A DNA stretch of 64,000 bases from Candidatus Omnitrophota bacterium (lineage in GTDB: Bacteria > Hinthialibacterota > Hinthialibacteria > Hinthialibacterales > JAKPRU01). Positions within the stretch are counted from its first letter, which is position 1. Each line of letters starts with the position of its first letter. The notes under the pieces are model-generated. The model saw only the letters and a program-made list of their open reading frames with translations, was not told the origin of the DNA and made no database searches. Positions 1 through 64,000 of this stretch are shown piece by piece. The DNA is taken from NCBI GenBank assembly GCA_029570205.1, contig JAKQSI010000067.1:1-64000 (forward strand), written 5' to 3'. Made by a program: the position numbers and the translations under genes.

Positions 1-17
1 TCGGGAGAGGGGTGAGG

Positions 18-166
18 CCGGTTGGATATCGCGAGAATAATCGCGGCGAGTGGTTTCTTGAAGAGATGAGACCATGCGAGTCAGGATAAACAGAGAAACG
101 TGCAGCCGAAATGGGCCGGATGGGGTCTCCCAAAGAGAGCAACAGACAGACCTCGGTTCCGAGGAG
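18..166. repeat. Dispersed intergenic repeat, copy 1
   Basis: This block recurs at 52391-52539 at the same length and without gaps. The first ~90 bases and the last ~32 are nearly identical, and the middle ~30 bases have diverged by substitution. It contains two short dyads, CGCGA-N6-TCGCG near the start and the perfect palindrome CCTCGGTTCCGAGG at 151-164, both kept in the two copies. It may be a non-autonomous mobile element or a structured RNA. No protein frame is convincing. Confidence 0.75.
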
Positions 167-199
167 GGCCTTGAATGGGACAAACGGGAAGGAGGGGTC

Positions 200-278
200 T
201 GAACCATGATTCGTGGGATTAAGGGATTACCTTGATGAAGAGAAGAAGTTTGAACCATGATTCGTGGGATTAAGGGAT
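200..278. repeat. Two direct copies of a 28-base intergenic repeat
   Basis: The 28 bases at 200-227, starting TGAACCATGATTCGTGGG, are repeated exactly at 251-278, a 51-base period. A related sequence in inverted-repeat form occurs at 12257-12344, so this is a dispersed family and not a local duplication. Confidence 0.8.
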
Positions 279-300
279 GGGCAGGAAGAAGAAGACGAAG

Positions 301-342
301 TAAACAAAACCGCGCCGCCGGTTTTTGGCCGACAGCGCGGTT
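301..342 (-). terminator. Rho-independent terminator of hppA
   Basis: On the minus strand, AACCGCGC (335-342) pairs perfectly with GCGCGGTT (308-315) and is followed directly by a T-rich run (TTTTGTTTA). It lies 66 bases downstream of the hppA stop codon, in the orientation of that gene. Confidence 0.8.
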
Positions 343-407
343 GATCTTTTGCAGATTGATCTTACCGTAGTCCCGCTTTGTTTGTAGTCCTGCTTCGTGT
401 AATCCTG

Positions 408-2648
408 TTACAGGAACAACGGAGCGAGCACCAAGGTAATTGTAGACAACAGTTTCACCAGAACATGCAGTGACGGTCCGGCGGTGTCCTTGAACGGGTC
501 ACCGACGGTATCGCCGACAACGGCGGCAGCGTGCACGGGATTCTTGATCTTGTTGCCTTGCTTATCGGTCAGGTACTTACCGCCATGCGCACCGGCTTCG
601 ATGTATTTCTTGGCGTTATCCCAGGCGCCACCGGAGTTGTTCAAAAACAAAGCCATCAGAATGCCGCCGATGGTTCCCACCATCAACAAACCGGCAACGG
701 CCTGCGCGGCGATCAATTCCTCGCCTTCGGTAATGAATATGCGGAAAATCAAGCCGATCGCCACCGGACCGAGAACAGGAAGCAACCCGGGAGCCACCAT
801 CTTCTTAAGAGCCGACTTGGTCACAATGTCCACACAGGAGCTGTAATCCGGCTTGAAGTCCTGAGGGAACTGAATGATGTCGTTCACGCGCGGCAGTTTG
901 GCATACTGATGTCGGACTTCCTCGATGATCGACTGGGCGGTTTTGCCGACCGCGCGGATCGCCATCGCGGAGAACAGGAACACCAGCATGATGCCGAAGA
1001 ACGCACCGCAGAATACCTCCGGTTTGGAGAGATCGACGGTGAAATGGAAGCCCTCCGGTTTCCCCGCGTACTGAACGACCTCATCCATGTATGCCTGGAA
1101 GAGCAGATAAGCAGCCAGACCGGCGGAACCGATGGCATAGCCCTTGGTGAGCGCCTTGGTGGTGTTTCCGACGGCATCCAGGCGGTCCGTTTTCTGGCGG
1201 ATTTCCGCGGGCTGGCGGCTCATCTCCACAATGCCGCCCGCGTTATCGGTGATCGGCCCGAAGGTATCCATGGCCAGGATGTACGCGGCGGTGGCCAACA
1301 TGCCCATGGTTGCCACGGCGGTTCCGAAGAGACCGGCATGTTCCAGGCCGCTGCTTTTGCCGAGATAATACGAACCGAGCAGGGCGGCGATCATCACGAT
1401 GGTCGGCGCAGCGGTGCATTCAAAGCCGACAGAGGTTCCGGCGATGATGTTGGTGGCCGGACCGGTTTTGGATTGTTCGGCGATGGTCTGCACCGGACGG
1501 TACTTATATTCAGTGTAGTACTGGGTGATATAAACGAACAGCACAGAAGTGACGACGCCGACGACTCCGCACAGGAAGAAGTGCCACCAGGCGCTGGGAG
1601 CGGCCTCTGTGTAAAGCAGCCAGCGGGTTGCGACCAGGAACGCCAGCATCGCCAGGCCCACGGCGACATAATAGCCCCGGTTCAGGGCGGTCATGGGATC
1701 CATTTTTTCTTCTTTGTCCAGCTTGACCATCATGATGCCGACGATGGAGGCGATGATTCCGAAGGCACGGGCGACCAGGGGGAACATCATCACACCGACG
1801 ACGCCCATGGAGAATGTAACGCCCGATTTCTGAGAGATACCGGCCAGGGTTGCGCCGAGGATCATCGCGCCGATATTTTCGGCGGCGGTGGACTCGAACA
1901 GGTCGGCGCCACGGCCCGCGCAGTCGCCGACGTTATCGCCGACGAGGTCGGCCACAACAGCGGGGTTGCGGGGATCATCTTCCGGAATACCGGCCTCCAC
2001 TTTGCCGACCAGGTCCGCGCCGACATCGGCGGCCTTGGTGTAGATTCCACCGCCGAGTTGGGCGAACAGGGCAACAAATGATGCGCCGAATCCATACCCG
2101 ACGATCAGCAGGGGGATGCGGGTCGGTTCAACGCTTGTGGTCAGGCTGACCAGCGCATACAGACCGGCGACGCCCAGAAGGCTCATAGCCACAACCAGGA
2201 GTCCGGAGACGGCCCCACCGCGCAGCGAAATCTGCAAAGCATCGTTCAGGCTGCTGAGGGCCGCGTGTGCCGTGCGGATATTGCTGCGGATGGAGACCCA
2301 CATGCCTACGTATCCCGCGAACATGGAGCAGAGCGCACCCAGGATAAATGAGAACCCAATCCAAAAGGCCAACGCCATGGACGAACCAACGGGATCGAAG
2401 TCCTGATGGCTGCGGATGAACCCGTAGGCGATGAAGATGATGAGCGCGACAACCACCGACAGGATCATAATGGTCTGATTCTGGCGGTGTAGAAATGCCT
2501 CCGCGCCCTCTTTAATGGCGTTGGAGATTTTCTGCATCTCCGGACTGCCCGTGCTCTTGTTCAGTACCCATCGGGACAGATAGTACGCGAACCACAGCCC
2601 GAAGAGACTGATTGCGATGACGAGGACTAACAATAAAAACGTCGTCAT
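408..2648 (-). CDS. hppA: Membrane-bound proton-translocating pyrophosphatase
   Basis: Pumps protons across the inner membrane using pyrophosphate hydrolysis. The 746-residue length and about 16 hydrophobic segments match the family. The substrate-binding loops are intact: an ADVGADLVGK-type loop followed by VGDNVGDCAGRGADLFES, and the C-terminal VGDTVGDPFKDTAGPS. The segment GNTTKALTKG carries Lys where potassium-dependent enzymes have Ala, so the family rule predicts a potassium-independent proton pump (inference). GAAAGGA lies upstream of the ATG. It is monocistronic, with a terminator at 301-342 and a ~500-base upstream gap. Recycling pyrophosphate this way suits an energy-limited or anaerobic lifestyle. 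Confidence 0.96.
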   Translation of the reverse strand: MTTFLLLVLVIAISLFGLWFAYYLSRWVLNKSTGSPEMQKISNAIKEGAEAFLHRQNQTIMILSVVVALIIFIAYGFIRSHQDFDPVGSSMALAFWIGFSFILGALCSMFAGYVGMWVSIRSNIRTAHAALSSLNDALQISLRGGAVSGLLVVAMSLLGVAGLYALVSLTTSVEPTRIPLLIVGYGFGASFVALFAQLGGGIYTKAADVGADLVGKVEAGIPEDDPRNPAVVADLVGDNVGDCAGRGADLFESTAAENIGAMILGATLAGISQKSGVTFSMGVVGVMMFPLVARAFGIIASIVGIMMVKLDKEEKMDPMTALNRGYYVAVGLAMLAFLVATRWLLYTEAAPSAWWHFFLCGVVGVVTSVLFVYITQYYTEYKYRPVQTIAEQSKTGPATNIIAGTSVGFECTAAPTIVMIAALLGSYYLGKSSGLEHAGLFGTAVATMGMLATAAYILAMDTFGPITDNAGGIVEMSRQPAEIRQKTDRLDAVGNTTKALTKGYAIGSAGLAAYLLFQAYMDEVVQYAGKPEGFHFTVDLSKPEVFCGAFFGIMLVFLFSAMAIRAVGKTAQSIIEEVRHQYAKLPRVNDIIQFPQDFKPDYSSCVDIVTKSALKKMVAPGLLPVLGPVAIGLIFRIFITEGEELIAAQAVAGLLMVGTIGGILMALFLNNSGGAWDNAKKYIEAGAHGGKYLTDKQGNKIKNPVHAAAVVGDTVGDPFKDTAGPSLHVLVKLLSTITLVLAPLFL

Positions 2649-3144
2649 GCTGCTGTCTATCCTTTCGTTTGATTTTTTGTTGTCAAAACCGAATCATCTT
2701 TTCGACGATCCCGGTGAAAACCACATTACATGACCGCTTTCCCGGACGATTGCACACAACCTTCCGTATGCACCTCGTCGCCTGCTTCAGAAACCCGACC
2801 CCAATCTCCGCAGATTGCGAGATTGAACAGACTGAAGAGGGGAAGTTCCCTCTGATCTTCCGTGGGAGCAAGACCCTCCGTGTATTTTTTCGGATCGGAT
2901 GAGATGGGAAAGATGGGTCATGCCAATAAGCCTGCTGCTACGCGCATGGATATCGGGGAGTTTAAGCCCCTTCTTGAGACTGTTCAAGGTTCCACACCCG
3001 ACTTGGGGCAGAGCGGGGTCGGGTAGTGGGTGTCACATTTTGTCACAATTCTTCTACCGGGCGTGGCCGGATTTGATTCCCGATTCTGATTTTCTTTCTC
3101 GACGGAGAGGGGAGTTTTTAAGAGGCTCAACAATCTTTGATTTT
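2649..3144. other. Intergenic region upstream of hppA
   Basis: About 495 bases between the hppA start and the end of the dehydrogenase remnant. I see no convincing gene, RNA or clear promoter. A TTGACA on the minus strand near 2680 is too close to the hppA start codon to be its -35 box. The stretch may hold a long hppA leader. Confidence 0.4.
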
Positions 3145-3459
3145 TCAGGTGATCGGGGTGAGTGGGGGTTGGCCGAGAAGGACCCGGGCGACATTCCGGG
3201 CGGCGAGAAGGTGCGCGTGTTTAGGAACCTCACGGGTTGCCTGGCCGATATGCGGGGTCAGAACAACATTCGGCATCTCTAAGAGGGGCGGATGGCCCTC
3301 CGGTTCATTTTCGAAAACATCCAGGACGGTAATCGGTTTGCCATCAGTAAAGGTCAGCCACGGAAAGGTGTTGCGGGTGTCGGCATTGATTATCCGTGTG
3401 CGTGATTGTCCGCCGGATGGGTTGAGAGTTACCTGTAGTATTCCAACCGTTTTGGTCAA
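3145..3459 (-). pseudogene. Chimera: unknown N-terminus joined to the tail of a D-2-hydroxyacid dehydrogenase
   Basis: The 104-residue frame has two halves. From about residue 44 on (VLDVFENEPEGHP, LLEMPNVVLTPHIGQAT) it is the end of the NAD-binding domain of a SerA/GyaR-type dehydrogenase, including the conserved TPHIG region. The first ~43 residues match no part of that family. The start codon overlaps the stop of the portal-like gene by four bases (ATGA), so the N-terminal part probably belonged to a phage gene that followed the portal. The frame looks like a deletion or recombination joint. It lacks a catalytic domain and is unlikely to be an enzyme. Confidence 0.65.
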
Positions 3460-4757
3460 TTCCCGCCCGCAGAGAGGTAGTTCGTGGTGAATTCTTCTTG
3501 TGAAATCACCTTTCGGTCGAGCAGTTGGAGGCCCGTTTTGATACGAAGGGATTCTGCGCGGGCGGCGCCGAATTCATCCGGCTTCTTGTGCGGGCTGAAT
3601 TCATGACGGCAGGTAACGGGGATGTCATGCAGCGCCAGTTCCAGATTTCGCAGCCATTCCACCATGCGTTTTGCGCTTTGTTGGACAGTCGTTGCGTGGT
3701 TGGTTAGTAGTTGATATTGCGATGCGCCCCAGGTTTCGGTTGTCCCCCAGTTTCGTCCCAGCATAAACGGAGCCAGGTGGAGCGCGGAGATGACCTGCTC
3801 GCTGACGGCCTGAAGACTCTCGCTCCATCGGGTGCGATTTCCGCCGACTCCGACATACTCTATCTCGATATTGTCGAAGGTCACAAAATTGCTGTCGGTT
3901 TTCTTTTCCCGAAGACGGTCCCGGATTTCCTGAAACTCGCGCGCGGAGCGTTCGTTGAATACGGAGGGAGATTCGCCGGGCCGAGGCGGGCCGGGCGCGT
4001 ATTTCACATGAAGCGTCGGGAATCCGGCATTGTGTGTTGCGCGGGCCAGGTCGACAATCATCTGCTGCTGAATCCGCGCCACGAGCGGCAGGGCCATCAG
4101 CGGCGAGCGACCGTACGGCGAATCGCCTTCCGCATCTAACGCATAATAGAAAAACGACGCCGGATTGAGCCGCACAAATTTCCCGTCGGGAAGCAGTTGG
4201 TACGGGACCAGGTGACGGTTGATTCGAGTTCGCCGGAATCGAATCGTGGCAGGGTCGATGATATAGAACTTGTCGATTCGGGACCGGTCCTCCGTCAGAA
4301 CCACCTCCCCCGCAAAACTGCCGCAGGTGAACACAGACAGGAAAAACGCCGCCACCAGGGATTCCATTCCCTGGCTTTTCGCGTGCTCGAATTCATGAAT
4401 CCGCCGGTCCAAGCGGGCCAGGATTACTTTTGCGGCCTCATGTTCGGTGGGACTTCCGCCATCCAGGTGCATCGTCTGCGGTGTGTTGCATAGACGCACC
4501 CACGCCCAGACTCCCGCAGAAACATCGGGAATATGGTCCCGCATGTAGCGCAATACAGGAAACAGGACGGTAAAATCCGGTTCCGGCGGCGGGATCATAT
4601 CGGGATCGTTCATCAGCCCGAGTGAGGCATACGATCCGCCGGGGGTGGAAATGGGTTTGACCGGAATGCGGTTTGACTCGGAAACAGTCTCAAACACGGG
4701 GGATTGCCTGCGATGGGAAGGAATGTTGCGCCACAAACGGGAAAAGATGCCTGCCAT
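3456..4757 (-). CDS. Phage portal-like protein
   Basis: A 433-residue soluble protein with the composition and layout of phage portal proteins of the SPP1 gp6/Mu gp29 kind. It has an N-terminal basic stretch, a central segment around ARIQQQMIVDLARATHNAGF, a GRNWGTTETWGASQYQLL segment and helical C-terminal parts. The assignment rests on this overall pattern, not on a catalytic motif. A very good ribosome site (AGGAGG) precedes the ATG. No terminase, capsid or tail gene is nearby, so it is a prophage relic or a domesticated gene. The next frame overlaps it by four bases and is a chimera. Confidence 0.55.
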   Translation of the reverse strand: MAGIFSRLWRNIPSHRRQSPVFETVSESNRIPVKPISTPGGSYASLGLMNDPDMIPPPEPDFTVLFPVLRYMRDHIPDVSAGVWAWVRLCNTPQTMHLDGGSPTEHEAAKVILARLDRRIHEFEHAKSQGMESLVAAFFLSVFTCGSFAGEVVLTEDRSRIDKFYIIDPATIRFRRTRINRHLVPYQLLPDGKFVRLNPASFFYYALDAEGDSPYGRSPLMALPLVARIQQQMIVDLARATHNAGFPTLHVKYAPGPPRPGESPSVFNERSAREFQEIRDRLREKKTDSNFVTFDNIEIEYVGVGGNRTRWSESLQAVSEQVISALHLAPFMLGRNWGTTETWGASQYQLLTNHATTVQQSAKRMVEWLRNLELALHDIPVTCRHEFSPHKKPDEFGAARAESLRIKTGLQLLDRKVISQEEFTTNYLSAGGN

Positions 4758-4831
4758 GATTCCTCCTGGAGAAAATCCGACGGATCATTCTTCTATTTTT
4801 AACGGGAAGAGGGCGGTGACCCGCCATTTTT

Positions 4832-4879
4832 ATACCGCAAACGGTATCATTTGACAGTTGATTCCTGGTGACTTATGGT
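4832..4879 (+). promoter_or_regulatory. Promoter with upstream dyad for the GT39-NHL gene
   Basis: TTGACA (4851-4856), a 17-base spacer and TATGGT (4874-4879) form a sigma-70 type promoter. Directly upstream is the perfect inverted repeat ATACCG-CAAA-CGGTAT (4832-4847), a possible operator. The promoter covers the upstream ATG at 4868, so translation must start further downstream, supporting GTG at 4952. Confidence 0.65.
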
Positions 4880-4951
4880 GTGCGCATGAATTGCGCCGGG
4901 TGGAACAAACCGGCGGCTTGCGCTATTTCCACGATTTTGAGAGGACCTTCC

Positions 4952-7900
4952 GTGAAAGAACAACCCTCCCAGCCGATTCAATTGACCCGTGTGGGTCTGC
5001 TGATCTGCGGAATTTTTGCGATCGGGGCCTTTCTTCGCCTCTATCAGCTGAGCGAAATGGCCTATCACCATGATGAATCACTTCATGCGTATTATTCCTA
5101 TAAGTTGTTTCACGACGGTCGTCAGGAATACCGCTATGACCCGGTTTATCACGGCCCGTTTCTCTATCACTACACCGCCCTGATTTATGCCCTGTTCGGT
5201 GATTCGGACTTCACCGGCCGACTGCCTCAAGTGACCTTCGGTCTCTTGATCTTTTTTCTTGTTCTGCGGTTGCGCCCATGGATCGGCACACCGGGGGTAG
5301 TATGCACATTGATTGCCGTGGCCCTGTCACCGACCCTGACTTATTTCTCACGATTTGCACGGAACGACATTTTGATTGCCGGCATGACACTCGGCATCGT
5401 AGTGTTTGCCATGGACTATATCCGAACCAGGCAGCCTCTCCACCTGGTCGGGTCTCTGTTCTTTCTGGGCCTGATGTATTGCTGTAAGGAGAACTCTCTC
5501 ATTACAGGATTCATTCTCTGTTCATACCTGGTTTTTTTCGGAGTGTATTACATTTTTTCCCGCCCGAAAGAGGCTCGAAAGATTGCGTTGTACACAGTGT
5601 TCGGAGACTATGCGCCGCTGACAAAATCCCTGGTGATTTACGGCCTGTTTTCTTTCTTTGCGTTCTTCTATTCCAAGGTCATTATCGGCCGCATCGACTG
5701 GTCCGATGTCACCGGAGACATGACCCTGGGCGTGATCCAGAGCCATATTCAGGCGTACCTGGCGGAACACCCGAAATTCACCGCGACCTGGATGGTTCTG
5801 GTGGTACTCGTTTCAGCGGCGGTGTTCGCGGGGATGTGGTGGATAAGGCGGTGGGCGGGCGGGAAACCGGCGGAGGCCGTTGCGGGTCGGGGGAAATGGG
5901 AGGCTATCGCAAAGGAAAATTATCCGCTTGTGCTGGGCTGGGCGATTATTGTGTGCCTCTTCTGCCTCTTGTTCACCACGCTTCTATACAACCCTGCGGG
6001 GCTGAGGTACGGCCTGGTGGAGTATTACGCCTATTGGATCGGCCAGCAGGAGCATCCACGGATCGGCGGGCCGTTAAGTTATTACATTCCTCGCCTGTTT
6101 CTCTATGAGATTCTGGGGGTTCTGTTCGGAATTGCCGCATACATATATTACCTGGTTCGGGCGATCGGATGGGGATGGTTTCTGTCCGGCCAGATCGTGT
6201 TCTTCGGGGCGTTGCGTCAGTTTTATGCGTACATCCATGGTCCGGCTGCATTTCGCGAAAACCTGACGGGCCATATCCTGGAATTGGTTCTGTTTGTTGC
6301 CCTCGGCGGACTGGTGCTCGCCGGATACAAAATCATCCGCCTGATCCTGCTGCGGCCTGCTGTCGATGAAAGCAGGCCGTATCCTTCTCCGTACAACGAC
6401 AGTGTAGAAGTGGACGGGTATCGGCTGTTCCTGGTGTATTGGAGTATCGTCGCACTGATTATATACAGCATCTTGAATGAGAAAGTCCCGTGGCTGATGA
6501 CCCACCAGGCGTTGCCGATCTGCCTCCTGGCCGGGGTATTCGCCGGGGATCTCTGGAGACTTCCGGGTCGGGGGGCTGCGCGAAAAGCGGTGATGGCGGC
6601 GTTTGTCATTCTCGCCATTTACTCCCTGCGCACCAATATCCTTTTGAACATTTACAATCCCGACAACCCGCGCGAAATCATGGTCTACACGCAAAGCACA
6701 CCGGATGTTGTTCGAATTCGAGATGAGGTGGAGCATATCGCGCATCTTCTCGGGAAAGACAAGTTCATGGCTCGCCGTGACAATGAACGCAGCCGGTATC
6801 AGAACGAGAGCAGTGAGACGCTGGTGGCCACACAGGGCGAGGCACAGTGGCCCTTCGTCTGGTATTTTCGACATTATCGAACCACCCCTGGAATGCCCGT
6901 CAAACCGCTTCCGCCGGTGATTATTGTCGATCCGAATATGGATACACAGATGCAGACCCTGGCAGGCGGAAAATACACGGTTCGGAAATATCCCATTCGA
7001 GCGTGGTGGCCGCCTTACGGGAAGACAGTCTCGCCGTTTGCCGCCATCAATGATCCCGATCAGCCCTCCATCAAGAGCGCCTCACAGGCTTGGGGATGGC
7101 TCGCAAAATATATGTGGACCCGGGAGGTCTGGAGTCCGCCCGGATCATCGGACATGCTCGTTTATGTCCGTAAGGATTTGCTCAAAGAAGTCCCTGCGCC
7201 GAAAGTGGACGAGGGGTATTCCCAGGCTCCACAGACTCTTGTCCGGCTTGCCGCATGGGGTTCAAAAGGAACCGGCCCCGGCCAGTTCCAGATGCCGAAG
7301 GGTGTAACGATCTCACCCGATGGGCAACTCATTTATGTTCTGGACAGCGGGAATTGCCGAATCCAGGTCCTGGATGTCAACGGGAACTTCATGGCCCAGT
7401 GCGGCTCGGCAGGGAGGGGTCCGGGGCAGTTCAATCCGGACTATGGCGGACCGTGCGGCGGGATCGCTCTCGGAGGCAATGGACATATCTTTGCCACGGA
7501 TACTTGGGGAAACCGTATATTGATCTTTGGCCAGGATGCCGATCCGGTTGACGCATGGACACAGGCCGGACCGGGAGGCACATACTTTGGTCCTCGTGGA
7601 CTGGCTGTCGCCCCGGACGGCAAAGTGGTTGTTGCCGATACCGGGCACCATTGCCTGATTTTTTATGGTCCCGATGGAAAATATCTGAATACGGTCGGCT
7701 CAATGGGGGCCGGTCCCGGGCAATTCACCGAACCGGTGGGAGTTGCCGTGAGCGCCGATGGTGAAATCTATGTTGCGGATGTCGGCAATCTGCGCATCCA
7801 GGTATTGGGACCGGATGGCATGTTCCGTCGCCAATGGAACATTCTTGGGTGGACTGAGGATCCCAATGCGCGTATCTGGGTCGAACCATACATCGCCCTC

Positions 7901-8095
7901 GGCCCCAATGGATCGGTATATGTCACCGATTCTATCAAAGGCATGATTCATCGTTTCAACCAATCCGGCGGGAATGTCAGGCTGGGTGTTGTGGCAGGCG
8001 GATTCGGCGCGCCGAAAGGAATCGCCTGCGATAAGGACGACAATCTCTATGTTGTGGATGCGGAACAGCACCGGATCATCAAGACCCGGTTCTGA
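4952..8095 (+). CDS. GT39-type membrane glycosyltransferase fused to an NHL-repeat propeller
   Basis: The first ~550 residues are a polytopic membrane protein of the family-39 type, close to the TIGR03663/Agl23-like group. An acidic motif (HHDESLHAYY) sits in the first extracytoplasmic loop, where the polyprenyl-phosphate sugar donor is used. A soluble part follows, and from about residue 758 to the end (1047) come about six NHL repeats (for example GPGQFQMPKGV, VLDSGNCRIQVLD), which should close into a beta-propeller. GTG at 4952 is chosen because GAGG lies 7 bases upstream and the promoter at 4851-4879 excludes earlier starts. It likely glycosylates protein or lipid at the membrane, with the propeller binding a partner outside. 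The acceptor is unknown. Confidence 0.8.
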   Translation: MKEQPSQPIQLTRVGLLICGIFAIGAFLRLYQLSEMAYHHDESLHAYYSYKLFHDGRQEYRYDPVYHGPFLYHYTALIYALFGDSDFTGRLPQVTFGLLIFFLVLRLRPWIGTPGVVCTLIAVALSPTLTYFSRFARNDILIAGMTLGIVVFAMDYIRTRQPLHLVGSLFFLGLMYCCKENSLITGFILCSYLVFFGVYYIFSRPKEARKIALYTVFGDYAPLTKSLVIYGLFSFFAFFYSKVIIGRIDWSDVTGDMTLGVIQSHIQAYLAEHPKFTATWMVLVVLVSAAVFAGMWWIRRWAGGKPAEAVAGRGKWEAIAKENYPLVLGWAIIVCLFCLLFTTLLYNPAGLRYGLVEYYAYWIGQQEHPRIGGPLSYYIPRLFLYEILGVLFGIAAYIYYLVRAIGWGWFLSGQIVFFGALRQFYAYIHGPAAFRENLTGHILELVLFVALGGLVLAGYKIIRLILLRPAVDESRPYPSPYNDSVEVDGYRLFLVYWSIVALIIYSILNEKVPWLMTHQALPICLLAGVFAGDLWRLPGRGAARKAVMAAFVILAIYSLRTNILLNIYNPDNPREIMVYTQSTPDVVRIRDEVEHIAHLLGKDKFMARRDNERSRYQNESSETLVATQGEAQWPFVWYFRHYRTTPGMPVKPLPPVIIVDPNMDTQMQTLAGGKYTVRKYPIRAWWPPYGKTVSPFAAINDPDQPSIKSASQAWGWLAKYMWTREVWSPPGSSDMLVYVRKDLLKEVPAPKVDEGYSQAPQTLVRLAAWGSKGTGPGQFQMPKGVTISPDGQLIYVLDSGNCRIQVLDVNGNFMAQCGSAGRGPGQFNPDYGGPCGGIALGGNGHIFATDTWGNRILIFGQDADPVDAWTQAGPGGTYFGPRGLAVAPDGKVVVADTGHHCLIFYGPDGKYLNTVGSMGAGPGQFTEPVGVAVSADGEIYVADVGNLRIQVLGPDGMFRRQWNILGWTEDPNARIWVEPYIALGPNGSVYVTDSIKGMIHRFNQSGGNVRLGVVAGGFGAPKGIACDKDDNLYVVDAEQHRIIKTRF

Positions 8096-8168
8096 TGTTG
8101 ACTTTGCGCGCGGCAATCGTACTTGCAGGGCGATATCCTTTGCGATAACTTAAAAGCAGACAGTTTCC

Positions 8169-8240
8169 GGCGGTGTAGCCAAGTGGTAAGGCAGAGGACT
8201 GCAAATCCTTTATCCACCGGTTCGAATCCGGTCGCCGCCT
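8169..8240 (+). tRNA. tRNA-Cys (GCA)
   Basis: A full cloverleaf is visible. The acceptor stem GGCGGTG pairs with CGCCGCC with one G-U pair, the anticodon loop reads CTGCAAA (anticodon GCA), and the T-arm has GGTTCGAATCC. The discriminator is U, as cysteinyl-tRNA synthetase requires. The CCA end is not encoded. Confidence 0.95.
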
Positions 8241-8303
8241 TCTTGTACTATCTCCATGCCGCACTTTCTCGGATAGAGGTTTTGAAATGAGAGGAAACGT
8301 CCG

Positions 8304-8657
8304 ATGAGATCAAAGTCCCTGTCTCAACAAGGCGCTCTTCTTGAAGATAGCGACAAGCGGGATGCTCTTCTCAAAGAGCGATTCCGGTCTCTCGTTGAAA
8401 TCTGGAAATCCGAAACCAAGTTCTCCTCCACGGCATACGAAATGGCCATGCACCCGGCCTACCAGCAAATCATCGGCATCGGACCCGCAGCGATCCCCTT
8501 GATTTTGCATGAATTGAAAACTGAACCGGACCATTGGTTTTGGGCGCTTCGTGCCATCACCGGAGAAGACCCGATCCCTGAATCACCACAAGGCTGTCTC
8601 GACAAAATGACCGACGCCTGGCTGAAATGGGGACGAGAACACGGATATGAGTGTTGA
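8304..8657 (+). CDS. Small conserved hypothetical protein
   Basis: 117 residues with a preserved core (AYQQIIGIGPAAIPLILHEL, then HWFWALRAITGEDPIPE). I recognise it as a recurring uncharacterised family that often sits just before a DUF7689 gene, as here. The helical IGPAAIPLIL segment looks like a single HEAT-type repeat. GAGGAAA precedes the ATG. The end overlaps the start of the decayed DUF7689 gene by 11 bases, so the two were once translated together. The function is unknown; the pairing resembles small toxin-immunity or defence modules, which is only a guess. Confidence 0.75.
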   Translation: MRSKSLSQQGALLEDSDKRDALLKERFRSLVEIWKSETKFSSTAYEMAMHPAYQQIIGIGPAAIPLILHELKTEPDHWFWALRAITGEDPIPESPQGCLDKMTDAWLKWGREHGYEC

Positions 8658-8924
8658 AAAAGAGCTGGAGAGTCTCTTTCCGAATCTCGAAACATCCCCC
8701 TATTCCATCAAAAGCCCTTTCGATCCCAGATACAACTGCATCGCTTGGGCGGCAGGAGACCACGAGTTGTGGTGGGAGCCGGATTTCTGGGGATACTATT
8801 ATTGGGATTCTGGAGTAGCAAGATCGGCAAAAGTGTGGATATCGAACACACCCTGGAAGGATTGGAGGGCTCCTTTTACGGACAGGTTGCCATCATCATG
8901 CGCCGCTGCGACAGGTTGCCATAG
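8647..8924 (+). pseudogene. DUF7689 protein gene with internal deletion
   Basis: The N-terminal third is normal (LESLFPNLETSPYSI, NCIAWAAGDHELWWEPD). At about 8811 the frame changes: read in another phase, 8811-8924 gives WSSKIGKSVDIEHTLEGL, then EGSFYGQVAIIMRRCD and a TAG stop, which is the usual C-terminal end of the same family. The segment between these ends is missing, so a deletion removed the middle and shifted the frame. The original frame runs on into sequence antisense to the MBL gene and is not meaningful. Confidence 0.7.
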
Positions 8925-8952
8925 GACAACTGTCTTTGTGATGATAAATGCC

Positions 8953-9675
8953 TCACCCGTTTCCCCACTGAATAATCGACCGGTTCATGGCCTCTTCGAC
9001 CCAGATCTTTCCGCGCGACAGCGCGGGGCGACGATGACCGGGGAGAAGGATATCCACCGGCATTTGAGCCAGTTTCTTGAGGCTCTGAACATAGGCTTTC
9101 GGATTGAAGTCGATACTGCCGCTCCAGCCGGTGCTGCCGGATTCCGCCACCAGATCCCCTGTGACAAAGACCTTGCGACCGCGCCAGGGAAACACATACA
9201 CCACGGACCCATCCGCGTGGCCCGGCGTATGGAAAACCTCCACAGCAAAATCGCCCACGGAAAACGAATCCTCATCCTGAAATTCAATATCAACCTCCGA
9301 TGGGGCCGGGGGACGATGATACAGATACGGGCAGGTGCGTGCATCTCCCGCCCGGACTGCCTCCGCGCAAATCCGATGCGCCGCAATCTTGATACCTTTC
9401 TCGCGAAACCGGGCGGCTCCGGCGGCATGGTCGTAATGCGGATGCGTGAGAAAACAGTGGCTGATCCGCCCCGGATCGAGTCCCCATGCCCGCATGTTCT
9501 CGAAAATTTGCTGCCGAGACGCCCCGTTCCCGCAATCAAACAAAACGATCTCCTCCCCCAGGTCCACCGCGAACACGTTCGAATCCACATACTCGCAATG
9601 CGGGCTGAACCAATCCGTATAGGTCAGAAAACAGTCCTGACTGCCCACAAGGTATATCCCTGGAATGATCTGCAT
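8953..9675 (-). CDS. MBL-fold metallo-hydrolase
   Basis: A metallo-beta-lactamase fold protein of 240 residues. The metal-binding motif THPHYDHAAG is present, followed by further ligands in HTPGHADGS, the Asp of VFVTGDLV and LLPGHRRP, the order expected for a binuclear zinc site of the glyoxalase II/RNase Z-like superfamily. The start is ATG at 9675, with GGGAGG six bases upstream; a longer frame has no ribosome site. The substrate cannot be read from the sequence. Its 3' end faces the decayed DUF7689 gene. Confidence 0.88.
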   Translation of the reverse strand: MQIIPGIYLVGSQDCFLTYTDWFSPHCEYVDSNVFAVDLGEEIVLFDCGNGASRQQIFENMRAWGLDPGRISHCFLTHPHYDHAAGAARFREKGIKIAAHRICAEAVRAGDARTCPYLYHRPPAPSEVDIEFQDEDSFSVGDFAVEVFHTPGHADGSVVYVFPWRGRKVFVTGDLVAESGSTGWSGSIDFNPKAYVQSLKKLAQMPVDILLPGHRRPALSRGKIWVEEAMNRSIIQWGNG

Positions 9676-9872
9676 AACACGCCTCCCGAAATCTGATTGA
9701 TTCCCGAAAGAATCCGTCTCTATTTTCCTGATGATTTCCTTTTTTTGAAGGAATGGGCAAACCGAACAGCAAACGAACAAAACCATTCCATCCATCCCTG
9801 TTCGTGGATACTATGTGGGATAAACTGAAATTGGAGACGGTTTTTTTTGCGTCTCTACGAAGGAACTTGACG

Positions 9873-11159
9873 ATGTCCCAATCCGTTGTGGCTGTCCTGA
9901 AAACCTCTCCGGCTACCGTCCTGGCGGACTATCATCGCCTGATGAACCTGGCGGGATACCAGGATGTTGTTGCGAAAGACGCAGAAACGGCCCTGAAAAT
10001 CAATATCAGCTGGCATTTCTTCTTTCCCGCCAGTTCCACTACACCCTGGCAGCTCGAAGGTGTCATCCGGGCCATGAAAAAGGACGGGTATGACCCGAAC
10101 CGGATTCACGGCTGCCACAACCGAACCGTGGTAATCGACGCCCATCTCGGCGAACGTGAAAACAAGCAGGTGCAGGTCATTGAGAAACATGGCCTGCGGA
10201 ATGTCCATCTCTATGAGGGAGAAGAATGGATCGACATCCGCGATGCGGTCGGCGATCTCGCGAAAAAGTTCCTATGCCTGAACGAGGTCTATCCGAACGG
10301 GTTTTCCATTCCGAAACGGTTCCTCGGCGAAAACATCATCCACCTGCCGACCATCAAGACACATGTTTTCACCACTACGACCGGCGCGATGAAAAATGCT
10401 TTCGGGGGGCTTTTGAACGAGCGTCGGCACTGGACCCACCCGGTGATCCATGAGACCCTGGTGGACCTGCTGATGATTCAGAAGAAGATCCATCGAGGTG
10501 TGTTTGCCGTGATGGACGGCACATTCGCGGGAGATGGGCCTGGGCCGCGCTGTATGACCCCGCATGTAAAGAATGTGATTCTGGCCTCGGCAGACCAGGT
10601 GGCCATTGATGCCGTCGCAGCGAAAATGATGGGCTTCGATCCGTTGCGCGACCTGAAATATGTGAGGCTCGCGCATGAAATGGGCCTGGGTTGCGGCGAT
10701 CCGCGTGAAATCGAGATCGTCGGCGACCCGCAGGCGGCACAGGAAAACTGGCATTTCGACGGTCCGTTCAAAAGAATGACTTTCGCCGCGAAAATGCAAC
10801 ATAAAATCTATTGGGGCAAACTTAAACATGCCTTGGAATGGTCATTGAAAACCTGGCTGGCTCCCTGGGCGTATATCGCCAGTGTGCTATATCACGACCT
10901 GTACTGGTATCCGAAGAACGCGAATCGGCAGGTCCCGAATGTGTTAAACAGCGACTGGGCGCGCCTGTTCCACAATTGGGAGAATGTGGAACCGGATGAG
11001 AACGGCTGGAAGGATGTCGGTCAGGAAACACCGACAGGTGTGGTGAAAGGAACCGGCCGACATCTTTGGCAGGGTACGAAAGTTCTCGGTACCTGCATCC
11101 GCGAAGCCCCGGAATTCGCTGCACGAAAGCGACACAGGACCCAAGTAGATGCGGAATAA
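9873..11159 (+). CDS. DUF362 domain protein (cytoplasmic)
   Basis: 428 residues. The DUF362 signature is seen in the INLPTIKTH-like segment (IIHLPTIKTHVFTTTTGAMK) and in the long region ending with VAIDAVAAKMMGFDPL and the GDP motif. There is no signal peptide and no ferredoxin-type cysteine cluster. ATG at 9873 is preferred, with AAGGA nine bases upstream. Genes of this family are often linked to Fe-S or polysaccharide functions, but the reaction is not known. It converges on a second DUF362 gene 5 bases away, so the two do not share an operon. Confidence 0.75.
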   Translation: MSQSVVAVLKTSPATVLADYHRLMNLAGYQDVVAKDAETALKINISWHFFFPASSTTPWQLEGVIRAMKKDGYDPNRIHGCHNRTVVIDAHLGERENKQVQVIEKHGLRNVHLYEGEEWIDIRDAVGDLAKKFLCLNEVYPNGFSIPKRFLGENIIHLPTIKTHVFTTTTGAMKNAFGGLLNERRHWTHPVIHETLVDLLMIQKKIHRGVFAVMDGTFAGDGPGPRCMTPHVKNVILASADQVAIDAVAAKMMGFDPLRDLKYVRLAHEMGLGCGDPREIEIVGDPQAAQENWHFDGPFKRMTFAAKMQHKIYWGKLKHALEWSLKTWLAPWAYIASVLYHDLYWYPKNANRQVPNVLNSDWARLFHNWENVEPDENGWKDVGQETPTGVVKGTGRHLWQGTKVLGTCIREAPEFAARKRHRTQVDAE

Positions 11160-11164
11160 TGGCC

Positions 11165-12229
11165 TTACCCCTGCATCGGTTTCAGCCAGTTCAGTTGTTT
11201 CTCGACATTATCGTGCAACCGATAGGATTTGACGTGATCGGCAACGGGTTCACCAATTACCTCGATCCGACTGAAATCCCCCACTCCCATCCCCGCCTCG
11301 GTGCAATAATTCAAGTATCCCATTTTGGCGAAGTCGATTCCCATGAGCTCGATGCCGACACGATCCACCGCCAGCCAGTCCATTCCAACCAGCGCTACGC
11401 GATGATCCACGGGATCCCCGCTGCTGGGACCGTTACCCTCCATACCCTGGAATCCATCCACAATTGCCAAATCCGGGCGAAGGCGGGGCGCAAGAGCAAA
11501 CAGGTTGTAATTCACCCCGCGCGAACTGCCGCCGTGCGTAATGATTTTGTCGCTTCGGATTCCGGAGCTCGGATCTATTCCCCAGTGAAACCCCTCATCC
11601 TTGATGGGTGCGCCGAACACGATGTTCTTGAGAGACAGGGTGGCGATTACCCGGTCATGCGTTTTCATCACCGCCGGGGAAATGATGAAGTGATCCCGGT
11701 TCAGCAACAGGCTCGAAAGCCGTGTCGCGTGCGGGTGGAAATCCTCATCGCTGATCACGTAAAGAACCTCGTACGGTTCTTTGTCGATATCCAGGAACTC
11801 AATATTGTATTTTTTTGCCAGATTCATATAGCCGAGCGCCTCATACCCTTCGAATGCCGATCCGGCGCTGGGCGATTCTGCTATCGTAACACGATTCTTC
11901 CCGATGGATTTCAGGAACTCCAAAATGGCTTCCAGAGTGTCTACATGAGTGCAAGCCAACGGATTGTTAAATGAAACATTGTTCGGTTTAAGGACTATCC
12001 GACGGTTGCCGATGGCTTGCCGGATATCCTCTTTAAAAACCTGCAACCCGTCGAATATATTTGCGGCGCGATCGTCTCCGGCAGTAAGCGAAACGCGACC
12101 CATTACCTTTGTATCCGCAGAGTTTGCAGCGATCCTGCATGGAAAATAGCCTCCAGCCGCGATTCCGGCGCCTGCCAGGAGCGTGGTTTTGAGAAAACTG
12201 CGTCGGGAAGATTGTTGGAGCTCCGTCAT
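11165..12229 (-). CDS. DUF362 domain protein with Tat signal
   Basis: 354 residues, starting with a twin-arginine signal (SSRRSFLKTTLLAGAGIAAGG), so it is exported folded. The DUF362 core follows: LKPNNVSFNNPLACTHVD, ISPAVMKTHDRVIATLSLKN and VDGFQGMEGNGPSSGDPVDH. No CxxCxxC cluster is visible. It probably shares an ancestor with the convergent gene at 9873-11159 but acts outside the cytoplasm. GGACAGAATC before the start gives only a weak ribosome site. The function is unknown. Confidence 0.8.
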   Translation of the reverse strand: MTELQQSSRRSFLKTTLLAGAGIAAGGYFPCRIAANSADTKVMGRVSLTAGDDRAANIFDGLQVFKEDIRQAIGNRRIVLKPNNVSFNNPLACTHVDTLEAILEFLKSIGKNRVTIAESPSAGSAFEGYEALGYMNLAKKYNIEFLDIDKEPYEVLYVISDEDFHPHATRLSSLLLNRDHFIISPAVMKTHDRVIATLSLKNIVFGAPIKDEGFHWGIDPSSGIRSDKIITHGGSSRGVNYNLFALAPRLRPDLAIVDGFQGMEGNGPSSGDPVDHRVALVGMDWLAVDRVGIELMGIDFAKMGYLNYCTEAGMGVGDFSRIEVIGEPVADHVKSYRLHDNVEKQLNWLKPMQG

Positions 12230-12256
12230 GATTCTGTCCTTTCTTTGCGGGATTGT

Positions 12257-12344
12257 CTGAACCTTGATTCACTTGATTATAGGATTACCGTGATTTTTTT
12301 CCTCATCATGTTCATCCTTTAATCCTGCCGATCATGGTTCGGAG
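12257..12344. repeat. Long imperfect inverted repeat between genes
   Basis: The left arm (from CTGAACCTTGATT) and the right arm (reading CCGAACCATGAT on the other strand) pair over about 40 positions with mismatches. The arms match the 28-base unit at 200-278. On the minus strand it lies between the Gfo/Idh and DUF362 genes and may stop transcription. Confidence 0.6.
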
Positions 12345-12352
12345 AGTTTATC

Positions 12353-13441
12353 TCACAACTCAATCACCCTCCGGCTGTCTGCTGCCTCGCGTGCCTTGAT
12401 GCACACACGGGTAACATGAACGGCCTCGCCGGGACGAATAATATGTTCTCCCTTGCCGCGCAACTCCGCCACAAAATTGACAAAGAAGTTTTCCTCCTGC
12501 GGAAGGTCCAAATCGCGAGGTCCCTGTTCTCCGGCAATTAGCTCTACCCGCTTCCCGAAGTCCTTGATTTCAATCACGCCGTCGGAACCGGCGATGCGCA
12601 GACGGTCGTCCCCATGCGTCGGCGCTTTGGGCGGGCGAAGGAAATCCAGATGAATATCAGCGGTTCCCCCGTTGGCAAATCGGAACACCATGGCGCCGTG
12701 GTCCTCGCAGCCGGGGTAATCGGGGTGAGCGATATTGCCCTGCGTTCCCATCACGAGCGTATACTCGAGCCCTGTTGTGAACCGGACATAATCAACGGCG
12801 TGAATTCCCACCCAAAGGAATGAACTGCCGTAAGTTTCACGGCGCTTGTAGAAGTCGGGTCGATTCGACCCCCAGCGATAGGATTTCTGTGCTGAGGCCA
12901 GGATGGGTTCTCCGATGGCACCCTCCGCAAGCGCCTGCCGGATACGACGATACGGCGGCAGAAGACGCATGGCAAGAAGAGTCGTGAACCGAATGCCGCT
13001 TTCCTTTACAACCTGCTCCAGGGCATTCAGGTCTTCCATTGTGGTCGCAACCGGTTTCTCGGAGATCACATGAATCCCCTTCTTCGCGGCGGCCATGGAG
13101 GCCCCTGCATTCTGATGGTACGGCAGGCACACTACCGCAATATCGAGTTCTGCCTTTTCCAGCATCTCGTCATAGTGGTCGAAAATGCGGGTTTCCGATG
13201 TAAAAGCCGGCCAGGATTTCACCCCGGAAACATCTTCATCCGGTGTCGCTTTGGCGTAAGCCACAAGACAGGCGCCTTTTACAAGGGGGATTCCATCCAA
13301 CACGTATCCGACGTGGCCTTCTCTGCCGATCATTCCGATCCGAAGGATTCCCGATTCGTTCATAGCCGTCTCCGCTTCAATATGTCGGGCAAGCGCGGGT
13401 CCACTTGCGCCCATCGTCGCCAGGAATTGCCGTCGATCCAT
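12353..13441 (-). CDS. Gfo/Idh/MocA-family oxidoreductase
   Basis: 362 residues. An N-terminal MDRRQFLATMGASG stretch resembles a weak Tat signal without a full hydrophobic core. A Rossmann fold follows (RIGMIGREGHVGYVLDGI) with the family EKP motif (HVISEKPVATTMEDL), whose Lys and Pro shape the catalytic site, then the C-terminal GFO-IDH-MocA domain with the WVGIHAVDYVRF segment. It would oxidise or reduce a sugar or polyol with NAD(P). GGAGGT lies seven bases before the ATG. It could feed from the glycoside hydrolases in the window. Confidence 0.85.
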   Translation of the reverse strand: MDRRQFLATMGASGPALARHIEAETAMNESGILRIGMIGREGHVGYVLDGIPLVKGACLVAYAKATPDEDVSGVKSWPAFTSETRIFDHYDEMLEKAELDIAVVCLPYHQNAGASMAAAKKGIHVISEKPVATTMEDLNALEQVVKESGIRFTTLLAMRLLPPYRRIRQALAEGAIGEPILASAQKSYRWGSNRPDFYKRRETYGSSFLWVGIHAVDYVRFTTGLEYTLVMGTQGNIAHPDYPGCEDHGAMVFRFANGGTADIHLDFLRPPKAPTHGDDRLRIAGSDGVIEIKDFGKRVELIAGEQGPRDLDLPQEENFFVNFVAELRGKGEHIIRPGEAVHVTRVCIKAREAADSRRVIEL

Positions 13442-13592
13442 CCCAGGACCTCCATCTCAATCCGGTATACGGAAATCGTACCACACTGCACCTTCCGGGC
13501 CACCGTGCCCGCCTTGGAAAAATCGATCTGTTGTCCGATTCTGTCCTTTTCAGGGGCAATGATACGGATGAAAAATTTTTGTTGTCTGGGGC

Positions 13593-13621
13593 TTGTACGG
13601 CCCTTGGCAGACTCCTATAAT
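13593..13621 (+). promoter_or_regulatory. rpoD promoter
   Basis: TTGTAC (13593-13598), a 17-base spacer and a perfect TATAAT (13616-13621) lie 135 bases before the rpoD start codon. The remaining 13442-13755 region, shared by the divergent rpoD and Gfo/Idh genes, shows nothing else clear. Confidence 0.7.
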
Positions 13622-13755
13622 TGGAGCTTTGGCCAAGCTCTGCAAGTTGGAGTTGTATCACCTGTGCTGAGTTCTGTCCGATTCGTTTCCATCATCCCCC
13701 TATCCGTTTTATCGTACGGAACGATTCCGTTTTTCATTATCGGTCGAGGTGCATA

Positions 13756-15504
13756 ATGTCGGAAAACCGCCGAGCCCGATTGCGGCGTTCCGCCGCCAAA
13801 AAAATCAATGAGCTGATCCAATTGGGCCGTGAAAACGGCCACGTGACTTATGACGACATCAATCGCATGTTGAGCGATGAAATGATATCGGCGGAGGAAC
13901 TTGACGAGATATTCATTGTTCTGAACGATGAGGACATTCCCGTGGTGGATGAGTACGCACTGCCGGTCGAAAGAGGCGGGAAACCGCTCACACGGGATGA
14001 AATCATTGAACCGGAAAGTATGCGCGGAGAGGAGCGATCCCGTGTGGATGACCCGGTGCGGATGTATCTGCGGGAAATGGGCCGGGTTCCCCTTCTGACA
14101 CGCGAGGAGGAAATCGAGCTGGCCAAACGAATCGAATCCGGCCGATTCAAGATCTGCCGCGCCCTGGCCCTCTCGAAACTCGCCATCAAAGAAATTCTGT
14201 GCCTGGTGGAGCGGATCGAGAGCGACCGGCTGAAAATGGAAGATGCCCTTCAGCATCTGGAAACGCAGGAGGAAATCTCCGAACGACAGAGAAAGAAAAT
14301 TGTTGATGATCTGCGGGCCAAGATTTTGCAGGTCCAACAGGAACTGCAGGAACTGCACGAGCTCGAAAGCAAACCGAATACGAAAATCAACCAGGCAAAG
14401 GTCACCGGCAAAAAAATTCACCTGGGAAATCTTCTGATCTCCATGCGCCTGGATCATGAGCAACTGGGGAAAGTGGCCAAGAAAATCATCGCTCTTCATC
14501 GTAAAGCCGACAGCGCCAAAGAGGAAATCGGCGAGGCTGAAAAAGCGCTCGGCATGAAAATGGACGAGGCCATGCGCCTTTATCAGAAATTGCGTCACAC
14601 CAGCTTCGGCAAGAGCGAACTTGAAAAGAAAACCGGCCTTTCGCGCGAGGCGCTCATTGAGGTCTGCAGAAAAATCAAACGCGCCCGGGAAAAAATCGAA
14701 AAAATCGAAGGAGACGCCGAAGAGAATATCGAGGACCTGGATCGCATCGCCGAGCAGATTCACAAAGGCGAAAAGATTGCTCACCTCGCCAAAATGGACG
14801 TGGTCAAAGCCAACCTGCGCCTCGTGGTCTCCATCGCGAAAAATTACACCAATCGCGGTTTGCAATTTCTGGACCTGATCCAGGAGGGAAACATCGGCCT
14901 GATGCGCGCCGTGGATAAATTCGAATACCGTCGCGGCTATAAGTTCTCCACTTACGCCACCTGGTGGATTCGCCAGGCGGTCACACGCGCCATCGCCGAC
15001 CAGGCACGAACCATTCGCATTCCCGTCCACATGATCGAGACCATCAACAAGATGACCCGTATATCCCGTCGCCTCGTCCAGGAGTACGGACGGGAGCCGA
15101 CCCCCGAAGAAATCTCCAACAAGATGAACCTCTCGGTAGAAAAAGTCCGTGGCGTGTTCAAGATCGCTCAGCAGCCGATCTCTCTCGAAACTCCCGTGGG
15201 AGATGAGGGCGACACGCATTTCGGAGATTTCATTGAGGATAAGAATATTTCTTCCCCGTCGAACGTTACTTCCGACCATATCATGCGTGAACAATTGGAG
15301 GGTGTGCTGAGAACCCTGACCGAACGTGAGGAAACGGTTCTCCGCTTGCGCTTTGGGATCGGGGACGGTTACCAACGGACCCTGGAGGAGGTCGGAAACC
15401 GGTTCGGCGTGACTCGTGAACGAGTCCGGCAGATCGAAACCAAAGCTCTCCGCAAACTTCGTCATCCGGTTCGAAGCCGCCGACTCAAGGATTTTGTGGA
15501 TTAG
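13756..15504 (+). CDS. rpoD: RNA polymerase primary sigma factor RpoD
   Basis: 582 residues. Region 1.1 is at the N-terminus. Region 1.2 includes [21 protein letters not shown] charged non-conserved region follows. Region 2 reads [20 protein letters not shown] and [19 protein letters not shown]. Region 3 contains [14 protein letters not shown]. Region 4 ends with [18 protein letters not shown] and the helix-turn-helix [20 protein letters not shown], which reads the -35 box. ATG at 13756 has GAGGT upstream; a longer frame starts inside the promoter and is rejected. The TTGACA/TATAAT-like promoters seen elsewhere in the window fit this protein. Confidence 0.97.
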
Positions 15505-15515
15505 AATTCCATCCC

Positions 15516-15609
15516 CACAGGCCGGAAGCCTGTGCCACCCAATTCTCTCTCTCTGGGAGGACAACTGCTTTTCCCTCTTCGTACAGGAGAGGGTTGGGGT
15601 GAGGGAAAA
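15516..15609. repeat. Intergenic hairpins after rpoD
   Basis: CACAGGC-CGGAA-GCCTGTG at 15516-15534 is a perfect 7-base stem directly after rpoD and may help end transcription. TTTTCCCTC (15569-15577) pairs with GAGGGAAAA (15601-15609) and encloses the GGAGAGGGTTGGGGTGAGGG motif found at several other places in this window. Confidence 0.65.
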
Positions 15610-15681
15610 CAGCGGGGCTTGGGATCGTACGAGAACACAATCACAGCAGGACATCTCTGCCGTGGCAAAGCAGGAAAAACA

Positions 15682-17958
15682 GTGTCTTTCCGGTTTCGAT
15701 ATCCGTCACATTTACTTTGCGCAACCTGTCTCATGCCACTCCTGGCCTTGAGTCCGATTTTGCCGGTCAGCGCCCAGACCGGCCATCCTCGTCTGTACTT
15801 CGATTCCGGCTCCATCGACTCAATTCGGATGAAGGTTGTTTCGGATGAAAAAACCAAGGCGGGGTGGGATGAGTTCTACCGAGCGGCCTATACCGAGAAA
15901 GATCAAAAAGAATGGAACAGCACGGTTTGCGAACGACTCGCTTTCGCATATCTGCTGATCGGTGTTGAGGACATCGGCAAAGCGGCGAAAGAGATGCTCT
16001 TGCAGGCGGTCCAGATGCCGTCCTGGCAAGATGCGAGTCAATCCGACCGCACATCTTTTCCATGGCAGAGCGGGCTGCGCACCGGTGAATTGTGCATGAC
16101 AACGGCCACAGTCTACGACTGGATTTATCCCCTTTTGTCCGAAAGCGAGAGGCAAACGGTCCGTTCCGCAATTATTGAAAAGGGCATTCTCCCTGTGATC
16201 CGGGATTGGATTCAACCGGGTTCCCGGATTCATGCACTCGATAGTATGGGTCACAATGGGTCGGTGGTCTGCCTGGCGGGTGCGGGAGTCGGCGCGCTGA
16301 GTGTGTATGATGAAGATCCGCGAGCCAAAGAATGGGAGCGCGATATCACGCAGTCTTTTATGGAATGGCTTTGCTACCAGGGCAATCCGCTTCTGAACAA
16401 GGTTCCGAGTTTCGCATTCGATGGCGGGTTCTATGAAGGACTGAACTATGCGGATTCCAGCCTCCGATGCCTGTTCCGGTATGCCGAGGCGCTTCAACGC
16501 GTAACCGGCAGAGACCTCCTGACGGACAACCGCGCACTCAAATATATGGGACAATTTTATCTCTACACCGCTTATCCGAGCTCGGAGGGTTGGTGGAGTG
16601 TCAATTTCGGGGATTCGCCGTCACGGTTTATTCCCGGCAATTCCGTTCTGCTGAATCTGGCCCGTCGAATGCAGGACCCGTATGCCGTCCGGCATTGGAA
16701 TCAGGCATACGGAAGACCGAACGATTCCTTCGGGTTCCTCTGGATGCCGTCGAATATGGCGCCCAAAGCGCCCGATGACCTTCCTCCCTCGCGCCTGTTC
16801 GAGGGAATCAACTGGGCGATTGTCCGAGACGGCTGGACCCCGGATGGAAATCTTTTCGCTCTGACCTGTGGCGACTATTGGAACCACACCCATGCGGATG
16901 AAAGTTCTTTCATCCTGTATTCCGGCGGCAAACCGCTTGTCATCGACTCCGGCTGCTGTGAGTACTCCAGGGATGAATATCTTTCTTACTTTGTTCGAAG
17001 CGAAGCGCACAACGTGGTCTTGTGGGAAAACCAGGGCCAACCGAAAGAGGGTCCGTTTCGGGGCCGCGCCGTGCCCGGTGAGATTCACGGTTGGGTTTCC
17101 GGTCCTCACTATACGTATTTCTATGCCGACGCGACCGGCCCGTACGCTTCCGTCCTTTCCAGGAACGTCCGGCATATCATTGCGATGGATGGCGTGTATG
17201 TGCTGGTGGATGATCTTCGCGCATACAAACCGGGCGTCTTCTCCTGGCTGTTGCACCCCGAAGGAAAATACGATGTCGAAAAGCAGTCCGTGAGCATTGT
17301 CAACGGTCCGGCGGCCGCAGACCTCCGGTTCGCTTTCCCGAAAGACCTGCAAAATGAGAAACGTTCGGGAATGGAAGAAACCACGGCAAAACCGAAGCCG
17401 TACCTCGCTTTCAAGACCACGGAGCCTTCGGAGGATATCAAGTTTCTCTCCGTTCTCTCCACAAGAAAGTCCTCAGACCAGCCCGCTGCGCCGCCGGAAC
17501 GGCTGGAGGGATCGAATTGGATTGGGATGCGATTTGATTGTCGGAATGGAAAAGCGAACCTGTATTGCAACCTTCTCGCCGATGGCCGAAAGATGGACGA
17601 TAACACCGCGAACAACATGGCAGGATTTATTACCGATGCCTTTCTGGTACTCGCCGTAAGAGATGCACAGGGGAAAATACTCCGGCTTGGGATACACAAC
17701 GGCAGTTTTCTGCGCGATGGTTCCGGGTCCATTTTCGAGTCGTTCGCCAAGTCCGACCTGGTCTATGAGATCGGATCGAATCAAATCGACTCAAGCGTCC
17801 GAACTCAGGCCGGATCGCGCATCCTGCTGCGCTCCCCTAAACCCGCTGCAATCATCCTGGACGGCACAGCCGTCACCGATTCGCCCTGGCGGGAGAGTGT
17901 ATCCATGCAAGAGGTCACTCTTCCAGCAGGGTCCGGAAGGATCGGCATTCGATGGTGA
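15682..17958 (+). CDS. Heparinase II/III-like polysaccharide lyase
   Basis: Exported enzyme of 758 residues. A signal peptide (LLCATCLMPLLALSPILPVSAQ) is followed by an alpha-toroid domain rich in Trp and Tyr (TATVYDWIYPLLSESE, DSMGHNGSVVCLAGAG) and a C-terminal beta-sandwich domain with the heparinase II/III signature (FALTCGDYWNHTHADESSF, IDSGCCEYS). The His and Tyr residues needed for beta-elimination are plausible there. GTG at 15682 has AGGA six bases upstream; the longer frame would translate the intergenic repeat and is rejected. The substrate is an acidic polysaccharide of unknown type. The end overlaps the following kinase gene by 7 bases. Confidence 0.8.
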   Translation: MSFRFRYPSHLLCATCLMPLLALSPILPVSAQTGHPRLYFDSGSIDSIRMKVVSDEKTKAGWDEFYRAAYTEKDQKEWNSTVCERLAFAYLLIGVEDIGKAAKEMLLQAVQMPSWQDASQSDRTSFPWQSGLRTGELCMTTATVYDWIYPLLSESERQTVRSAIIEKGILPVIRDWIQPGSRIHALDSMGHNGSVVCLAGAGVGALSVYDEDPRAKEWERDITQSFMEWLCYQGNPLLNKVPSFAFDGGFYEGLNYADSSLRCLFRYAEALQRVTGRDLLTDNRALKYMGQFYLYTAYPSSEGWWSVNFGDSPSRFIPGNSVLLNLARRMQDPYAVRHWNQAYGRPNDSFGFLWMPSNMAPKAPDDLPPSRLFEGINWAIVRDGWTPDGNLFALTCGDYWNHTHADESSFILYSGGKPLVIDSGCCEYSRDEYLSYFVRSEAHNVVLWENQGQPKEGPFRGRAVPGEIHGWVSGPHYTYFYADATGPYASVLSRNVRHIIAMDGVYVLVDDLRAYKPGVFSWLLHPEGKYDVEKQSVSIVNGPAAADLRFAFPKDLQNEKRSGMEETTAKPKPYLAFKTTEPSEDIKFLSVLSTRKSSDQPAAPPERLEGSNWIGMRFDCRNGKANLYCNLLADGRKMDDNTANNMAGFITDAFLVLAVRDAQGKILRLGIHNGSFLRDGSGSIFESFAKSDLVYEIGSNQIDSSVRTQAGSRILLRSPKPAAIILDGTAVTDSPWRESVSMQEVTLPAGSGRIGIRW

Positions 17959-19370
17959 ACAACCGACCGGCGGGGGTCCGAAAAGAATTCGAGCGGTTTG
18001 AGAAACATGCACCCAGACTGTTTGGCGATTTGCTCCAGCCGGGCGGGAAAGTTTTTGTAGCGCGTGCGCCGGGCCGACTGGATGTCATGGGCGGCATCGC
18101 GGACTATTGCGGCTCGCTTGTTCTGGAGATGCCGCTGAAAGAGGCGGTCCTGGCCGGGATTCAGAAGAGGAAAGATCGCCGGATTGTCATCCGCAGCGTA
18201 GAGGCGGGCAAAGAGGGATTCTACCCGGATGCGGAATACTCCCTCGACGATTTTCGTTTGACGCGCGGTCTGAAAAGTTATTTTCAAGTTTCTTCCGAAC
18301 TGCGCGCCGATCCCCGTAAGGCTTGGGCCTCTTATGTGGCCGGCATTTTCTTCGTGTTGGAGAAAGAAAGACTTGTGCCGCCGTTTCAAACAGGCGTGAC
18401 CGTCTGCCTGACAAGTTCCGTTCCGTTCGGGTCCGGAATTGCGTCCTCGGCGGCGTTGGAGGTTGCGGTTCTGTACGCTGTCCTGGCAGCTTATGGATTG
18501 CAGATGGAGGGTCTGAAGGCCGCTCGAGCCGCCCAGATTGCCGAGAACAGGGTTGCAGGCGCTCCCTGCGGTATCATGGACCAGGTCACAGCCGCGCTCG
18601 GAGAGCATCGCGCGCTTCTGGCGTTGCGTTGTCAACCGCATACCATGGAAGGCATCATCTCCGTCCCGGAGGGGTTCCGATTTGTCGGCATCCATTCCAA
18701 CGTAAAGCACAGTGTCGGCGGGTCGCGGTACACCGATACCCGCATCGGGGCATTCATGGGGCACAAGATCATCCTGACCGAGTTGGGCGCGAGAGAAGAT
18801 CCGTTTGATGGATACCTGGCGCGGATTTCGCCGGATGAATACAACGCCCGATACCGCCGTTTTCTCCCTTCCCGAATTACCGGTGGAGAGTTCCTGAAGC
18901 GTTACGGCGATACAGTGGACCCGGTGACTCGAATTGATCCGGGGAAAATCTATGCCGTCCGCAGCCGTACGGAACACCCGATCTATGAGAACCACCGGGT
19001 GGAGCAATTCCGTCGGATTCTGCAATCGCTGCCGGAATGTGGAAATATGGATCGGGGCATGATCCGATTGGGCCGGTTAATGTACGCCTCCCACTGGAGT
19101 TACGGAAATCGTTGCGGGATGGGGTCCTCAGAGACCGACCTGCTGGTAAAGCTGGCCCGCAAAGCCGGACCGGACAAGGGGCTGTACGGAGCCAAAATCA
19201 CGGGCGGCGGCTGTGGCGGCACAGTGGCCGTGCTTGCCTCGGAAGGAACCGAGACCCTCTTGCAGCAAATCCTGGCCCGATACACAGAACAAACCGGGCG
19301 AGAACCCCGTTTGTTCGCAGACAGTTCTCCCGGCGCACAATCCGCCGGAATCTATACTTTCACTCCTTGA
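17952..19370 (+). CDS. GHMP-family sugar kinase, L-arabinokinase-like
   Basis: Phosphorylates the anomeric position of a sugar. The 472 residues start with ARAPGRLDVMGGIADYCGSL, which matches the sugar-binding motif of plant L-arabinokinase (ARA1) better than that of bacterial galactokinase (GRxNLIGEHxDY). The ATP-binding motif is TSSVPFGSGIASSAALEVA. The segments RVAGAPCGIMDQV and KITGGGCGGTVAVL are the remaining GHMP motifs. No glycosyltransferase domain is attached, unlike in ARA1. It overlaps the lyase gene by 7 bases, so the two are co-translated, and it may salvage a sugar released by that enzyme. Galactose or another hexose is possible instead. Confidence 0.72.
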   Translation: MVNNRPAGVRKEFERFEKHAPRLFGDLLQPGGKVFVARAPGRLDVMGGIADYCGSLVLEMPLKEAVLAGIQKRKDRRIVIRSVEAGKEGFYPDAEYSLDDFRLTRGLKSYFQVSSELRADPRKAWASYVAGIFFVLEKERLVPPFQTGVTVCLTSSVPFGSGIASSAALEVAVLYAVLAAYGLQMEGLKAARAAQIAENRVAGAPCGIMDQVTAALGEHRALLALRCQPHTMEGIISVPEGFRFVGIHSNVKHSVGGSRYTDTRIGAFMGHKIILTELGAREDPFDGYLARISPDEYNARYRRFLPSRITGGEFLKRYGDTVDPVTRIDPGKIYAVRSRTEHPIYENHRVEQFRRILQSLPECGNMDRGMIRLGRLMYASHWSYGNRCGMGSSETDLLVKLARKAGPDKGLYGAKITGGGCGGTVAVLASEGTETLLQQILARYTEQTGREPRLFADSSPGAQSAGIYTFTP

Positions 19371-19375
19371 TTTCC

Positions 19376-19552
19376 CCCTCTCCCACCGGAAGAGGGTTCG
19401 CGTGAGAGCGGCAGATATAGTGTGCGGCGCGGCCGGGGCTGGCGTGAGAGCAATCCGGGTGGCGCCGGCATTTTGCCGGTGATCTCTTCTCCTCCCCCCA
19501 TCCTGTCCACCTCCCCTCTCGGTACTTGGAGAGGGGAAGGGGGGTGAGGACA
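19376..19552. repeat. Cluster of palindromic intergenic repeats
   Basis: Contains two copies of the CCCTCTCC/GGAGAGGG hairpin family (19376-19412 and ~19500-19552) and a CCGGCATTTTGCCGGTG unit at about 19466-19482 that also occurs near 29763 and 47884 in related form. No gene is present. Confidence 0.6.
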
Positions 19553-19591
19553 ATCCGCCTCATTCCACTCGTTCCTGCTATACTGAACAAA

Positions 19592-20257
19592 ATGAACACA
19601 GACATGATTACCTACACAATTCTCTTCATCAACTTTTGCTTGGCTATATCGGTGCATGAGTATGCCCATGCCTGGGCCGCGTACCGCCTGGGGGATGACA
19701 CCGCCCGTGCCCAGGGACGTATGACCCTCAATCCGTTGGCCCACCTGGACCCGATAGGAACCTTCTGCCTTCTGTTCGGATATTTCGGATGGGGTAAACC
19801 GGTTCCGGTCAACCCGGCCAACCTGAAAGACCCCCGTCGCGATGGAGTCTGGATCTCTGCGGCGGGTCCTTCTGCAAATCTCCTCTTGGCGATACTCTTT
19901 GCCTCCGTCTTGTGGATTCTTTGGATCGGTCCCGGATCGTTTTTGTGGGTCGGACAGGAATCTCTGGGAATTATGGTCAGCGCCATAATAATGGGGATTC
20001 TGTTGAATCTCTCATTGATGTTTTTCAACCTGCTGCCGATCTTTCCTCTCGATGGAGAAAAGGTTATCGTCGGGCTGATTCCGGCACGATGGGTGCGGCC
20101 GGTTCTCCGATTGAGAAGCTACGGGATGGTGGTGTTGCTGGTCCTTCTGGCAAGCAAACCGCTGCTGGATTTCTCCATCATCGGCTGGTTTGCCGGAAAA
20201 ATCATTTATCCGGTGTATTGTCTGTTGGTTCCTTCCGGATTAGAGATGGTTCTGTGA
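19592..20257 (+). CDS. Site-2 protease family membrane metalloprotease (M50)
   Basis: 221 residues. The zinc-binding motif is in the first transmembrane helix (SVHEYAHAWAAY, HExxH) and the second-helix motif is FNLLPIFPLDGEKV (the usual NxxPxxPLDG). Five to six hydrophobic segments are seen. It is the short rhomboid-neighbour type without a PDZ domain, often found in front of scpA as here. ATG at 19592; longer frames start inside the repeat region. The stop overlaps an alternative GTG of scpA (GTGA), so the genes are coupled. The substrate is unknown. Confidence 0.85.
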   Translation: MNTDMITYTILFINFCLAISVHEYAHAWAAYRLGDDTARAQGRMTLNPLAHLDPIGTFCLLFGYFGWGKPVPVNPANLKDPRRDGVWISAAGPSANLLLAILFASVLWILWIGPGSFLWVGQESLGIMVSAIIMGILLNLSLMFFNLLPIFPLDGEKVIVGLIPARWVRPVLRLRSYGMVVLLVLLASKPLLDFSIIGWFAGKIIYPVYCLLVPSGLEMVL

Positions 20258-20259
20258 GC

Positions 20260-21201
20260 ATGGAGAGTCAGCCATTCGACGAAAACACACGACCGATGGG
20301 AGAATCGGATACAACCTCGGCGCTTCCCTCGGATGAGGGGGGCTTGCCGTTGCCGAACGGGGAACCCTCCTCTGATGAAGAGCCCGGAAACGGTCGTCCG
20401 GTGCGTCTGCCGGTGGAGATAAACGGATTCAGCGGCCCCCTGGACCTGCTGGTTCTTTTGATCGCAAAACACGAGATCGACATCTTTTCCATTTCCATTT
20501 CGACCATCGCCGAGGAGTTTCTCCGGGTCATCCGGGAATGGGAATCGAAAGACCTGGATCTGGCCGGGGAATACCTGGTCCTGGCTGCCACTCTGGTTCG
20601 ATACAAGTCACGAAGCCTCGTACCCCGTGAAGAACAAGAGGAAGAAGAGGAAGAAGAGGCGATCAGCGATGATCTGCTGCGCCAGCGTCAGCAGGAATAC
20701 GAACGGTTTCGGGAAGCGGCCATCCGGTTGCGCGAGCGCGAAGAGGAAGTCTCCGCGCTGTTCCCGAGGCTCGGTCCCATCGCCGAGCAGCCGGAAGAGG
20801 TTCTCGAATTCACCGAGGTCAGTGTGTACGACCTGTACGCGACATTCAAGCGGATTCTCGACGATCTCGGAGCAAGCGAACCGCGAACCATTCAGCCCGA
20901 AGATTATTCTGTCGATGAAAAAATGATGGAACTGGAAATGCTGCTCCAAAGAGAAGATTCCCTTTTGCTGACTGCCTATCTTCGGACCCTTACATGCAGG
21001 CTGGAGGTCATTGTGGTATTCCTGGCCCTGCTGGAACTGATCCGTCTCAAAATTGTGAGAGCGCGTCAGGATGCCCGCCACGGCGAAATCTGGCTGGAAC
21101 GCGGGCCGGGACCGGGAACGATACGGGAAGAAAATTCGGACGAAGCATCCGACAACGCAATCCCCGCCCCGGAAAACACGGAAACGAAGATCGAGGAATA
21201 A
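20260..21201 (+). CDS. scpA: Segregation and condensation protein A
   Basis: Kleisin subunit of the SMC-ScpAB complex that compacts and separates chromosomes. 313 residues. A ~45-residue acidic, Pro-rich extension precedes the kleisin core (INGFSGPLDLLVLLIAKHEI, then FLRVIREWESKDLDLAGEYL), which is the SMC-neck contact. A Glu-rich run follows, and the C-terminal winged helix (FLALLELIRLKIVRARQD) binds the SMC head. It ends in a second charged tail. Start at ATG 20260, or GTG 20254 overlapping the previous stop. scpB follows after one base. Confidence 0.92.
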   Translation: MESQPFDENTRPMGESDTTSALPSDEGGLPLPNGEPSSDEEPGNGRPVRLPVEINGFSGPLDLLVLLIAKHEIDIFSISISTIAEEFLRVIREWESKDLDLAGEYLVLAATLVRYKSRSLVPREEQEEEEEEEAISDDLLRQRQQEYERFREAAIRLREREEEVSALFPRLGPIAEQPEEVLEFTEVSVYDLYATFKRILDDLGASEPRTIQPEDYSVDEKMMELEMLLQREDSLLLTAYLRTLTCRLEVIVVFLALLELIRLKIVRARQDARHGEIWLERGPGPGTIREENSDEASDNAIPAPENTETKIEE

Positions 21202-21202
21202 C

Positions 21203-21844
21203 ATGGAAATATCGGAACTCAAGCCGGTCATGGAGGCTTTGCTGTTCGTTTCGGGCGATCCGCTGCCGCTCCGGCGGCTGTCGGAGATTCTGGAAACGGA
21301 TTTGGATATTGTAAAACTGGCGCTGGATGATCTCGCGGCGGACTATGCCGCCAGGCCCGGCGGATTGCAGCTCCTGGAGGTCGCCGGAGGGTATCAACTC
21401 CGAACCCGGCAAGACCATGCGGTCTATGTCCGACGCATGTTGGAACGCAAGAAGAAAATCACCATCAGCGGACCCGCGCTCGAAACGCTGGCCATCATTG
21501 CCTATCGGCAGCCGCTGACACGCGCCGAAGTTGAGGCCATTCGCGGCGTCTCGGTGGATGGTGTACTCCGATCTCTATTGGACAAGCGCCTGGTGAAAGT
21601 GGCCGGTGTCAAAGAAGTTCCAGGCCGTCCGAATCTCTATAAAACCACCCGCACGTTTCTGGAATTCTTCGGCCTGAACTCGCTCGCGGACCTTCCGCCC
21701 ATCGAACAACTGGAGAATACTTTCAGTTCCCAATCTCAGGTGGAGGAGGCCCCCCCGGTCAGTCCCGATGGGACAGTTGTTGACGATTCTACACAGGAAC
21801 GCCTCTTTGATGAAAACGGAGAATCCACAGAACCGCCCGACTGA
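21203..21844 (+). CDS. scpB: Segregation and condensation protein B
   Basis: Binds ScpA as a dimer in the SMC complex. 213 residues with two winged-helix domains: the first around MEALLFVSGDPLPLRRLSEI, the second with ALETLAIIAYRQPLTRAEVE, IRGVSVDGVLRSLLDKRLVK and RPNLYKTTRTFLEFFGL, all typical. A variable ~35-residue acidic tail follows. It starts one base after the scpA stop and its tail overlaps the rluB start by 35 bases, so this is a tight operon. Confidence 0.95.
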   Translation: MEISELKPVMEALLFVSGDPLPLRRLSEILETDLDIVKLALDDLAADYAARPGGLQLLEVAGGYQLRTRQDHAVYVRRMLERKKKITISGPALETLAIIAYRQPLTRAEVEAIRGVSVDGVLRSLLDKRLVKVAGVKEVPGRPNLYKTTRTFLEFFGLNSLADLPPIEQLENTFSSQSQVEEAPPVSPDGTVVDDSTQERLFDENGESTEPPD

Positions 21845-22571
21845 GCCGATCCGCCTGAACAAGTTCCTGGCGCAGTGTCGACTCGCCTCCCGGCGGAAAG
21901 CCGAAGATCTGATTCGGGCCGGACACGTGGCCATTGACGGCATTCCCATCCGGTCGCCGGACCAGGAGATCCCTCTCGGCAGTGTTGTGACTGTCGATGG
22001 AAATGTGGTAAAACCGGAACAGAATCGCCTCATCGTCGCGTTCCATAAACCGTGCGGAATTGTCACCACGACGGATGATCCACAGGGACGAAAAACGGTC
22101 CTGGATTGGCTGCCGGAAAAATTCCGTGGCCAGGGCCTTTTTCCGGTAGGTCGATTGGACAAGGAGACGAGTGGTCTTCTCTTGCTGTGTAATGATGGCG
22201 ACCTGATGCACCGCCTGCTGCACCCCTCGCACGAAGTCTGGAAACGATATCAGGTGACAGTGCGCGGCAAAGTCAGCAGCGCCGTTATGGAACGTCTCCG
22301 CTCCGGCGTATTCGTGGACGGGAAAAAAACCGCCCCGGCGGAGGTTCACCCGGTCAAACACACGGATTCTTCCGAAACAGTGCTGGAGATTCGCATTCGC
22401 GAAGGAAGGAAACGACAAATCCGCCGCATGTGCCGGGAGGTGAAATTACAAGCGCTTCACCTGAAACGAGTTGCATTCGGCCCGATTGAGCTCGGAAACA
22501 TGCAGGAGGGAGAGTGTCGAGCGCTCTCCACAGATGAGGTCCGACAACTGGAGAAAGCGGGAGGTCTTTGA
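21810..22571 (+). CDS. rluB: Ribosomal large subunit pseudouridine synthase, RluB/RsuA type
   Basis: Converts a uridine of 23S rRNA to pseudouridine. 253 residues. The N-terminal S4 RNA-binding domain (IRLNKFLAQCRLASRRKAED) is followed by the catalytic domain with the GRLDKETSGLLLLCNDGDL motif; the Asp is the nucleophile. The C-terminal RKRQIRRMC segment is typical. The start at 21810 lies inside scpB with GGAA upstream. RluB is preferred over RsuA because it sits next to scpAB in many genomes. Confidence 0.88.
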   Translation: MKTENPQNRPTEPIRLNKFLAQCRLASRRKAEDLIRAGHVAIDGIPIRSPDQEIPLGSVVTVDGNVVKPEQNRLIVAFHKPCGIVTTTDDPQGRKTVLDWLPEKFRGQGLFPVGRLDKETSGLLLLCNDGDLMHRLLHPSHEVWKRYQVTVRGKVSSAVMERLRSGVFVDGKKTAPAEVHPVKHTDSSETVLEIRIREGRKRQIRRMCREVKLQALHLKRVAFGPIELGNMQEGECRALSTDEVRQLEKAGGL

Positions 22572-22596
22572 CATCGACCCCCATTCCATGTATTGA
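22568..22596 (+). promoter_or_regulatory. Possible topA promoter
   Basis: TTGACA at 22568-22573, a 17-base spacer and TATTGA at 22591-22596, starting at the rluB stop. The -10 box is poor, so topA may also be read from the scp operon. Confidence 0.4.
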
Positions 22597-22707
22597 ATAA
22601 AAAATGGGCGCTTCCTTTTTGGGCTGAAGAGGCGGTGTCTTGAGGATATATTCAGCCGGGAAATCATCGAATTGCATCGCGATAACCAGGATGCCAGGGA
22701 GGATACC

Positions 22708-24993
22708 TTGTCGAAATCTCTTGTGATTGTGGAGTCACCGGCCAAAGCCAGGACCATCAATAAGTTCCTGGGCAGCAATTACCGTGTCGAGGCCTCCATG
22801 GGCCACGTCCGCGATCTGCCCACACGCGAACTGGGGGTGGATATCCGGAATAATTTCGCTCCGAAATATGTCCTGAATCCTGGAAGCAAGAAAACACTCA
22901 AGAAACTGGAAGAAGCCGCCAGTAAAAGCGATGTCATCTATCTCGCGCCGGACCCGGACCGCGAAGGAGAAGCCATCTCCTGGCATCTCTTCGAATTGCT
23001 GAAAACTTACAACAAGCCGGTCTACCGGGTCACATTTCACGAGATCACCCATCAGGCCGTTCAGAAAGCCATCCGGAATCCGGGCGAGGTGGATATGCAG
23101 CTGGTCAATGCGCAACAGGCTCGACGGATACTCGACCGCCTGGTGGGATACAAAATCAGCCCGTTGTTGACGCGACGACTTACCAGGAAAGGCAAGGCGC
23201 TCTCTGCGGGACGGGTGCAGTCCGTGGCCCTTCGGATGATCTGCGAACGGGAGGCCGAGATCCGCGCGTTCGTTCCCGTGGAATACTGGACCATCGACGG
23301 AGTATTCGGCACGAAGGATGTGGAACTGGCCGCGTCTCTCTACCTCATGGACGGCAAACGAATCAGCCGCGAAGGTGAGGAATCGCCGGAGGAGCAGGAT
23401 AAGGACCTTCAAACCGTGCGGATTGCCTCTGAGGCGGAAGCCAGGGAAGCGGTAAGACGTATCCGCGCGGAACAATACCGCGTTGAAGCGGTGAAAACCC
23501 GCAAAAAAACACGCCGCCCGTTTCCGCCATATATCACCAGCACCCTCCAACAGGATGCGTCCCGAATCTATGGTTTTACCGGCGACCGAACCATGCGCGC
23601 TGCCCAGGCGCTCTATGAGGGCGTCGAACTGGGCGAGGAAACCGTCGGGCTGATCACCTACATGCGAACCGATTCCGTCCGCGTCGCGGAAGAGGCCATT
23701 CATGCCGCTCGGACTCTCATCCAGCGCATATACGGCAAGAAATACCTTCCGGAAAAACCGAACTACTACAAAACCAAAAAAGCCGCCCAGGATGCCCATG
23801 AAGCCATCCGGCCCACTCATCTTGACGAAAACCATTCGCCGGAACAGATCGGGAAATACCTCTCCGTCGATCAACGCAAAATCTATGAATTGATCTGGAA
23901 ACGATTTATCGCCTCTCAAATGCCGGCCGCAGAGTATCTCTCCACAACGATCGATATCGTCGGTGGCCCGTTCGTGTTCCGCGCACAGGGGTCCATCCTG
24001 ACCTTTGATGGATACACCAAAGTGTACCGGGACGAGTCATCGGACAACGACCAGGAACTGCCGCATCTGAGTGAAGGCACACCCATGGAGCTGCGCAAAT
24101 TGGATCCGAATCCGCATTTCACCCGTCCGCCTGCGCGCTACAACGATGCCTCCCTCATCAAGGCTTTGGAGGCCGAGGGAATCGGACGCCCCAGCACGTA
24201 TGCCTCTATCGTCAAAACCATCGTGGACCGCGAGTATGTGGAACGCAAGGATCGCCGTTTCTATCCCACCGAACTGGGAGAAGTGGTCAACCTCGTTTTG
24301 GTGAAATCTTTCCCTGACATATTCGAGATCGGTTTCACCGCCGGTGTGGAGGAGCGACTCGACGAGGTGGAGGAAGGAAACACCGATTGGGTTCAACTGC
24401 TGAAGGAGTTCTACGAACCGTTCTCGAAGGACCTTCTTGCAGCTCCCGCCAGTTTCGGCAAGGTCCTGAAAGAAATGCAGCAGGAGGTCGGCAGGAGTTG
24501 TCCCGAATGCGGAAAACCGCTTGTGCGAAAATGGGGACGGACAAAATGGTTTGTGGGCTGCTCCGGGTACCCGGAGTGTTCCTATGTGGAATCGGACGCC
24601 GAAGTGAAAGAGGTTGAAACGGACGAAATCTGTGATAAGTGCGGCGCAAAAATGATTATCCGGGACGGCAAGTTCGGGCCGTTCTTAGCTTGTTCCGCGT
24701 ATCCGAAGTGCAAAAACGCCAAGTCCCTGCCTACCGGTATCAAATGCCCTCTGCCGGGCTGCGATGGAAATGTTGTGGAGCGCCGGTCTCGCCGGGGCAA
24801 GGTCTTTTACGGGTGCAGTAAATACCCCCAGTGTGCGTTCGTGAGCTGGGACCCGCCGGTCGCGGAGACCTGCCCGCTGTGCGGCTCCCCGTTTCTGATC
24901 CGAAAAGACTACAGGAAAAAAGGCCTGACCATCAAATGCCCCAATAAAGCCTGCAAGTATTCACGACCGGAGGGCGAACCGGCCGGAAAATAG
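22708..24993 (+). CDS. topA: DNA topoisomerase I
   Basis: Relaxes negative supercoils. 761 residues from a TTG start with AGGGAGGA just upstream. The TOPRIM domain (LVIVESPAKARTINKFLG, and APDPDREGEAISWHL with the DxDxE acidic triad) comes first, then the gate domains with the active-site Tyr in LITYMRTDS (about residue 318). The C-terminus has four zinc-ribbon units, CPECG/CSGYPEC, CDKCG/CSAYPKC, CPLPGC/CSKYPQC and CPLCG/CPNKAC. Gyrase genes further along the window provide the opposing activity. Confidence 0.97.
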   Translation: MSKSLVIVESPAKARTINKFLGSNYRVEASMGHVRDLPTRELGVDIRNNFAPKYVLNPGSKKTLKKLEEAASKSDVIYLAPDPDREGEAISWHLFELLKTYNKPVYRVTFHEITHQAVQKAIRNPGEVDMQLVNAQQARRILDRLVGYKISPLLTRRLTRKGKALSAGRVQSVALRMICEREAEIRAFVPVEYWTIDGVFGTKDVELAASLYLMDGKRISREGEESPEEQDKDLQTVRIASEAEAREAVRRIRAEQYRVEAVKTRKKTRRPFPPYITSTLQQDASRIYGFTGDRTMRAAQALYEGVELGEETVGLITYMRTDSVRVAEEAIHAARTLIQRIYGKKYLPEKPNYYKTKKAAQDAHEAIRPTHLDENHSPEQIGKYLSVDQRKIYELIWKRFIASQMPAAEYLSTTIDIVGGPFVFRAQGSILTFDGYTKVYRDESSDNDQELPHLSEGTPMELRKLDPNPHFTRPPARYNDASLIKALEAEGIGRPSTYASIVKTIVDREYVERKDRRFYPTELGEVVNLVLVKSFPDIFEIGFTAGVEERLDEVEEGNTDWVQLLKEFYEPFSKDLLAAPASFGKVLKEMQQEVGRSCPECGKPLVRKWGRTKWFVGCSGYPECSYVESDAEVKEVETDEICDKCGAKMIIRDGKFGPFLACSAYPKCKNAKSLPTGIKCPLPGCDGNVVERRSRRGKVFYGCSKYPQCAFVSWDPPVAETCPLCGSPFLIRKDYRKKGLTIKCPNKACKYSRPEGEPAGK

Positions 24994-25109
24994 AGCCATA
25001 GAGACAGAAACCGGCCTTCGGATCGCTGTGTGGTCACGACCGTCAGATCAATCGGCAATTGTGTGGTAAAATGGTATCATTGTCAGAACCCAACCAGGCA
25101 GGAACGACC

Positions 25110-25424
25110 ATGCCCAGACAGGAAATCATCGACACCCTGAGAGCGCATCAAAGCGAACTCCGCGAACAGGGAGTCAAGTCACCGGCATTGTTTGGCTCTG
25201 TCGCGCGGAATGAATCTCAGCCGGACAGTGATGTCGATCTGCTTGTGGAATTCGATGGCCCCGTGGGGATGTTTCATTTCTTGCGTGTGTGTCGGCATTT
25301 CTCACAGCTGTTGCAGCGCAAGATTGGTTTGGTCACCCGTCCCGCGTTGCGAGAGGAGATGCGGGAGGGCATTTTGCGGGAGGCCGTCGATGTCACTTGG
25401 GATTCCGCAATCGAGTCATTTTGA
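25110..25424 (+). CDS. Minimal nucleotidyltransferase (MntA-like)
   Basis: 104 residues. The motif LFGSVARNESQPDSDVDLLV is the GSxARx(n)SDxDxxV signature of the small pol-beta fold nucleotidyltransferases, with both metal-binding aspartates present. AGGCAGGAA precedes the ATG. In many genomes such proteins pair with a HEPN ribonuclease (HepT) and silence it by adding AMP. No HEPN gene is found on either side here, so this is an orphan antitoxin-type gene, or the partner was lost. A TGACAAGAG...TTGTCATTC intergenic repeat follows at about 25491-25520. Confidence 0.85.
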   Translation: MPRQEIIDTLRAHQSELREQGVKSPALFGSVARNESQPDSDVDLLVEFDGPVGMFHFLRVCRHFSQLLQRKIGLVTRPALREEMREGILREAVDVTWDSAIESF

Positions 25425-25549
25425 TATGTTGCCGTTGCGAATCAGCATGAATGATTTGTCCCTTCGAGGAGATTTCTCCCTTCGGTTGAGATGACAAGAG
25501 AGTTGTCATTCCGAACGAATGTGAGGAATCTGAGCAGATTGAGAGGCCG

Positions 25550-26704
25550 CTAATCCATCTCCTGCCCCCCCATCAACCCCCTTGCCACCATTCTGGCCTC
25601 CCGGTCTGTCTCGTGGATGGTCTGAAGTGAATAGTCCTGGATGGGCGTATGCCGTTCCATTGCCTGGGCCATCAGGTCCGGAATCGCTCCAAATCCGATG
25701 CGATGTCCCAGGAACGCGGCGACCAGCTCTTCATTCACCACAGAAAGAAAAGCCGGCATGGTTCCCCCTATATGTGCTGCTTCCCGCGCCAGCTCCAGGC
25801 AGGGATACCGTTCCATATCCGGTTCCATGAACTCCAATCCCGCCAGCTGGGTAAGATCCAGCGGCTCGGCGGGAGCCGGAAGACGTTCCGGGTAAGACAG
25901 CGCCAGCTGGATCGGCGTCCGCATGTCCGTCGTCCCCAGCTGGGCGATCACAGATCCGTCGCAATATTCCACCATGGAATGCACAATGGATTGCGGGTGA
26001 ATCAACACATGGATCCGATCAACCGGCAGGTCGAACAGGTGGTGAGCCTCGATAATTTCCAGGCCTTTGTTGAACATGGTCGCGCTGTCGATGGTGATTT
26101 TCGGTCCCATGTCCCAGGTAGGGTGAGCCAGTGCGTCCTCCGGCGTGGCGTATGGAATGCGCTCCACATCCCATCGGCGGAACGGCCCGCCGGAAGCCGT
26201 CAGGATGATACTCCGGATCTCCTCTCGCCGTCCGGCTGTAAGACACTGCAATACTGCGCTGTGTTCGCTGTCGATGGGCAATAACCGCACAGCGTGTTTT
26301 CTGGCCTCCGCGATCGCCAGATCCCCGGCCATTACCAGCACTTCCTTGTTGGCAATCGCAATGTCTTTGCCGGAAGCGATAGCCTGCAAGGTGGGGTCCA
26401 ATCCCGCTGCCCCCACCGTCGCCACCACAACCATGTCCGCTTCCGGAAGTACCGCCAGAGCAGACAGTACTTCCGGCCCACTCAGGAATTCGCCCTCCCA
26501 GTCTGCCGGCAGCGGCGTTGGCTCTTTGGCTTCCACCAATCCGCAGACTCGCGGGCGGAATTCCTCAACCTGCTTTGCCAGGAGTCGGCCGTTGGCCCCG
26601 GCAGCCAATCCAAGAACTCGAAATCGGTCTTTGTGTTGACGGATAACATCCAGACATTGCGTCCCGATAGAGCCGGTCGAGCCGAGAATGACAATGGATT
26701 TCAT
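25550..26704 (-). CDS. dxr: 1-deoxy-D-xylulose 5-phosphate reductoisomerase
   Basis: Second step of the non-mevalonate isoprenoid pathway: makes 2-C-methylerythritol 4-phosphate with NADPH and a divalent metal. 384 residues, the usual length. The Rossmann motif ILGSTGSIGTQCLDVI is followed by ALANKEVLV-like IAIANKEVLVMAG, the metal site LLPIDSEHSAVLQCL and the flexible-loop segment GPKITIDSATMFNKGLEIIE. It stands alone on the minus strand. The isoprenoids serve lipid carriers and quinones that the glycosyltransferase and cytochrome genes here would need. Confidence 0.97.
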   Translation of the reverse strand: MKSIVILGSTGSIGTQCLDVIRQHKDRFRVLGLAAGANGRLLAKQVEEFRPRVCGLVEAKEPTPLPADWEGEFLSGPEVLSALAVLPEADMVVVATVGAAGLDPTLQAIASGKDIAIANKEVLVMAGDLAIAEARKHAVRLLPIDSEHSAVLQCLTAGRREEIRSIILTASGGPFRRWDVERIPYATPEDALAHPTWDMGPKITIDSATMFNKGLEIIEAHHLFDLPVDRIHVLIHPQSIVHSMVEYCDGSVIAQLGTTDMRTPIQLALSYPERLPAPAEPLDLTQLAGLEFMEPDMERYPCLELAREAAHIGGTMPAFLSVVNEELVAAFLGHRIGFGAIPDLMAQAMERHTPIQDYSLQTIHETDREARMVARGLMGGQEMD

Positions 26705-26809
26705 GGTCGATCTGGGGGCCTTTAATAGCCCGATTCAGGGTTCTTGAGCAGGGAGACTAGCACCGGGAAACCCATCCGGCAAGTTCTTCCCTTGTTGGAT
26801 CTAACAGAC

Positions 26810-26855
26810 CACAACAAATTGTGATTCCTGCCCGTCGAATACACAATTTATTGTG
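26810..26855 (+). promoter_or_regulatory. Two CACAA-N4-TTGTG dyads upstream of the gyrB promoter
   Basis: CACAACAAATTGTG at 26810-26823 and CACAATTTATTGTG at 26842-26855 share the same half sites. Their centres are 32 bases apart, about three helical turns, so two dimers would bind the same DNA face. The second ends 20 bases before the -35 box at 26876. I do not recognise the regulator. Confidence 0.65.
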
Positions 26856-26875
26856 CATTCTTTTCGCAGACTTCC

Positions 26876-26904
26876 TTGACAATAAGTCCAGTTTCTCGTA
26901 TACT
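26876..26904 (+). promoter_or_regulatory. gyrB promoter
   Basis: TTGACA (26876-26881), a 17-base spacer and TATACT (26899-26904) form a near-consensus sigma-70 promoter. Transcription from about 26911 would give a leader of about 190 bases before gyrB. Confidence 0.85.
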
Positions 26905-26973
26905 TTTTATAGTTTCAACGAAGGTAGAGCAGACTGGAATCTGAATCGGAGTAATACCCCGATTTTTTCACTC

Positions 26974-29631
<2,658 letters not shown>

Positions 29632-29891
29632 TTCCAAACAGTTCCTGCGGAGGCCGCCTCGAGTGTTGTGTACCTCCAATATTTTTACAAGGATTTCACA
29701 GATTGCAGGCCTGTGCAGGCTATTTCCCGGAGAGGGTTGGGGATGAAAACTTGTTCAGGACGAACCGGCATCTTACCTGTGGTTCTTCCGGTCCGGTGAA
29801 TTCTCACGACGATAGGGTTACACGACACCGGACCAGGAGCCACGTTCTGTATGGATTGTCTGTGTGGGAATTTGCCTGAAGGAACCGGCTG
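29632..29891. repeat. Intergenic region with repeat fragments
   Basis: Contains a GGAGAGGGTTGGGG fragment (~29732) and an ACCGGCATCTTACCTGTGGTT unit (~29762) resembling the one at 47884. No gene is seen in these 260 bases. Confidence 0.5.
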
Positions 29892-30395
29892 ATGATTTAC
29901 GGCTTTTTCTGGCTTATTGAGCACGAAATCGCAGGCATGAGCCTGCCGAGCGGCATTAATGCGGCTTCCCCCGCTTCCTCCGAATCGGCAATGCAGGCAT
30001 TCCGCGATGAAATTCGGGAATTGAAACTGCGCGGCATTCAGGCGATTGTCACGTTGACCGAACGACCCCTTCATGCCGCGCTCATTCGCCGAAACGGATT
30101 CAAATATCTGCATCTTCCGGTTCCGGACATGAGTCCGCCGACTCTCGCGCAGGTAAAACAATTCTTGAAATTCACCCATGCCTGCAAAAAGGAAAAGCGG
30201 CCGGTTGTTGTGCACTGCCTGGGGGGAGTCGGACGGACGGGAACCTTCCTGGCCTGTTATCTTGTCAGCCGGGGTTACGATGCCAAGTCCGCCATTCGCG
30301 CGGTGCGCATCTGTCGCCCCGGAGCTATTGAAACGGAGAGTCAGGAAGCATTTATTGAGCAGTTTGAAGCTGAGTGGAAAAGGATGCAGAAATAG
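29892..30395 (+). CDS. Dual-specificity/tyrosine protein phosphatase
   Basis: 167 residues with the CX5R signature in VVHCLGGVGRTGTFLACYL: Cys109 is the nucleophile and Arg115 holds the phosphate. An Asp in the VPDMSPPT loop about 30 residues before is the likely general acid. The fold resembles the CDKN3/DSP group (alternating beta-alpha, RPGAIETESQEAFIEQFE at the end). AAGGA precedes the ATG. It ends 3 bases before gyrA, so it is read with gyrA. The substrate could be a phosphoprotein or a small phosphorylated molecule. Confidence 0.85.
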   Translation: MIYGFFWLIEHEIAGMSLPSGINAASPASSESAMQAFRDEIRELKLRGIQAIVTLTERPLHAALIRRNGFKYLHLPVPDMSPPTLAQVKQFLKFTHACKKEKRPVVVHCLGGVGRTGTFLACYLVSRGYDAKSAIRAVRICRPGAIETESQEAFIEQFEAEWKRMQK

Positions 30396-30398
30396 TCC

Positions 30399-32942
30399 AT
30401 GTTGAATCCTCCTTCCGAGCGAATTCGCTCGATCAATATCGAAGACGAAATGAGGACATCGTACATCTCGTACGCCATGTCCGTGATTATCCAGAGAGCG
30501 CTGCCGGATGCGCGGGATGGCCTCAAGCCGGTCCACCGCCGTGTCATCTACGCCATGCGGGACCTCAACCTGAATCACCGCGCCCCGTTCAAAAAGAGCG
30601 CCGCCATTGTCGGGGAAACCATGGGAAAATACCACCCGCATGGGGACGCGGCGATTTATGACACCCTGGTCCGCATGGCCCAGGAATTTGCGTATCGATA
30701 CCCACTGGTGGATGGCCAGGGTAATTTCGGCTCCGTCGATGGCGACAGCCCGGCGGCCATGCGGTATACCGAAGCCCGCATGAAGGAAATCACCGAAACC
30801 CTCCTGACCGATATCGAGAAGGAAACCGTGGAGTTCATGCCGAATTACGACGGCAGCGTGAACGAACCCGTCGTCCTTCCCGCCGAATTTCCCAATCTGC
30901 TTGTGAACGGTTCCACCGGCATTGCCGTCGGCATGGCGACAAACATACCGCCGCATAATCTCGGCGAGATCATCGATGCAACCGTCGCACTCATCGACAA
31001 CCCGGAGCTGAAAGTCCGCGACCTGTTCAAATATGTCAAAGGGCCGGACTTCCCCACCGGCGCGTGCATCTGCGGTGTCGAGGGCATTCATGAGGCCTAT
31101 TCCACCGGGCGCGGTCGCGTTTTGGTGCGCGCGGTCGCACAGCGAGAGGTCCTCTCCGGCAACCGAGAGGCCATTGTCATTACCGAAATCCCTTACATGG
31201 TCAATAAGGCCAAGGTTCTCGAAGAACTCGCCGAACTGGTGAGGGAGAAAAAAATTGAGGGGATCAGCGACCTCCGCGATGAATCGGACCGTGATGGAAT
31301 GCGCATGGTCATCGAACTGAAACGGGGAGAGAATCACGAGGTTGTGCTCAATAATCTCTACAAACACACCCGGCTGCAATCGACGTTCGGGATCATCCTG
31401 CTGGCCCTCGTGGATGGGCGCCCGCAGTATTTGACTCTCAAAGATGCCTTGATGGAATTCATCAAGCACCGTCGGGAGGTTATTGTCCGTCGGACCCGGT
31501 TCGATCTCGCCAGGGCCGAACAGCGCGCTCATATCGTCGAAGGCTTGCGGATCGCCGTCATGAACATCGACGAAGTGGTGGCCATCATCCGAAGCAGCCG
31601 CAGTCGCGAAGAGGCCGCCACACGCCTTCGGGAACGATTCGATCTCTCCGCCGAACAGACCAAGGCCATTCTGGAAATGCAGCTCCAGCGCCTGGTCGGC
31701 CTCGAACGCGAAAAACTCGAGAACGAATACAATGAGCTGATCAAAAGTATTGACTATTTCCGACGGGTACTCGAAACCCCGGCCATGGTAATGGATATCG
31801 CCAAAAAAGAATTACTCCGCATCAAGGAACGTTTCGGGGATGCGCGCCGGACACAGATTGTCGGCGCCGCCGGGGATATTGATGTCGAGGACCTCATCGC
31901 CGAAGAAAACATGGTCGTCACGGTTTCCCACACGGGATATATTAAGCGGATCGCTACCTCTGTCTACCATCGGCAGGGCCGGGGCGGTAAAGGAATTACC
32001 GCCATGGGAACCAAAGATACCGATTTTGTAGAACACCTTTTTGTCGCTTCCACGCACAATTACATTCTGTTCTTCACTGACCGTGGACGCGCCTATTGGC
32101 TAAAAGTCTATGAGATTCCCCAAGGTGGACGACAGTCGAAAGGCAAGGCCATTGTCAACTTAATCTCCCTGGAAAAAGAGGAACAGGTCACCGCTATGGT
32201 CCCGGTCGCCGACTTTCAGGCAGACCGTTTCTTATTGATGGCAACCGAACGGGGAACGGTTAAAAAAGTTCGACTCGATGCGTTTTCTAACCCGCGCAAG
32301 GTCGGCATTATCGCGATCGACCTGGAAGAGAATGACCGCCTGCTGGGCGTTCAAATGACAACCGGAACCGATGAGGTAATCCTGTCTACCGAACAGGGCA
32401 TGGCGATCCGGTTTGATGAACGCGATGTCCGCCCGATGGGACGGACCGCACGCGGGGTGTTGGGGGTAAATCTGGCCGAAGGTGACCGGGTCATCGGCAT
32501 GGTGGCTACCCGCGCCGACTCGCAGCTGCTGACCGTCACGGAAAACGGTTACGGGAAACGAACCCCTGTCGAGGCGTACCGGAAAATCCGCCGGGGCGGT
32601 AAAGGGGTTATCGATATTCAAACCAGCAAACGGAACGGGAAAGTCGTCGCCGTAATGGAAGTCCGGGGAAACGACGAAATCATGATGATCACCCAGAAAG
32701 GCATGGCCATCCGAACCCCCGTGGCCGGAATTCGGGAAATCTCCCGCAATACTCAGGGAGTCCGTTTGATCCGGCTTAATGATGATGACCGTGTCGTCGC
32801 CGCCGCCAAAATCTGCGAAACAAACGGAGTGAACGGTAACGGAAACGGCAGTAGTAACGATAATGGTAACGACAATAATAACGGAACGGACGAAGAGATA
32901 CCCAATGGAATCGAAACCGAGGAAAACGGAGTAACCGAGTAA
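30399..32942 (+). CDS. gyrA: DNA gyrase subunit A
   Basis: Breaks and rejoins DNA in gyrase. 847 residues. The winged-helix domain holds the catalytic Tyr in [10 protein letters not shown] (about residue 124) and the quinolone-determining segment [17 protein letters not shown], with Ala at the usual Ser83 position. The coiled coil follows, then six beta-pinwheel blades. The GyrA-box is seen as RQGRGGKGI at about residue 525, which marks it as gyrase and not topoisomerase IV. The last ~40 residues are Asn/Gly/Glu-rich, a tail known to tune supercoiling in other bacteria. No parC/parE is in the window. Confidence 0.97.
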
Positions 32943-33057
32943 TCGAATAACCGAACGCTTACGAAACTGCAAAGAATCTACATGGAAGCAGGGAGCAAGT
33001 CTGTTACTCGCCCGACCTTTTGCCTCTCTGTACTTTCTTGTCTTCAATCTTTAATTC

Positions 33058-34761
33058 TTAATGGACCTTATACAGGCTTACTCCTCCCGATTCATACCAC
33101 AACTCCATCTCCTTCGACTCAAGCGGTAGACGGGACCGGTACTGGTCCGTCTCCTGCCCGAACCAGACATAGCCGATATTGTTTTCCCTGAAAAACATCC
33201 CGATTTCTCGCTCGCCCATCTGTCCCATCATGAATTTCGAGATGAGATACCGACGTTTCCGCCAGTCCGGTGTGATATGACAATGGCCCGCATACACCCG
33301 CATTCCGGTATGTCGCGGGATAACATTCCCGACTATTTCGGTTGACAGAATCCCTTTGTCTTTGTCGGCATAGCGATCCAATTGGTTCAGCGCACGGTAT
33401 TCACCCCCCGTAAGAAAATACGGAGCCTCATGGCCGGTTGCCGCAATAGTCATATTCCGCACCAGGAATAGATTTGTCGGTAGTATTAAAATAGCCGCTG
33501 TGCCGCCGAGCATGCTCCAGGTCAACCGCGACGGTTGATATCGTTCCCGAATCCAGGGTATCCACTGCTCATACAGGCACCGCACTCCCAGGATCACCAG
33601 CGGGATGTGCACCCCCTCGGTCAGCCGTTTGGCAAATGGAATAACAGGCATGGCATACATGAGCAGCAACACCACCGCTACCCAGAGGAACAGAAACAGC
33701 ACATCCGACTCTCCTGTTCGAATTCGTGTCCAGCCGTTTCGATAAGTTAATGTCAGAATGAGCGGCAATCCGAATCCGAGCAGATACCAGATTGGCGCAG
33801 GGGTAGAAAGAACATTCTGCGCGGACCATGCCGCCAGGCTGGGCGTCCGGAGCATCAAGAGCCGATAGACCAACAGGGGAACTCCGACAGATATCACAAA
33901 CGCTGCCACACCGACCAGGATTCGCCGGAATCGCGCAGTTTTCCTCCATCCGTAAACTACTCCAAAAGACACCGCCAGCGGGGCAATCACAAACAGATCA
34001 TAAATATGCACAAACCCCAGGCAGATTGTAAAAACGGCTCCCGATATCCAGGCGCGAAAATCATCGTGCGCAACGGTCCGGTACAGCCGGTCCATGATCT
34101 CTACCAGCATCCAGAGCGCGAGCGCAAAATGCGGGGAAACCAGCATGGAGTAAAACGTGTTGACATCCGCGCTCCAGAGATCCATGGACATCCCCACAAT
34201 CAGCGGCTTGTGACGAAGAATCTGCGGAATGCTGGGTTCGTGAAGAATGGTCAGCCGGCCGAACCCGGACCCCAGCGCGCACACCCCGAAGGCGATGCAC
34301 CTTTGCTTTTCATCCGCCAGGAATCTCCCCAGAAATCGCCACAGCACCGACAGGAAGAGAATAACGGCAACTGCATGGGACCCGTGATAGAGCAGGACCG
34401 CCGAAATACCGGTGTACCTCCTAACCTTGCCGAGACCAAACCACAGCAGGTGAAAATATCCCGGTTTCTCCGGGGAGGTGTGGTACAGGTTGACCGGAAG
34501 ACCATCGGAGTCCGCAGCGGATCGCATCCACGCAAAATAGGACTGCACATCCTCCACATAATCCACGGCGCCTTGAAAATGAAACTCCTCTGAGGAGGAT
34601 AGATATCCGGCAACGTACGGCACAGCCGCTGCGCCAAACACAACAACGGAAATCAGCCATCTCGCCATATTCGCTTTCCACGAGAGACGAGAAACCGACT
34701 CCGAAGCGGATTCATCGGCTTGATTCCGACAGTGGAGAGTCATGGGATTCCATTTTCTCAC
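33058..34761 (-). CDS. Polytopic membrane protein, GT-C-like
   Basis: 567 residues with about ten hydrophobic helices and a soluble C-terminal part. The large first loop after helix 1 holds acidic residues (VDYVEDVQSYFAWM), as in GT-C glycosyltransferases, and HVHIYDLF-type residues (GFVHIYDLF) lie further on. I do not recognise a named family. The extreme N-terminus is uncertain: the frame opens with GTG at 34761, but ATG at 34668, just before the first helix and six bases after GGAAAG, is also good. It is likely a cell-surface polymer enzyme. It lies alone, tail to tail with gyrA. Confidence 0.6.
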   Translation of the reverse strand: MRKWNPMTLHCRNQADESASESVSRLSWKANMARWLISVVVFGAAAVPYVAGYLSSSEEFHFQGAVDYVEDVQSYFAWMRSAADSDGLPVNLYHTSPEKPGYFHLLWFGLGKVRRYTGISAVLLYHGSHAVAVILFLSVLWRFLGRFLADEKQRCIAFGVCALGSGFGRLTILHEPSIPQILRHKPLIVGMSMDLWSADVNTFYSMLVSPHFALALWMLVEIMDRLYRTVAHDDFRAWISGAVFTICLGFVHIYDLFVIAPLAVSFGVVYGWRKTARFRRILVGVAAFVISVGVPLLVYRLLMLRTPSLAAWSAQNVLSTPAPIWYLLGFGLPLILTLTYRNGWTRIRTGESDVLFLFLWVAVVLLLMYAMPVIPFAKRLTEGVHIPLVILGVRCLYEQWIPWIRERYQPSRLTWSMLGGTAAILILPTNLFLVRNMTIAATGHEAPYFLTGGEYRALNQLDRYADKDKGILSTEIVGNVIPRHTGMRVYAGHCHITPDWRKRRYLISKFMMGQMGEREIGMFFRENNIGYVWFGQETDQYRSRLPLESKEMELWYESGGVSLYKVH

Positions 34762-34806
34762 CTTGAATCAGGAATGGAATCCTGCTTGGCGGGGACAAAC
34801 AAGAAA

Positions 34807-34838
34807 GTGTGGGAGGAGAGTTTTTCCCCCTCCCACAC
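34807..34838 (-). terminator. Terminator of the lipoprotein gene
   Basis: GTGTGGGAGG and CCTCCCACAC form a 10-base stem. On the minus strand it is followed by TTTCTTGTTTGT. It lies 35 bases after the lipoprotein stop codon. Confidence 0.7.
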
Positions 34839-34872
34839 AACAATGAGGTGGGAGAAAACGCCGGATGAACAA

Positions 34873-35367
34873 TCACTCATAATGTTCCGGAACCCAGATT
34901 TTCTCTTCGTATTCCCGGTAATAGCCGGATGGAACCTTGCGCACTTCGTAGTGCCCCTCGATGCGCCGGTTGCCGTCCCAGTATTCTTTCACCCACACCC
35001 GTTCAGTTGTGGTGGTATCGACCCATTCTTTCTTGACCACGTACTCGTAATGCCCGTCTATCCAGGTTCCCGAACCGCTCGAATACGCGATTCGATTGCT
35101 CTGTTCAATCCCCCGTCGTTCCGCTTTCATCTCCTGGTTCTCCATTATGGAACCGACCAGCGCACCGGTCAGGGCGCCGACACCGGCCCCGATCGCGGTG
35201 CCCTCTCCGGCACGACCACACTGGTGACCGGCAATTGCACCCAACCCGCTGCCCATTGCTGTCCCGACCGCAGTGGTTTCCAGCATTGTGCACCCCGTAA
35301 GAGTCAGCGGCACAGCAACCAGCAGAACCATACCAACCAGCGGAACAAGTTTCACATTTGTGTTCAT
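34873..35367 (-). CDS. Glycine-zipper lipoprotein
   Basis: 164 residues. A lipoprotein signal (VLLVAVPLTLTGC) places the acylated Cys at about residue 26. A Gly-zipper follows (AMGSGLGAIAGHQCG, AIGAGVGALTGALVGS), which packs in a membrane, as in SlyB/YMGG-type proteins. The C-terminal ~80 residues are rich in Tyr, Trp and Glu with a repeated pattern (IDGHYEYVVKKEWV, IEGHYEVRKVP, IWVPEHYE). It is likely anchored to the outer membrane and acts in the envelope. The start at 35367 has AAAGGTGA upstream, and a strong promoter lies at 35429-35456. Confidence 0.8.
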   Translation of the reverse strand: MNTNVKLVPLVGMVLLVAVPLTLTGCTMLETTAVGTAMGSGLGAIAGHQCGRAGEGTAIGAGVGALTGALVGSIMENQEMKAERRGIEQSNRIAYSSGSGTWIDGHYEYVVKKEWVDTTTTERVWVKEYWDGNRRIEGHYEVRKVPSGYYREYEEKIWVPEHYE

Positions 35368-35428
35368 GGCATCTATCACCTTTCGGTATGGAGATCCGGA
35401 ACCAATTTCATGTCCCATTCGGACTTCA

Positions 35429-35456
35429 ATTATACACAATCATATACGAATGTCAA
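35429..35456 (-). promoter_or_regulatory. Consensus promoter of the lipoprotein gene
   Basis: On the minus strand TTGACA (35451-35456), a 16-base spacer and TATAAT (35429-35434) match the consensus exactly. The 35430-35590 stretch upstream is very AT-rich compared with the rest of the window and may act as an UP element. Confidence 0.85.
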
Positions 35457-35657
35457 TAGAAATAGAAACGTATGTGAAAATTATTTTTTGTTTATTCTTT
35501 TTGAACTGAGAAAATTATTATTATATTATACTGATATATAAGGAGTTATTTGCATATATTCACAAATATGAATTTTTCGCTTGGCACAGGTTCTCCTGGG
35601 AGATATCGTAAGCGGGATAGAATGGGGGGAAAGTCGGATACCCAGGTCAGATAATTT

Positions 35658-36098
35658 CTATTCTTTCGGCTGAAACTTGCGCTTCAGGAACTTGAAGATC
35701 TCTTGTTGCTCTGTTCTTGGAAGTTTTCGGATCTTGGCAAGGATGTTCAAAGCCGTGTTAGAAGGTGGCTGGATATTCGCTCGACCTTGATTACAGGCGG
35801 AGCAAAGTACCCTCAAATTGCTTTGGTCATCGGTCCCTCCCTGACTGAGAGGCTTTATGTGGTCAATATGCAGTCGGACCTTCCTGTTCGGATTGAACGG
35901 ATCCGGGTCGCCGGGACCTGCGCCGCATAACTGACATGTGAAACCGTTGCGCTCAAGAATCTCGTTTCTGAGTTGGGGTGAGATGGTTCGAGAGATAACC
36001 GGTTTGCGTTCAAGCGTCTCCAGAATATACTCGCCCGGTTTCAGGTCTGCCCGGTCGACATGGGTCTTGATCTGAAATCCTTCCTCAGCTCTCAGTTC
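35658..36098 (-). pseudogene. HNH endonuclease (McrA-like), N-terminus lost
   Basis: An open frame without any usable in-frame start codon near its beginning. It reads FQIKTHVDRADLKPGEYILE, then ISPQLRNEILERNGFTCQLC, then KVRLHIDHIKPLSQGG, NLRVLCSACNQG and FLKRKFQPKE at the end. The two CxxC zinc knuckles and the HIDH catalytic core are intact. A TGA stop at 36099-36101 cuts off the first ~30-40 residues expected for this family. It follows a second HNH gene and a DNA methyltransferase on the same strand, so it is likely the decayed third gene of a restriction-type locus. Confidence 0.7.
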
Positions 36099-36145
36099 TC
36101 ACAAAGTTGAAAATCTGCGAAAAACGGTGCCCCTCGAGCATATCA

Positions 36146-36907
36146 TTAGCCCAGGAAAATATTCGTTCTGTGCCACTGAAGGGAATCCCGTGAAGGAATG
36201 AACCGATGGGGTAGAAGTATTTGTTGCGTATGGTAGCAGATCACATGTTTCTGAACGGCTGGATCGTCCAAGTTCAGCAAGCGCTTAGAGAATTCAATGT
36301 GCATCTCCCCCGTGATGGAAATGAGACCCTTATCGAATAAACGATCAAAAGTTGCACTCAAACAAAGACCATTCGAAGGGTCTGTCCTTTTTTCCTCACT
36401 TACGCTCCAGGGGACAATGTGGCTGGCGATTAGGCATTCAGGAATTCGTATGCCAGTAATGCAACAAGTCCCATTATAGCTACTGAGCACAGCTTCTCGA
36501 AAAAAGTCCTGATGCACTCTGACTTTGGTTTCACGAATGCTTTCCGTCGGCCCTTCTGGTTGAACAAGACTCCCAGTGGAATGCGGCTGATCGCCATGCT
36601 CTTGACGCAATCGATGGGCCTCAAGAACCAGTGCATTCCAATCCTGGTTGAACTCCACCCAAATTTCTCTATCCATCTTACTTGTGTGGACAAGACCCGA
36701 TATCCCTATCCTCATCAGTTCTGGGTCGAAGGCCCCAAAATTCCCCAATTTGCGAGCGACAGAAGCCGGAGTCCGTCCCAAGAAGTGTGCAAGATATTGG
36801 ACTTTCGGGTTGGTTGTCTTTGTCTGTTGAAACGGAATTCGGCAATATAAATCGAAAGCGAGTATCAGTTCTTCTCTGGACCATTTTTCGCCGTAGCGTG
36901 ATCTCAT
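36146..36907 (-). CDS. HNH endonuclease, restriction-type (HNH_2)
   Basis: 253 residues. The N-terminal ~100 form a helical recognition-like part (WSREELILAFDLYCRIPFQQ, then FLGRTPASVARKLGNFG). The C-terminal domain has the HNH_2 signature: CCITGIRIPECLIASHIVPW, then DPSNGLCLSATFDRLFDKG, with the HI, N and His/Asp residues in place. This type occurs as the nuclease of type II and IV-like systems. It lies 165 bases downstream of a C5 cytosine methyltransferase on the same strand, and the two could form a type II system. The GC content seems lower than that of the neighbouring housekeeping genes. Confidence 0.82.
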   Translation of the reverse strand: MRSRYGEKWSREELILAFDLYCRIPFQQTKTTNPKVQYLAHFLGRTPASVARKLGNFGAFDPELMRIGISGLVHTSKMDREIWVEFNQDWNALVLEAHRLRQEHGDQPHSTGSLVQPEGPTESIRETKVRVHQDFFREAVLSSYNGTCCITGIRIPECLIASHIVPWSVSEEKRTDPSNGLCLSATFDRLFDKGLISITGEMHIEFSKRLLNLDDPAVQKHVICYHTQQILLPHRFIPSRDSLQWHRTNIFLG

Positions 36908-37072
36908 CGTGCATCTCTTTCACGAAGAGGAATATCTTTATGCCTTTCCAGCAACACAATAAGATCCGTGACGGACCTTACTCGCCAATGGATCTCAATT
37001 ATGGACCCAGCATGTTGGAACAGCAGTCCATGATTTTCTCCCAGCATGCCCAATCATCCAGGGACTGTTGAT

Positions 37073-38233
37073 TCATCCAAACCAGACAACTGCCAACCCG
37101 GGTGGCTGCGAAGGGACGGCATTGCCGATCTGCTTGGCAATCTCGATTTTGCTGCCCGTAAACCTGAAAGAGTCCGGGAATGATTGCAGTCGGGCTGCTT
37201 CACGGTGAGTAATGGGGCGGTGTTGGCAGGGGTGAAGATACCGGCCTTTTTCCGGCTTGAAAAACTCCGTACGGATAGTGAACGCGGGTCGATCCCACCA
37301 GAGACGCCCGAAAAGGTCCGTTCCGCCCTCGGTTTTCCTGATCCAACACGCCGGAGTCAACTCCGGCGCTCGTTCCTGTAAATCAAAACGGTTCATCCCT
37401 TCTTTGGGAATCGCCATGTACCGCTTCAGACTCTGCGCTGTGGGTGTCCGTCCGAAATGAAGGTCAAGCGGCGGGGCAACATCCCTGATCTCCGTCCTTT
37501 CAGGAGGGGGAAGATCGGCAATCGCGTCGCGCACAGTTCTCCAAGGTCGTGCGCGCGAAATATAAAGGTCGAATTCCTCGGAAAACAACATTCCGGTGTT
37601 CACATCGCCGGGCCTTCGATGGGTCTTCTTCGGTGGAAAAAACTCACCGGGATGAGCAAACTTGCAGCCGATGATAAACGCGCGCCATCGCGTTTGGGAA
37701 ACACCGTAATCCGCTGCACACAATTTAGCGGAGGCTATCCTGAAACCGAGTGCGTGAGCCGCCTCATATATCTCGTCATATTCAATCGACCCAAGAATCT
37801 GGGGCACATTCTCCATCACGAAGATTTCCGCACCTGTGTGTTCGACGACGCGCAGAAAAGGCCGCCAGAGTTGCTTGCGTGGATCACAACCTCGTTGCTT
37901 GTTCAGCAAGCTGAATCCCTGACACGGGGGTCCGCCGATCACAACATCCGCTTCGGGAATCTCGTCAAGGTCGTTCTCCACAATTTCCAAGATATCCGCC
38001 GTGGTGCAGTGATCCCCGAAATTGGCGTTATAGGTCTCCGCCGCAAAGGGATTGAAATCGTTGGCCCAGACAGGTACAAAGGCATGGCTTAACGGTTTGG
38101 TGAAACCGAGCGTCATTCCCCCCGCACCGGCGAAAAGATCGACGATCCGATATGACCGGGAACAATCACACAGGAGTCCCTTTTGCCTGGCTCGATAGAT
38201 CGTCTCATTGTCTGTGATTTTGTCGAACGGCAA
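37073..38233 (-). CDS. DNA (cytosine-5) methyltransferase
   Basis: Transfers methyl from S-adenosylmethionine to C5 of cytosine in a specific site. 386 residues. Motifs in order: I (VDLFAGAGGMTLGF), IV (VVIGGPPCQGFSLLNKQ, catalytic Cys), VI (IFVMENVPQIL), VIII (YGVSQTRWRAFIIG), IX and X (THREAARLQSFPDSF, KQIGNAVP). TTG at 38233 is chosen because GAGGAG lies seven bases upstream and a promoter (38262-38290) lies between it and the earlier ATG. The target site cannot be read. It is the first gene of the restriction-like cluster with the HNH genes at 36146 and 35658. Confidence 0.92.
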   Translation of the reverse strand: MPFDKITDNETIYRARQKGLLCDCSRSYRIVDLFAGAGGMTLGFTKPLSHAFVPVWANDFNPFAAETYNANFGDHCTTADILEIVENDLDEIPEADVVIGGPPCQGFSLLNKQRGCDPRKQLWRPFLRVVEHTGAEIFVMENVPQILGSIEYDEIYEAAHALGFRIASAKLCAADYGVSQTRWRAFIIGCKFAHPGEFFPPKKTHRRPGDVNTGMLFSEEFDLYISRARPWRTVRDAIADLPPPERTEIRDVAPPLDLHFGRTPTAQSLKRYMAIPKEGMNRFDLQERAPELTPACWIRKTEGGTDLFGRLWWDRPAFTIRTEFFKPEKGRYLHPCQHRPITHREAARLQSFPDSFRFTGSKIEIAKQIGNAVPSQPPGLAVVWFG

Positions 38234-38261
38234 GGTTCTTCTCCTCTTATCCCACGACAAA

Positions 38262-38290
38262 ATTATGCCAGATTCCCGTATCTTCAACAA
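38262..38290 (-). promoter_or_regulatory. Methyltransferase promoter
   Basis: TTGTTG (38285-38290), a 17-base spacer and CATAAT (38262-38267) on the minus strand, about 30 bases before the TTG start. Confidence 0.5.
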
Positions 38291-38320
38291 GAAGGACTCT
38301 CACAAAAGCGGAAAGCAAAC

Positions 38321-38350
38321 AAAAAGCCCTCTCCTGTTCGGCGAGAGGGC
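38321..38350 (-). terminator. Rho-independent terminator of the P/Q-rich gene
   Basis: On the minus strand, GCCCTCTC and GAGAGGGC form an 8-base stem followed by TTTTTGTTTG, 32 bases after the stop at 38382. Confidence 0.85.
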
Positions 38351-38381
38351 CTTTCCGAATTCCATGTCAAATCCGCCTGGA

Positions 38382-38750
38382 TCAGGCGTAAAAACTGACC
38401 GCCTGGCCGGCTGTCTGGGCGGGTGCGAACTCCTGCATTACCTCAGGAACCTGTGCCGGGGGTGGCGGTGGAGGCGGCTGATTGGCATCCACTGCCACCT
38501 GACGGGTTCTGGGCGGATAGGTCTGTTGTGTCTGTTCCACGCCGGTTGGTTCGCTCTGGTTGGCGCGCACGGCCTGACGGCTGACATTCACCGTATCCAT
38601 CCCATTGGTGGCATTCATTCCACCAGTCTGGCCGGGACGTTGCTGTCTTTGAGTAGGTTGTTGTTGACCCGCTTGGACGCCTTGTCCGGGTTGAGTACCT
38701 CCCGGTCTGATCGGTGTCATCGGGGTCATTCCTCGAATCGGATCTACCAT
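38382..38750 (-). CDS. Small Pro/Gln-rich hypothetical protein
   Basis: 122 residues of low complexity: PIRPGGTQPGQGVQAGQQQP, a run of six prolines, and a central MDTVNVSRQAVRANQ segment that resembles the short motif seen in FlgM-like and other flagellum-linked small proteins. No signal peptide. The gene is real by its control signals: AGGAG eight bases before ATG, a promoter at 38785-38812 and a terminator at 38321-38350. It is probably disordered. The function is unknown. Confidence 0.7.
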   Translation of the reverse strand: MVDPIRGMTPMTPIRPGGTQPGQGVQAGQQQPTQRQQRPGQTGGMNATNGMDTVNVSRQAVRANQSEPTGVEQTQQTYPPRTRQVAVDANQPPPPPPPAQVPEVMQEFAPAQTAGQAVSFYA

Positions 38751-38784
38751 CGCCTCTGCTCCTTTGCATACGTATCCCGCTTAT

Positions 38785-38812
38785 AGTATAGCCCTTGCGA
38801 ACGGGAAGTCAA
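38785..38812 (-). promoter_or_regulatory. Promoter of the P/Q-rich gene
   Basis: TTGACT (38807-38812), a 16-base spacer and TATACT (38785-38790) on the minus strand, 34 bases before the start codon. Confidence 0.75.
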
Positions 38813-38841
38813 TGAGGAATTGAGGGTAAATACATAAGAAC

Positions 38842-38958
38842 CGACAGGCACAGCGACAGGCATGGAGGCCTGTCCTACCAGTCCTGCCTGGCAATTGGCG
38901 ACAGGCACAGAGGCCTGTCCTACCAGTAGGTCAGGCGTCCCTGCCTGACGGTTGTCTC
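38842..38958. repeat. Array of CAGGC palindromic repeats
   Basis: Two near-identical units of the form GACAGGCA...GAGGCCTGTCCTACCAG (about 38855-38881 and 38900-38926) are followed by GTCAGGC-GTCCCT-GCCTGAC (38930-38949). A related unit occurs near 59543. It fills the gap between the MFS gene and the P/Q-rich gene. Confidence 0.75.
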
Positions 38959-38964
38959 AGGGAA

Positions 38965-40293
38965 TTAAAAGTGCAGCACCACCCCCTCCGGGTCCGGCGT
39001 TTTTCCGGCGCGAACCAGTGTCACAAAAACCGCGGTCGCGGCGCACGGAATAATGGACGCGGCGATAATAATCGGTTCGAATGAGATCTGTTCCGAAATC
39101 CGCCCGATCAGGTATGTGGAAATGAGCGCCCCAATCCCGGCCCCGGTTCCGCCAAGGCCCATTACCGACCCCACCGCCCTGGAATGAAACACATCCGTCG
39201 GCAGGGTCAGAAACATCGTACTGCAGCAGGCGTACGCAAAACTCGCATAGGCAAACAGCAGCAGCAACAGGTAGTAGTTATTCGTGAATGCGGTCAATGC
39301 CAGCACCAGCATGCTCGGCCCGAAAATCAGAAGCACCGTCCTTCGCGACCGACCCACCGGCATCCCGCGCTGAATCATCCAACTTGACAGCCCGCCTCCG
39401 AAGAAGTTCCCCAAGTCGGCTCCCAAAAACGGCGCCCAGAACCCCAGCGCACTGGCCTCCAGGCTGAACCCCTTGCTTTTCAAATACAACGCAAACCATT
39501 CCGCCATGAAAAACCAATACGGGTCCAGCAGAAATCGCCCCAGCACAATCCCCCATGTCTGGCGATACCGCAACAATCTTCCCCATCGAATCCGGGGCTG
39601 CTGTTCTATCGAGAGAGGATCGGAAGATCGACCGGCTTTGATATAGGCCAGTTCCTCGGCAGAGATGTGCGGATGCTCCTCCGGCAGGCGGTACAGCCAT
39701 CGCCACAAGATCAGCCAGAAAACACCCAGCGTGGCCGTGATTAAAAAAGCGGGTCGCCAGCTGTCAAACCAGGCATAAATCGCCACAACAATAAACGGGG
39801 CGAGGGCGCCGCCGATGGAGCTGCCGCTGTCAAACAGCGCAACCGCCCACGCGCGTTCTTTGGCCGGGAACCATTCGGACACCGCTTTCGATCCGCCCGG
39901 ATTGTTCGCTGCCTCCCCGCATCCCAGAAAGAACCGGAAAACCGCAAAACTCATCTTCCCCTGCGCGAGCGCCGTCAGCGCCGCAATCACCGAATAAAAC
40001 GTCACGCTCATGCTGAGACCACGATACGTGCCGATAATGTCCAGCACACGCCCGAACACGGACTGCATGATCGTGTAGGCCACCCGAAACGAGTTCAGGA
40101 TGAACGCGTAATCCTCGTTGGTCCAACCGAATTCTTCCTTGAGATACGGCGAGAGTGCGCCAAGTGTTTGCCGGTCGATATAGTTGATGACCGTCATCAT
40201 GAAAAGCAATCCCCCTATCCACCAGCGCAGATAGGGAATTGTGAACCGTTTCGGACAACTGTCTTCGCCAGGGACTGCATCGTGTGCCATCAT
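38965..40293 (-). CDS. MFS transporter, sugar acid (ACS/hexuronate) type
   Basis: 442 residues and about 12 transmembrane helices. The family signature is in the first helix and loop (VINYIDRQTLGALSPYLKEEFG), followed by AYTIMQSVFGRVLD and GCGEAANNPGGSKAVSEWFP, which is typical of the anion:cation symporter group (ExuT, hexuronate or tartrate transporters). The start is ATG 40293 with GAAGGA upstream; 34 upstream residues of the longer frame look non-coding. It probably imports a hexuronate or similar organic acid, fitting the lyase at 15682. Confidence 0.85.
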   Translation of the reverse strand: MMAHDAVPGEDSCPKRFTIPYLRWWIGGLLFMMTVINYIDRQTLGALSPYLKEEFGWTNEDYAFILNSFRVAYTIMQSVFGRVLDIIGTYRGLSMSVTFYSVIAALTALAQGKMSFAVFRFFLGCGEAANNPGGSKAVSEWFPAKERAWAVALFDSGSSIGGALAPFIVVAIYAWFDSWRPAFLITATLGVFWLILWRWLYRLPEEHPHISAEELAYIKAGRSSDPLSIEQQPRIRWGRLLRYRQTWGIVLGRFLLDPYWFFMAEWFALYLKSKGFSLEASALGFWAPFLGADLGNFFGGGLSSWMIQRGMPVGRSRRTVLLIFGPSMLVLALTAFTNNYYLLLLLFAYASFAYACCSTMFLTLPTDVFHSRAVGSVMGLGGTGAGIGALISTYLIGRISEQISFEPIIIAASIIPCAATAVFVTLVRAGKTPDPEGVVLHF

Positions 40294-40462
40294 CCGGTTC
40301 CTTCTCACGTACTCTGCAACAGGCTCTACATTGACAGCCTTGAGAATCGACCGGAATCCTCCCCGTCGATCCGTCGCGGGATAGGACACTACCACACCGT
40401 CCCCTCTCTTTCAATTCAACAAACCCGCCGCGCTCCGCTTCTCCTCGCTTCTCTTCTCCCCG

Positions 40463-43438
40463 TTATTCTTTAATCTGCATAAAGATCTCTTCAAGACCGA
40501 ATTTCTTCAGCGCAGGATCTCCCCGCAGACGGTTAATGAGCAGCCGGTCCTCTACCAGTTGCGCGCGAGTCGCTTCCGGGTCCCTCTCGAAGGCCATTTT
40601 CAGGTCCGAAAGAATGGAGGCATTGTCGTATTTCCCGATGTACAATTTGAGTGTTGCGCAGTTATACCAAGCCAGCCAGTCACCCGGTTCATCCTGCGTA
40701 ACCCGCTGCATCGCGGCCAATGCCTCTTCATACTTAGCCTGTATACTCAAAATTTGAGAGATATAGCGGTAAGCGGTGTTGTCCTTCTCGTGACGGGCCA
40801 CGATCCTCTCAAACACCTTTAACGCCTCATCATATTTCTGCAATTGAAAATAGTTTAGCGCCAGTTGCTCCTGGATGGCCCGCCATTGATCGAACGGCAA
40901 GTCCTCGATTCCTAAACTGATTGCCCGCACGAAAGCGTCGGCGGCTTTTTCAAATTTGTTCGCGCTCCCCAACTGCAATCCGATATTCGTGTACCACGCT
41001 ACCAGGGAAGGCTTTAGATCCGGATCGGGCGTCCAGGCCAGCCCTTTCTCTTCCCATTTCTTATAGATGTAATGATCCAGCGCATCCTTGGCGCTCTCGT
41101 AATTCCCCAACTGGAAATACGAATAACCCAGATATTGAAGCACCTCCGTATTTTCCGGATCCGAAACATAAGCCGCCTCAAAGGACTTTCGCGCCCGATC
41201 GTATTGCCCCTCTCGCACTTGAGACAATCCACGATTGTAATGCGCATAAACCTGCTCGTAATCGATCTCCAGAACCCGGTTGTAAGCACGTCTGGAGAAC
41301 TCAAAGGCTCCCTTCTTGTCGTACAGAACTCCCAGATTGTTATGTGCCCACTTGTAAAAAGGATTCAGAAATACATCGATCTGAAGGCACTTGATTCCTT
41401 TATTCACAATTGCGTCCTTGTCGTTCTCGTTTAAACCGTACCGGGACAGAGTTTCCCGGGTCAGCCGGTCAACATCGGCATTCAAGGCCGCCTTCTGTTC
41501 CGCCGTCAACTCGTTCCGGGCCATGTACTCTTTCGCCTGGTTTTCGTACGCCCGGCGGGTCATTTCGATCTCCTGAAAGGCATCAATACAAAACCGGCCC
41601 AAAATGTAGAAGGTTTCCATCTCGCAGGGCCACACATGCATAGTCTTGTCGAAGTGGTCGAATGTCTCTTTATAGCGATTCAGTTTTTGGTAACTCATTC
41701 CAAAACGAAGATGACATTCGCCGGAAATCTGCCGCACAAGGATCGGCATGAACAACAGAACACCGACCAGAAGAATCGGCCACCGGACCGAGGTCGGAAT
41801 GGCGGAATAATGGAAGCCGGAAACCCTGACCTCCCTTTGCCGTGTCAGTTTTTCTCCTTGAATCCAGGAGTACACCATTCCGGCAGCTCCCGCGAGGAAA
41901 TAGAACAGGGTTACACTCGCGGGCCACACGAAAGTGTGACCAAAATTGCAGCTGCCCAGCGCAATGATCATTGCCGTAATCGCGCCGACCTGGAAATAAA
42001 ACAGAAACCGTCGGTCATCGAATGAGAACGGCCGATCCTTTGGACCGACCGGCCTCGTCTCTGTCCGGCCCCAATCCAGAACCCGCAACGAGCGGAATCC
42101 GCACCACAGCGCTGTCACCCACAGCCAGAAATACGCAAAAAGCCCGAAAATGCCGAATTCAGCCGAATGCTGCAAAAAATCACTGTGCGCTTCCCGTGCC
42201 AGGGTTTCCTTGCCCAGGATTTTGCGCTCCAGCTGACTCTCGTAGGCCGGATGGATGACCTTGAAATTTCCCGGACCGATGCCGATCAGGACATTGTCAT
42301 AGGTCTTCACAATTGTGCTGCGCATACATTCCAGACGAAAAATCATGGGGGGCACGCCATCCGGCTTATAGTCGCCGTCCACATCGGCCCACGTGATCAG
42401 ATTCGCCACACGGGTGCGAAGCGGATTCTCCACGGAGGCCAGCGCCGCCGCCAGGATGGATAACGCCAGAATCAGCCCGAATGTTCCTCGACGAAACCAG
42501 AGACGCAACTCCGGAAGAGTGAACGGTTCCTTCGTTTTCGGGTTGGTGAGATGGAGTTGATGAAGAATCGGCAGGCCGCGATAGGAGATCAGAATCAGCG
42601 CCATCACCGGAAATCCGAACGCGAAACCCATATAACTCGCGTTGCAGTCGATATACAAAAACGCGATCAACGTCAGGCAGACAATCGTAGAATACATTGC
42701 CATCCAGAACGGATTTCCCCAGGAATAGATCAGAAGCGAGATTGCCACCGGAAACGTCATGTTGAGAAACTCCGCTGCATAATTCTCATTTCCCAGAAAC
42801 GAAACCGGCTTCTCAGTGAACCGCTGTGCGTTCGGCCCTTCCACCGCGCTCCAGATCGGCTGCCAATCGAACCATTGTCCGAGGGCGTACAACACCACCA
42901 GGAACGTGGTGAGATTCAAAATAATGCAAAAGACCTTCAGGTCGGCAACCCGTGGCAAAAAAACCGTTATCAGAACCACTTGCATCAGCGCGGCCCCATA
43001 GAGCATCAACGCTGTCCACCCCTCCCCCATGTTCACCGAAAAGAAGGCCATCACCAACATAGTCAGAAACAGAAACGCCGCCGGAACCTGCAACGGTGTC
43101 CGGGGACGAACCCAGCGCCCCTTCAATGCCCACCAGGAAGCAAGCATCAGCAGAACCACAAACTCAAAACAAATCGCCTTGACAACATGATAATGTTGCC
43201 GCGCACTTGTATAGAATATCAGCGTTCCGCAGAAACTGCCGAAATAAAGCGTCAGACGCCCGAACAGCAACGCCAAACGCTCAAAAAGCGCTTCACGGGA
43301 TCGAGTGGTCAAGGCCAGGTAAACCCCCAGCCCGATCAGGGGAAAAAGCAATATCCAGAATTGGAAGTCGTAGAAGGGAGCTAAAGTGCTATACACGGGC
43401 GCTTTTCCAACATGATGATGCGCAATTCTACCCTGCAC
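40463..43438 (-). CDS. O-antigen ligase-like membrane protein with C-terminal TPR repeats
   Basis: 991 residues. The first ~540 form a polytopic domain of the Wzy_C/O-antigen ligase family. The conserved loop NVLIGIGPGNFKVIHPAYES and the following EAHSDFLQHSAEFGIFGLFA carry the Arg/His signature of that family. From about residue 600, TPR-type helices run to the end (YNRVLEIDYEQVYAHYNRGL, NTEVLQYLGYSYFQLGNYES). It joins polysaccharide to a lipid or protein carrier on the outside of the inner membrane, and the TPR part probably binds a partner. The start is GTG 43438 with GAAGG upstream. It stands alone. Confidence 0.85.
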   Translation of the reverse strand: MQGRIAHHHVGKAPVYSTLAPFYDFQFWILLFPLIGLGVYLALTTRSREALFERLALLFGRLTLYFGSFCGTLIFYTSARQHYHVVKAICFEFVVLLMLASWWALKGRWVRPRTPLQVPAAFLFLTMLVMAFFSVNMGEGWTALMLYGAALMQVVLITVFLPRVADLKVFCIILNLTTFLVVLYALGQWFDWQPIWSAVEGPNAQRFTEKPVSFLGNENYAAEFLNMTFPVAISLLIYSWGNPFWMAMYSTIVCLTLIAFLYIDCNASYMGFAFGFPVMALILISYRGLPILHQLHLTNPKTKEPFTLPELRLWFRRGTFGLILALSILAAALASVENPLRTRVANLITWADVDGDYKPDGVPPMIFRLECMRSTIVKTYDNVLIGIGPGNFKVIHPAYESQLERKILGKETLAREAHSDFLQHSAEFGIFGLFAYFWLWVTALWCGFRSLRVLDWGRTETRPVGPKDRPFSFDDRRFLFYFQVGAITAMIIALGSCNFGHTFVWPASVTLFYFLAGAAGMVYSWIQGEKLTRQREVRVSGFHYSAIPTSVRWPILLVGVLLFMPILVRQISGECHLRFGMSYQKLNRYKETFDHFDKTMHVWPCEMETFYILGRFCIDAFQEIEMTRRAYENQAKEYMARNELTAEQKAALNADVDRLTRETLSRYGLNENDKDAIVNKGIKCLQIDVFLNPFYKWAHNNLGVLYDKKGAFEFSRRAYNRVLEIDYEQVYAHYNRGLSQVREGQYDRARKSFEAAYVSDPENTEVLQYLGYSYFQLGNYESAKDALDHYIYKKWEEKGLAWTPDPDLKPSLVAWYTNIGLQLGSANKFEKAADAFVRAISLGIEDLPFDQWRAIQEQLALNYFQLQKYDEALKVFERIVARHEKDNTAYRYISQILSIQAKYEEALAAMQRVTQDEPGDWLAWYNCATLKLYIGKYDNASILSDLKMAFERDPEATRAQLVEDRLLINRLRGDPALKKFGLEEIFMQIKE

Positions 43439-43713
43439 ACTCTGCCTTCACACAGAGTTCCTCGCGAAAAAAACGATCTTCGGCAATACGGGTAACCCGC
43501 GTATTCGAAATCCGAGCGGTTCCCACACCAAACCGAATTTTCTATACGGATATTCTCTACCCCTTCAAATCCACTTCACAGGTTGAAAGCCGGTTCCGAT
43601 CTCTTCTGCCTCTGGGAGAAGGTTAGAGTGAGGGTTTTGCCAGTCATCTCTCCGGCGCCGGTCTCTCCCCCCTGTCCGCTGGGTTCATACTGTCCACCCT
43701 ATCCCACGCTTTC
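43439..43713. repeat. Intergenic region with GGAGAAGGTTAGAGTGAGGG repeat
   Basis: 275 bases between the O-antigen ligase-like gene and the cytochrome cluster. One copy of the CTCTG/GGAGAAGG...GAGTGAGGG repeat family is at about 43604-43640. No gene is seen. Confidence 0.5.
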
Positions 43714-45069
43714 TCACTGAACTTTCTGGCCGTATCGTTGCTGATAGAACTCCAGCATTTTCCGGATCTGCTCCGGGGTCATGCCCTGTTTCCAGGCATG
43801 TTCCGGCATCTGCAACACCGAGTCGGCGACACCGGGAAGAAGATTCTCCGCCTCCGGCAGATACTCGTTGTAGAAATGTTTTCCCACTTCGTAGAAACCA
43901 TGCCACTGCGTAAAGTCCGGCCCCATCATGGAGGCGCCCATTCGCGCCCGACGGCCCTCGTGATGCCAGAGTTCATAGAACGTCCACTCGATGGGATCGT
44001 CAAACGGAGTCGGCGTGATCTTGCCGGCCGATTTCAACGATTCCAGGATATTTTCGGCGGGAGCAGCAAACTTTGTGTTCCAGAGATCGACCGCGTCATC
44101 GTACATTCGGAAATAATGGCTCACCCAAGTGTTCGCATGGCATCGGAGACAAACGGACTGCATTCGATTCCGGCGCTCTTCCCATTTGTCCTGTTTCTTG
44201 GAATAGAGCGGGCGAAGCGTCCAGGAAATCCGCAGGCCGACATCGTGGTTGACCGCCAGATTCGATGTCGCGCTTACATGGCAGGTTGCGCAGGTCGGCG
44301 CAGCGGTGTAGTCCTTTCCGACAATCCATTCGTCGGCATCAAGCGCCATGTCCTCCCGAAACGCCGCAAACAGGAGGCCGTGCTTGGATTCCTCGTAGAT
44401 TTCGATTTGCGGGTGATCCGGTCCCATGTGGCACCGCCCGCAGGTACGGGGTTCCCGCGCCTGTTGCTTGGAAAACCTGTGCCGTGTATGACACGCCGTG
44501 CAGCTGCCGAGAGACCCATCGGGGTTGACACGACCGATCCCGGTATTCGGCCAGGTTCCGACAACCGGCACGCCTTTCTCATCCATGGCGACCGTGGAAC
44601 CATGGCATTGTTTGCACCCCAAATTAGCGGCAGGACCACCTTCGATAACCTCTCCCAGAATGTTATCCAGCGACCCGATAAACTGGGCCGCTTTTGCGTG
44701 ATGCGACTGAGCAAATTCTTTCACAGTCGTCTCATGGCAGGTCGCGCAATCGTTCGGCGAAGGCGCATGGGTCAACAGGGAACCCTCATGCTCCCACTTG
44801 TCCGGATCGTCCGGTTTTGCCTCGTGGCATGCGATACACCCGATGCCCATCTCGCCGTGACGCGACTGTGCCCATTGCCGATTCCAATCTACGGCGATTC
44901 CCTTTTCCTCGTGGCAGGCGATACAGGCACGGGTCTTCTCATCCGCGTAAGCCACAGCGGCCTTCTCCGGCCTGGCGCGTTCTCTCTCGATCAGGCCGAC
45001 AAAGATAACAGCCGCGAGAAACGCCACCGCGAACACAGCCACGATAATCTTTTTGAACAACAGGGGCAT
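43714..45069 (-). CDS. Octaheme cytochrome c of the hydroxylamine oxidoreductase family
   Basis: 451 residues with one N-terminal membrane helix. Exactly eight CxxCH heme sites lie at about residues 49, 78, 108, 152, 190, 210, 260 and 307. The stretch CTACHTRHRFSKQQ, CGRCHMGPDHPQIEIYEESK and, near the end, MMGPDFTQWHGFYEV match HAO-type octaheme cytochromes. Phe sits in the DFTQWHG motif where I recall Tyr in oxidising HAO (the heme cross-link); if so, this is a reductive member handling nitrite, NO or hydroxylamine. It follows Rieske and cytochrome b genes 18 bases downstream, so it probably exchanges electrons with the quinone pool. GGAGGA precedes ATG 45069. Confidence 0.85.
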   Translation of the reverse strand: MPLLFKKIIVAVFAVAFLAAVIFVGLIERERARPEKAAVAYADEKTRACIACHEEKGIAVDWNRQWAQSRHGEMGIGCIACHEAKPDDPDKWEHEGSLLTHAPSPNDCATCHETTVKEFAQSHHAKAAQFIGSLDNILGEVIEGGPAANLGCKQCHGSTVAMDEKGVPVVGTWPNTGIGRVNPDGSLGSCTACHTRHRFSKQQAREPRTCGRCHMGPDHPQIEIYEESKHGLLFAAFREDMALDADEWIVGKDYTAAPTCATCHVSATSNLAVNHDVGLRISWTLRPLYSKKQDKWEERRNRMQSVCLRCHANTWVSHYFRMYDDAVDLWNTKFAAPAENILESLKSAGKITPTPFDDPIEWTFYELWHHEGRRARMGASMMGPDFTQWHGFYEVGKHFYNEYLPEAENLLPGVADSVLQMPEHAWKQGMTPEQIRKMLEFYQQRYGQKVQ

Positions 45070-45087
45070 CACAACTCCTCCGCCGAT

Positions 45088-46200
45088 TTATGACATCGCT
45101 TCCCACACAAGAAAAAGCAGAAAAACAACAAAGGCCCCGGCGCCCACTGCCACACCGGCCTCACTACCCGGGCGACGGCTGCGCCAGTAACTATCGATAA
45201 ACGGCCAGATAAACAACCCCAGCCCCGCAACGGCCATTCCGCCCATTCCGAGCCACAATGGAACAAGTTTCAGCCAGCGAAACATCGGGAAAAAGTACCA
45301 TTCCGGCTTGATATGCAGCGGTGTTTCATCGGGATTCGCCGGCTCGCCCAGGTGCGCCGGAAACACTACGGCTAACATCGTCAACAGCGTCAGCAGAAAT
45401 AATCCGACCATCAACTCGGTAGTGACATGATCGGGGAAAAAAGAGAAATAGCGATTCGGATCAAACCGACGTTTCCCTTCGCGGTCTTCCTTTACTGTCA
45501 AGGGGGTCTGCTGCACTTCCGCCGGGGCCTCGAGTTCCATTACCCCATGAATGCGAATCAGAAAGATATGCGCCCCTGCAAGGGCAAAAATGATACACGG
45601 CAGTGCGCCGACATGAAACACGAAAAATCGTGTCAGGGTCGTCGGATTGACATTTTCCCCGCCTTTGAGCAGTCTCGCCGCCCACGGTCCCAGTACCGGA
45701 AACTGCTCCGCAACATTTGTTCCCACCGTTGCAGCCCAGTACGATAATTGATCGTACACCAGGGCATAACCGGTAAACCCCAGTCCCAGCGTGGTAAATA
45801 ACAGACCGACACCGACCAGCCAGTTGAGCTCACGGGGTCTGCGATACGCGCCGGTAAAGAACACCCGAAGAATATGCAGTACAACGGCTACAACCATCAG
45901 GTTCGCTCCCCAATGGTGCATGGAACGAATCCACCAGCCGTACGGAATCTCCCGGCTGATTCGACAAACCGATTTATATGCGTCATCGGGGGATGGAACA
46001 TAATAAAAAGTGAGCAGGATCCCCGTCACCACCTGGACCATCAGAAGTATGAGCAGCGTTCCCCCCAGGCAGTACCACCAATTTTTCATGTGATTGGGAA
46101 TCGGTTCTTTGGAAAGCTCCTCGAAAATCTCGATGTTGACCGGGACCCGTTCACGGAGAAAGCGCAACCAGGATGGGATTCGCGGATGCTCCTCTGTCAT
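45088..46200 (-). CDS. Cytochrome b, fused bc1/b6f-type
   Basis: Quinone-oxidising membrane subunit. 370 residues and about eight helices. The two heme-b His pairs are in MHHWGANLMVVAVVLHILRV and in FFVFHVGALPCIIFALAGAH. The Qo-site motif reads PEWYF (HIKPEWYFFPMF). The N-terminal half resembles cytochrome b6 and the C-terminal part subunit IV, fused here. The start is ATG 46200, seven bases after GGAGG at the end of the Rieske gene. Together with the Rieske and octaheme cytochrome it forms an unusual bc-type complex lacking cytochrome c1. Confidence 0.93.
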   Translation of the reverse strand: MTEEHPRIPSWLRFLRERVPVNIEIFEELSKEPIPNHMKNWWYCLGGTLLILLMVQVVTGILLTFYYVPSPDDAYKSVCRISREIPYGWWIRSMHHWGANLMVVAVVLHILRVFFTGAYRRPRELNWLVGVGLLFTTLGLGFTGYALVYDQLSYWAATVGTNVAEQFPVLGPWAARLLKGGENVNPTTLTRFFVFHVGALPCIIFALAGAHIFLIRIHGVMELEAPAEVQQTPLTVKEDREGKRRFDPNRYFSFFPDHVTTELMVGLFLLTLLTMLAVVFPAHLGEPANPDETPLHIKPEWYFFPMFRWLKLVPLWLGMGGMAVAGLGLFIWPFIDSYWRSRRPGSEAGVAVGAGAFVVFLLFLVWEAMS

Positions 46201-46202
46201 GA

Positions 46203-46649
46203 TCACGCCTCCTTGATCGGCACGGTGACGAAAAGGTTGTTCCCGTCAATCTCTACGGGGAATGCGGGCAGCGGTGTGGGTGGCGGGCCGCCGATGACCT
46301 CGCCATTCGTGTTGAACCGTCCTTTATGACAGGGGCAGAGGAAATCCCCTTCAACGGAATCCCAGTGAACACGGCATCCGAGATGCGTGCAGACCGAGGA
46401 GAATACTTTGATCTCGTCCCGGGAAATCCGAACTGCAATCAGGTCATTTCCATGAACGGCTTTCAGGAATCGGCTGGTCCCAATCTGCAAGTCTCCCAGG
46501 TTCCCGACAAGAACCTGTTCGGACCGCTGTGATTTCTCCGGAACCAGAAAACGCAGGAGATAATTCGCGGCAATTCCAAACCCCGGAACCAGCGTCACCA
46601 GCATCAGCAGATTGGCTGCAAAATCCCGCCGGGACTGAGAAAAGGCCAT
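46203..46649 (-). CDS. Rieske [2Fe-2S] protein
   Basis: Electron-transfer subunit of a quinol-oxidising complex. 148 residues. A Tat-type signal anchor ([20 protein letters not shown]) is followed by the Rieske fold, with cluster ligands in [13 protein letters not shown] and [11 protein letters not shown]; the Pro-loop [13 protein letters not shown] is complete. Start at ATG 46649, with GGGAGA upstream. Its stop codon lies three bases before the start of cytochrome b, so the two are co-translated. Confidence 0.94.
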
Positions 46650-46695
46650 GTCCACTGTCTCCCTTACCTGTTATTCTGAGCCGATGCGGACCGAA

Positions 46696-47124
46696 TCACT
46701 CGAGGTTGCATTGCCTGAACGTGCTCGTCAACTTCGAGAGTTTCGTCTTCGAGAGATAGTTTTTTACCATCTGATTTACCGGACTCAACAGCCCTCCGAG
46801 AATGCAGTTTCGCCCACCGCAGACAGGTGTATGAAACAGGCAGCTACTTGACCCCAGTGGACCGTCGATGGCCTCATAGACTTCCAATAATGTGATTTCA
46901 TCCTTGCTCCGGCTCAAAATAAATCCCCCCTTTGGGCCTCGGATGGAATTCACCAGTCCGGCTTTTCCAAGGCGTTGAAGTACCTTCGACAAGTGGGCCT
47001 CCGAAGCATGAAGCGCAGAGGAGATTTCTTTCGTTGAGAAAATTCGTTTCGGGTACGCCGCCAGGAGAACCACCGTGTGAAGCGCAAGAGAGGCCGCTTC
47101 CGAAACTTTAATTATGTTAGACAT
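46696..47124 (-). CDS. Rrf2-family regulator, NsrR/IscR-like with three cysteines
   Basis: 142 residues. The N-terminal winged helix (FSTKEISSALHASEAHLSKV, then LVNSIRGPKGGFILS) is typical of Rrf2. Three Cys follow at about 95, 102 and 107 (SSCLFHTPVCGGRNCILGG, CX6CX4C), well placed to bind an Fe-S cluster as in NsrR and IscR. It lies upstream of the Rieske operon on the same strand, with a 46-base gap, and probably controls it in response to NO or redox state (inference). ATG 47124 is used; TTG 47133 is possible. A dyad covers its own -10 box. Confidence 0.88.
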   Translation of the reverse strand: MSNIIKVSEAASLALHTVVLLAAYPKRIFSTKEISSALHASEAHLSKVLQRLGKAGLVNSIRGPKGGFILSRSKDEITLLEVYEAIDGPLGSSSCLFHTPVCGGRNCILGGLLSPVNQMVKNYLSKTKLSKLTSTFRQCNLE

Positions 47125-47140
47125 GATGAACAAGCCTTAT

Positions 47141-47184
47141 CCGGTATATCAGTACCATCATACCAGAATAACCCGGCTTGTCAA
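47141..47184 (-). promoter_or_regulatory. Rrf2 gene promoter with overlapping dyad
   Basis: On the minus strand TTGACA (47179-47184), a 16-base spacer and TATGAT (47157-47162). The sequence 47141-47166 forms an inverted repeat with arms CTGGTAT and ATACCGG covering the -10 box, a plausible autoregulatory operator. The -35 box overlaps the stop codon region of the thermonuclease gene. Confidence 0.7.
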
Positions 47185-47828
47185 TATCCCCATATCCCCC
47201 GCCTTGCCGACCGGGCCTCTTGTTCGGCGGCTTCAAACTGCGCGGCATATTTCCCCCGCCCGTACTTCGTGTAATACTTTGTCCACCCCTGCCGCACCAT
47301 TTCCACGTTCACATTGAAATTACCCAGAAAAAGATACGCGAGAAGTCGTCCATAGACATCGCGTTTTTCTTTTCCGGGTATTTCGAATTCAAGACGAACG
47401 GATTTGTCCTCCACCAGCCTGCGCAGGGCATCTGTTGCCTCTTCATAGCCCCGGTGATTTCGTTCAGGCGTGTTAATACAGAGCATTCGAATTCGTTCCG
47501 TTCTGTCTTGATACCGAACGTCGAGCGTATCCCCGTCAACAATTTTCAGAACGGCGCAGAGAGAACTTTCTTGCCCGGTCGTCTCGGTTTGAGGCTCAGC
47601 CCCGGGTGGGCTGCGCCAATCAAAATCCGAGAACCGCTCCAGCCCCTCTTGCAGTCGGTTATGAAGACGTTCCAGATCCGCGCGGGGAAGAGTGTCCAGC
47701 GCATCGGATGCCTCGGACAGAAGACGGTCGAGGTCCCGCAGGTCATTCTGTGCCGTCCATCGCCCCGCAACCAGCCCCACCGAGAATGCCACGACCGCGA
47801 TAAGAGTGTATTTCCTGAATCGACGCAT
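47181..47828 (-). CDS. Secreted or membrane-anchored thermonuclease (SNase-like)
   Basis: 215 residues. A membrane anchor or signal (YTLIAVVAFSVGLVAGRW) is followed by a ~60-residue helical spacer and the staphylococcal nuclease fold: VLKIVDGDTLDVRYQDRTER, RIRMLCINTPERNHRGYEEA, then DVYGRLLAYLFLG. The catalytic Arg-Glu-Arg arrangement and the metal-binding Asp are in place. ATG 47828 is chosen because upstream residues are Arg/Cys-rich and look non-coding. It would cut DNA or RNA outside the cytoplasm. It reads towards the Rrf2 gene. Confidence 0.85.
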   Translation of the reverse strand: MRRFRKYTLIAVVAFSVGLVAGRWTAQNDLRDLDRLLSEASDALDTLPRADLERLHNRLQEGLERFSDFDWRSPPGAEPQTETTGQESSLCAVLKIVDGDTLDVRYQDRTERIRMLCINTPERNHRGYEEATDALRRLVEDKSVRLEFEIPGKEKRDVYGRLLAYLFLGNFNVNVEMVRQGWTKYYTKYGRGKYAAQFEAAEQEARSARRGIWGY

Positions 47829-48394
47829 GATGCTCTGAAATGCACAGCGGCCCCGAGCGGACACTTGCCGGACAAGGTACACACACCGGCATCTTGCCCG
47901 TGGTTCCCCAGCAACTCCTCTCTTTCTTTTTCCTCTATTCCCTTCGTAACAAACGGCGCATAGAGGTCGCACCGGCCATCAGATAGCAGGCAGGAATGAC
48001 CGAGTAATAAAACGGACCGCCCGGAAATGACGGGCCATTATTATTTTAGAGATCGAAGTAATCGATAAAAGCATCGCACCTCCTCCCACCAGCAGATAAT
48101 CCGTTTTTATCCGCTGTTCCACAAGTTTCAAGATACCTGCATTTGTACACGACCGGAACCGACCCGCGCAGATTTGCCCGTCACATTCCAGCGCCATCCA
48201 CATTGCCCCACGCTTCCGTATGCAGCTGTAACAATGCCCTGTTTTTCTTTTACCATAGATGCGTCAAAGAATCAGCGGGACCGCCCGACCGGCCGGTTTA
48301 AAATCGGCGCCCGCCCGCCTGGATATTTGAGGCCGCTTCATTCAAAATACCGCCGTCGAACGCTCGAATACTACTCCTGTGGAGGCAGAGAATC
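47829..48394. other. Intergenic region between thermonuclease and alpha-galactosidase
   Basis: About 565 bases. One repeat unit (CCGGCATCTTGCCCGTGGTT, ~47884) is present. A minus-strand frame at 47979-48203 contains a hydrophobic stretch (TDYLLVGGGAMLLSITS) but no clear family or ribosome site, so I do not call it a gene. No strong promoter is seen. Confidence 0.4.
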
Positions 48395-50908
48395 ATGTCC
48401 GCATCCCACTCCGCCCGCGTTGTTGTCCTGGCAGCCATCACCCTCCTTCTCCCGGCTTCCGAAGTTCTCCCGGTAACTCCGACCGCAAGCGAATTCCTCC
48501 CCTGCCGGCAATTGTGCGAACAGTTTTTCGGAATCAGCGCGCATTCGCTTTTCCCTTATATCCAAATCCTCAAGGAAGATGCGCCGGATGCCGTTAGCCG
48601 GGGACAAAGCTGGCGCGGCACACCTTTTCAAATCGGCCGAAAAACATATTCACACGGCATCGCGTTTAATGCTTCAAAAACCATAGCCGTCTATCCGGGC
48701 AAACCGGCGGCGAGATTCATTGCCGAAATCGGCCTGGAGAATAACGACGATACCCGGCGTGGGGCCGAGATGGGCAACGGTTCCGTAACTTTCCACATCT
48801 TGGTCGATGGGACAGAGGTCTATGTTTCGCCTGTGATGCGAATGGCCGACGGTCCCATCCCAATTTCCATCCCGCTTCATGAAGCCGAGAAATTTGACAT
48901 TCAAGTCGGCGACGGTGGTGACGGTCGCGGCTGGGACCAGGCGCTATGGGCAGAGGCCGTGGTCGAATTGACGGACGGCTCGCGGATTCGTTTGCAGGAT
49001 TTTCTCCTGGGCGGGGCGGAAGCCTGCAATCCCTACATGTTTTCATTTCTGTACCGGGATAAACCGAGTTGGGACATTCTACGTGAATGGCAACGCAACG
49101 TCGTGGAGAATCAAGACGGCCCGGACAGATTGTACCGCCGGATTCTCTACCACGATCCGAAGACAGAACTCGAAATTCGGGCTGACATAACCTTATTCCA
49201 TGATTTCCCCGTTATGGAATGGGTTCTTTATCTCAAAAATACAGGTAAAGAGAATACGCCGGTTATTGAGAACATTCTGCCGCTGGATGTAATACTCGGA
49301 AACCCCGGACCGGGTTGGAATATGCTGCACTGGTCCCAGGGCGCAGTAGCCGGTTTCGATGACTTCGCGCCACAGACAACGGTAATGAAACCCGGCGAAA
49401 GACTGCGCCTGCAACCGGGCGGAGGACGGTCCTCCAGCCGGGTACTCCCCTTTTTTAACCTGAGAACCGCTAACGGCGGAACGATTATCGCCGTCGGCTG
49501 GACCGGCGAATGGGCGACCGAATTCATCAGCGACACGACGGGAAATGTAACGGTTACATCCGGTATGGCGGACACCCATCTGGTCCTGTACCCCGGTGAG
49601 GAAATACGAACACCCCGGATGCTGTTACTGACTTACGAAGGCGACCGGTGGCGCGGGCAGAACCTGTTCCGTCAATTCATTCTCGCCCATCATCGCCCAA
49701 AACGGAACGGGGAACCGTTAATTGCGCCGGTTACCAACGGGAATTGGGGCGGCACCCCGGCGGATGTTCATTTGGATAATATCGAGAAAATTATCCGGTA
49801 CGATCTCCCCATTGAGTACTACTGGATCGATGCAGAATGGTACGGCAAACCGGGCGGTCCCGAATCCTGGCCTGTCAACGTCGGTAATTGGGTTGTCAAG
49901 GAACATCTTTACCCACAGGGGTTTCAACCGCTCAGCAAGCGACTTCGAGAAACCAACCGTTACCTCATGCTGTGGTTCGAACCCGAACGGGTCTTCAAGA
50001 ATACAATCTGGTATGAGAACCATCATGATTGGCTGATTGATATCGGGCAGGAAAACAGCCTGCTCAACCTGGGAATCCCGGAGGCCCGACAATTCCTCAC
50101 GGACTTCATTTCCGATAAGGTCAAGGAATTCGGACTGGGCTGCTACCGACAGGATTTCAATATCGACCCGCTGCGATTCTGGCAGGCCGTAGACAAACCG
50201 GACCGTCAGGGAATGACAGAGATCCGTTACATCGAAGGTCTGTATGCCTTCTGGGATGAACTCCTGGAGCGCCACCCGGACCTGATTATTGACAATTGTG
50301 CCAGCGGTGGGCGGCGCCTGGATCTGGAAACCCTGGGGCGGACAACGCCGTTCTGGCGCACCGATGGTCCCCGCGATCCGATCGCCCATCAATGCCATAC
50401 CTGGGGACTCTTGCCGTGGGTTCCGCTCAACGCGACCAGCCAGGACCGTGTGGGAGATGATTACGAATTCCGCAGCAGTATGTGCAGCAGTCTGTGTGTG
50501 AATTGGTGGGTTTCCGGCGATGTCCGCGCGGGCGAAATCCGCCCCGATTTCCCGTTCGATTGGGCCAAAAAGACTCTGGATCAATACCTGCAATATCGTC
50601 CGTATTATTATGGCGACTATTATCCGTTACTTGATTACTCCCAGTCCGCCGATCTCTGGTATGCCTATCAGATGGATCGCCCCGATCTGGGCGAGGGCCT
50701 GATTGTCGTTCTCAAGCGGCCCGCGAGTTCTTACACTTCGGCGAATGTGAAATTGTACGGAATGGAATCCGACCGGGACTATCGAATTACCGATCTCGGC
50801 ACGGGAAAAGAGGAAACGCAAAACGGTAATGAATTGCGCTCCGAGGGGCTGCCCGTTCGCCTGGACAATTGCCCGGATTCCGCGCTCTTTGTCTACAAGC
50901 GAATGTAG
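48395..50908 (+). CDS. GH36-type alpha-galactosidase with NPCBM domain
   Basis: Exported 837-residue enzyme. After a signal peptide, residues ~60-210 form an NPCBM carbohydrate-binding module (GRKTYSHGIAFNASKTIAVY). A beta-sandwich and a TIM barrel follow: NGNWGGTPADVHLDNIEKII, YYWIDAEWYG, then the nucleophile Asp in GLGCYRQDFNIDPL (about residue 587), LIIDNCASGGRRLDLE and the acid/base Asp in FWRTDGPRDP. These fit GH36/GH27 clan D. GGAGG lies nine bases before the ATG. It would release alpha-galactosyl or similar residues from polymers. Confidence 0.88.
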   Translation: MSASHSARVVVLAAITLLLPASEVLPVTPTASEFLPCRQLCEQFFGISAHSLFPYIQILKEDAPDAVSRGQSWRGTPFQIGRKTYSHGIAFNASKTIAVYPGKPAARFIAEIGLENNDDTRRGAEMGNGSVTFHILVDGTEVYVSPVMRMADGPIPISIPLHEAEKFDIQVGDGGDGRGWDQALWAEAVVELTDGSRIRLQDFLLGGAEACNPYMFSFLYRDKPSWDILREWQRNVVENQDGPDRLYRRILYHDPKTELEIRADITLFHDFPVMEWVLYLKNTGKENTPVIENILPLDVILGNPGPGWNMLHWSQGAVAGFDDFAPQTTVMKPGERLRLQPGGGRSSSRVLPFFNLRTANGGTIIAVGWTGEWATEFISDTTGNVTVTSGMADTHLVLYPGEEIRTPRMLLLTYEGDRWRGQNLFRQFILAHHRPKRNGEPLIAPVTNGNWGGTPADVHLDNIEKIIRYDLPIEYYWIDAEWYGKPGGPESWPVNVGNWVVKEHLYPQGFQPLSKRLRETNRYLMLWFEPERVFKNTIWYENHHDWLIDIGQENSLLNLGIPEARQFLTDFISDKVKEFGLGCYRQDFNIDPLRFWQAVDKPDRQGMTEIRYIEGLYAFWDELLERHPDLIIDNCASGGRRLDLETLGRTTPFWRTDGPRDPIAHQCHTWGLLPWVPLNATSQDRVGDDYEFRSSMCSSLCVNWWVSGDVRAGEIRPDFPFDWAKKTLDQYLQYRPYYYGDYYPLLDYSQSADLWYAYQMDRPDLGEGLIVVLKRPASSYTSANVKLYGMESDRDYRITDLGTGKEETQNGNELRSEGLPVRLDNCPDSALFVYKRM

Positions 50909-51025
50909 ATCGCCGATCCCGGTGTCCTGCGCCTGGGGACCTTTACCGGACATTCGTGTGTTTTGTATTCTCATAGAAGAGGCGGCGCGTCTGCGCGCCT
51001 CTTTTCGTTCTTCAATCCGTAATGT

Positions 51026-52315
51026 TTACTGCTGCTCCATAATCTCCACTCCCATGTCGTCCACCCCCTGGTAAAGCGTGTAAATCCGCCCTTCATCATC
51101 CACCACGGCCCAGCTTTCCCTGTGTCCCTTTACCGAAAGACAGATACTTGTGATGTAATCCCCGTTATTGTTGTATTTCATAATTCCGACACGCGTTCCG
51201 TCGTCGATTTGCAGCGCATTATCATAACCTTCTCTTCCGCGAACGGTTATGTAGACATTTCCCCAACGGTCGCCCGCAATACTGTGGAAATAGAGCGGTC
51301 CGTCCGGGGGATCTCCATGAGAGAATTCAAAGAGGTAATCTCCCTTTCCCGTCAATTTCTGACAGGGACCATAGTAATTCTGGACAAATACATCTCCGTT
51401 CGGATCGACAATCAATCCATGGGGGGCATTGAATTGGCCCGGCCCCATACCGTCCCCGCCGAAGTCGTATAAGAACTCCCCGGAGGGTTGGTAGACATTC
51501 ACCCGCATATTATCGACATCGGTCACAAAAAGATGTCCCACCGGGTCAAATCCCATTCCATGCGCGCGAAGAATATCGCCGGGCCGGGTTCCTTTCTCGG
51601 CGAATATTCGTAGCAATTGGCCGTTGGGATCGAACACCTGGATCCGGGGACGATCGCTTTTTTGATCGGCCACGTAGATATTTCCATCGTGATCGGTGAC
51701 CACGACACGCGGTTGGGTAAATTGTCCCGGACCGTGGCCGGATTTCAGGCCGATCTCCGTCAGAAATTTCCCCTCTTTCGTAAATCGCATAACACGATTG
51801 TTTCCGAGATCGCCGATCAGGACGTTCCCTTGTTTGTCCAGCCCAATCCCGTGGGGATTGACCAGATATTCGGAACCCTTGATCGGTTCCGTCCAGCCGC
51901 CGACTTTTTTGTAGGATGGTTTCGGATCTCCCATCAGGACAGTTGCCCACAAATGGGGATTCGCGGCTTCGCCCACTTCCGCGCAAATATGGATCTCGTG
52001 CGGAACCGGCTCTTTGTCCGGCGCGCGGTAGGTTCCATCTTCATGAATCGTTCCGAACTGCTCATTCCCGCCGGGGATATTGTTCACGGACCAGCGGACA
52101 CTCTGGGGAGCCTCTGCGGCCATCATTCGGGTGGCCTTCATCGCCACTTTGAATCGCTGTTCCTGCCCCGGTTCCAGATGAACCAGTGACGGACGAATAA
52201 TGGCCCGGTTCTTCGATGCCTCAGAACCCCCATACGCGAAGGGGATGTTCGCCGACAAAACCAGAATCGCGATTCCAAGAATGGCGCTGTTACACCGTGT
52301 TGCAAATTGACACAT
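51026..52315 (-). CDS. Secreted NHL-repeat protein
   Basis: 429 residues. A signal peptide (AILGIAILVLSANIPFAYGG) is followed by a ~100-residue Ig-like segment (SVNNIPGGNEQFGTIHEDGT), then about six NHL repeats (IGLDKQGNVLIGDLGNNRVM, GPGQFTQPRVVV, GPGQFNAPHGLIVDPNGDVF). A beta-propeller outside the cytoplasm is expected. It is related in its repeats to the C-terminal part of the GT39 fusion at 4952. GGAGGT lies seven bases before the ATG. The ligand is unknown. Confidence 0.88.
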   Translation of the reverse strand: MCQFATRCNSAILGIAILVLSANIPFAYGGSEASKNRAIIRPSLVHLEPGQEQRFKVAMKATRMMAAEAPQSVRWSVNNIPGGNEQFGTIHEDGTYRAPDKEPVPHEIHICAEVGEAANPHLWATVLMGDPKPSYKKVGGWTEPIKGSEYLVNPHGIGLDKQGNVLIGDLGNNRVMRFTKEGKFLTEIGLKSGHGPGQFTQPRVVVTDHDGNIYVADQKSDRPRIQVFDPNGQLLRIFAEKGTRPGDILRAHGMGFDPVGHLFVTDVDNMRVNVYQPSGEFLYDFGGDGMGPGQFNAPHGLIVDPNGDVFVQNYYGPCQKLTGKGDYLFEFSHGDPPDGPLYFHSIAGDRWGNVYITVRGREGYDNALQIDDGTRVGIMKYNNNGDYITSICLSVKGHRESWAVVDDEGRIYTLYQGVDDMGVEIMEQQ

Positions 52316-52390
52316 CTGCGGACCTCCACATTCAAAGATGTTTTCACCCTACCCCGCATTTCTCACAAGCCTTTCGGAAGAAGGGTGAGA

Positions 52391-52539
52391 CCGGTTGGAT
52401 ATCGCGAGAATAATCGCGGCGAGTGGTTTCTTGAAGAGATGGGACCATGCAAGTCAGGATAAACAGAGAAACCCACACCCCAAAAGGGTCGGATAGGGCT
52501 TCCGGGAGAGAGCAACAGACAGACCTCGGTTCCGAGGAG
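52391..52539. repeat. Dispersed intergenic repeat, copy 2
   Basis: The same element as at 18-166, identical in length, with the palindrome CCTCGGTTCCGAGG at 52524-52537. A transposase remnant begins 40 bases further on, and a ~35-base degenerate match (GGGGCGAGATGGTTCTTGAG) is found at about 53071-53104 beyond it. Confidence 0.75.
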
Positions 52540-52578
52540 TCGTTCAAAGACACAGTAGGAAAGGGAAGGAGACTCCCA

Positions 52579-52740
52579 CTACGGCGAAAACAGGGGGATG
52601 GCTTTCAGATTCGCATACGCTGCAGCCAAGAGAGCCTGCAACACCGGATCGCTTCGCAATGCCTCATGATCGTTCAGATCCTCATCCCCCAACGCGATCG
52701 CGTACACCCATCGAATAACGTTCCTGTACACTCTGTTTTC
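52579..52740 (-). pseudogene. Remnant of an IS1380-type transposase
   Basis: On the minus strand the frame reads RVYRNVIRWVYAIALGDEDL, then NDHEALRSDPVLQALLAA, ending at a TAG. This resembles the conserved N-terminal part of IS1380-family transposases (the ALGYEDLNDHxxLRxDP motif). Only about 54 residues remain. No terminal inverted repeats or other transposase parts are seen. Confidence 0.6.
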
Positions 52741-52814
52741 ATAAGGTCACCTGGTTGGCATACAAGAAGTTCTTATCACAACTCTATTTATGCCATAAAA
52801 GGGGACCTTTAAAA

Positions 52815-53086
52815 ATGGCTCCCGTGAGAAATCCGGGCTATGTCAATCTCGGCTATGTCTGTGAGAGAAAAGGCGATTTGGACAAAGCAGTAGAGCTCTG
52901 CGAGAAGGCGATCTCGCTCGATAAGAATCTCACTCGCGCTTACGACAATCTTGCCGTGGCTTTTGGAAGAAAAAAGAATATGACAAGGCCTGGGATGTTG
53001 TGAGACGCATACGGGAGATGAGAGCCGAACCGCATCCCTTTCTGATTGAAAGGTTGAAACGGGATTCGGGGCGAGATGGTTCTTGA
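52815..53086 (+). pseudogene. TPR protein fragment with frameshift
   Basis: Two TPR-type helices (PGYVNLGYVCERKGDLDKAV, ELCEKAISLDKNLTRAYDNL) end at a run of six A at about 52970. After a one-base shift the reading continues as EYDKAWDVVRRIREMRAEPH and PFLIERLKRDSG to a TGA, the usual end of such repeats. It is a fragment of a longer TPR protein and now probably dead. Confidence 0.65.
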
Positions 53087-53121
53087 GTCGATGAGACCAT
53101 CTTTTTTGTCCTGCTGTTGAA

Positions 53122-53763
53122 CTACTTGCACTTTTCCTGCGCAGGAAACCAACGTTGAAGCAGACATTTGAGCCGGTTGAAGGCCGGGTCGGTGCATCGG
53201 TCCAGACTGACGGTTTGTGCCAGTTGATGATAAATGGAAGATGAGCGCGGTTTTCCCATTTCCCGAAGCGCTGCCTGCACGGCCGCCTTGGGATCGGCGG
53301 GCTTCAGAGTGTCTTCCGTCCAATAGTTGTTCTTGCGTAACCAGGTTCGCAAAGACGGGTCTCGTCCTTCCCAACCCAGGCAGCGATCCACGTGGGGCGA
53401 ATCGCTCCAAACCCATGACTCCAGTTCAGGCTCGATGACCACCACTCCCGCACGATCTCCCCAGCCGGAGTTCGCAAGCCTGCAACGGGCATCTTCCTCA
53501 ACCTTTGTTGCATTCAATCTCATCTCACGACCGCATCCATGGTAGTCGAATATCACGAGGCCGTGCCGATATACCGGAATCATCGGACGAAGAAAACCGT
53601 GGGCATTCAGGAAACATCCTGGATCGTGTTCAGGATGGGCATAGACTCTGAATTGCGGACGCCGAATCCGCAGGGCTTCAGGTCTGAGCAGTAATCCACT
53701 CATTGCATATTCCATGTTTCTATCGGCGACAAGAACTACGAGATCGGATTCTCCGGCATTCAT
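53122..53763 (-). CDS. Partner of the AAA ATPase, possible nuclease-like effector
   Basis: 213 residues of unknown family. Conserved-looking acidic sites suggest a metal-dependent, perhaps TOPRIM-like, active site: DLVVLVADRNMEYAMSG near the start, GLVIFDYHGCGREMR, then VVVIEPELESWVWSDSPHVD. The C-terminal part has LKPADPKAAVQAALREMGKP and FNRLKCLLQRWF. The start ATG 53763 overlaps the ATPase stop by four bases (ATGA) with GGAGG upstream, so the two proteins are made together. I recall similar pairs annotated as MAD3/MAD4 of a methylation-associated defence system; PARIS (AriA/AriB) and RloA/RloB are looser parallels. Confidence 0.6.
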   Translation of the reverse strand: MNAGESDLVVLVADRNMEYAMSGLLLRPEALRIRRPQFRVYAHPEHDPGCFLNAHGFLRPMIPVYRHGLVIFDYHGCGREMRLNATKVEEDARCRLANSGWGDRAGVVVIEPELESWVWSDSPHVDRCLGWEGRDPSLRTWLRKNNYWTEDTLKPADPKAAVQAALREMGKPRSSSIYHQLAQTVSLDRCTDPAFNRLKCLLQRWFPAQEKCK

Positions 53764-54998
53764 CCAAGAACGCCTCCAGCAAAGAGAACGCCGAGGTCGG
53801 TCTCTCCCCGCCAATCTTTCAAAAGGGGATGCTCCATCCCGTTGACGATATCGGTCGCTCCCTCCTCAGTCTTTGCAAAACAAAGTACATCTGAGAGATC
53901 TGCAATGCCGACAAGAACAGGGGAATGTGTTGCCAGTAATACTTGCGCATCATAAATGGAGGAGAGAGACTGCAACATGATTTCCAATGCGCGCGGATGA
54001 ATACCGTTTTCCGGTTCCTCGATCAAAAAGGCTCCTTTCAAATCGGGAATATATGCGGGCAGTGTAAGCGCAAGCAGACGCAACGTCCCGTCTGAAACAA
54101 CCCAAGAAGGAAGCCTCAGATCCCCGCCATAGCGAAGGACAATATAACGATGCCGATCTTCCGGTCTCAGGACCGTTTCAATATCGATCAAATCAGGCAA
54201 GGCCATCCGCAGATGTTGAATCCAATCATTGAATTTGGCACGATGCTTCTCTCTTAGATCCTCAATCATCCACGCAAGATTGGACCCATCCGGTCTGAGA
54301 ATGACAGGTTGTCCCGGCGGACTTGGTTTGCGCATAAGATCGCTTCTCAGCACAACTCGTTGGATTCCTGTCATCAGAAATCGTTTCAACCAGGAAGCGA
54401 TTGGGAATCTCGATTCGTCCTCGGGGAGATTTGCCAGTGCCGATCTAAGAGGACCGAGCTTAAAGGCGTGATCCCACCCCTTACCAGTCTCATCATAGAA
54501 ATTGTCATTGCCGTTCAGAACTTTGTTGACAACGGTCTTTGTCCCTTTTCTTGCTTGGGTCAGAATCGACTCCGGTGCGATCCATGTTTCGGGGAAAAGC
54601 GTCGAACATCTTTCTGCACCATTGAGATCGGATTTCTTGAGGAGGACTTTTTCTGATTGAATATGATTCTCGTGGAGTTCCTTTCCAAAGCCAACACAAA
54701 TCTCGTATCGAACCAACTTGTAGGGCGGATTGCCTTTTAGCGTAGATGGAATCTCGATCTCAACGGCCAGCTCAAAACAGTTCCCTGATCGATTCCATAG
54801 TAAATCCTCAAAAATCTCCGAACGGTCGAAGATCGCCTTTTCCAGTCCTGACGAAACCAGATCGCCTAGAAAGGCGACTACATCGAGAAATGTGGTTTTT
54901 CCACTCCCGTTCGGCCCTACAAGAACGTGAAAACGATTCATCCGGCGCCGGACATATTTCAAACAACGAAACCGTAATGTCTCCACGAGTCGGATCAA
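53760..54998 (-). CDS. AAA (SMC/OLD-like) ATPase of a two-gene defence candidate
   Basis: 412 residues. Walker A is HVLVGPNGSGKTTFLDVVAF (Gly28-Thr35), the Walker B and catalytic Glu are in GAFLIEEPENGIHP (about 322-335), and the His switch is in LLATHSPVLVG; the signature-like region is WVVSDGTLRLLALTLP. This is the AAA_15/AAA_21 type found in RloA, OLD and PARIS AriA. The insert between the halves is short, without a long coiled coil or a C-terminal TOPRIM domain. TTG start with AAGGAA upstream. A partner gene overlaps its stop. It probably senses phage or nucleic acid and controls the partner. Confidence 0.82.
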   Translation of the reverse strand: MIRLVETLRFRCLKYVRRRMNRFHVLVGPNGSGKTTFLDVVAFLGDLVSSGLEKAIFDRSEIFEDLLWNRSGNCFELAVEIEIPSTLKGNPPYKLVRYEICVGFGKELHENHIQSEKVLLKKSDLNGAERCSTLFPETWIAPESILTQARKGTKTVVNKVLNGNDNFYDETGKGWDHAFKLGPLRSALANLPEDESRFPIASWLKRFLMTGIQRVVLRSDLMRKPSPPGQPVILRPDGSNLAWMIEDLREKHRAKFNDWIQHLRMALPDLIDIETVLRPEDRHRYIVLRYGGDLRLPSWVVSDGTLRLLALTLPAYIPDLKGAFLIEEPENGIHPRALEIMLQSLSSIYDAQVLLATHSPVLVGIADLSDVLCFAKTEEGATDIVNGMEHPLLKDWRGETDLGVLFAGGVLG

Positions 54999-55119
54999 GA
55001 AAGTGTTCCTTCCATACGTTCAATCCCGATACTGCCGTTCAATATACCACACCACTGAGGCTCTTTCATCAGTGGGAACAGGCACTTGTCTCTCAATGCC
55101 AAACACTCGGAATCCTTTC

Positions 55120-55148
55120 TTGGCAGCCCGCTATTCGGGCGTTACAAT
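55120..55148 (+). promoter_or_regulatory. tRNA-Leu promoter
   Basis: TTGGCA (55120-55125), a 17-base spacer and TACAAT (55143-55148), with the tRNA starting 12 bases later. The spacer includes the inverted repeat GCCCG-CTATT-CGGGC. Confidence 0.8.
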
Positions 55149-55158
55149 CGCAACGATT

Positions 55159-55241
<83 letters not shown>

Positions 55242-55242
55242 G

Positions 55243-58239
55243 TCAGCGCGGCACGCTCTGCAATCCCAAAGTCAGATGCGCCGGGCCGGTCACCTGGTAA
55301 AGCAACCGCCCATCTTTCTCCCCAATCGCCTGCACATTCTTCGGCAATTCTTTCTTGCCGTTGATCAGCGCTCTCGGCTTGATCACTGCCTGAAGGGGCA
55401 AGGAGACGGTGACGGCACACTCTGCCGGGCAACTCAGTTCCGTTCCCAGCACATACCCGCCGGATCGCTGAGTGAGTTTGACCGAAATATCGCCCTTTGG
55501 TGTCGGGACCGTGACGGACACATTGTTCAGTCCGCCCAGGTTGGGTTCCAGGATCGCTGTTTTCCAGCCGGGGGAAAGCGGTCTCAGGCCCACAATCTGC
55601 GCGGGAATAATCCAGGTCGGAGCGGAAGATGCCCCATAACAACAGGACGGTTTTCCATCCCAGGTTTCCCATAAAGAAGCGGCTCCGCTATCCAGCATTT
55701 TTCCCCAACGCTGCCCCATGATGGTAAGCACATCACCCTGCCGATTTGCTTTGCAGAGAGCATCCAGCCAATAGAAAGAGAAATACGGAGTTGCCTCGAC
55801 AGCCTTGTTCTCAGGATTGGAGAGATAGTCAAGAATCGGGTTGTGGACTTTCTTCGGGGCCAATCCGAAAAGAATCGCCAGTGCGTTGGTTTGTTGGCTG
55901 ACAGATTCGCTGAGTGAACCGTCTTGATACGTATCGCGAAAAATGCCTGCCTCGTTGTCCCAAAACCGGGATTCGAATGCCTTTTGGACGGATTTGGCGC
56001 GGTTGGCGAACTGCTGGGCATGATCGAGGTTTCCGATCTGCTGCGCCATGGCGGAGGCATCGCACAGCGCCTTGTAATAGAAAGCGTTCAGCGCGGCGGA
56101 AACCCCGTTCCGGTCCATTTCCACCCGGTCGATCACAATCCGGCCCAGATCGCCCGCAATCAGGCCCTCTTCGTTTTCGTGCCCCGCGAACCATGAAAGC
56201 AGCCGAACCACGTTCGGGAAAACCTCGCGGACCAGGGAATCATCGCCGGTCTGGAAATAATCGTCGTAAAGCGCCATCACCCAGATCAGCATGGAGTCCG
56301 CAATCAGCGCATCCTCCGAGTCTGTCGGATAAATCCCATACACCCGCCCATCGGGCAGCTGGGACTGCGCAATCAGCCGCAGGCAGCGTCGCGCCAGGGC
56401 CGTATCGCCGAAAGCGTAATCATTGCAGAGCATTTCGACGCGCGCCTCTGCTGTGTGCAACGCGCGGTCACACCAGGGGCTATCCAGGTACACATCCTCC
56501 ATGCAGGCGCGAAGAGTATCCACTCCGGCCTGCCAGATTCGATTCAGGCGGTCATTGGAGGAAGAAAACGCTCCACGGATCTGGACCGGATACCCGCCGG
56601 GACGGACTTTGATTGAGGAAATCTGCAACGGCCCGCCGGTGCGATACACGTCCAGCCGCAAATACCGGAATCCCCGCTTGTCCAACGTGCGGATCGTTTG
56701 CGGCCCGCTCCGGCAGATATAACGGTCCGCATAAAGGACCTCAGATGTGTATGGGTCTACTCTGCCGTCTTCTGTCAGAGACTCGCTGTAGCCGATGTCG
56801 ATCTGTGTCCCTTCCTGGGCCTGATACAGTTCGATTTCGGGGTATCCCAGGAGGACCATACCAAAATCCAGCACAATCGAAATGCCGGATGAGTCGTCCA
56901 GTGTGGAAAGAGTCGCTCGTCCTTCCTGTCCCAGAATGGTTTCTGCGCCTGCTACGGTACTTCCCTGAAGAGGGCCAAGCCAGGACCGCGACATGGAAAC
57001 GGCCGGTTGCAATGTCTCCGAACGGACCTCTGTCCGCTGCCAGGACAGCGCTTTTCCGTCTATTCCCTCGCACATCGATGAGAGATCCACGCTGATCTCA
57101 GGCGGATAGACCGTTGTAAAACCGATATCTCCCGTGTTGTCGAACGGCCCGATCAGATGCCATACGGGGACCGGCTGCCCCTGATCTTCCGTCGAAGAAA
57201 AGCGCAGGGTATCCACGCCTTCGCCATCGAAACGCAGGAACAACTGCCATTCGCCATCTGTCTGGGTAACTTTCGCCAACAGCGGATTCCAGCCGGCATT
57301 CAGAACAACCGACACTCTGTCCTGGTTGGGGGAAGCACGACGCGAGACATTCTGTTCGATCACCGATTGCCCATTCAGCCAGACATGAAGACCATCATCG
57401 CTTCCGCAAACCAGATCCAGTGTGCATTCCGTTTCGCTGTAAACTTGTGTGAATGCGTAGACAACCGCCTTCTTGCTGGGTGATATGAATTGGGTAAAAT
57501 CCAGGTGGAATTGTTGTTTCGGGGCGACGACACTGCTGACCGAAAGAATGCTCCGTGGAGAAACAAGTTCCCCTGTCGCCGGGGCAATGTCACGGGGGAT
57601 CAGTTCTTTCCAGGGCTCCTGCGGATGCGGCCCGATGACCATCGCCGATGCCCAATAGGAATCGTCAAATCCCACCGTATTCCAGGTCGAGGGCTCCTGA
57701 CGGGCGTCGAAAATCTCACTATATCCCAGTTCTTTGCTCATTCGAGGCATGTCATAAGTCCACGGTTCGGCGGGGCGCACTTTCCAGGAGCCATCCGAAA
57801 GAATGCGAAGGGTGGTTTGATCCGCCAGGGCGACGGTCCCGTCCACAAGGAGGCCGCCACGCCCGGAAATATACGACAGTGTGCTTGTCCCGATATGATG
57901 AACCAACACACAGACCACATTTGCCCCGGTCTTGAGAACCCCCTGCAAATCGTATGTATCATAGGCCAGCCGTTTTGGATTCGAGCGCACCGGACCTCTG
58001 CCGATTTCTGTGCCGTTGACATACAGGACATAGTTGCTGTCGGCGGTGATATTCAGACTGGCGGACCGGATTTCGCCCGCCACATCGAGCGTCTTGCGGC
58101 AATACAGGTAGAGATTTGTTGGAGAGGGTTCGTTTTCGCACCAGATCCAGGATCCCCCCCAGGAAGGATTTTGCGCTCCGGCCGATGTAAGCGGAACGCA
58201 GCACAACAGCAGAATCAGGACTATCCGCGCGTGGTTCAT
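55243..58239 (-). CDS. GH78-type alpha-L-rhamnosidase-like enzyme
   Basis: Exported, 998 residues. Signal peptide IVLILLLCCVPLTSAGAQ. Beta-sandwich domains come first (ITADSNYVLYVNGTEIGRGP), including a PA14/carbohydrate-binding-like insert (FRFDGEG region), then an (alpha/alpha)6 barrel containing YLDSPWCDRALHTAEARVEM, where GH78 normally has DCPxRxERxxxxGD, and SLWETWDGKPSCCYGASSAP, with a catalytic Glu likely in this segment. A small beta domain ends it. The active-site motif is divergent, so the sugar may not be rhamnose. ATG 58239 has AAGGGGG upstream. Confidence 0.8.
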   Translation of the reverse strand: MNHARIVLILLLCCVPLTSAGAQNPSWGGSWIWCENEPSPTNLYLYCRKTLDVAGEIRSASLNITADSNYVLYVNGTEIGRGPVRSNPKRLAYDTYDLQGVLKTGANVVCVLVHHIGTSTLSYISGRGGLLVDGTVALADQTTLRILSDGSWKVRPAEPWTYDMPRMSKELGYSEIFDARQEPSTWNTVGFDDSYWASAMVIGPHPQEPWKELIPRDIAPATGELVSPRSILSVSSVVAPKQQFHLDFTQFISPSKKAVVYAFTQVYSETECTLDLVCGSDDGLHVWLNGQSVIEQNVSRRASPNQDRVSVVLNAGWNPLLAKVTQTDGEWQLFLRFDGEGVDTLRFSSTEDQGQPVPVWHLIGPFDNTGDIGFTTVYPPEISVDLSSMCEGIDGKALSWQRTEVRSETLQPAVSMSRSWLGPLQGSTVAGAETILGQEGRATLSTLDDSSGISIVLDFGMVLLGYPEIELYQAQEGTQIDIGYSESLTEDGRVDPYTSEVLYADRYICRSGPQTIRTLDKRGFRYLRLDVYRTGGPLQISSIKVRPGGYPVQIRGAFSSSNDRLNRIWQAGVDTLRACMEDVYLDSPWCDRALHTAEARVEMLCNDYAFGDTALARRCLRLIAQSQLPDGRVYGIYPTDSEDALIADSMLIWVMALYDDYFQTGDDSLVREVFPNVVRLLSWFAGHENEEGLIAGDLGRIVIDRVEMDRNGVSAALNAFYYKALCDASAMAQQIGNLDHAQQFANRAKSVQKAFESRFWDNEAGIFRDTYQDGSLSESVSQQTNALAILFGLAPKKVHNPILDYLSNPENKAVEATPYFSFYWLDALCKANRQGDVLTIMGQRWGKMLDSGAASLWETWDGKPSCCYGASSAPTWIIPAQIVGLRPLSPGWKTAILEPNLGGLNNVSVTVPTPKGDISVKLTQRSGGYVLGTELSCPAECAVTVSLPLQAVIKPRALINGKKELPKNVQAIGEKDGRLLYQVTGPAHLTLGLQSVPR

Positions 58240-58494
58240 TGAGCGACCCCCTTGGTGGTTCGGATGGGACATTCCGGTGTGACAGAATCGGTTGTGTTGT
58301 CCGTGTATCACAAAAACCGATTGGTGATAAGATCATAACGACTGTATGACCTGATGGGAACACCGTCAACACTTTTCGGTGCAATTTTTGCGTGAATTTC
58401 CGCAGCGGGATTGCCCGGCTCATGCCCGTCGGGTACTGTATCGCGGGAGGGTTTCGAAAAAAGCCCGTCGGAAATAAGGGAAAGGTTCAACGAG

Positions 58495-59256
58495 GTGCAG
58501 AGCGAAGAGCGTATACTTTTTTTTGAGTGTCTTGGTGGAGCGAGCGGTGATATGTGCCTGGGCGCCTTGTTGGACTTGGGATACCCCCTGGAGGAGTTGC
58601 GCCGAAGCCTGTCGCACTTGGGGCTGGACGATTACTACGAAATCGCCGTAGAGCGGTTTGCCGCCGGTTCGATTGACAGCCTGCGTGTCTTTGTAAAACT
58701 TACTCAACACGAGACAGGCCATCGGCATTTGGCGCAGATTCGCAGGATCATTCAGGAAAGCGGTCTTCCGGAACGGGTCCGAGAACGCTCCGTTCGGATC
58801 TTTCAGCGTCTCGCCGAAGCGGAAGCGAAAGTCCATGGGACAACGCCCGAAAAGGTGCATTTTCACGAAGTCGGCGCGGTGGACGCCATTGTGGACATTG
58901 TGGGAACCTGCCTGGCGGTGGAGTATTTCGATCCGAAAAGGATGTGGCGTTCTCCCCTGGTTACGGGGCGAGGGCAGGTTCAATGTCAGCACGGACTGAT
59001 TCCGGTTCCGGCTCCGGCGGTCATGAATCTGGCCCTGGGAAGTACTGTCCGATTCCTGGATGTGGAGGCGGAACTGACAACTCCCACAGGCGCGGCGATT
59101 CTTACAACGCTGGCCGAGGAACGAAGCGCCGCGCAATTCCGTGTCGAGCGTGTCGGCTATGGGGGCGGCCATCGGGAAGTTCCGGGTTTGCTGAACCTCA
59201 TGCGGGTGTCCCTGGGAATCGCCGGAGATTCCTCCAATTCGGGTGAAGGTTTTTGA
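58495..59256 (+). CDS. larC: LarC-type nickel insertion protein, N-terminal domain only
   Basis: LarC places nickel in the pincer cofactor of lactate racemase-type enzymes. The 253 residues cover the first domain: LFFECLGGASGDMCLGALLD, EKVHFHEVGAVDAIVDIVGT and TTPTGAAILTTLAEE are all typical. A full LarC has a further ~150-residue catalytic domain, which is absent in all frames downstream. In some bacteria LarC is split by a programmed frameshift, but no LarC2 sequence follows here, so it is truncated or a LarC1-only form. GTG at 58495 has AAAGG upstream. LarB and LarE are not in the window. Confidence 0.82.
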   Translation: MQSEERILFFECLGGASGDMCLGALLDLGYPLEELRRSLSHLGLDDYYEIAVERFAAGSIDSLRVFVKLTQHETGHRHLAQIRRIIQESGLPERVRERSVRIFQRLAEAEAKVHGTTPEKVHFHEVGAVDAIVDIVGTCLAVEYFDPKRMWRSPLVTGRGQVQCQHGLIPVPAPAVMNLALGSTVRFLDVEAELTTPTGAAILTTLAEERSAAQFRVERVGYGGGHREVPGLLNLMRVSLGIAGDSSNSGEGF

Positions 59257-59619
59257 TGAAACTGTGATAAGTCACTCCCGTATTGCGCGCGGAGAGGCGG
59301 CTCATTCTTCGAGAGATTCAAGATGCCTTGCCCGATCTGCTGGTGAGTTGCTGGAAAGGAAATATGGGGAAAGGCAGGCACAATTCCTCCCCCGAAGATC
59401 GGGGGAGGTCAGGCGGGGGTTGACTGCTCAGAAAGGCCAGACGGCGATTAACACGAAAAACAGCTGCCATACCTCTGGAATCTCTCCTATCCTGAACTCA
59501 ACTCCCCTTGTATTCCCCCCGATCTTCGGGGGGAAGCATAGGAGGCACAGAGGCCTGCCTTGCCATTTGTTTGCTCGGGCCGGTGTGGGGGGGCTGGTCG
59601 TGGGGACCGTTGTGGTTCC
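59257..59619. repeat. Intergenic region with CCCCCGAAGATCGGGGG palindromes
   Basis: Contains CCTCCCCCGAAGATCGGGGG (~59387-59410) and the related CCCCCCGATCTTCGGGGGG (~59516-59534), plus one CAGGC-type unit at ~59543-59567. The perfect stems could end rho or larC transcripts, but no T-run follows. No gene is seen. Confidence 0.6.
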
Positions 59620-60987
59620 TCAGAGATCCGATTTCCCCAGGGTTTCGAGGAACTCCTTGTTGCTTTTGGTTTTCTTGAGGCGTTCAATCAGGAGTTCCAC
59701 AGCCTCGCTGGCATTCATTTCATTCAGGACTTTGCGCAGGAGCCAGACCCGTTCCAACTCGTGAGGCTCCAGCAGGAGTTCCTCCCGGCGTGTTTTTGAG
59801 CGGTTAATATCGATGGCCGGGTAAATCCGGCGCTCGGCGAGTTTGCGGTCGAGATGCAATTCCAGGTTGCCGGTGCCTTTGAATTCCTCGTAGATCACAT
59901 CATCCATGCGGCTGCCGGTGTCGATCAGCGCCGTGCCTACGATGGAAAGGCTTCCACCTTCCTCGATGTTCCGCGCTGCGCCGTAGAATCGTTTCGGCGG
60001 AATCAGGGCGCTGGAGTCGATACCGCCGGAGAGAATCTTGCCGCTGTGCGGAACGATCTGGTTATAGGCCCGCGCCAGGCGGGTGATACTGTCGAGCAGA
60101 ATGACCACATCGTGCTTGTATTCCACGAGCCGTTTTGCTTTTTCGATCACCATTTCGGCGACCTGAACATGCCGTTCGGGCGGCTCGTCGAATGTGGAGG
60201 AAATTACCTCGGCATCCACAGACCGCTGCATGTCGGTCACCTCTTCGGGACGTTCGTCAATCAGAAGAACGATCAGTATGGTATCGGGATGATTGGCGGT
60301 AATGCTGTGAGCGATGCCCTGGAGAAGAATGGTTTTCCCTGCGTTGGGAGGAGAGACGATCAGGGCTCGTTGTCCTTTGCCCATAGGCACGATCATGTCG
60401 ATGATCCGTGCGGTGATTTTGTCCGGGGTGGTTTCCATCCGGAATCGCTCGCAGGGAAACAGCGGTGTGAGGTTGTCGTAAAGGATTTTGTCTTTTGCCG
60501 CTTCGGGCGGTTCGTAATTGATCTCGGTGACTTTGAGCAGGGCAAAATAGCGCTCTCCGCTTTTCGGCGGTCGGATCAGTCCTTTCACCATATCCCCTTT
60601 TCGAAGACCGAATCGGCGGATTTGGGAGGGCGAGATATAGATATCGTCGGGACCGGGCAGGTAGTTGTAATTGGCGCTGCGCAGGAACCCGAATCCTTCG
60701 GGGAGGCATTCGAGCACGCCTTCTCCTTCCATAACGCCTTCGGGGCCTTCTTGCTGCGCCTGGTGCTGGAGGATGCGATAAATGAGTTCCTGTTTTCGAA
60801 GCCCGCTATAGCTATCCAGCCCCATTTCCTGTGCCATTTGGGTCAGTTCCGAGATGGTTTTCCGTTTCAGGACGGCAACGGCCATAGCGGGTTTCCGTGT
60901 GATAATCGGCTCCTCGATATCGTTGTCTTTCGGGAGTCCGGGGTCGGGGGCCTTGTGGGTATAGTAGGAGTTGCGGTCGTCATTCAT
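59620..60987 (-). CDS. rho: Transcription termination factor Rho
   Basis: Hexameric RNA helicase that ends transcription. 455 residues. The N-terminal Rho_N helix bundle ([20 protein letters not shown]) is followed by the cold-shock RNA-binding domain ([11 protein letters not shown]). The ATPase domain has [16 protein letters not shown] (Walker A), [26 protein letters not shown] (Walker B) and the Q/R loop region [15 protein letters not shown]. The ATG at 60987 overlaps the coaE stop by four bases and is preferred; ATGs at 61011 and 61101 would extend into coaE. Third gene of polA-coaE-rho. Confidence 0.96.
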
Positions 60988-61601
60988 TGGGGGCGCAGGT
61001 GGGTCTGCCATATACGTTCCACTTGGGCGTCGAGGTCTTCCATAGTTCCTCGGTTGTCGATTATTAGCATAGTTTTCGTTATTTTTCGGTCTTCTTCCCA
61101 TTGGGCTTCCTCACGTTTTTTTAGTTCCTCTGTGGACCAGCCACGAAGCTCTTTGAGCCGTGCGGCTCTCACCTCTCTCGGGGCGGTAACCCCGATCAGC
61201 ACATCCGGTTCACCCGCCAATCCCCATTCGGGTAGAAGGGCGGCATCAATCACGAGTACCGGTGGCGAACCGGTATCTTTATTTCGATGTTCGGCGATTG
61301 CCTGACGGATCTGGCGGATCATTTTTGGGTGGACGATCCGGTTCAGATCCTCCAGGGAGCTCCGATCATTGAAAACAAGTTTCGCAAGTGTTTTCCGGTC
61401 AATGGATCCGTCTGTCGCGAGAATTCCGGTCCCGAACCGAGCGACCAACGCCTCATATTCCGGGTGGCCTTTCTCCAGAAGCGCATGACCAAGACGATCT
61501 GCCTCGATCAGACGCGCTCCTCGACCGGCCAGAAGAGACGCCACGGCGCTTTTTCCCGCTCCCGGCAGGCCGACCAGCCCCACCACTTTCCGCGTACTCA
61601 T
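60984..61601 (-). CDS. coaE: Dephospho-CoA kinase
   Basis: Last step of coenzyme A synthesis: phosphorylates dephospho-CoA with ATP. 205 residues. P-loop [20 protein letters not shown], the [14 protein letters not shown] substrate Asp segment, [12 protein letters not shown] and [20 protein letters not shown] are all family features. The ATG overlaps the polA stop by four bases (ATGA), and its own stop overlaps the rho start in the same way, so the three genes are coupled. Confidence 0.95.
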
Positions 61602-64000
61602 AGATCGGCCCAGCTGTTTCCCCAGGAAACCTCCACGGGTGTGGGAACGGAGATTTCATTCGCCAGGGCAGTCTCCATGGTTTCACGAACCCCCTGAGCG
61701 ATTTTCTCCACAATGGATTCCTTTACCTCAAACACCAGTTCATCATGCACAGTCAGAATCATATTCACCGGCTTGCCTGCAAAACGGCGATGGCAGTCCA
61801 CCATCGCTTTTTTAAGCAAATCCGCTGCCGAACCTTGAATCGGCGCGTTGATCGCTGCCCGGCGCGCATTCTCGGAACGCGCCCGGTTGGAATCTCCCAA
61901 ACCGGGAGTGGGAATCCGACGACCCAGGATGGTTCTGACATAACCGTTCTTTGCCGCCTCGCGGGCTATTTCCTCCATATACTCCCGTACACGGGGATAC
62001 CGCTCGAAATACCGCTCGACATATTCCTTTGCTTCCTCCACGGGAATCGCCAGGCGCTGCGACAGGCCATAGGGACTCATGCCGTAATTGAGACCGAAAT
62101 TGATCTCCTTTGCCTTCCGCCGCATGTCCCTGCCGACATCTGTCAGCGAGACACCGAATACCTCTGCGGCGGTTCGCCGATGAATGTCCTCCCCTTTACC
62201 GAATGCCTGCAAAAGCCCCGGATCCTTCGACAGGTGGGCCATGATCCGCAATTCAATTTGTGAATAATCGGCCGATAGGAGCAGATTTCCCTTCTCCGCG
62301 ACAAAGGCGCGTCGCACACGATGTCCCAAGGGTGTCCGAACGGGGATGTTCTGTAGATTCGGCGCACTGCTGGAGATTCTCCCTGTGTTGACAGCGGTCT
62401 GATTGTAATTCGTATGCACACGACCCGTCTGCGGGTCGATCAACTCTTTAAGGCCTTCGAGATAGGTGGATTGCAGTTTCGCCCGCTGACGATATTCCAT
62501 CATCAGGACAGCGATTCTATGTCCCTCGGAGGCCAGCTGTTCCAGGATGTCTGCACGGGTACTCTTTTTTCGACCGGTGAGCAGTTTTTTTTCATCATAT
62601 AAAATCGCGGCCAGTTGCGAAGGGGAATTGACGTTAAACTCTCGTCCGACTTCCCGATAGATCTCCTTTTCCAGTTCTTCCAGTTCCTTCGCCAACTCTT
62701 GCGACTGCTGCTCCAGTGTTTCTCGATCGACCTTCACGCCGCACATTTCCATCTCGGCCAGCACGGTGACGAGAGGGATTTCCACTTCTTCGTAAAGCCT
62801 TTTCAATCCGAGCGAATCTATCTGTCCCTCGTAAAAACCGCACAACCGAAGTGCGGCATCGGCATCCTCGCAGGAGTAGGGTCCGGCCTGCTCGATGGGC
62901 ACTTCCGCGAAAGATCTCTGTTTTCTCCCGGAGCCGATGAGATCCTCAATGGGAGTCATGCGCATCCCCAGGTGTTCCGCCGCCAGAACATCCAGTTTTC
63001 GGGTTGAGCGTTCCGGCTCACATAAATAGGAGGCAATGAGGCTGTCGTGGACAATCCCCGAAAGCCTCAGGCCGCCTCGACTCAAAACCTGGTAATCGAA
63101 TTTCAAATTCTGCCCGCATTTTCTGCAATGCGGATCGGCAAGTATGGGGCCGATCAGTTCCTTGACCGTGGTCAATGGGACACAGTCCCCCTCTCGATGG
63201 GCGACCGGAATATACCATGCCTGACCCGGACGAATTGAAAAGGAAAGTCCGACCAAATCCGCGATGTTTGTGTTGAGGGAGGTTGTTTCCGTATCCACCG
63301 CAACCATCGAGGCTTTCCGAATTTCCTCTGCGACTGTTTGCAGGCGGTCATGTGACTGAACAATCTCATAGTTCATTGTCGCGGAGGTTTCCTGTGATTC
63401 CTTCTCGCGGACATGGGAGGCGGCCTGCTGTTCCTCCAACTCCCTGGCGAGGGTGCGGAACTCTAATTCACGACAGACACGGAGCAATTCCGGGATATCC
63501 GGTGATGGGGGTGTGAGGAGTTTTTCTTCAAGTTCCAGGGGGACATCTCGGCGAATTGTTGCCAAGTCCCGCGACCGAAACGCCTGTTCCCGATATTCCC
63601 GCAGGCTGTCGCGCCGCTTTTGCCCCTTTACCTGGTCCAGGTTGTTGTACAGCGATTCCAGGGAACCGAATCGGACAATCAGGTCCACTGCGGTCTTTTC
63701 CCCGATGCCGGGAACTCCCGGAATGTTATCGACTGTATCTCCCATCAAACCGAACACATCCCGCAGCCGTTCCGGGCCGACCTGGTACCGTTCCCGGACT
63801 TCCTTTTCACCGTAGATCTTTGTGTTGTTTAAATGCTGTCGAAGAACCCGAATGTTTTTTCCGACCAACTGCAACAAATCTTTATCTCCCGAAGCGATCA
63901 CGACATCCCAACCGTCCCGTGCCAGGCGGTCGGCGAGCGTTCCCAGAATATCGTCGGCTTCGTAACCGGGGTATGCAATCACCGGGATGCCCATCGCGTT
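61598..64000 (-). CDS. polA: DNA polymerase I (5' end beyond the window)
   Basis: About 800 residues are visible; the N-terminal part lies outside. The 5' nuclease domain shows YEADDILGTLADRLA, IASGDKDLLQLV and GDTVDNIPGVPGIGEKTAVD. The 3'-5' exonuclease domain looks active, with VAVDTETTSLNTNIADLVGL and a later CEDADAALRL. The polymerase domain has LLSADYSQIELRIMAHLS, the O-helix region RRKAKEINFGLNYGMSPYGL and LTVHDELVFEV. First visible gene of the polA-coaE-rho operon. Confidence 0.97.
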   Translation of the reverse strand, partial: NAMGIPVIAYPGYEADDILGTLADRLARDGWDVVIASGDKDLLQLVGKNIRVLRQHLNNTKIYGEKEVRERYQVGPERLRDVFGLMGDTVDNIPGVPGIGEKTAVDLIVRFGSLESLYNNLDQVKGQKRRDSLREYREQAFRSRDLATIRRDVPLELEEKLLTPPSPDIPELLRVCRELEFRTLARELEEQQAASHVREKESQETSATMNYEIVQSHDRLQTVAEEIRKASMVAVDTETTSLNTNIADLVGLSFSIRPGQAWYIPVAHREGDCVPLTTVKELIGPILADPHCRKCGQNLKFDYQVLSRGGLRLSGIVHDSLIASYLCEPERSTRKLDVLAAEHLGMRMTPIEDLIGSGRKQRSFAEVPIEQAGPYSCEDADAALRLCGFYEGQIDSLGLKRLYEEVEIPLVTVLAEMEMCGVKVDRETLEQQSQELAKELEELEKEIYREVGREFNVNSPSQLAAILYDEKKLLTGRKKSTRADILEQLASEGHRIAVLMMEYRQRAKLQSTYLEGLKELIDPQTGRVHTNYNQTAVNTGRISSSAPNLQNIPVRTPLGHRVRRAFVAEKGNLLLSADYSQIELRIMAHLSKDPGLLQAFGKGEDIHRRTAAEVFGVSLTDVGRDMRRKAKEINFGLNYGMSPYGLSQRLAIPVEEAKEYVERYFERYPRVREYMEEIAREAAKNGYVRTILGRRIPTPGLGDSNRARSENARRAAINAPIQGSAADLLKKAMVDCHRRFAGKPVNMILTVHDELVFEVKESIVEKIAQGVRETMETALANEISVPTPVEVSWGNSWADL

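Follow-up and report, generated by a model that had tools for sequence, protein, structure and literature searches.

A gene pair for a Rieske protein and a cytochrome b that is followed by an octaheme cytochrome c gene raises the question of where the electrons of such a complex go, and what the octaheme protein does with them. A cluster of this kind lies in the 64,000-nucleotide stretch of Candidatus Omnitrophota DNA analysed here (the window), and no cytochrome c1-like ORF was found within its four genes. The explanation we favour, and hold to be likely, is that the product of the operon is a quinol:nitrite (nitrogen-oxide) reductase bound to the membrane, in which the Rieske/b part would feed the octaheme protein as terminal enzyme. 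The reductive mechanism is well supported, and nitrite is the substrate that we infer. Quinone-linked nitrogen-oxide chemistry, which the original prediction proposed for this HAO-like octaheme protein and its c1-less cluster, is retained as the best reading.

A compact operon behind a conserved predicted promoter

All four predicted ORFs were confirmed in place on the minus strand between 43714 and 47184 (Table 1), in the order rrf2, Rieske, cytochrome b and octaheme cytochrome. Together they make up a single tight operon preceded by a conserved predicted promoter, with 40 nt between rrf2 and the Rieske gene, a 4-nt overlap between the Rieske and cytochrome b genes, and 15 nt between cytochrome b and the octaheme gene, so that the compact arrangement without c1 stands as first described. 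The four products match Pfam families Rrf2, Rieske, Cytochrome_B with Cytochrom_B_C, and Multi-haem_cyto, respectively. The next gene downstream of the octaheme gene encodes an O-antigen ligase/TPR protein, and no Nap or Amt gene adjoins the operon. The original prediction had made conservation of gene order in relatives a test of itself; the two other genomes of the genus have the identical order, and it turns up again in many phyla, which argues that the cluster is not due to chance.

Table 1. Features of the operon, in window coordinates
Feature	Position	Strand	Description
rrf2	46696..47124	-	Rrf2-family Fe-S type regulator (predicted), 142 aa; Pfam Rrf2 2e-29
Rieske subunit	46203..46655	-	150 aa, one N-terminal TM helix; Pfam Rieske 5e-13
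cytochrome b	45088..46206	-	372 aa; Pfam Cytochrome_B 5e-54, Cytochrom_B_C 1e-8
octaheme cytochrome c	43714..45072	-	Membrane-anchored; HAO superfamily, ONR-like clade (eight CxxCH, PDB matches, tree, fold)
sigma-70-type promoter (predicted)	47157..47184	-	TTGACA-N16-TATGAT, TG before -10, ahead of rrf2
putative Rrf2 operator	47144..47163	.	GTAT-N12-ATAC overlapping -10 and start site

The predicted promoter agrees with the sigma-70 consensus at 11 of 12 bases, better than any other site in the region. It is identical across three genomes of the genus, one of which has a different sequence immediately upstream. The rrf2 start was taken as ATG; the predicted TTG start at 47133 is out of frame in a sister genome. 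The putative operator is conserved in genomes G000, G001 and G002, and the divergent promoter of an order-mate (L024) holds a perfect palindrome with the same outer half-sites and spacing. The assignment is suggestive only, since the bare pattern recurs three times elsewhere in the window. All of these further copies fall inside coding genes, and the pattern was rejected as a window-wide operator.

The regulator had been likened, by its three cysteines, to NO-sensing NsrR. It scores 96.5 bits, above the cut-off, against TIGR00738 (Rrf2 superfamily) and below the cut-off against every subfamily model; the NsrR equivalog model yields 40.1 bits against a cut-off of 182 and is outscored by the IscR and SUF regulator models, which likewise remain below cut-off. 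The cysteines (Cys95-x6-Cys102-x4-Cys107) are generic for Fe-S Rrf2 proteins, and this pattern did not show up in the Rrf2 protein of locus L027. Because of the score, and because the C-x6-C-x4-C spacing is not diagnostic, the NsrR label was not upheld as a proven identity, and the protein conforms to an Fe-S type Rrf2 regulator in general, with a predicted Fe-S cluster.

The Rieske protein carries the cluster motifs CTHLGC (89) and CPCH (107), the second as CPCHKGRF. Rieske proteins of bc1 complexes carry CPCHGSHY, whose Ser and Tyr raise the potential; both residues are missing from the window protein. The cytochrome b is a fusion of a b6-type core with a part that resembles subunit IV, and has His97/111 and His198/213 at ligand spacing, Cys46 within WWYCLGG, and PEWY at 301.

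The octaheme protein as a probable reductive member of the HAO superfamily

CxxCH occurs exactly eight times in the octaheme protein (residues 50, 79, 109, 153, 191, 211, 261 and 308), and in the alignment all eight hemes are in register, column by column, with those of N. europaea HAO. Its PDB matches are 4qo5, 6h5l, 1fgj and 6hif, and a fold search ranked Ignicoccus IhOCC first and Kuenenia HAOr next (TM 0.72 to 4QO5; 0.60 to 1FGJ). The protein is thus a true member of the HAO superfamily, as had been proposed. A placement among tetrathionate reductases would have spoken against the original prediction, and octaheme tetrathionate reductase (OTR) was rejected, as no model or PDB entry matched by sequence, profile or fold. 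Thioalkalivibrio-type ONR (TvNiR) has an NrfA-like fold and a CxxCK catalytic heme; this identity was also rejected, the window protein reaching TM 0.39 with E 0.12 to 3F29 and binding all eight hemes by CxxCH.

The catalytic heme 4 is predicted at C153-H157. In the oxidative HAO and HDH enzymes a Tyr is cross-linked to heme 4 (Tyr467 in N. europaea HAO), and this column holds Tyr in HAO, HDH and Kuenenia HAO, Trp in HAOr and Trp390 in the window protein. The Asp-His pair of the heme 4 pocket is kept (Asp219-His220, invariant in a 37-row alignment). The replacement of the cross-linking Tyr by Trp, together with the retained Asp-His pair, suggests that the protein should work as a reductase. 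Superfamily membership would also accord with the oxidative direction, in which electrons from hydroxylamine or NO enter the quinone pool, but the cross-linking Tyr is absent, neither an ammonia-oxidising context nor COX1 was found in the genome, and a Rieske/b complex under normal energetics oxidises quinol. We regard this direction as most improbable, and with Trp390 where the Tyr is expected an oxidative HAO/HDH identity was rejected.

Relatives and known systems

In a tree built without Campylobacterota epsilon-HAO sequences, the octaheme protein falls in a 62-row ONR-like clade (SH-aLRT 99), and its nearest supported relatives include N. moscoviensis (subclade SH-aLRT 93). It is ONR-like in the Nitrospira sense by clade, by the position of the Rieske and cytochrome b genes immediately ahead of its own gene and by its Asp-His pair. 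The Nitrospira ONR locus has two upstream Rieske/cytochrome b genes and is strongly expressed when nitrite is the only source of N, and ONR of N. japonica was unexpressed once ammonia was added (PMC6606698). The N. moscoviensis locus (L057) matches the published ONR locus and shares with the window the order Rieske, cytochrome b, octaheme, and its octaheme protein likewise keeps Asp-His and has Trp for Tyr. It differs in having two Amt genes upstream, with no Rrf2 gene found adjoining, in a Rieske motif changed to CTDLGC (His to Asp) where the window has the canonical CTHLGC, and in a cytochrome b with PPWY and no b6-type Cys where the window has PEWY and Cys46.

In Caldithrix abyssi, too, Rieske and cytochrome b genes adjoin an HAO-like octaheme protein, and the pair has been proposed to feed this neighbouring eHao, which is part of a nap locus (PMC5317091); in the window genome, by contrast, no Nap was found. 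Together with the ONR operon of Nitrospira, the Caldithrix pair is the close parallel to the window operon. Nitrospira and many other bacteria are already known to carry this gene set, and the window is an added example rather than a new system.

The parallel drawn originally was the anammox bc complex. Kuenenia Kuste4569-4574 does unite a Rieske/b complex with an HAO-like octaheme protein, and the octaheme proteins of the anammox bc complexes compared here also have Trp at the Tyr column. However, in that complex b6 and subunit IV are separate, and a hexaheme cytochrome and an NAD(P) oxidoreductase are added (PMC12954380), whereas neither addition is present in or beside the window operon, whose cytochrome b is a single 372-aa piece. 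Anammox loci L196 and L204 likewise differ from the window locus, Kuste4569 is a high-potential Rieske protein with the Ser/Tyr pair that the window protein lacks, and the anammox octaheme protein belongs to a different clade. An anammox-type complex in which the reduction of nitrite is coupled to the formation of NAD(P)H is largely refuted by gene content already; membership was rejected on gene content and clade together, the anammox complex is not the close parallel, and we give this reading almost no credence.

The best match in both sequence and fold is IhOCC of Ignicoccus hospitalis (PDB 4QO5), which shares with the window protein an insert of about 34 residues with a WPNxGxGRxNPDGS-like motif between hemes 4 and 5. 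No established substrate of IhOCC was found in the literature; its active-site His is lost (DPDV), unlike that of the window protein, and it lies in a separate clade with an anammox paralogue. Multiheme proteins often act as wires, and the octaheme protein could be a mere electron wire that replaces c1 and leads onward to a periplasmic or outer-surface acceptor, as might be read from a best structural match of no proven catalytic role and from a second eight-heme protein (807 aa) in the genome. Although IhOCC has lost the His, the Asp-His pair is kept across the whole clade except in dockerin-bearing paralogues, and members without any Rieske/b partner retain the same active-site residues, which makes a wire improbable. 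The comparison with Kuenenia HAOr (Kustc0458, PDB 6H5L), which reduces nitrite to NO, returns to the reductase reading: HAOr shares the HAO fold and the Trp at the cross-link column, but has no heme 4-5 insert and is partnered by Kustc0457 instead of Rieske/b.

Genome context and proposed mechanism

The host genome is 93% complete, and absences are therefore not final. Within it, no other cytochrome b, no haem-copper oxidase (COX1), no siroheme nitrite reductase and no nitrate reductase (including Nap) were detected, and a cytochrome c maturation protein is present. PF00384 matches were rejected as nitrate reductases; read by eye from gene order and sequence, they are a NuoG encoded within a nuo cluster and the product of a gene next to a NiFe hydrogenase. 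There is no convincing NrfA, the sole PF02335 match being a weak one over 50 positions inside the 807-aa eight-heme protein, and a second nitrite reductase was rejected on this ground. With nitrate reductase undetected, the cell would depend on an external supply of nitrite.

The same complex might alternatively serve detoxification or the reduction of hydroxylamine or NO, and not nitrite respiration or assimilation. An Fe-S type Rrf2 regulator at the head of the operon, the lack of a detected nitrate reductase and the other steps catalysed by reductive HAO relatives (nitrite to NO in Kuenenia HAOr) would suit such a role, but relatives are tied to genes for nitrate reduction and ammonium uptake, and Nitrospira ONR expression tracks nitrogen assimilation. 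We consider it unlikely. Clade members stand beside NapA, NapG and NapH (L058, L069) or beside NapA (L043, L048, L050, L056, L059), and the Nitrospira member adjoins two ammonium transporters.

In the quinol:nitrite reductase that we favour, menaquinol would be oxidised at the cytochrome b/Rieske site, and high-potential electrons would pass from the Rieske cluster directly to the octaheme cytochrome, which would stand in for cytochrome c1 and double as terminal enzyme. The eight hemes would conduct electrons to heme 4, where Asp219 and His220 may assist the reduction of nitrite, for which ammonium is the most likely end product. Low-potential electrons would travel through two b hemes, and probably a heme ci on Cys46, back to quinone, and by this return the complex could conserve energy. 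Rrf2, with an Fe-S cluster on its three cysteines, would repress the operon promoter and release it upon exposure of the cluster to NO, to stress derived from nitrite or to a change in redox state.

One tentative extension, possible though doubtful, is that the only Q-cycle complex of this organism is also its terminal reductase. Nitrite ammonification would then pump protons with no nitrate reductase, NrfA, c1 or haem-copper oxidase involved, and in order-mates an octaheme enzyme and an Rrf2 switch of the same kind would be set on a non-Q-cycle NrfCD-type module.

Exchange of the quinol-oxidising module

Through this analysis the arrangement published for Nitrospira is now seen in a lineage about which little is known, and in many other phyla; two leads, the parallel with anammox and the assignment to NsrR, are corrected. 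The Rieske/b partner is not universal in the clade, being missing even in Coatesbacteria L038 and Verrucomicrobia L039, which are among the nearest relatives. In other members it is swapped for DsrOP/NrfCD-like or tetraheme modules, which brings to at least three the number of different quinol-oxidising modules found with this kind of octaheme reductase. This exchange suggests that the octaheme protein is the terminal acceptor enzyme. Comparing the modules would also be a natural way to ask if the ammonification of nitrite can be electrogenic, because Rieske/b-linked versions could conserve energy via a Q cycle and tetraheme-linked ones would not. The ONR-like clade includes Aquificota members that have a tetraheme partner (L075, L079), and in one order-mate an NrfCD-type module replaces Rieske/b, yet a 50%-identical Rrf2 is retained.

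Organization of the operon

The order of the original prediction, an Rrf2 regulator followed by Rieske, cytochrome b and octaheme cytochrome genes, is borne out on the minus strand of the window, with Pfam support for each gene. Successive genes are separated by a 40 nt gap, a 4 nt overlap and a 15 nt gap, G001 and G002, the two other genomes from this genus, keep the entire order, and the set is a real, well-formed operon. The promoter-like site is identical in both other genus genomes, and the adjacent upstream DNA differs in one. Since the Rrf2 ATG is conserved in all three genomes, translation from the TTG given in the mechanical ORF list is improbable, and the positions of promoter and start codon indicate that the nuclease-like gene upstream of Rrf2 probably lies outside the operon.

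Features of the operon, its surroundings and the loci compared with it
Feature	Location	Strand	Remark
Rrf2 regulator	window 46696-47124	minus	ATG start at 47124; TTG at 47133
Rieske protein	window 46203-46655	minus	
Cytochrome b	window 45088-46206	minus	
Octaheme protein	window 43714-45072	minus	
Promoter-like site, strong	window 47184-47157		TTGACA-N16-TATGAT with TG
Putative operator half-sites	window 47144-47163		GTAT-N12-ATAC, in promoter
Melibiase with NPCBM domain	window 48395-50908	plus	secreted, carbohydrate-active
Rhamnosidase-like (by eye)	window 55243-58311	minus	secreted, carbohydrate-active
Second octaheme paralogue	L025:6637-8019		G001, same genus
Second octaheme paralogue	L023:6365-7714		G008, same order
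Rieske next to ONR	L057:6349-6795		Nitrospira
Rieske next to ONR	L064:6223-6717		Nitrospira
Eight-CxxCH protein, 807 aa	L217:6179-8599		window's own genome, contig C52

The octaheme protein as a probable reductase

In addition to its eight CxxCH motifs, the octaheme protein carries an N-terminal membrane anchor. Its strong PDB matches in sequence and profile searches were exclusively octaheme proteins of the HAO superfamily, led by the Ignicoccus hospitalis cytochrome IhOCC (4QO5) and followed by Kuenenia HAOr, HAO and hydrazine dehydrogenase (HDH). An AlphaFold2 model (mean pLDDT 88) matched 4QO5 (TM 0.72), HAOr 6H5L (0.63) and HAO 1FGJ (0.60), and weakly the Thioalkalivibrio nitrite reductase (0.39); tetrathionate reductase was absent from these fold-search matches. 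All eight hemes share alignment columns with those of N. europaea HAO. An insert of ~34 residues between hemes 4 and 5 (WPNxGxGRxNPDGS) is common to the window protein and IhOCC and missing from HAO, HDH and HAOr.

In a quick IQ-TREE analysis of 90 rows with SH-aLRT supports, where long branches were flagged elsewhere, the window row being short-branched and its near neighbours starred, the protein falls inside a 62-row clade from many phyla (support 99), adjoining a subclade that contains Nitrospira moscoviensis (93). Outside this clade lie HAO, HDH and HAOr, and so does the HAO-like member of the anammox Rieske/b complex. The sequences of 1FGJ and IhOCC in the tree were reconstructed from PDB alignments in print and are missing short terminal pieces and, in IhOCC, also residues ~37-75.

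Tyr467 of N. europaea HAO is cross-linked to heme 4. At this column, located by counting in the PDB sequence, HAO, HDH and Kuenenia HAO have Tyr and IhOCC has Phe. Trp is the residue in the window protein and the rest of its clade, and likewise in HAOr and the anammox Rieske/b-linked paralogue. Asp219-His220 matches the active-site pair Asp267-His268 of HAO and does not vary across a 37-row alignment; IhOCC retains the Asp and has Val for the His. With this Trp and the retained pair, the octaheme protein has the look of a reductase capable of catalysis. The operon probably encodes a reductive octaheme enzyme linked to quinol, and nitrite is its most likely substrate.

The second, divergent octaheme paralogues at L025 and L023 have an altered heme 4 pocket (CHMGHGKPQ and CHAGHDKPQ versus GPDHPQ) and end in a C-terminal dockerin-like repeat, DLNQDGKVDGKDL; no such dockerin-bearing paralogue was found in the window's own genome.

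The quinol side

The comparison with b6 and bc1 proteins drew on established knowledge. Judged by sequence, the cytochrome b is of the b6 type, with helix D histidines 198 and 213 separated by 14 residues, PEWY, a fused subunit IV part and a WWYCLGG stretch that includes the cysteine to which heme ci is bound in b6 proteins. Both cluster motifs are present in the Rieske protein, which lacks the Ser and Tyr, a loss that lowers the potential by ~130 mV and ~65 mV, respectively (values quoted in PMC12954380). Such a protein would fit menaquinol, in contrast to the high-potential Rieske proteins of anammox bacteria. Next to the Nitrospira octaheme nitrite reductase (ONR) at L057 and L064, the Rieske has CTDLGC in place of CTHLGC, where the cluster-binding His is expected, and the cytochrome b has PPWY and is without the b6-type Cys; a search with the usual motif was also without match in L061 and L068.

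Partners and functional context in relatives

Of the 80 best relatives from GTDB genomes, 21 carry Rieske and cytochrome b together at the locus, and at three further loci cytochrome b is cut by a contig edge. On the tree, presence or absence of this partner requires 9 changes versus 19.0 ± 1.8 for shuffled labels, and the Rieske/b partner is therefore inherited in blocks and has been exchanged several times. Alternative partners are a tetraheme protein in Vibrio, Neiella, Aliagarivorans and Aquificota, and an NrfCD-like module (NCBIfam DsrP above, DsrO below cut-off).

In relatives from the Bacteroidales and Chlorobiota, the operon comprises Rrf2, an exported ORF, Rieske, cytochrome b, octaheme, NapA, NapG and NapH, and NapA also adjoins the octaheme gene in several Planctomycetota and Myxococcota. 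In Caldithrix abyssi, a Rieske/b pair adjoins eHao and Nap, and direct transfer from the Rieske protein was proposed (PMC5317091). Two ammonium transporters lie upstream at four Nitrospira loci. The N. moscoviensis protein has been named octaheme nitrite reductase, with two upstream Rieske/cytochrome b genes and high expression when nitrite is the only nitrogen source (PMC6606698, which also cites ammonia-sensitive ONR expression in N. japonica); from gene order and genome we infer that it is the L057 gene.

Locus L076 (candidate division KSB1) carries a tandem pair of Rieske-cytochrome b-multiheme sets, one with an ONR-like protein and the other with a very divergent nine-CxxCH protein. The anammox-like genomes G196 and G178, with multiple octaheme cytochromes, also have ONR-like clade members (L201, L209, L210), without Rieske/b neighbours and additional to the HAO-like protein of the Rieske/b complex.

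The regulator

The regulator belongs to the Rrf2 superfamily and missed all subfamily models (NsrR 40 of 182 bits, IscR 56 of 208, SUF regulator 64 of 111). Cysteines 95, 102 and 107 would allow it to bind an Fe-S cluster; their pattern, previously read as the mark of NO-sensing NsrR, is not specific for NO sensing, and the NsrR score does not sustain that reading. A link to nitrogen-oxide or redox sensing is plausible, because Rrf2 genes recur beside the octaheme family in 8 of the 80 best loci. At L024, an order-mate with the NrfCD-like version, Rrf2 is 50% identical to that of the window and the divergent promoter holds a perfect palindrome, TATTTGTATACTTAATCTAGTATACAAATA. Its outer half-sites, GTAT-N12-ATAC, reappear in the window promoter, which is suggestive of a common operator, the pattern having been chosen post hoc and occurring in bare form three more times inside genes.

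Possible place in the respiratory chain

The window's assembly (4.39 Mb, 93% complete) holds a cytochrome c assembly protein, a single PF00033-family cytochrome b, that of the operon, and a single octaheme gene found by the clade profile. It yielded no haem-copper oxidase, siroheme nitrite/sulfite reductase or nitrate reductase, and no convincing NrfA match. The complex could therefore be the last step of a short chain in which electrons pass from complex I via menaquinone to nitrite of external origin. The 807-aa protein at L217 matches NrfA weakly and is possibly another multiheme electron-transfer protein. On contig C113 of the same genome (L216), NiFe hydrogenase-like genes, read by eye, adjoin a NuoG/HoxU-like protein, and the two carbohydrate-active genes listed in the table lie near the operon.

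Follow-up and report, generated by a model that had tools for sequence, protein, structure and literature searches.

Two overlapping genes on a Candidatus Omnitrophota contig raise the question of whether MAD3 and MAD4, named as components of the eight-gene MADS system, can act as a defence of their own. The genes lie in the first 64,000 nt of contig JAKQSI010000067.1, a stretch referred to as the window. An earlier note had taken them for a probable stand-alone anti-phage system composed of an OLD/RloA-type ATPase and an unknown partner with an apparent metal site.

The gene pair and its genomic site

The upstream gene (53760..54998, minus strand, 412 aa) encodes a MAD3-like ABC ATPase of the OLD/PtuA type. 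It begins with TTG, and direct reading of the sequence reveals a ribosome-binding-like GGAAGGAA (55006..55013, minus strand) 7 bases 5´ of this codon. The downstream gene (53122..53763, minus strand, 213 aa) runs from an ATG at 53763 to a stop that ends at 53122 and encodes a MAD4-like protein with a predicted Toprim plus helical domain. A 5´-extended MAD4 frame (TTG at 53814) was dropped, as the family starts at the ATG. The MAD3 stop and the MAD4 start share four bases, ATGA (53760..53763, minus strand), which is the overlap described in the earlier note and is conserved in relatives. Both window proteins scored above the cut-offs of their NCBIfam models (NF047739, 486.9 bits, cut-off 420, for MAD3; NF047734, 224.2 bits, cut-off 160, for MAD4), confirming the identities suggested previously. 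In Pfam, MAD3 matched AAA_21 (4e-30), and no family was detected for MAD4 at E 0.1, neither DUF4276 (PF14103) nor RloB (PF13707).

The genomes of two congeners delimit a strain-variable segment of about 2.0 kb (53114..55139) that contains the pair. In congener G002, identity is 94.6% over the stretch that begins with polA and includes the pair, and the two sequences part at 53114, 8 bases beyond the MAD4 stop codon. Congener G001 lacks MAD4; there, the tRNA-Leu gene and its far side are kept, and the match extends only up to 55139. By these comparisons, the pair is thus a variable segment of roughly 2 kb that lies next to tRNA-Leu (tag; 55160..55241, plus strand), which marks the segment's upstream edge and is kept in both congeners. 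The GC content of the segment is 50.6%, compared with 54.6% for the window, and no flanking direct repeats marking an insertion were found around it.

Predicted structures of the ATPase and its partner

MAD3 is an OLD-type ABC ATPase. Its Walker A motif GPNGSGKT (residues 28-35; 54894..54917) has four residues, G28, N30, G33 and K34, that are invariant in 63 homologues. Invariant residues are also found in the ABC signature-like SDGTLR (residues 302-307; 54078..54095; S302, G304, T305 and L306), in the Walker B/D-loop EEPENGIHP (residues 327-335; 53994..54020; E327, E328, E330, H334 and P335) and in the H-loop THSP (residues 357-360; 53919..53930; H358 and S359), all on the minus strand. The solved structure nearest to the AlphaFold2 model (pLDDT 91.3) is PtuA of Septu and retrons (Foldseek 2e-13); Thermus OLD (TsOLD) was matched at 8e-11, and after PtuA the model resembles OLD, SMC and Rad50 heads. 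The OLD/RloA-type assignment made earlier is adjusted in that the ATPase comes closest in structure to PtuA and to OLD/Rad50-type heads.

The partner, previously called unknown, has a recognizable OLD/DUF4276-like Toprim plus helical fold in structure prediction. The AlphaFold2 model of MAD4, made with 72 aligned homologues (pLDDT 91.1), has a core of alternating strands and helices that leads into a helical part. Its best PDB match was 6njv, the nuclease region at the C terminus of Xanthomonas OLD (Foldseek E 1.1e-3, probability 1.00), and the second best was 6p74, TsOLD (3e-3); the support is modest, with a TM of about 0.5 and E of about 1e-3. A sequence search of MAD4 against solved structures gave nothing useful. 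In hhalign comparisons, the MAD4 profile matched one DUF4276 group with E 2.9e-7 and probability 93 over 180 columns, and more weakly with a shorter alignment (E 4.4e-5, probability 69), while unrelated profiles run as negative controls gave 0.06 and 0.23. A second DUF4276 subgroup matched weakly, and no profile match was obtained with RloB (probability 1.4) or with canonical DUF4276 and OLD alignments. MAD4 looks like an OLD/DUF4276-like Toprim plus helical domain, and its relation to DUF4276 appears distant.

The three acidic motifs reported in the earlier note are present at residues 13-18, 72-78 and 110-115. Motif I, ADRNME (A13-E18; 53710..53727), places D14 (70/72 homologues) at the position of the Toprim Glu and also contains E18 (57/72). 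D73 in motif II, FDYHGCG (53530..53550), corresponds to the first Asp of the Toprim DxD and is kept in 72/72, with position 75 being variable, His in the window and usually Glu in the 72 sequences. Motif III, IEPELE (53419..53436), has P112, E113, L114 and E115 in 72/72. These motifs fit a metal site, as had been claimed, and the best fold match is to an OLD Toprim nuclease region, but the claim overlooked D47 in HPEHDPGC (residues 43-50; 53614..53637; 71/72) as well as K154 and K159 in KPADPK (53287..53304), both invariant in 72 sequences; all of these motifs are on the minus strand. D47 may also have a role; following the second strand, it would sit on the same edge as the other site residues. 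The two lysines are candidate catalytic residues like K562 of Burkholderia OLD (BpOLD).

The BpOLD active site consists of E400/E404, D455/D457, T506/E508 and K562, drawn from the Toprim and helical domains (PMC6755086). The short spacings of D14/E18, D73/x75 and E113/E115 in MAD4, followed by K154 and K159, equal those of the three BpOLD pairs and the subsequent Lys, with residues mapped by order, spacing and fold. By this comparison, the MAD4 motif residues, including D14 and K154/K159, may have the corresponding roles. D14, D47, D73, both Glu of PELE/PEVE and the Lys of 'PK' are kept in free copies, in MADS-embedded copies and in a second Pseudomonadota group. MAD4 does not have the canonical Toprim Glu and DxD, with Asp (D14) replacing the Glu and the second Asp being lost, and its acidic site is atypical for Toprim. 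Nuclease activity of MAD4 is uncertain because of these two changes and because E18 is not strictly kept.

Distribution, MADS and the neighbourhood of the pair

A scan of 84,980 species genomes for MAD4, using window-like motifs, gave 80 loci. Because of these motifs, MADS-embedded forms are under-sampled among them. By record titles and tree labels, the loci span more than 20 phyla, including Bacillota, Chloroflexota, Planctomycetota, Acidobacteriota, Armatimonadota, Cyanobacteriota and Myxococcota. Wherever the contig extends far enough (79 loci), the gene immediately upstream of MAD4, in the same orientation, is MAD3; one gene of the pair is broken in L084 and a few other loci. Of the 78 scorable loci, 61 have a start codon that would allow the same -4 overlap and 5 have one that would allow a -1 overlap, and the overlap is therefore not due to chance. 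An apparent one-chain MAD3–MAD4 fusion (L087) was rejected; its frame shifts before the H-loop, most likely reflecting a sequencing or assembly error.

The distribution of the pair is patchy, with copies in 4 of 14 genomes of the phylum and MAD4 matches in 13 of 399 Pseudomonadota genomes. Three of these 13 have a MADS copy. Seven additional copies had sufficient flanking sequence to be judged and are free; one of these shares its genome with a MADS. No MAD4 was found in phage records and viral contigs, and a search of 72,556 plasmid records returned a single MAD4 record, a complete MADS.

For detection of MADS by tblastn, the probes were the eight proteins of the Piscinibacter plasmid MADS (L097), all over NCBIfam cut-offs. 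In agreement with the earlier note, MAD1, MAD2, MAD5, MAD6, MAD7 and MAD8 were not found in the window or the next 20 kb. MAD7 was also not found in the host genome. Near the 80 loci, there were no matches for MAD1, 2, 5, 7 and 8, and the MAD6 probe matched only two generic kinases. One of 40 genomes tested (G093) had MAD7 over the cut-off. Its operon, mad1-mad2-mad5-mad6-mad7-mad8 (L100, G093:C107, 6020-19929; L125), is without mad3 and mad4 and has a gap of about 80 bases between mad2 and mad5; a free MAD3–MAD4 pair is present elsewhere in this genome (L078). We also observed a divergent MADS-like locus, mad6-mad7-mad2-mad5-mad8, without MAD3/MAD4 (L224, G129:C140, 10910-19994), which is possibly a separate system type.

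In the MAD3 tree, which is unrooted and has only four MADS-embedded sequences, those sequences form one clade (100/99) with a long stem. The tree mixes phyla, and the window MAD3 groups with two relatives (98/94); this group belongs to a broader assemblage of free pairs that spans many phyla and lies outside the MADS clade. Like MADS, the window locus has both families over equivalog cut-offs, adjacent and in the same order, whereas the HTH, methyltransferase, specificity subunit, kinase, MAD7 and MAD8 of MADS are missing beside it. The window pair is not part of MADS. The stand-alone character proposed before is borne out in terms of gene content, as the pair is found unaccompanied by the remaining MADS genes, while 'anti-phage' is an interpretation. 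The PADLOC mad3 model matched 3 of 94 random control genes at 1e-20 (A5, L138-L169) and therefore appears unspecific when used alone.

Most immediate neighbours of the pair, including those of the window copy, are housekeeping genes, and the window copy does not lie in a defence island. Given that most copies are found in such surroundings, a role in defence is something that we infer. In three of the 80 relatives (L032, L050 and L055), the pair is flanked by genes for a DUF1156 methylase (HmaB-like) on one side and a DUF499 ATPase (HmaC-like) on the other, and the genes overlap or nearly touch; in L055, there is one extra gene between the pair and the HmaC-like ATPase. This arrangement fits the PADLOC idea of Hma-embedded candidates (HEC), a term that we confirmed (PMC12988326). 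Methylation-based defence genes were commoner near the pair than in controls: DUF499, DUF1156 or PLD-helicase genes were nearby in 11/80 loci compared with 1/36 control stretches, an excess that is no more than suggestive. The 94 immediate neighbours had 146 PADLOC model matches at 1e-20 versus 24 for an equal number of genes picked at random in those genomes, a rough measure because the models are redundant. The earlier note had set homologues occurring mostly outside defence islands as evidence against its proposal, and this applies in part: most copies, that of the window included, lie among housekeeping genes, with a minority embedded in MADS or Hma loci. The window also contains a probable restriction-modification system about 15 kb from the pair (36146-38290, minus strand), where an HNH restriction-like nuclease gene (PADLOC HNH, 281 bits) adjoins one for a C5 DNA methyltransferase (DruM2, 303 bits).

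Related systems and a proposed function

HEC-01 (Hma-embedded candidate 1, PADLOC) resembles the window pair in combining an ATPase with a partner, and three relatives are embedded in Hma-type loci; the window pair, however, is flanked by tRNA and housekeeping genes and is not Hma-embedded. With PADLOC, the window MAD3 matched HEC-01A at 139 bits (4e-41, compared with 2e-195 for one neighbour gene in set A6) and mad3 at 116 bits. The window MAD4 had a weak HEC-01B match of 24 bits, the HEC-01 models being without given cut-offs. Among the 72 MAD4s, 38 matched HEC-01B and 71 matched mad4, weakly, the window copy having no mad4 match. L055 carries a second MAD3-like ATPase gene (3572-4855) upstream of its Hma-like locus, and this gene belongs to A6.

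In PARIS, a proposed OLD class 4 whose ATPase senses an anti-restriction protein, the ABC ATPase (AriA) and the Toprim protein (AriB) are likewise encoded by separate genes. The AriA model matched the window MAD3 at 114 bits, which resembles a generic AAA_21 match, and the AriB model did not match MAD4 at E 0.1. Unlike AriB, MAD4 is nearest to the OLD Toprim plus helical domain and has a site without the canonical Glu and second Asp. AriA sequesters AriB until a phage protein triggers release, after which tRNA is cut (PMC12409363), and OLD proteins act on DNA with ATPase and Toprim working jointly (PMC7049728). OLD class 1/2 proteins, including GajA, also join an ABC ATPase to a Toprim, provide the best MAD4 matches (6njv and 6p74) and have the same active-site spacing, but they are one chain instead of two, and no GajB helicase is adjacent to the window pair. 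In DUF4276 and RloAB pairs, too, an ABC ATPase gene immediately precedes the gene for a Toprim-like protein; the MAD4 profile is related to one DUF4276 group, though below Pfam detection, and has neither a Pfam nor a profile match to RloB. Septu (PtuAB) provides the closest solved structure to MAD3, yet its partner is HNH, whereas MAD4 is Toprim-like by fold and motifs.

Among the DUF4276 genes checked in relatives, almost all are immediately preceded by an ABC ATPase gene, and DUF4276 overall therefore looks like a family of split OLD nucleases. In L179-L206, the ATPase gene ends at the start of nearly every DUF4276 gene. The host genome contains a 640-aa open frame in which a DUF4276-like domain comes after a MAD3-like ATPase (L002, G000:C93, about 460-2450, minus strand), a natural one-chain version of this type of pair. 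Also present in this genome are an RloB gene preceded by one for a Walker A protein (L210, G000:C120) and a gene for an OLD-type Toprim protein (L174, G000:C31), which makes several ATPase–Toprim systems in one genome.

The fold match of MAD4 to the OLD Toprim nuclease region and its profile link to DUF4276 make the pair look like a split OLD-type system. Our main reading, to which we assign a probability of about 0.68, is that MAD3–MAD4 is a two-gene split OLD-type ATPase–nuclease working as a defence without the other MADS genes, with ATP-gated nuclease effector as the most likely function by analogy. We infer a MAD3–MAD4 complex with nuclease activity, a trigger and an anti-phage effect. 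The MAD3 ABC ATPase, most likely a dimer or larger ring, would sense infection and would restrain the MAD4 Toprim nuclease until the trigger. Released or activated, MAD4 would cut nucleic acid, with tRNA (as AriB) or DNA (as OLD) as candidate substrates, through a divergent metal site formed by D14, D47, D73, E113 and E115 together with K154/K159, and either the phage would be blocked or the cell stopped. MADS and Hma loci also have the same module placed after their methyltransferase. More tentatively, we see it as possible, short of probable, that the pair is an autonomous mobile immune module of two genes, much more widespread than MADS, a split OLD-like nuclease acting alone with a non-canonical site, which MADS and Hma each acquired directly after the methyltransferase gene.

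The naming of both genes by NCBIfam as MADS equivalogs, along with the existence of MADS-embedded copies, could instead point to a leftover of a decayed MADS operon, dependent on or bereft of the other genes. This explanation is already largely refuted, and we hold it to be very improbable: no MADS relic was seen around the 80 loci and no MAD7 in the genome, homologues keep the catalytic and ATPase residues, and the window MAD3 lies among free pairs, away from the single long-stem clade (100/99) of MADS-embedded sequences. A housekeeping or DNA-repair/cell-cycle role in place of phage defence, for which the archaeal OLD-like Cran1 is a precedent (PMC12796447), is in our judgement unlikely. The housekeeping surroundings of most copies, the lack of copies in phage records and viral contigs, the single plasmid record and the presence of the pair at the same site in two congeners are consistent with such a role, but the very patchy occurrence (4/14 in the phylum, 13/399 Pseudomonadota), the mixing of phyla in the tree, the absence of the pair from a congener and the embedding of copies in MADS and Hma-like loci argue against it.

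Overlapping genes in a fixed order would also be expected of a toxin–antitoxin-like maintenance module, with MAD4 as the toxic nuclease, MAD3 as its ATP-dependent restrainer and phage defence as secondary, and the wiring would look the same, given that AriA sequesters AriB in PARIS (PMC12409363). Plasmids, however, rarely carry the pair (one record in 72,556, a full MADS). Typical antitoxins are also much smaller than the MAD3 ATPase, a further point against this explanation, which strikes us as quite improbable.

ABC ATPase–Toprim associations, MADS included, have been described (PMC12409363; PMC12839542), and related pairs are already catalogued as HEC-01 candidates. Relative to the published descriptions found, the new points are that most members of the family stand free, that some MADS lack it and that its Toprim site is divergent. 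If the split OLD-type reading is right, it is misleading that these genes are automatically named as MADS components, since free pairs account for most copies found here. It would then become possible to test in isolation what MAD3–MAD4 contributes to the eight-gene system, MAD4 would be recognized as a nuclease whose Toprim site is unusual, and one effector module would be plugged into different methylation-based defences.
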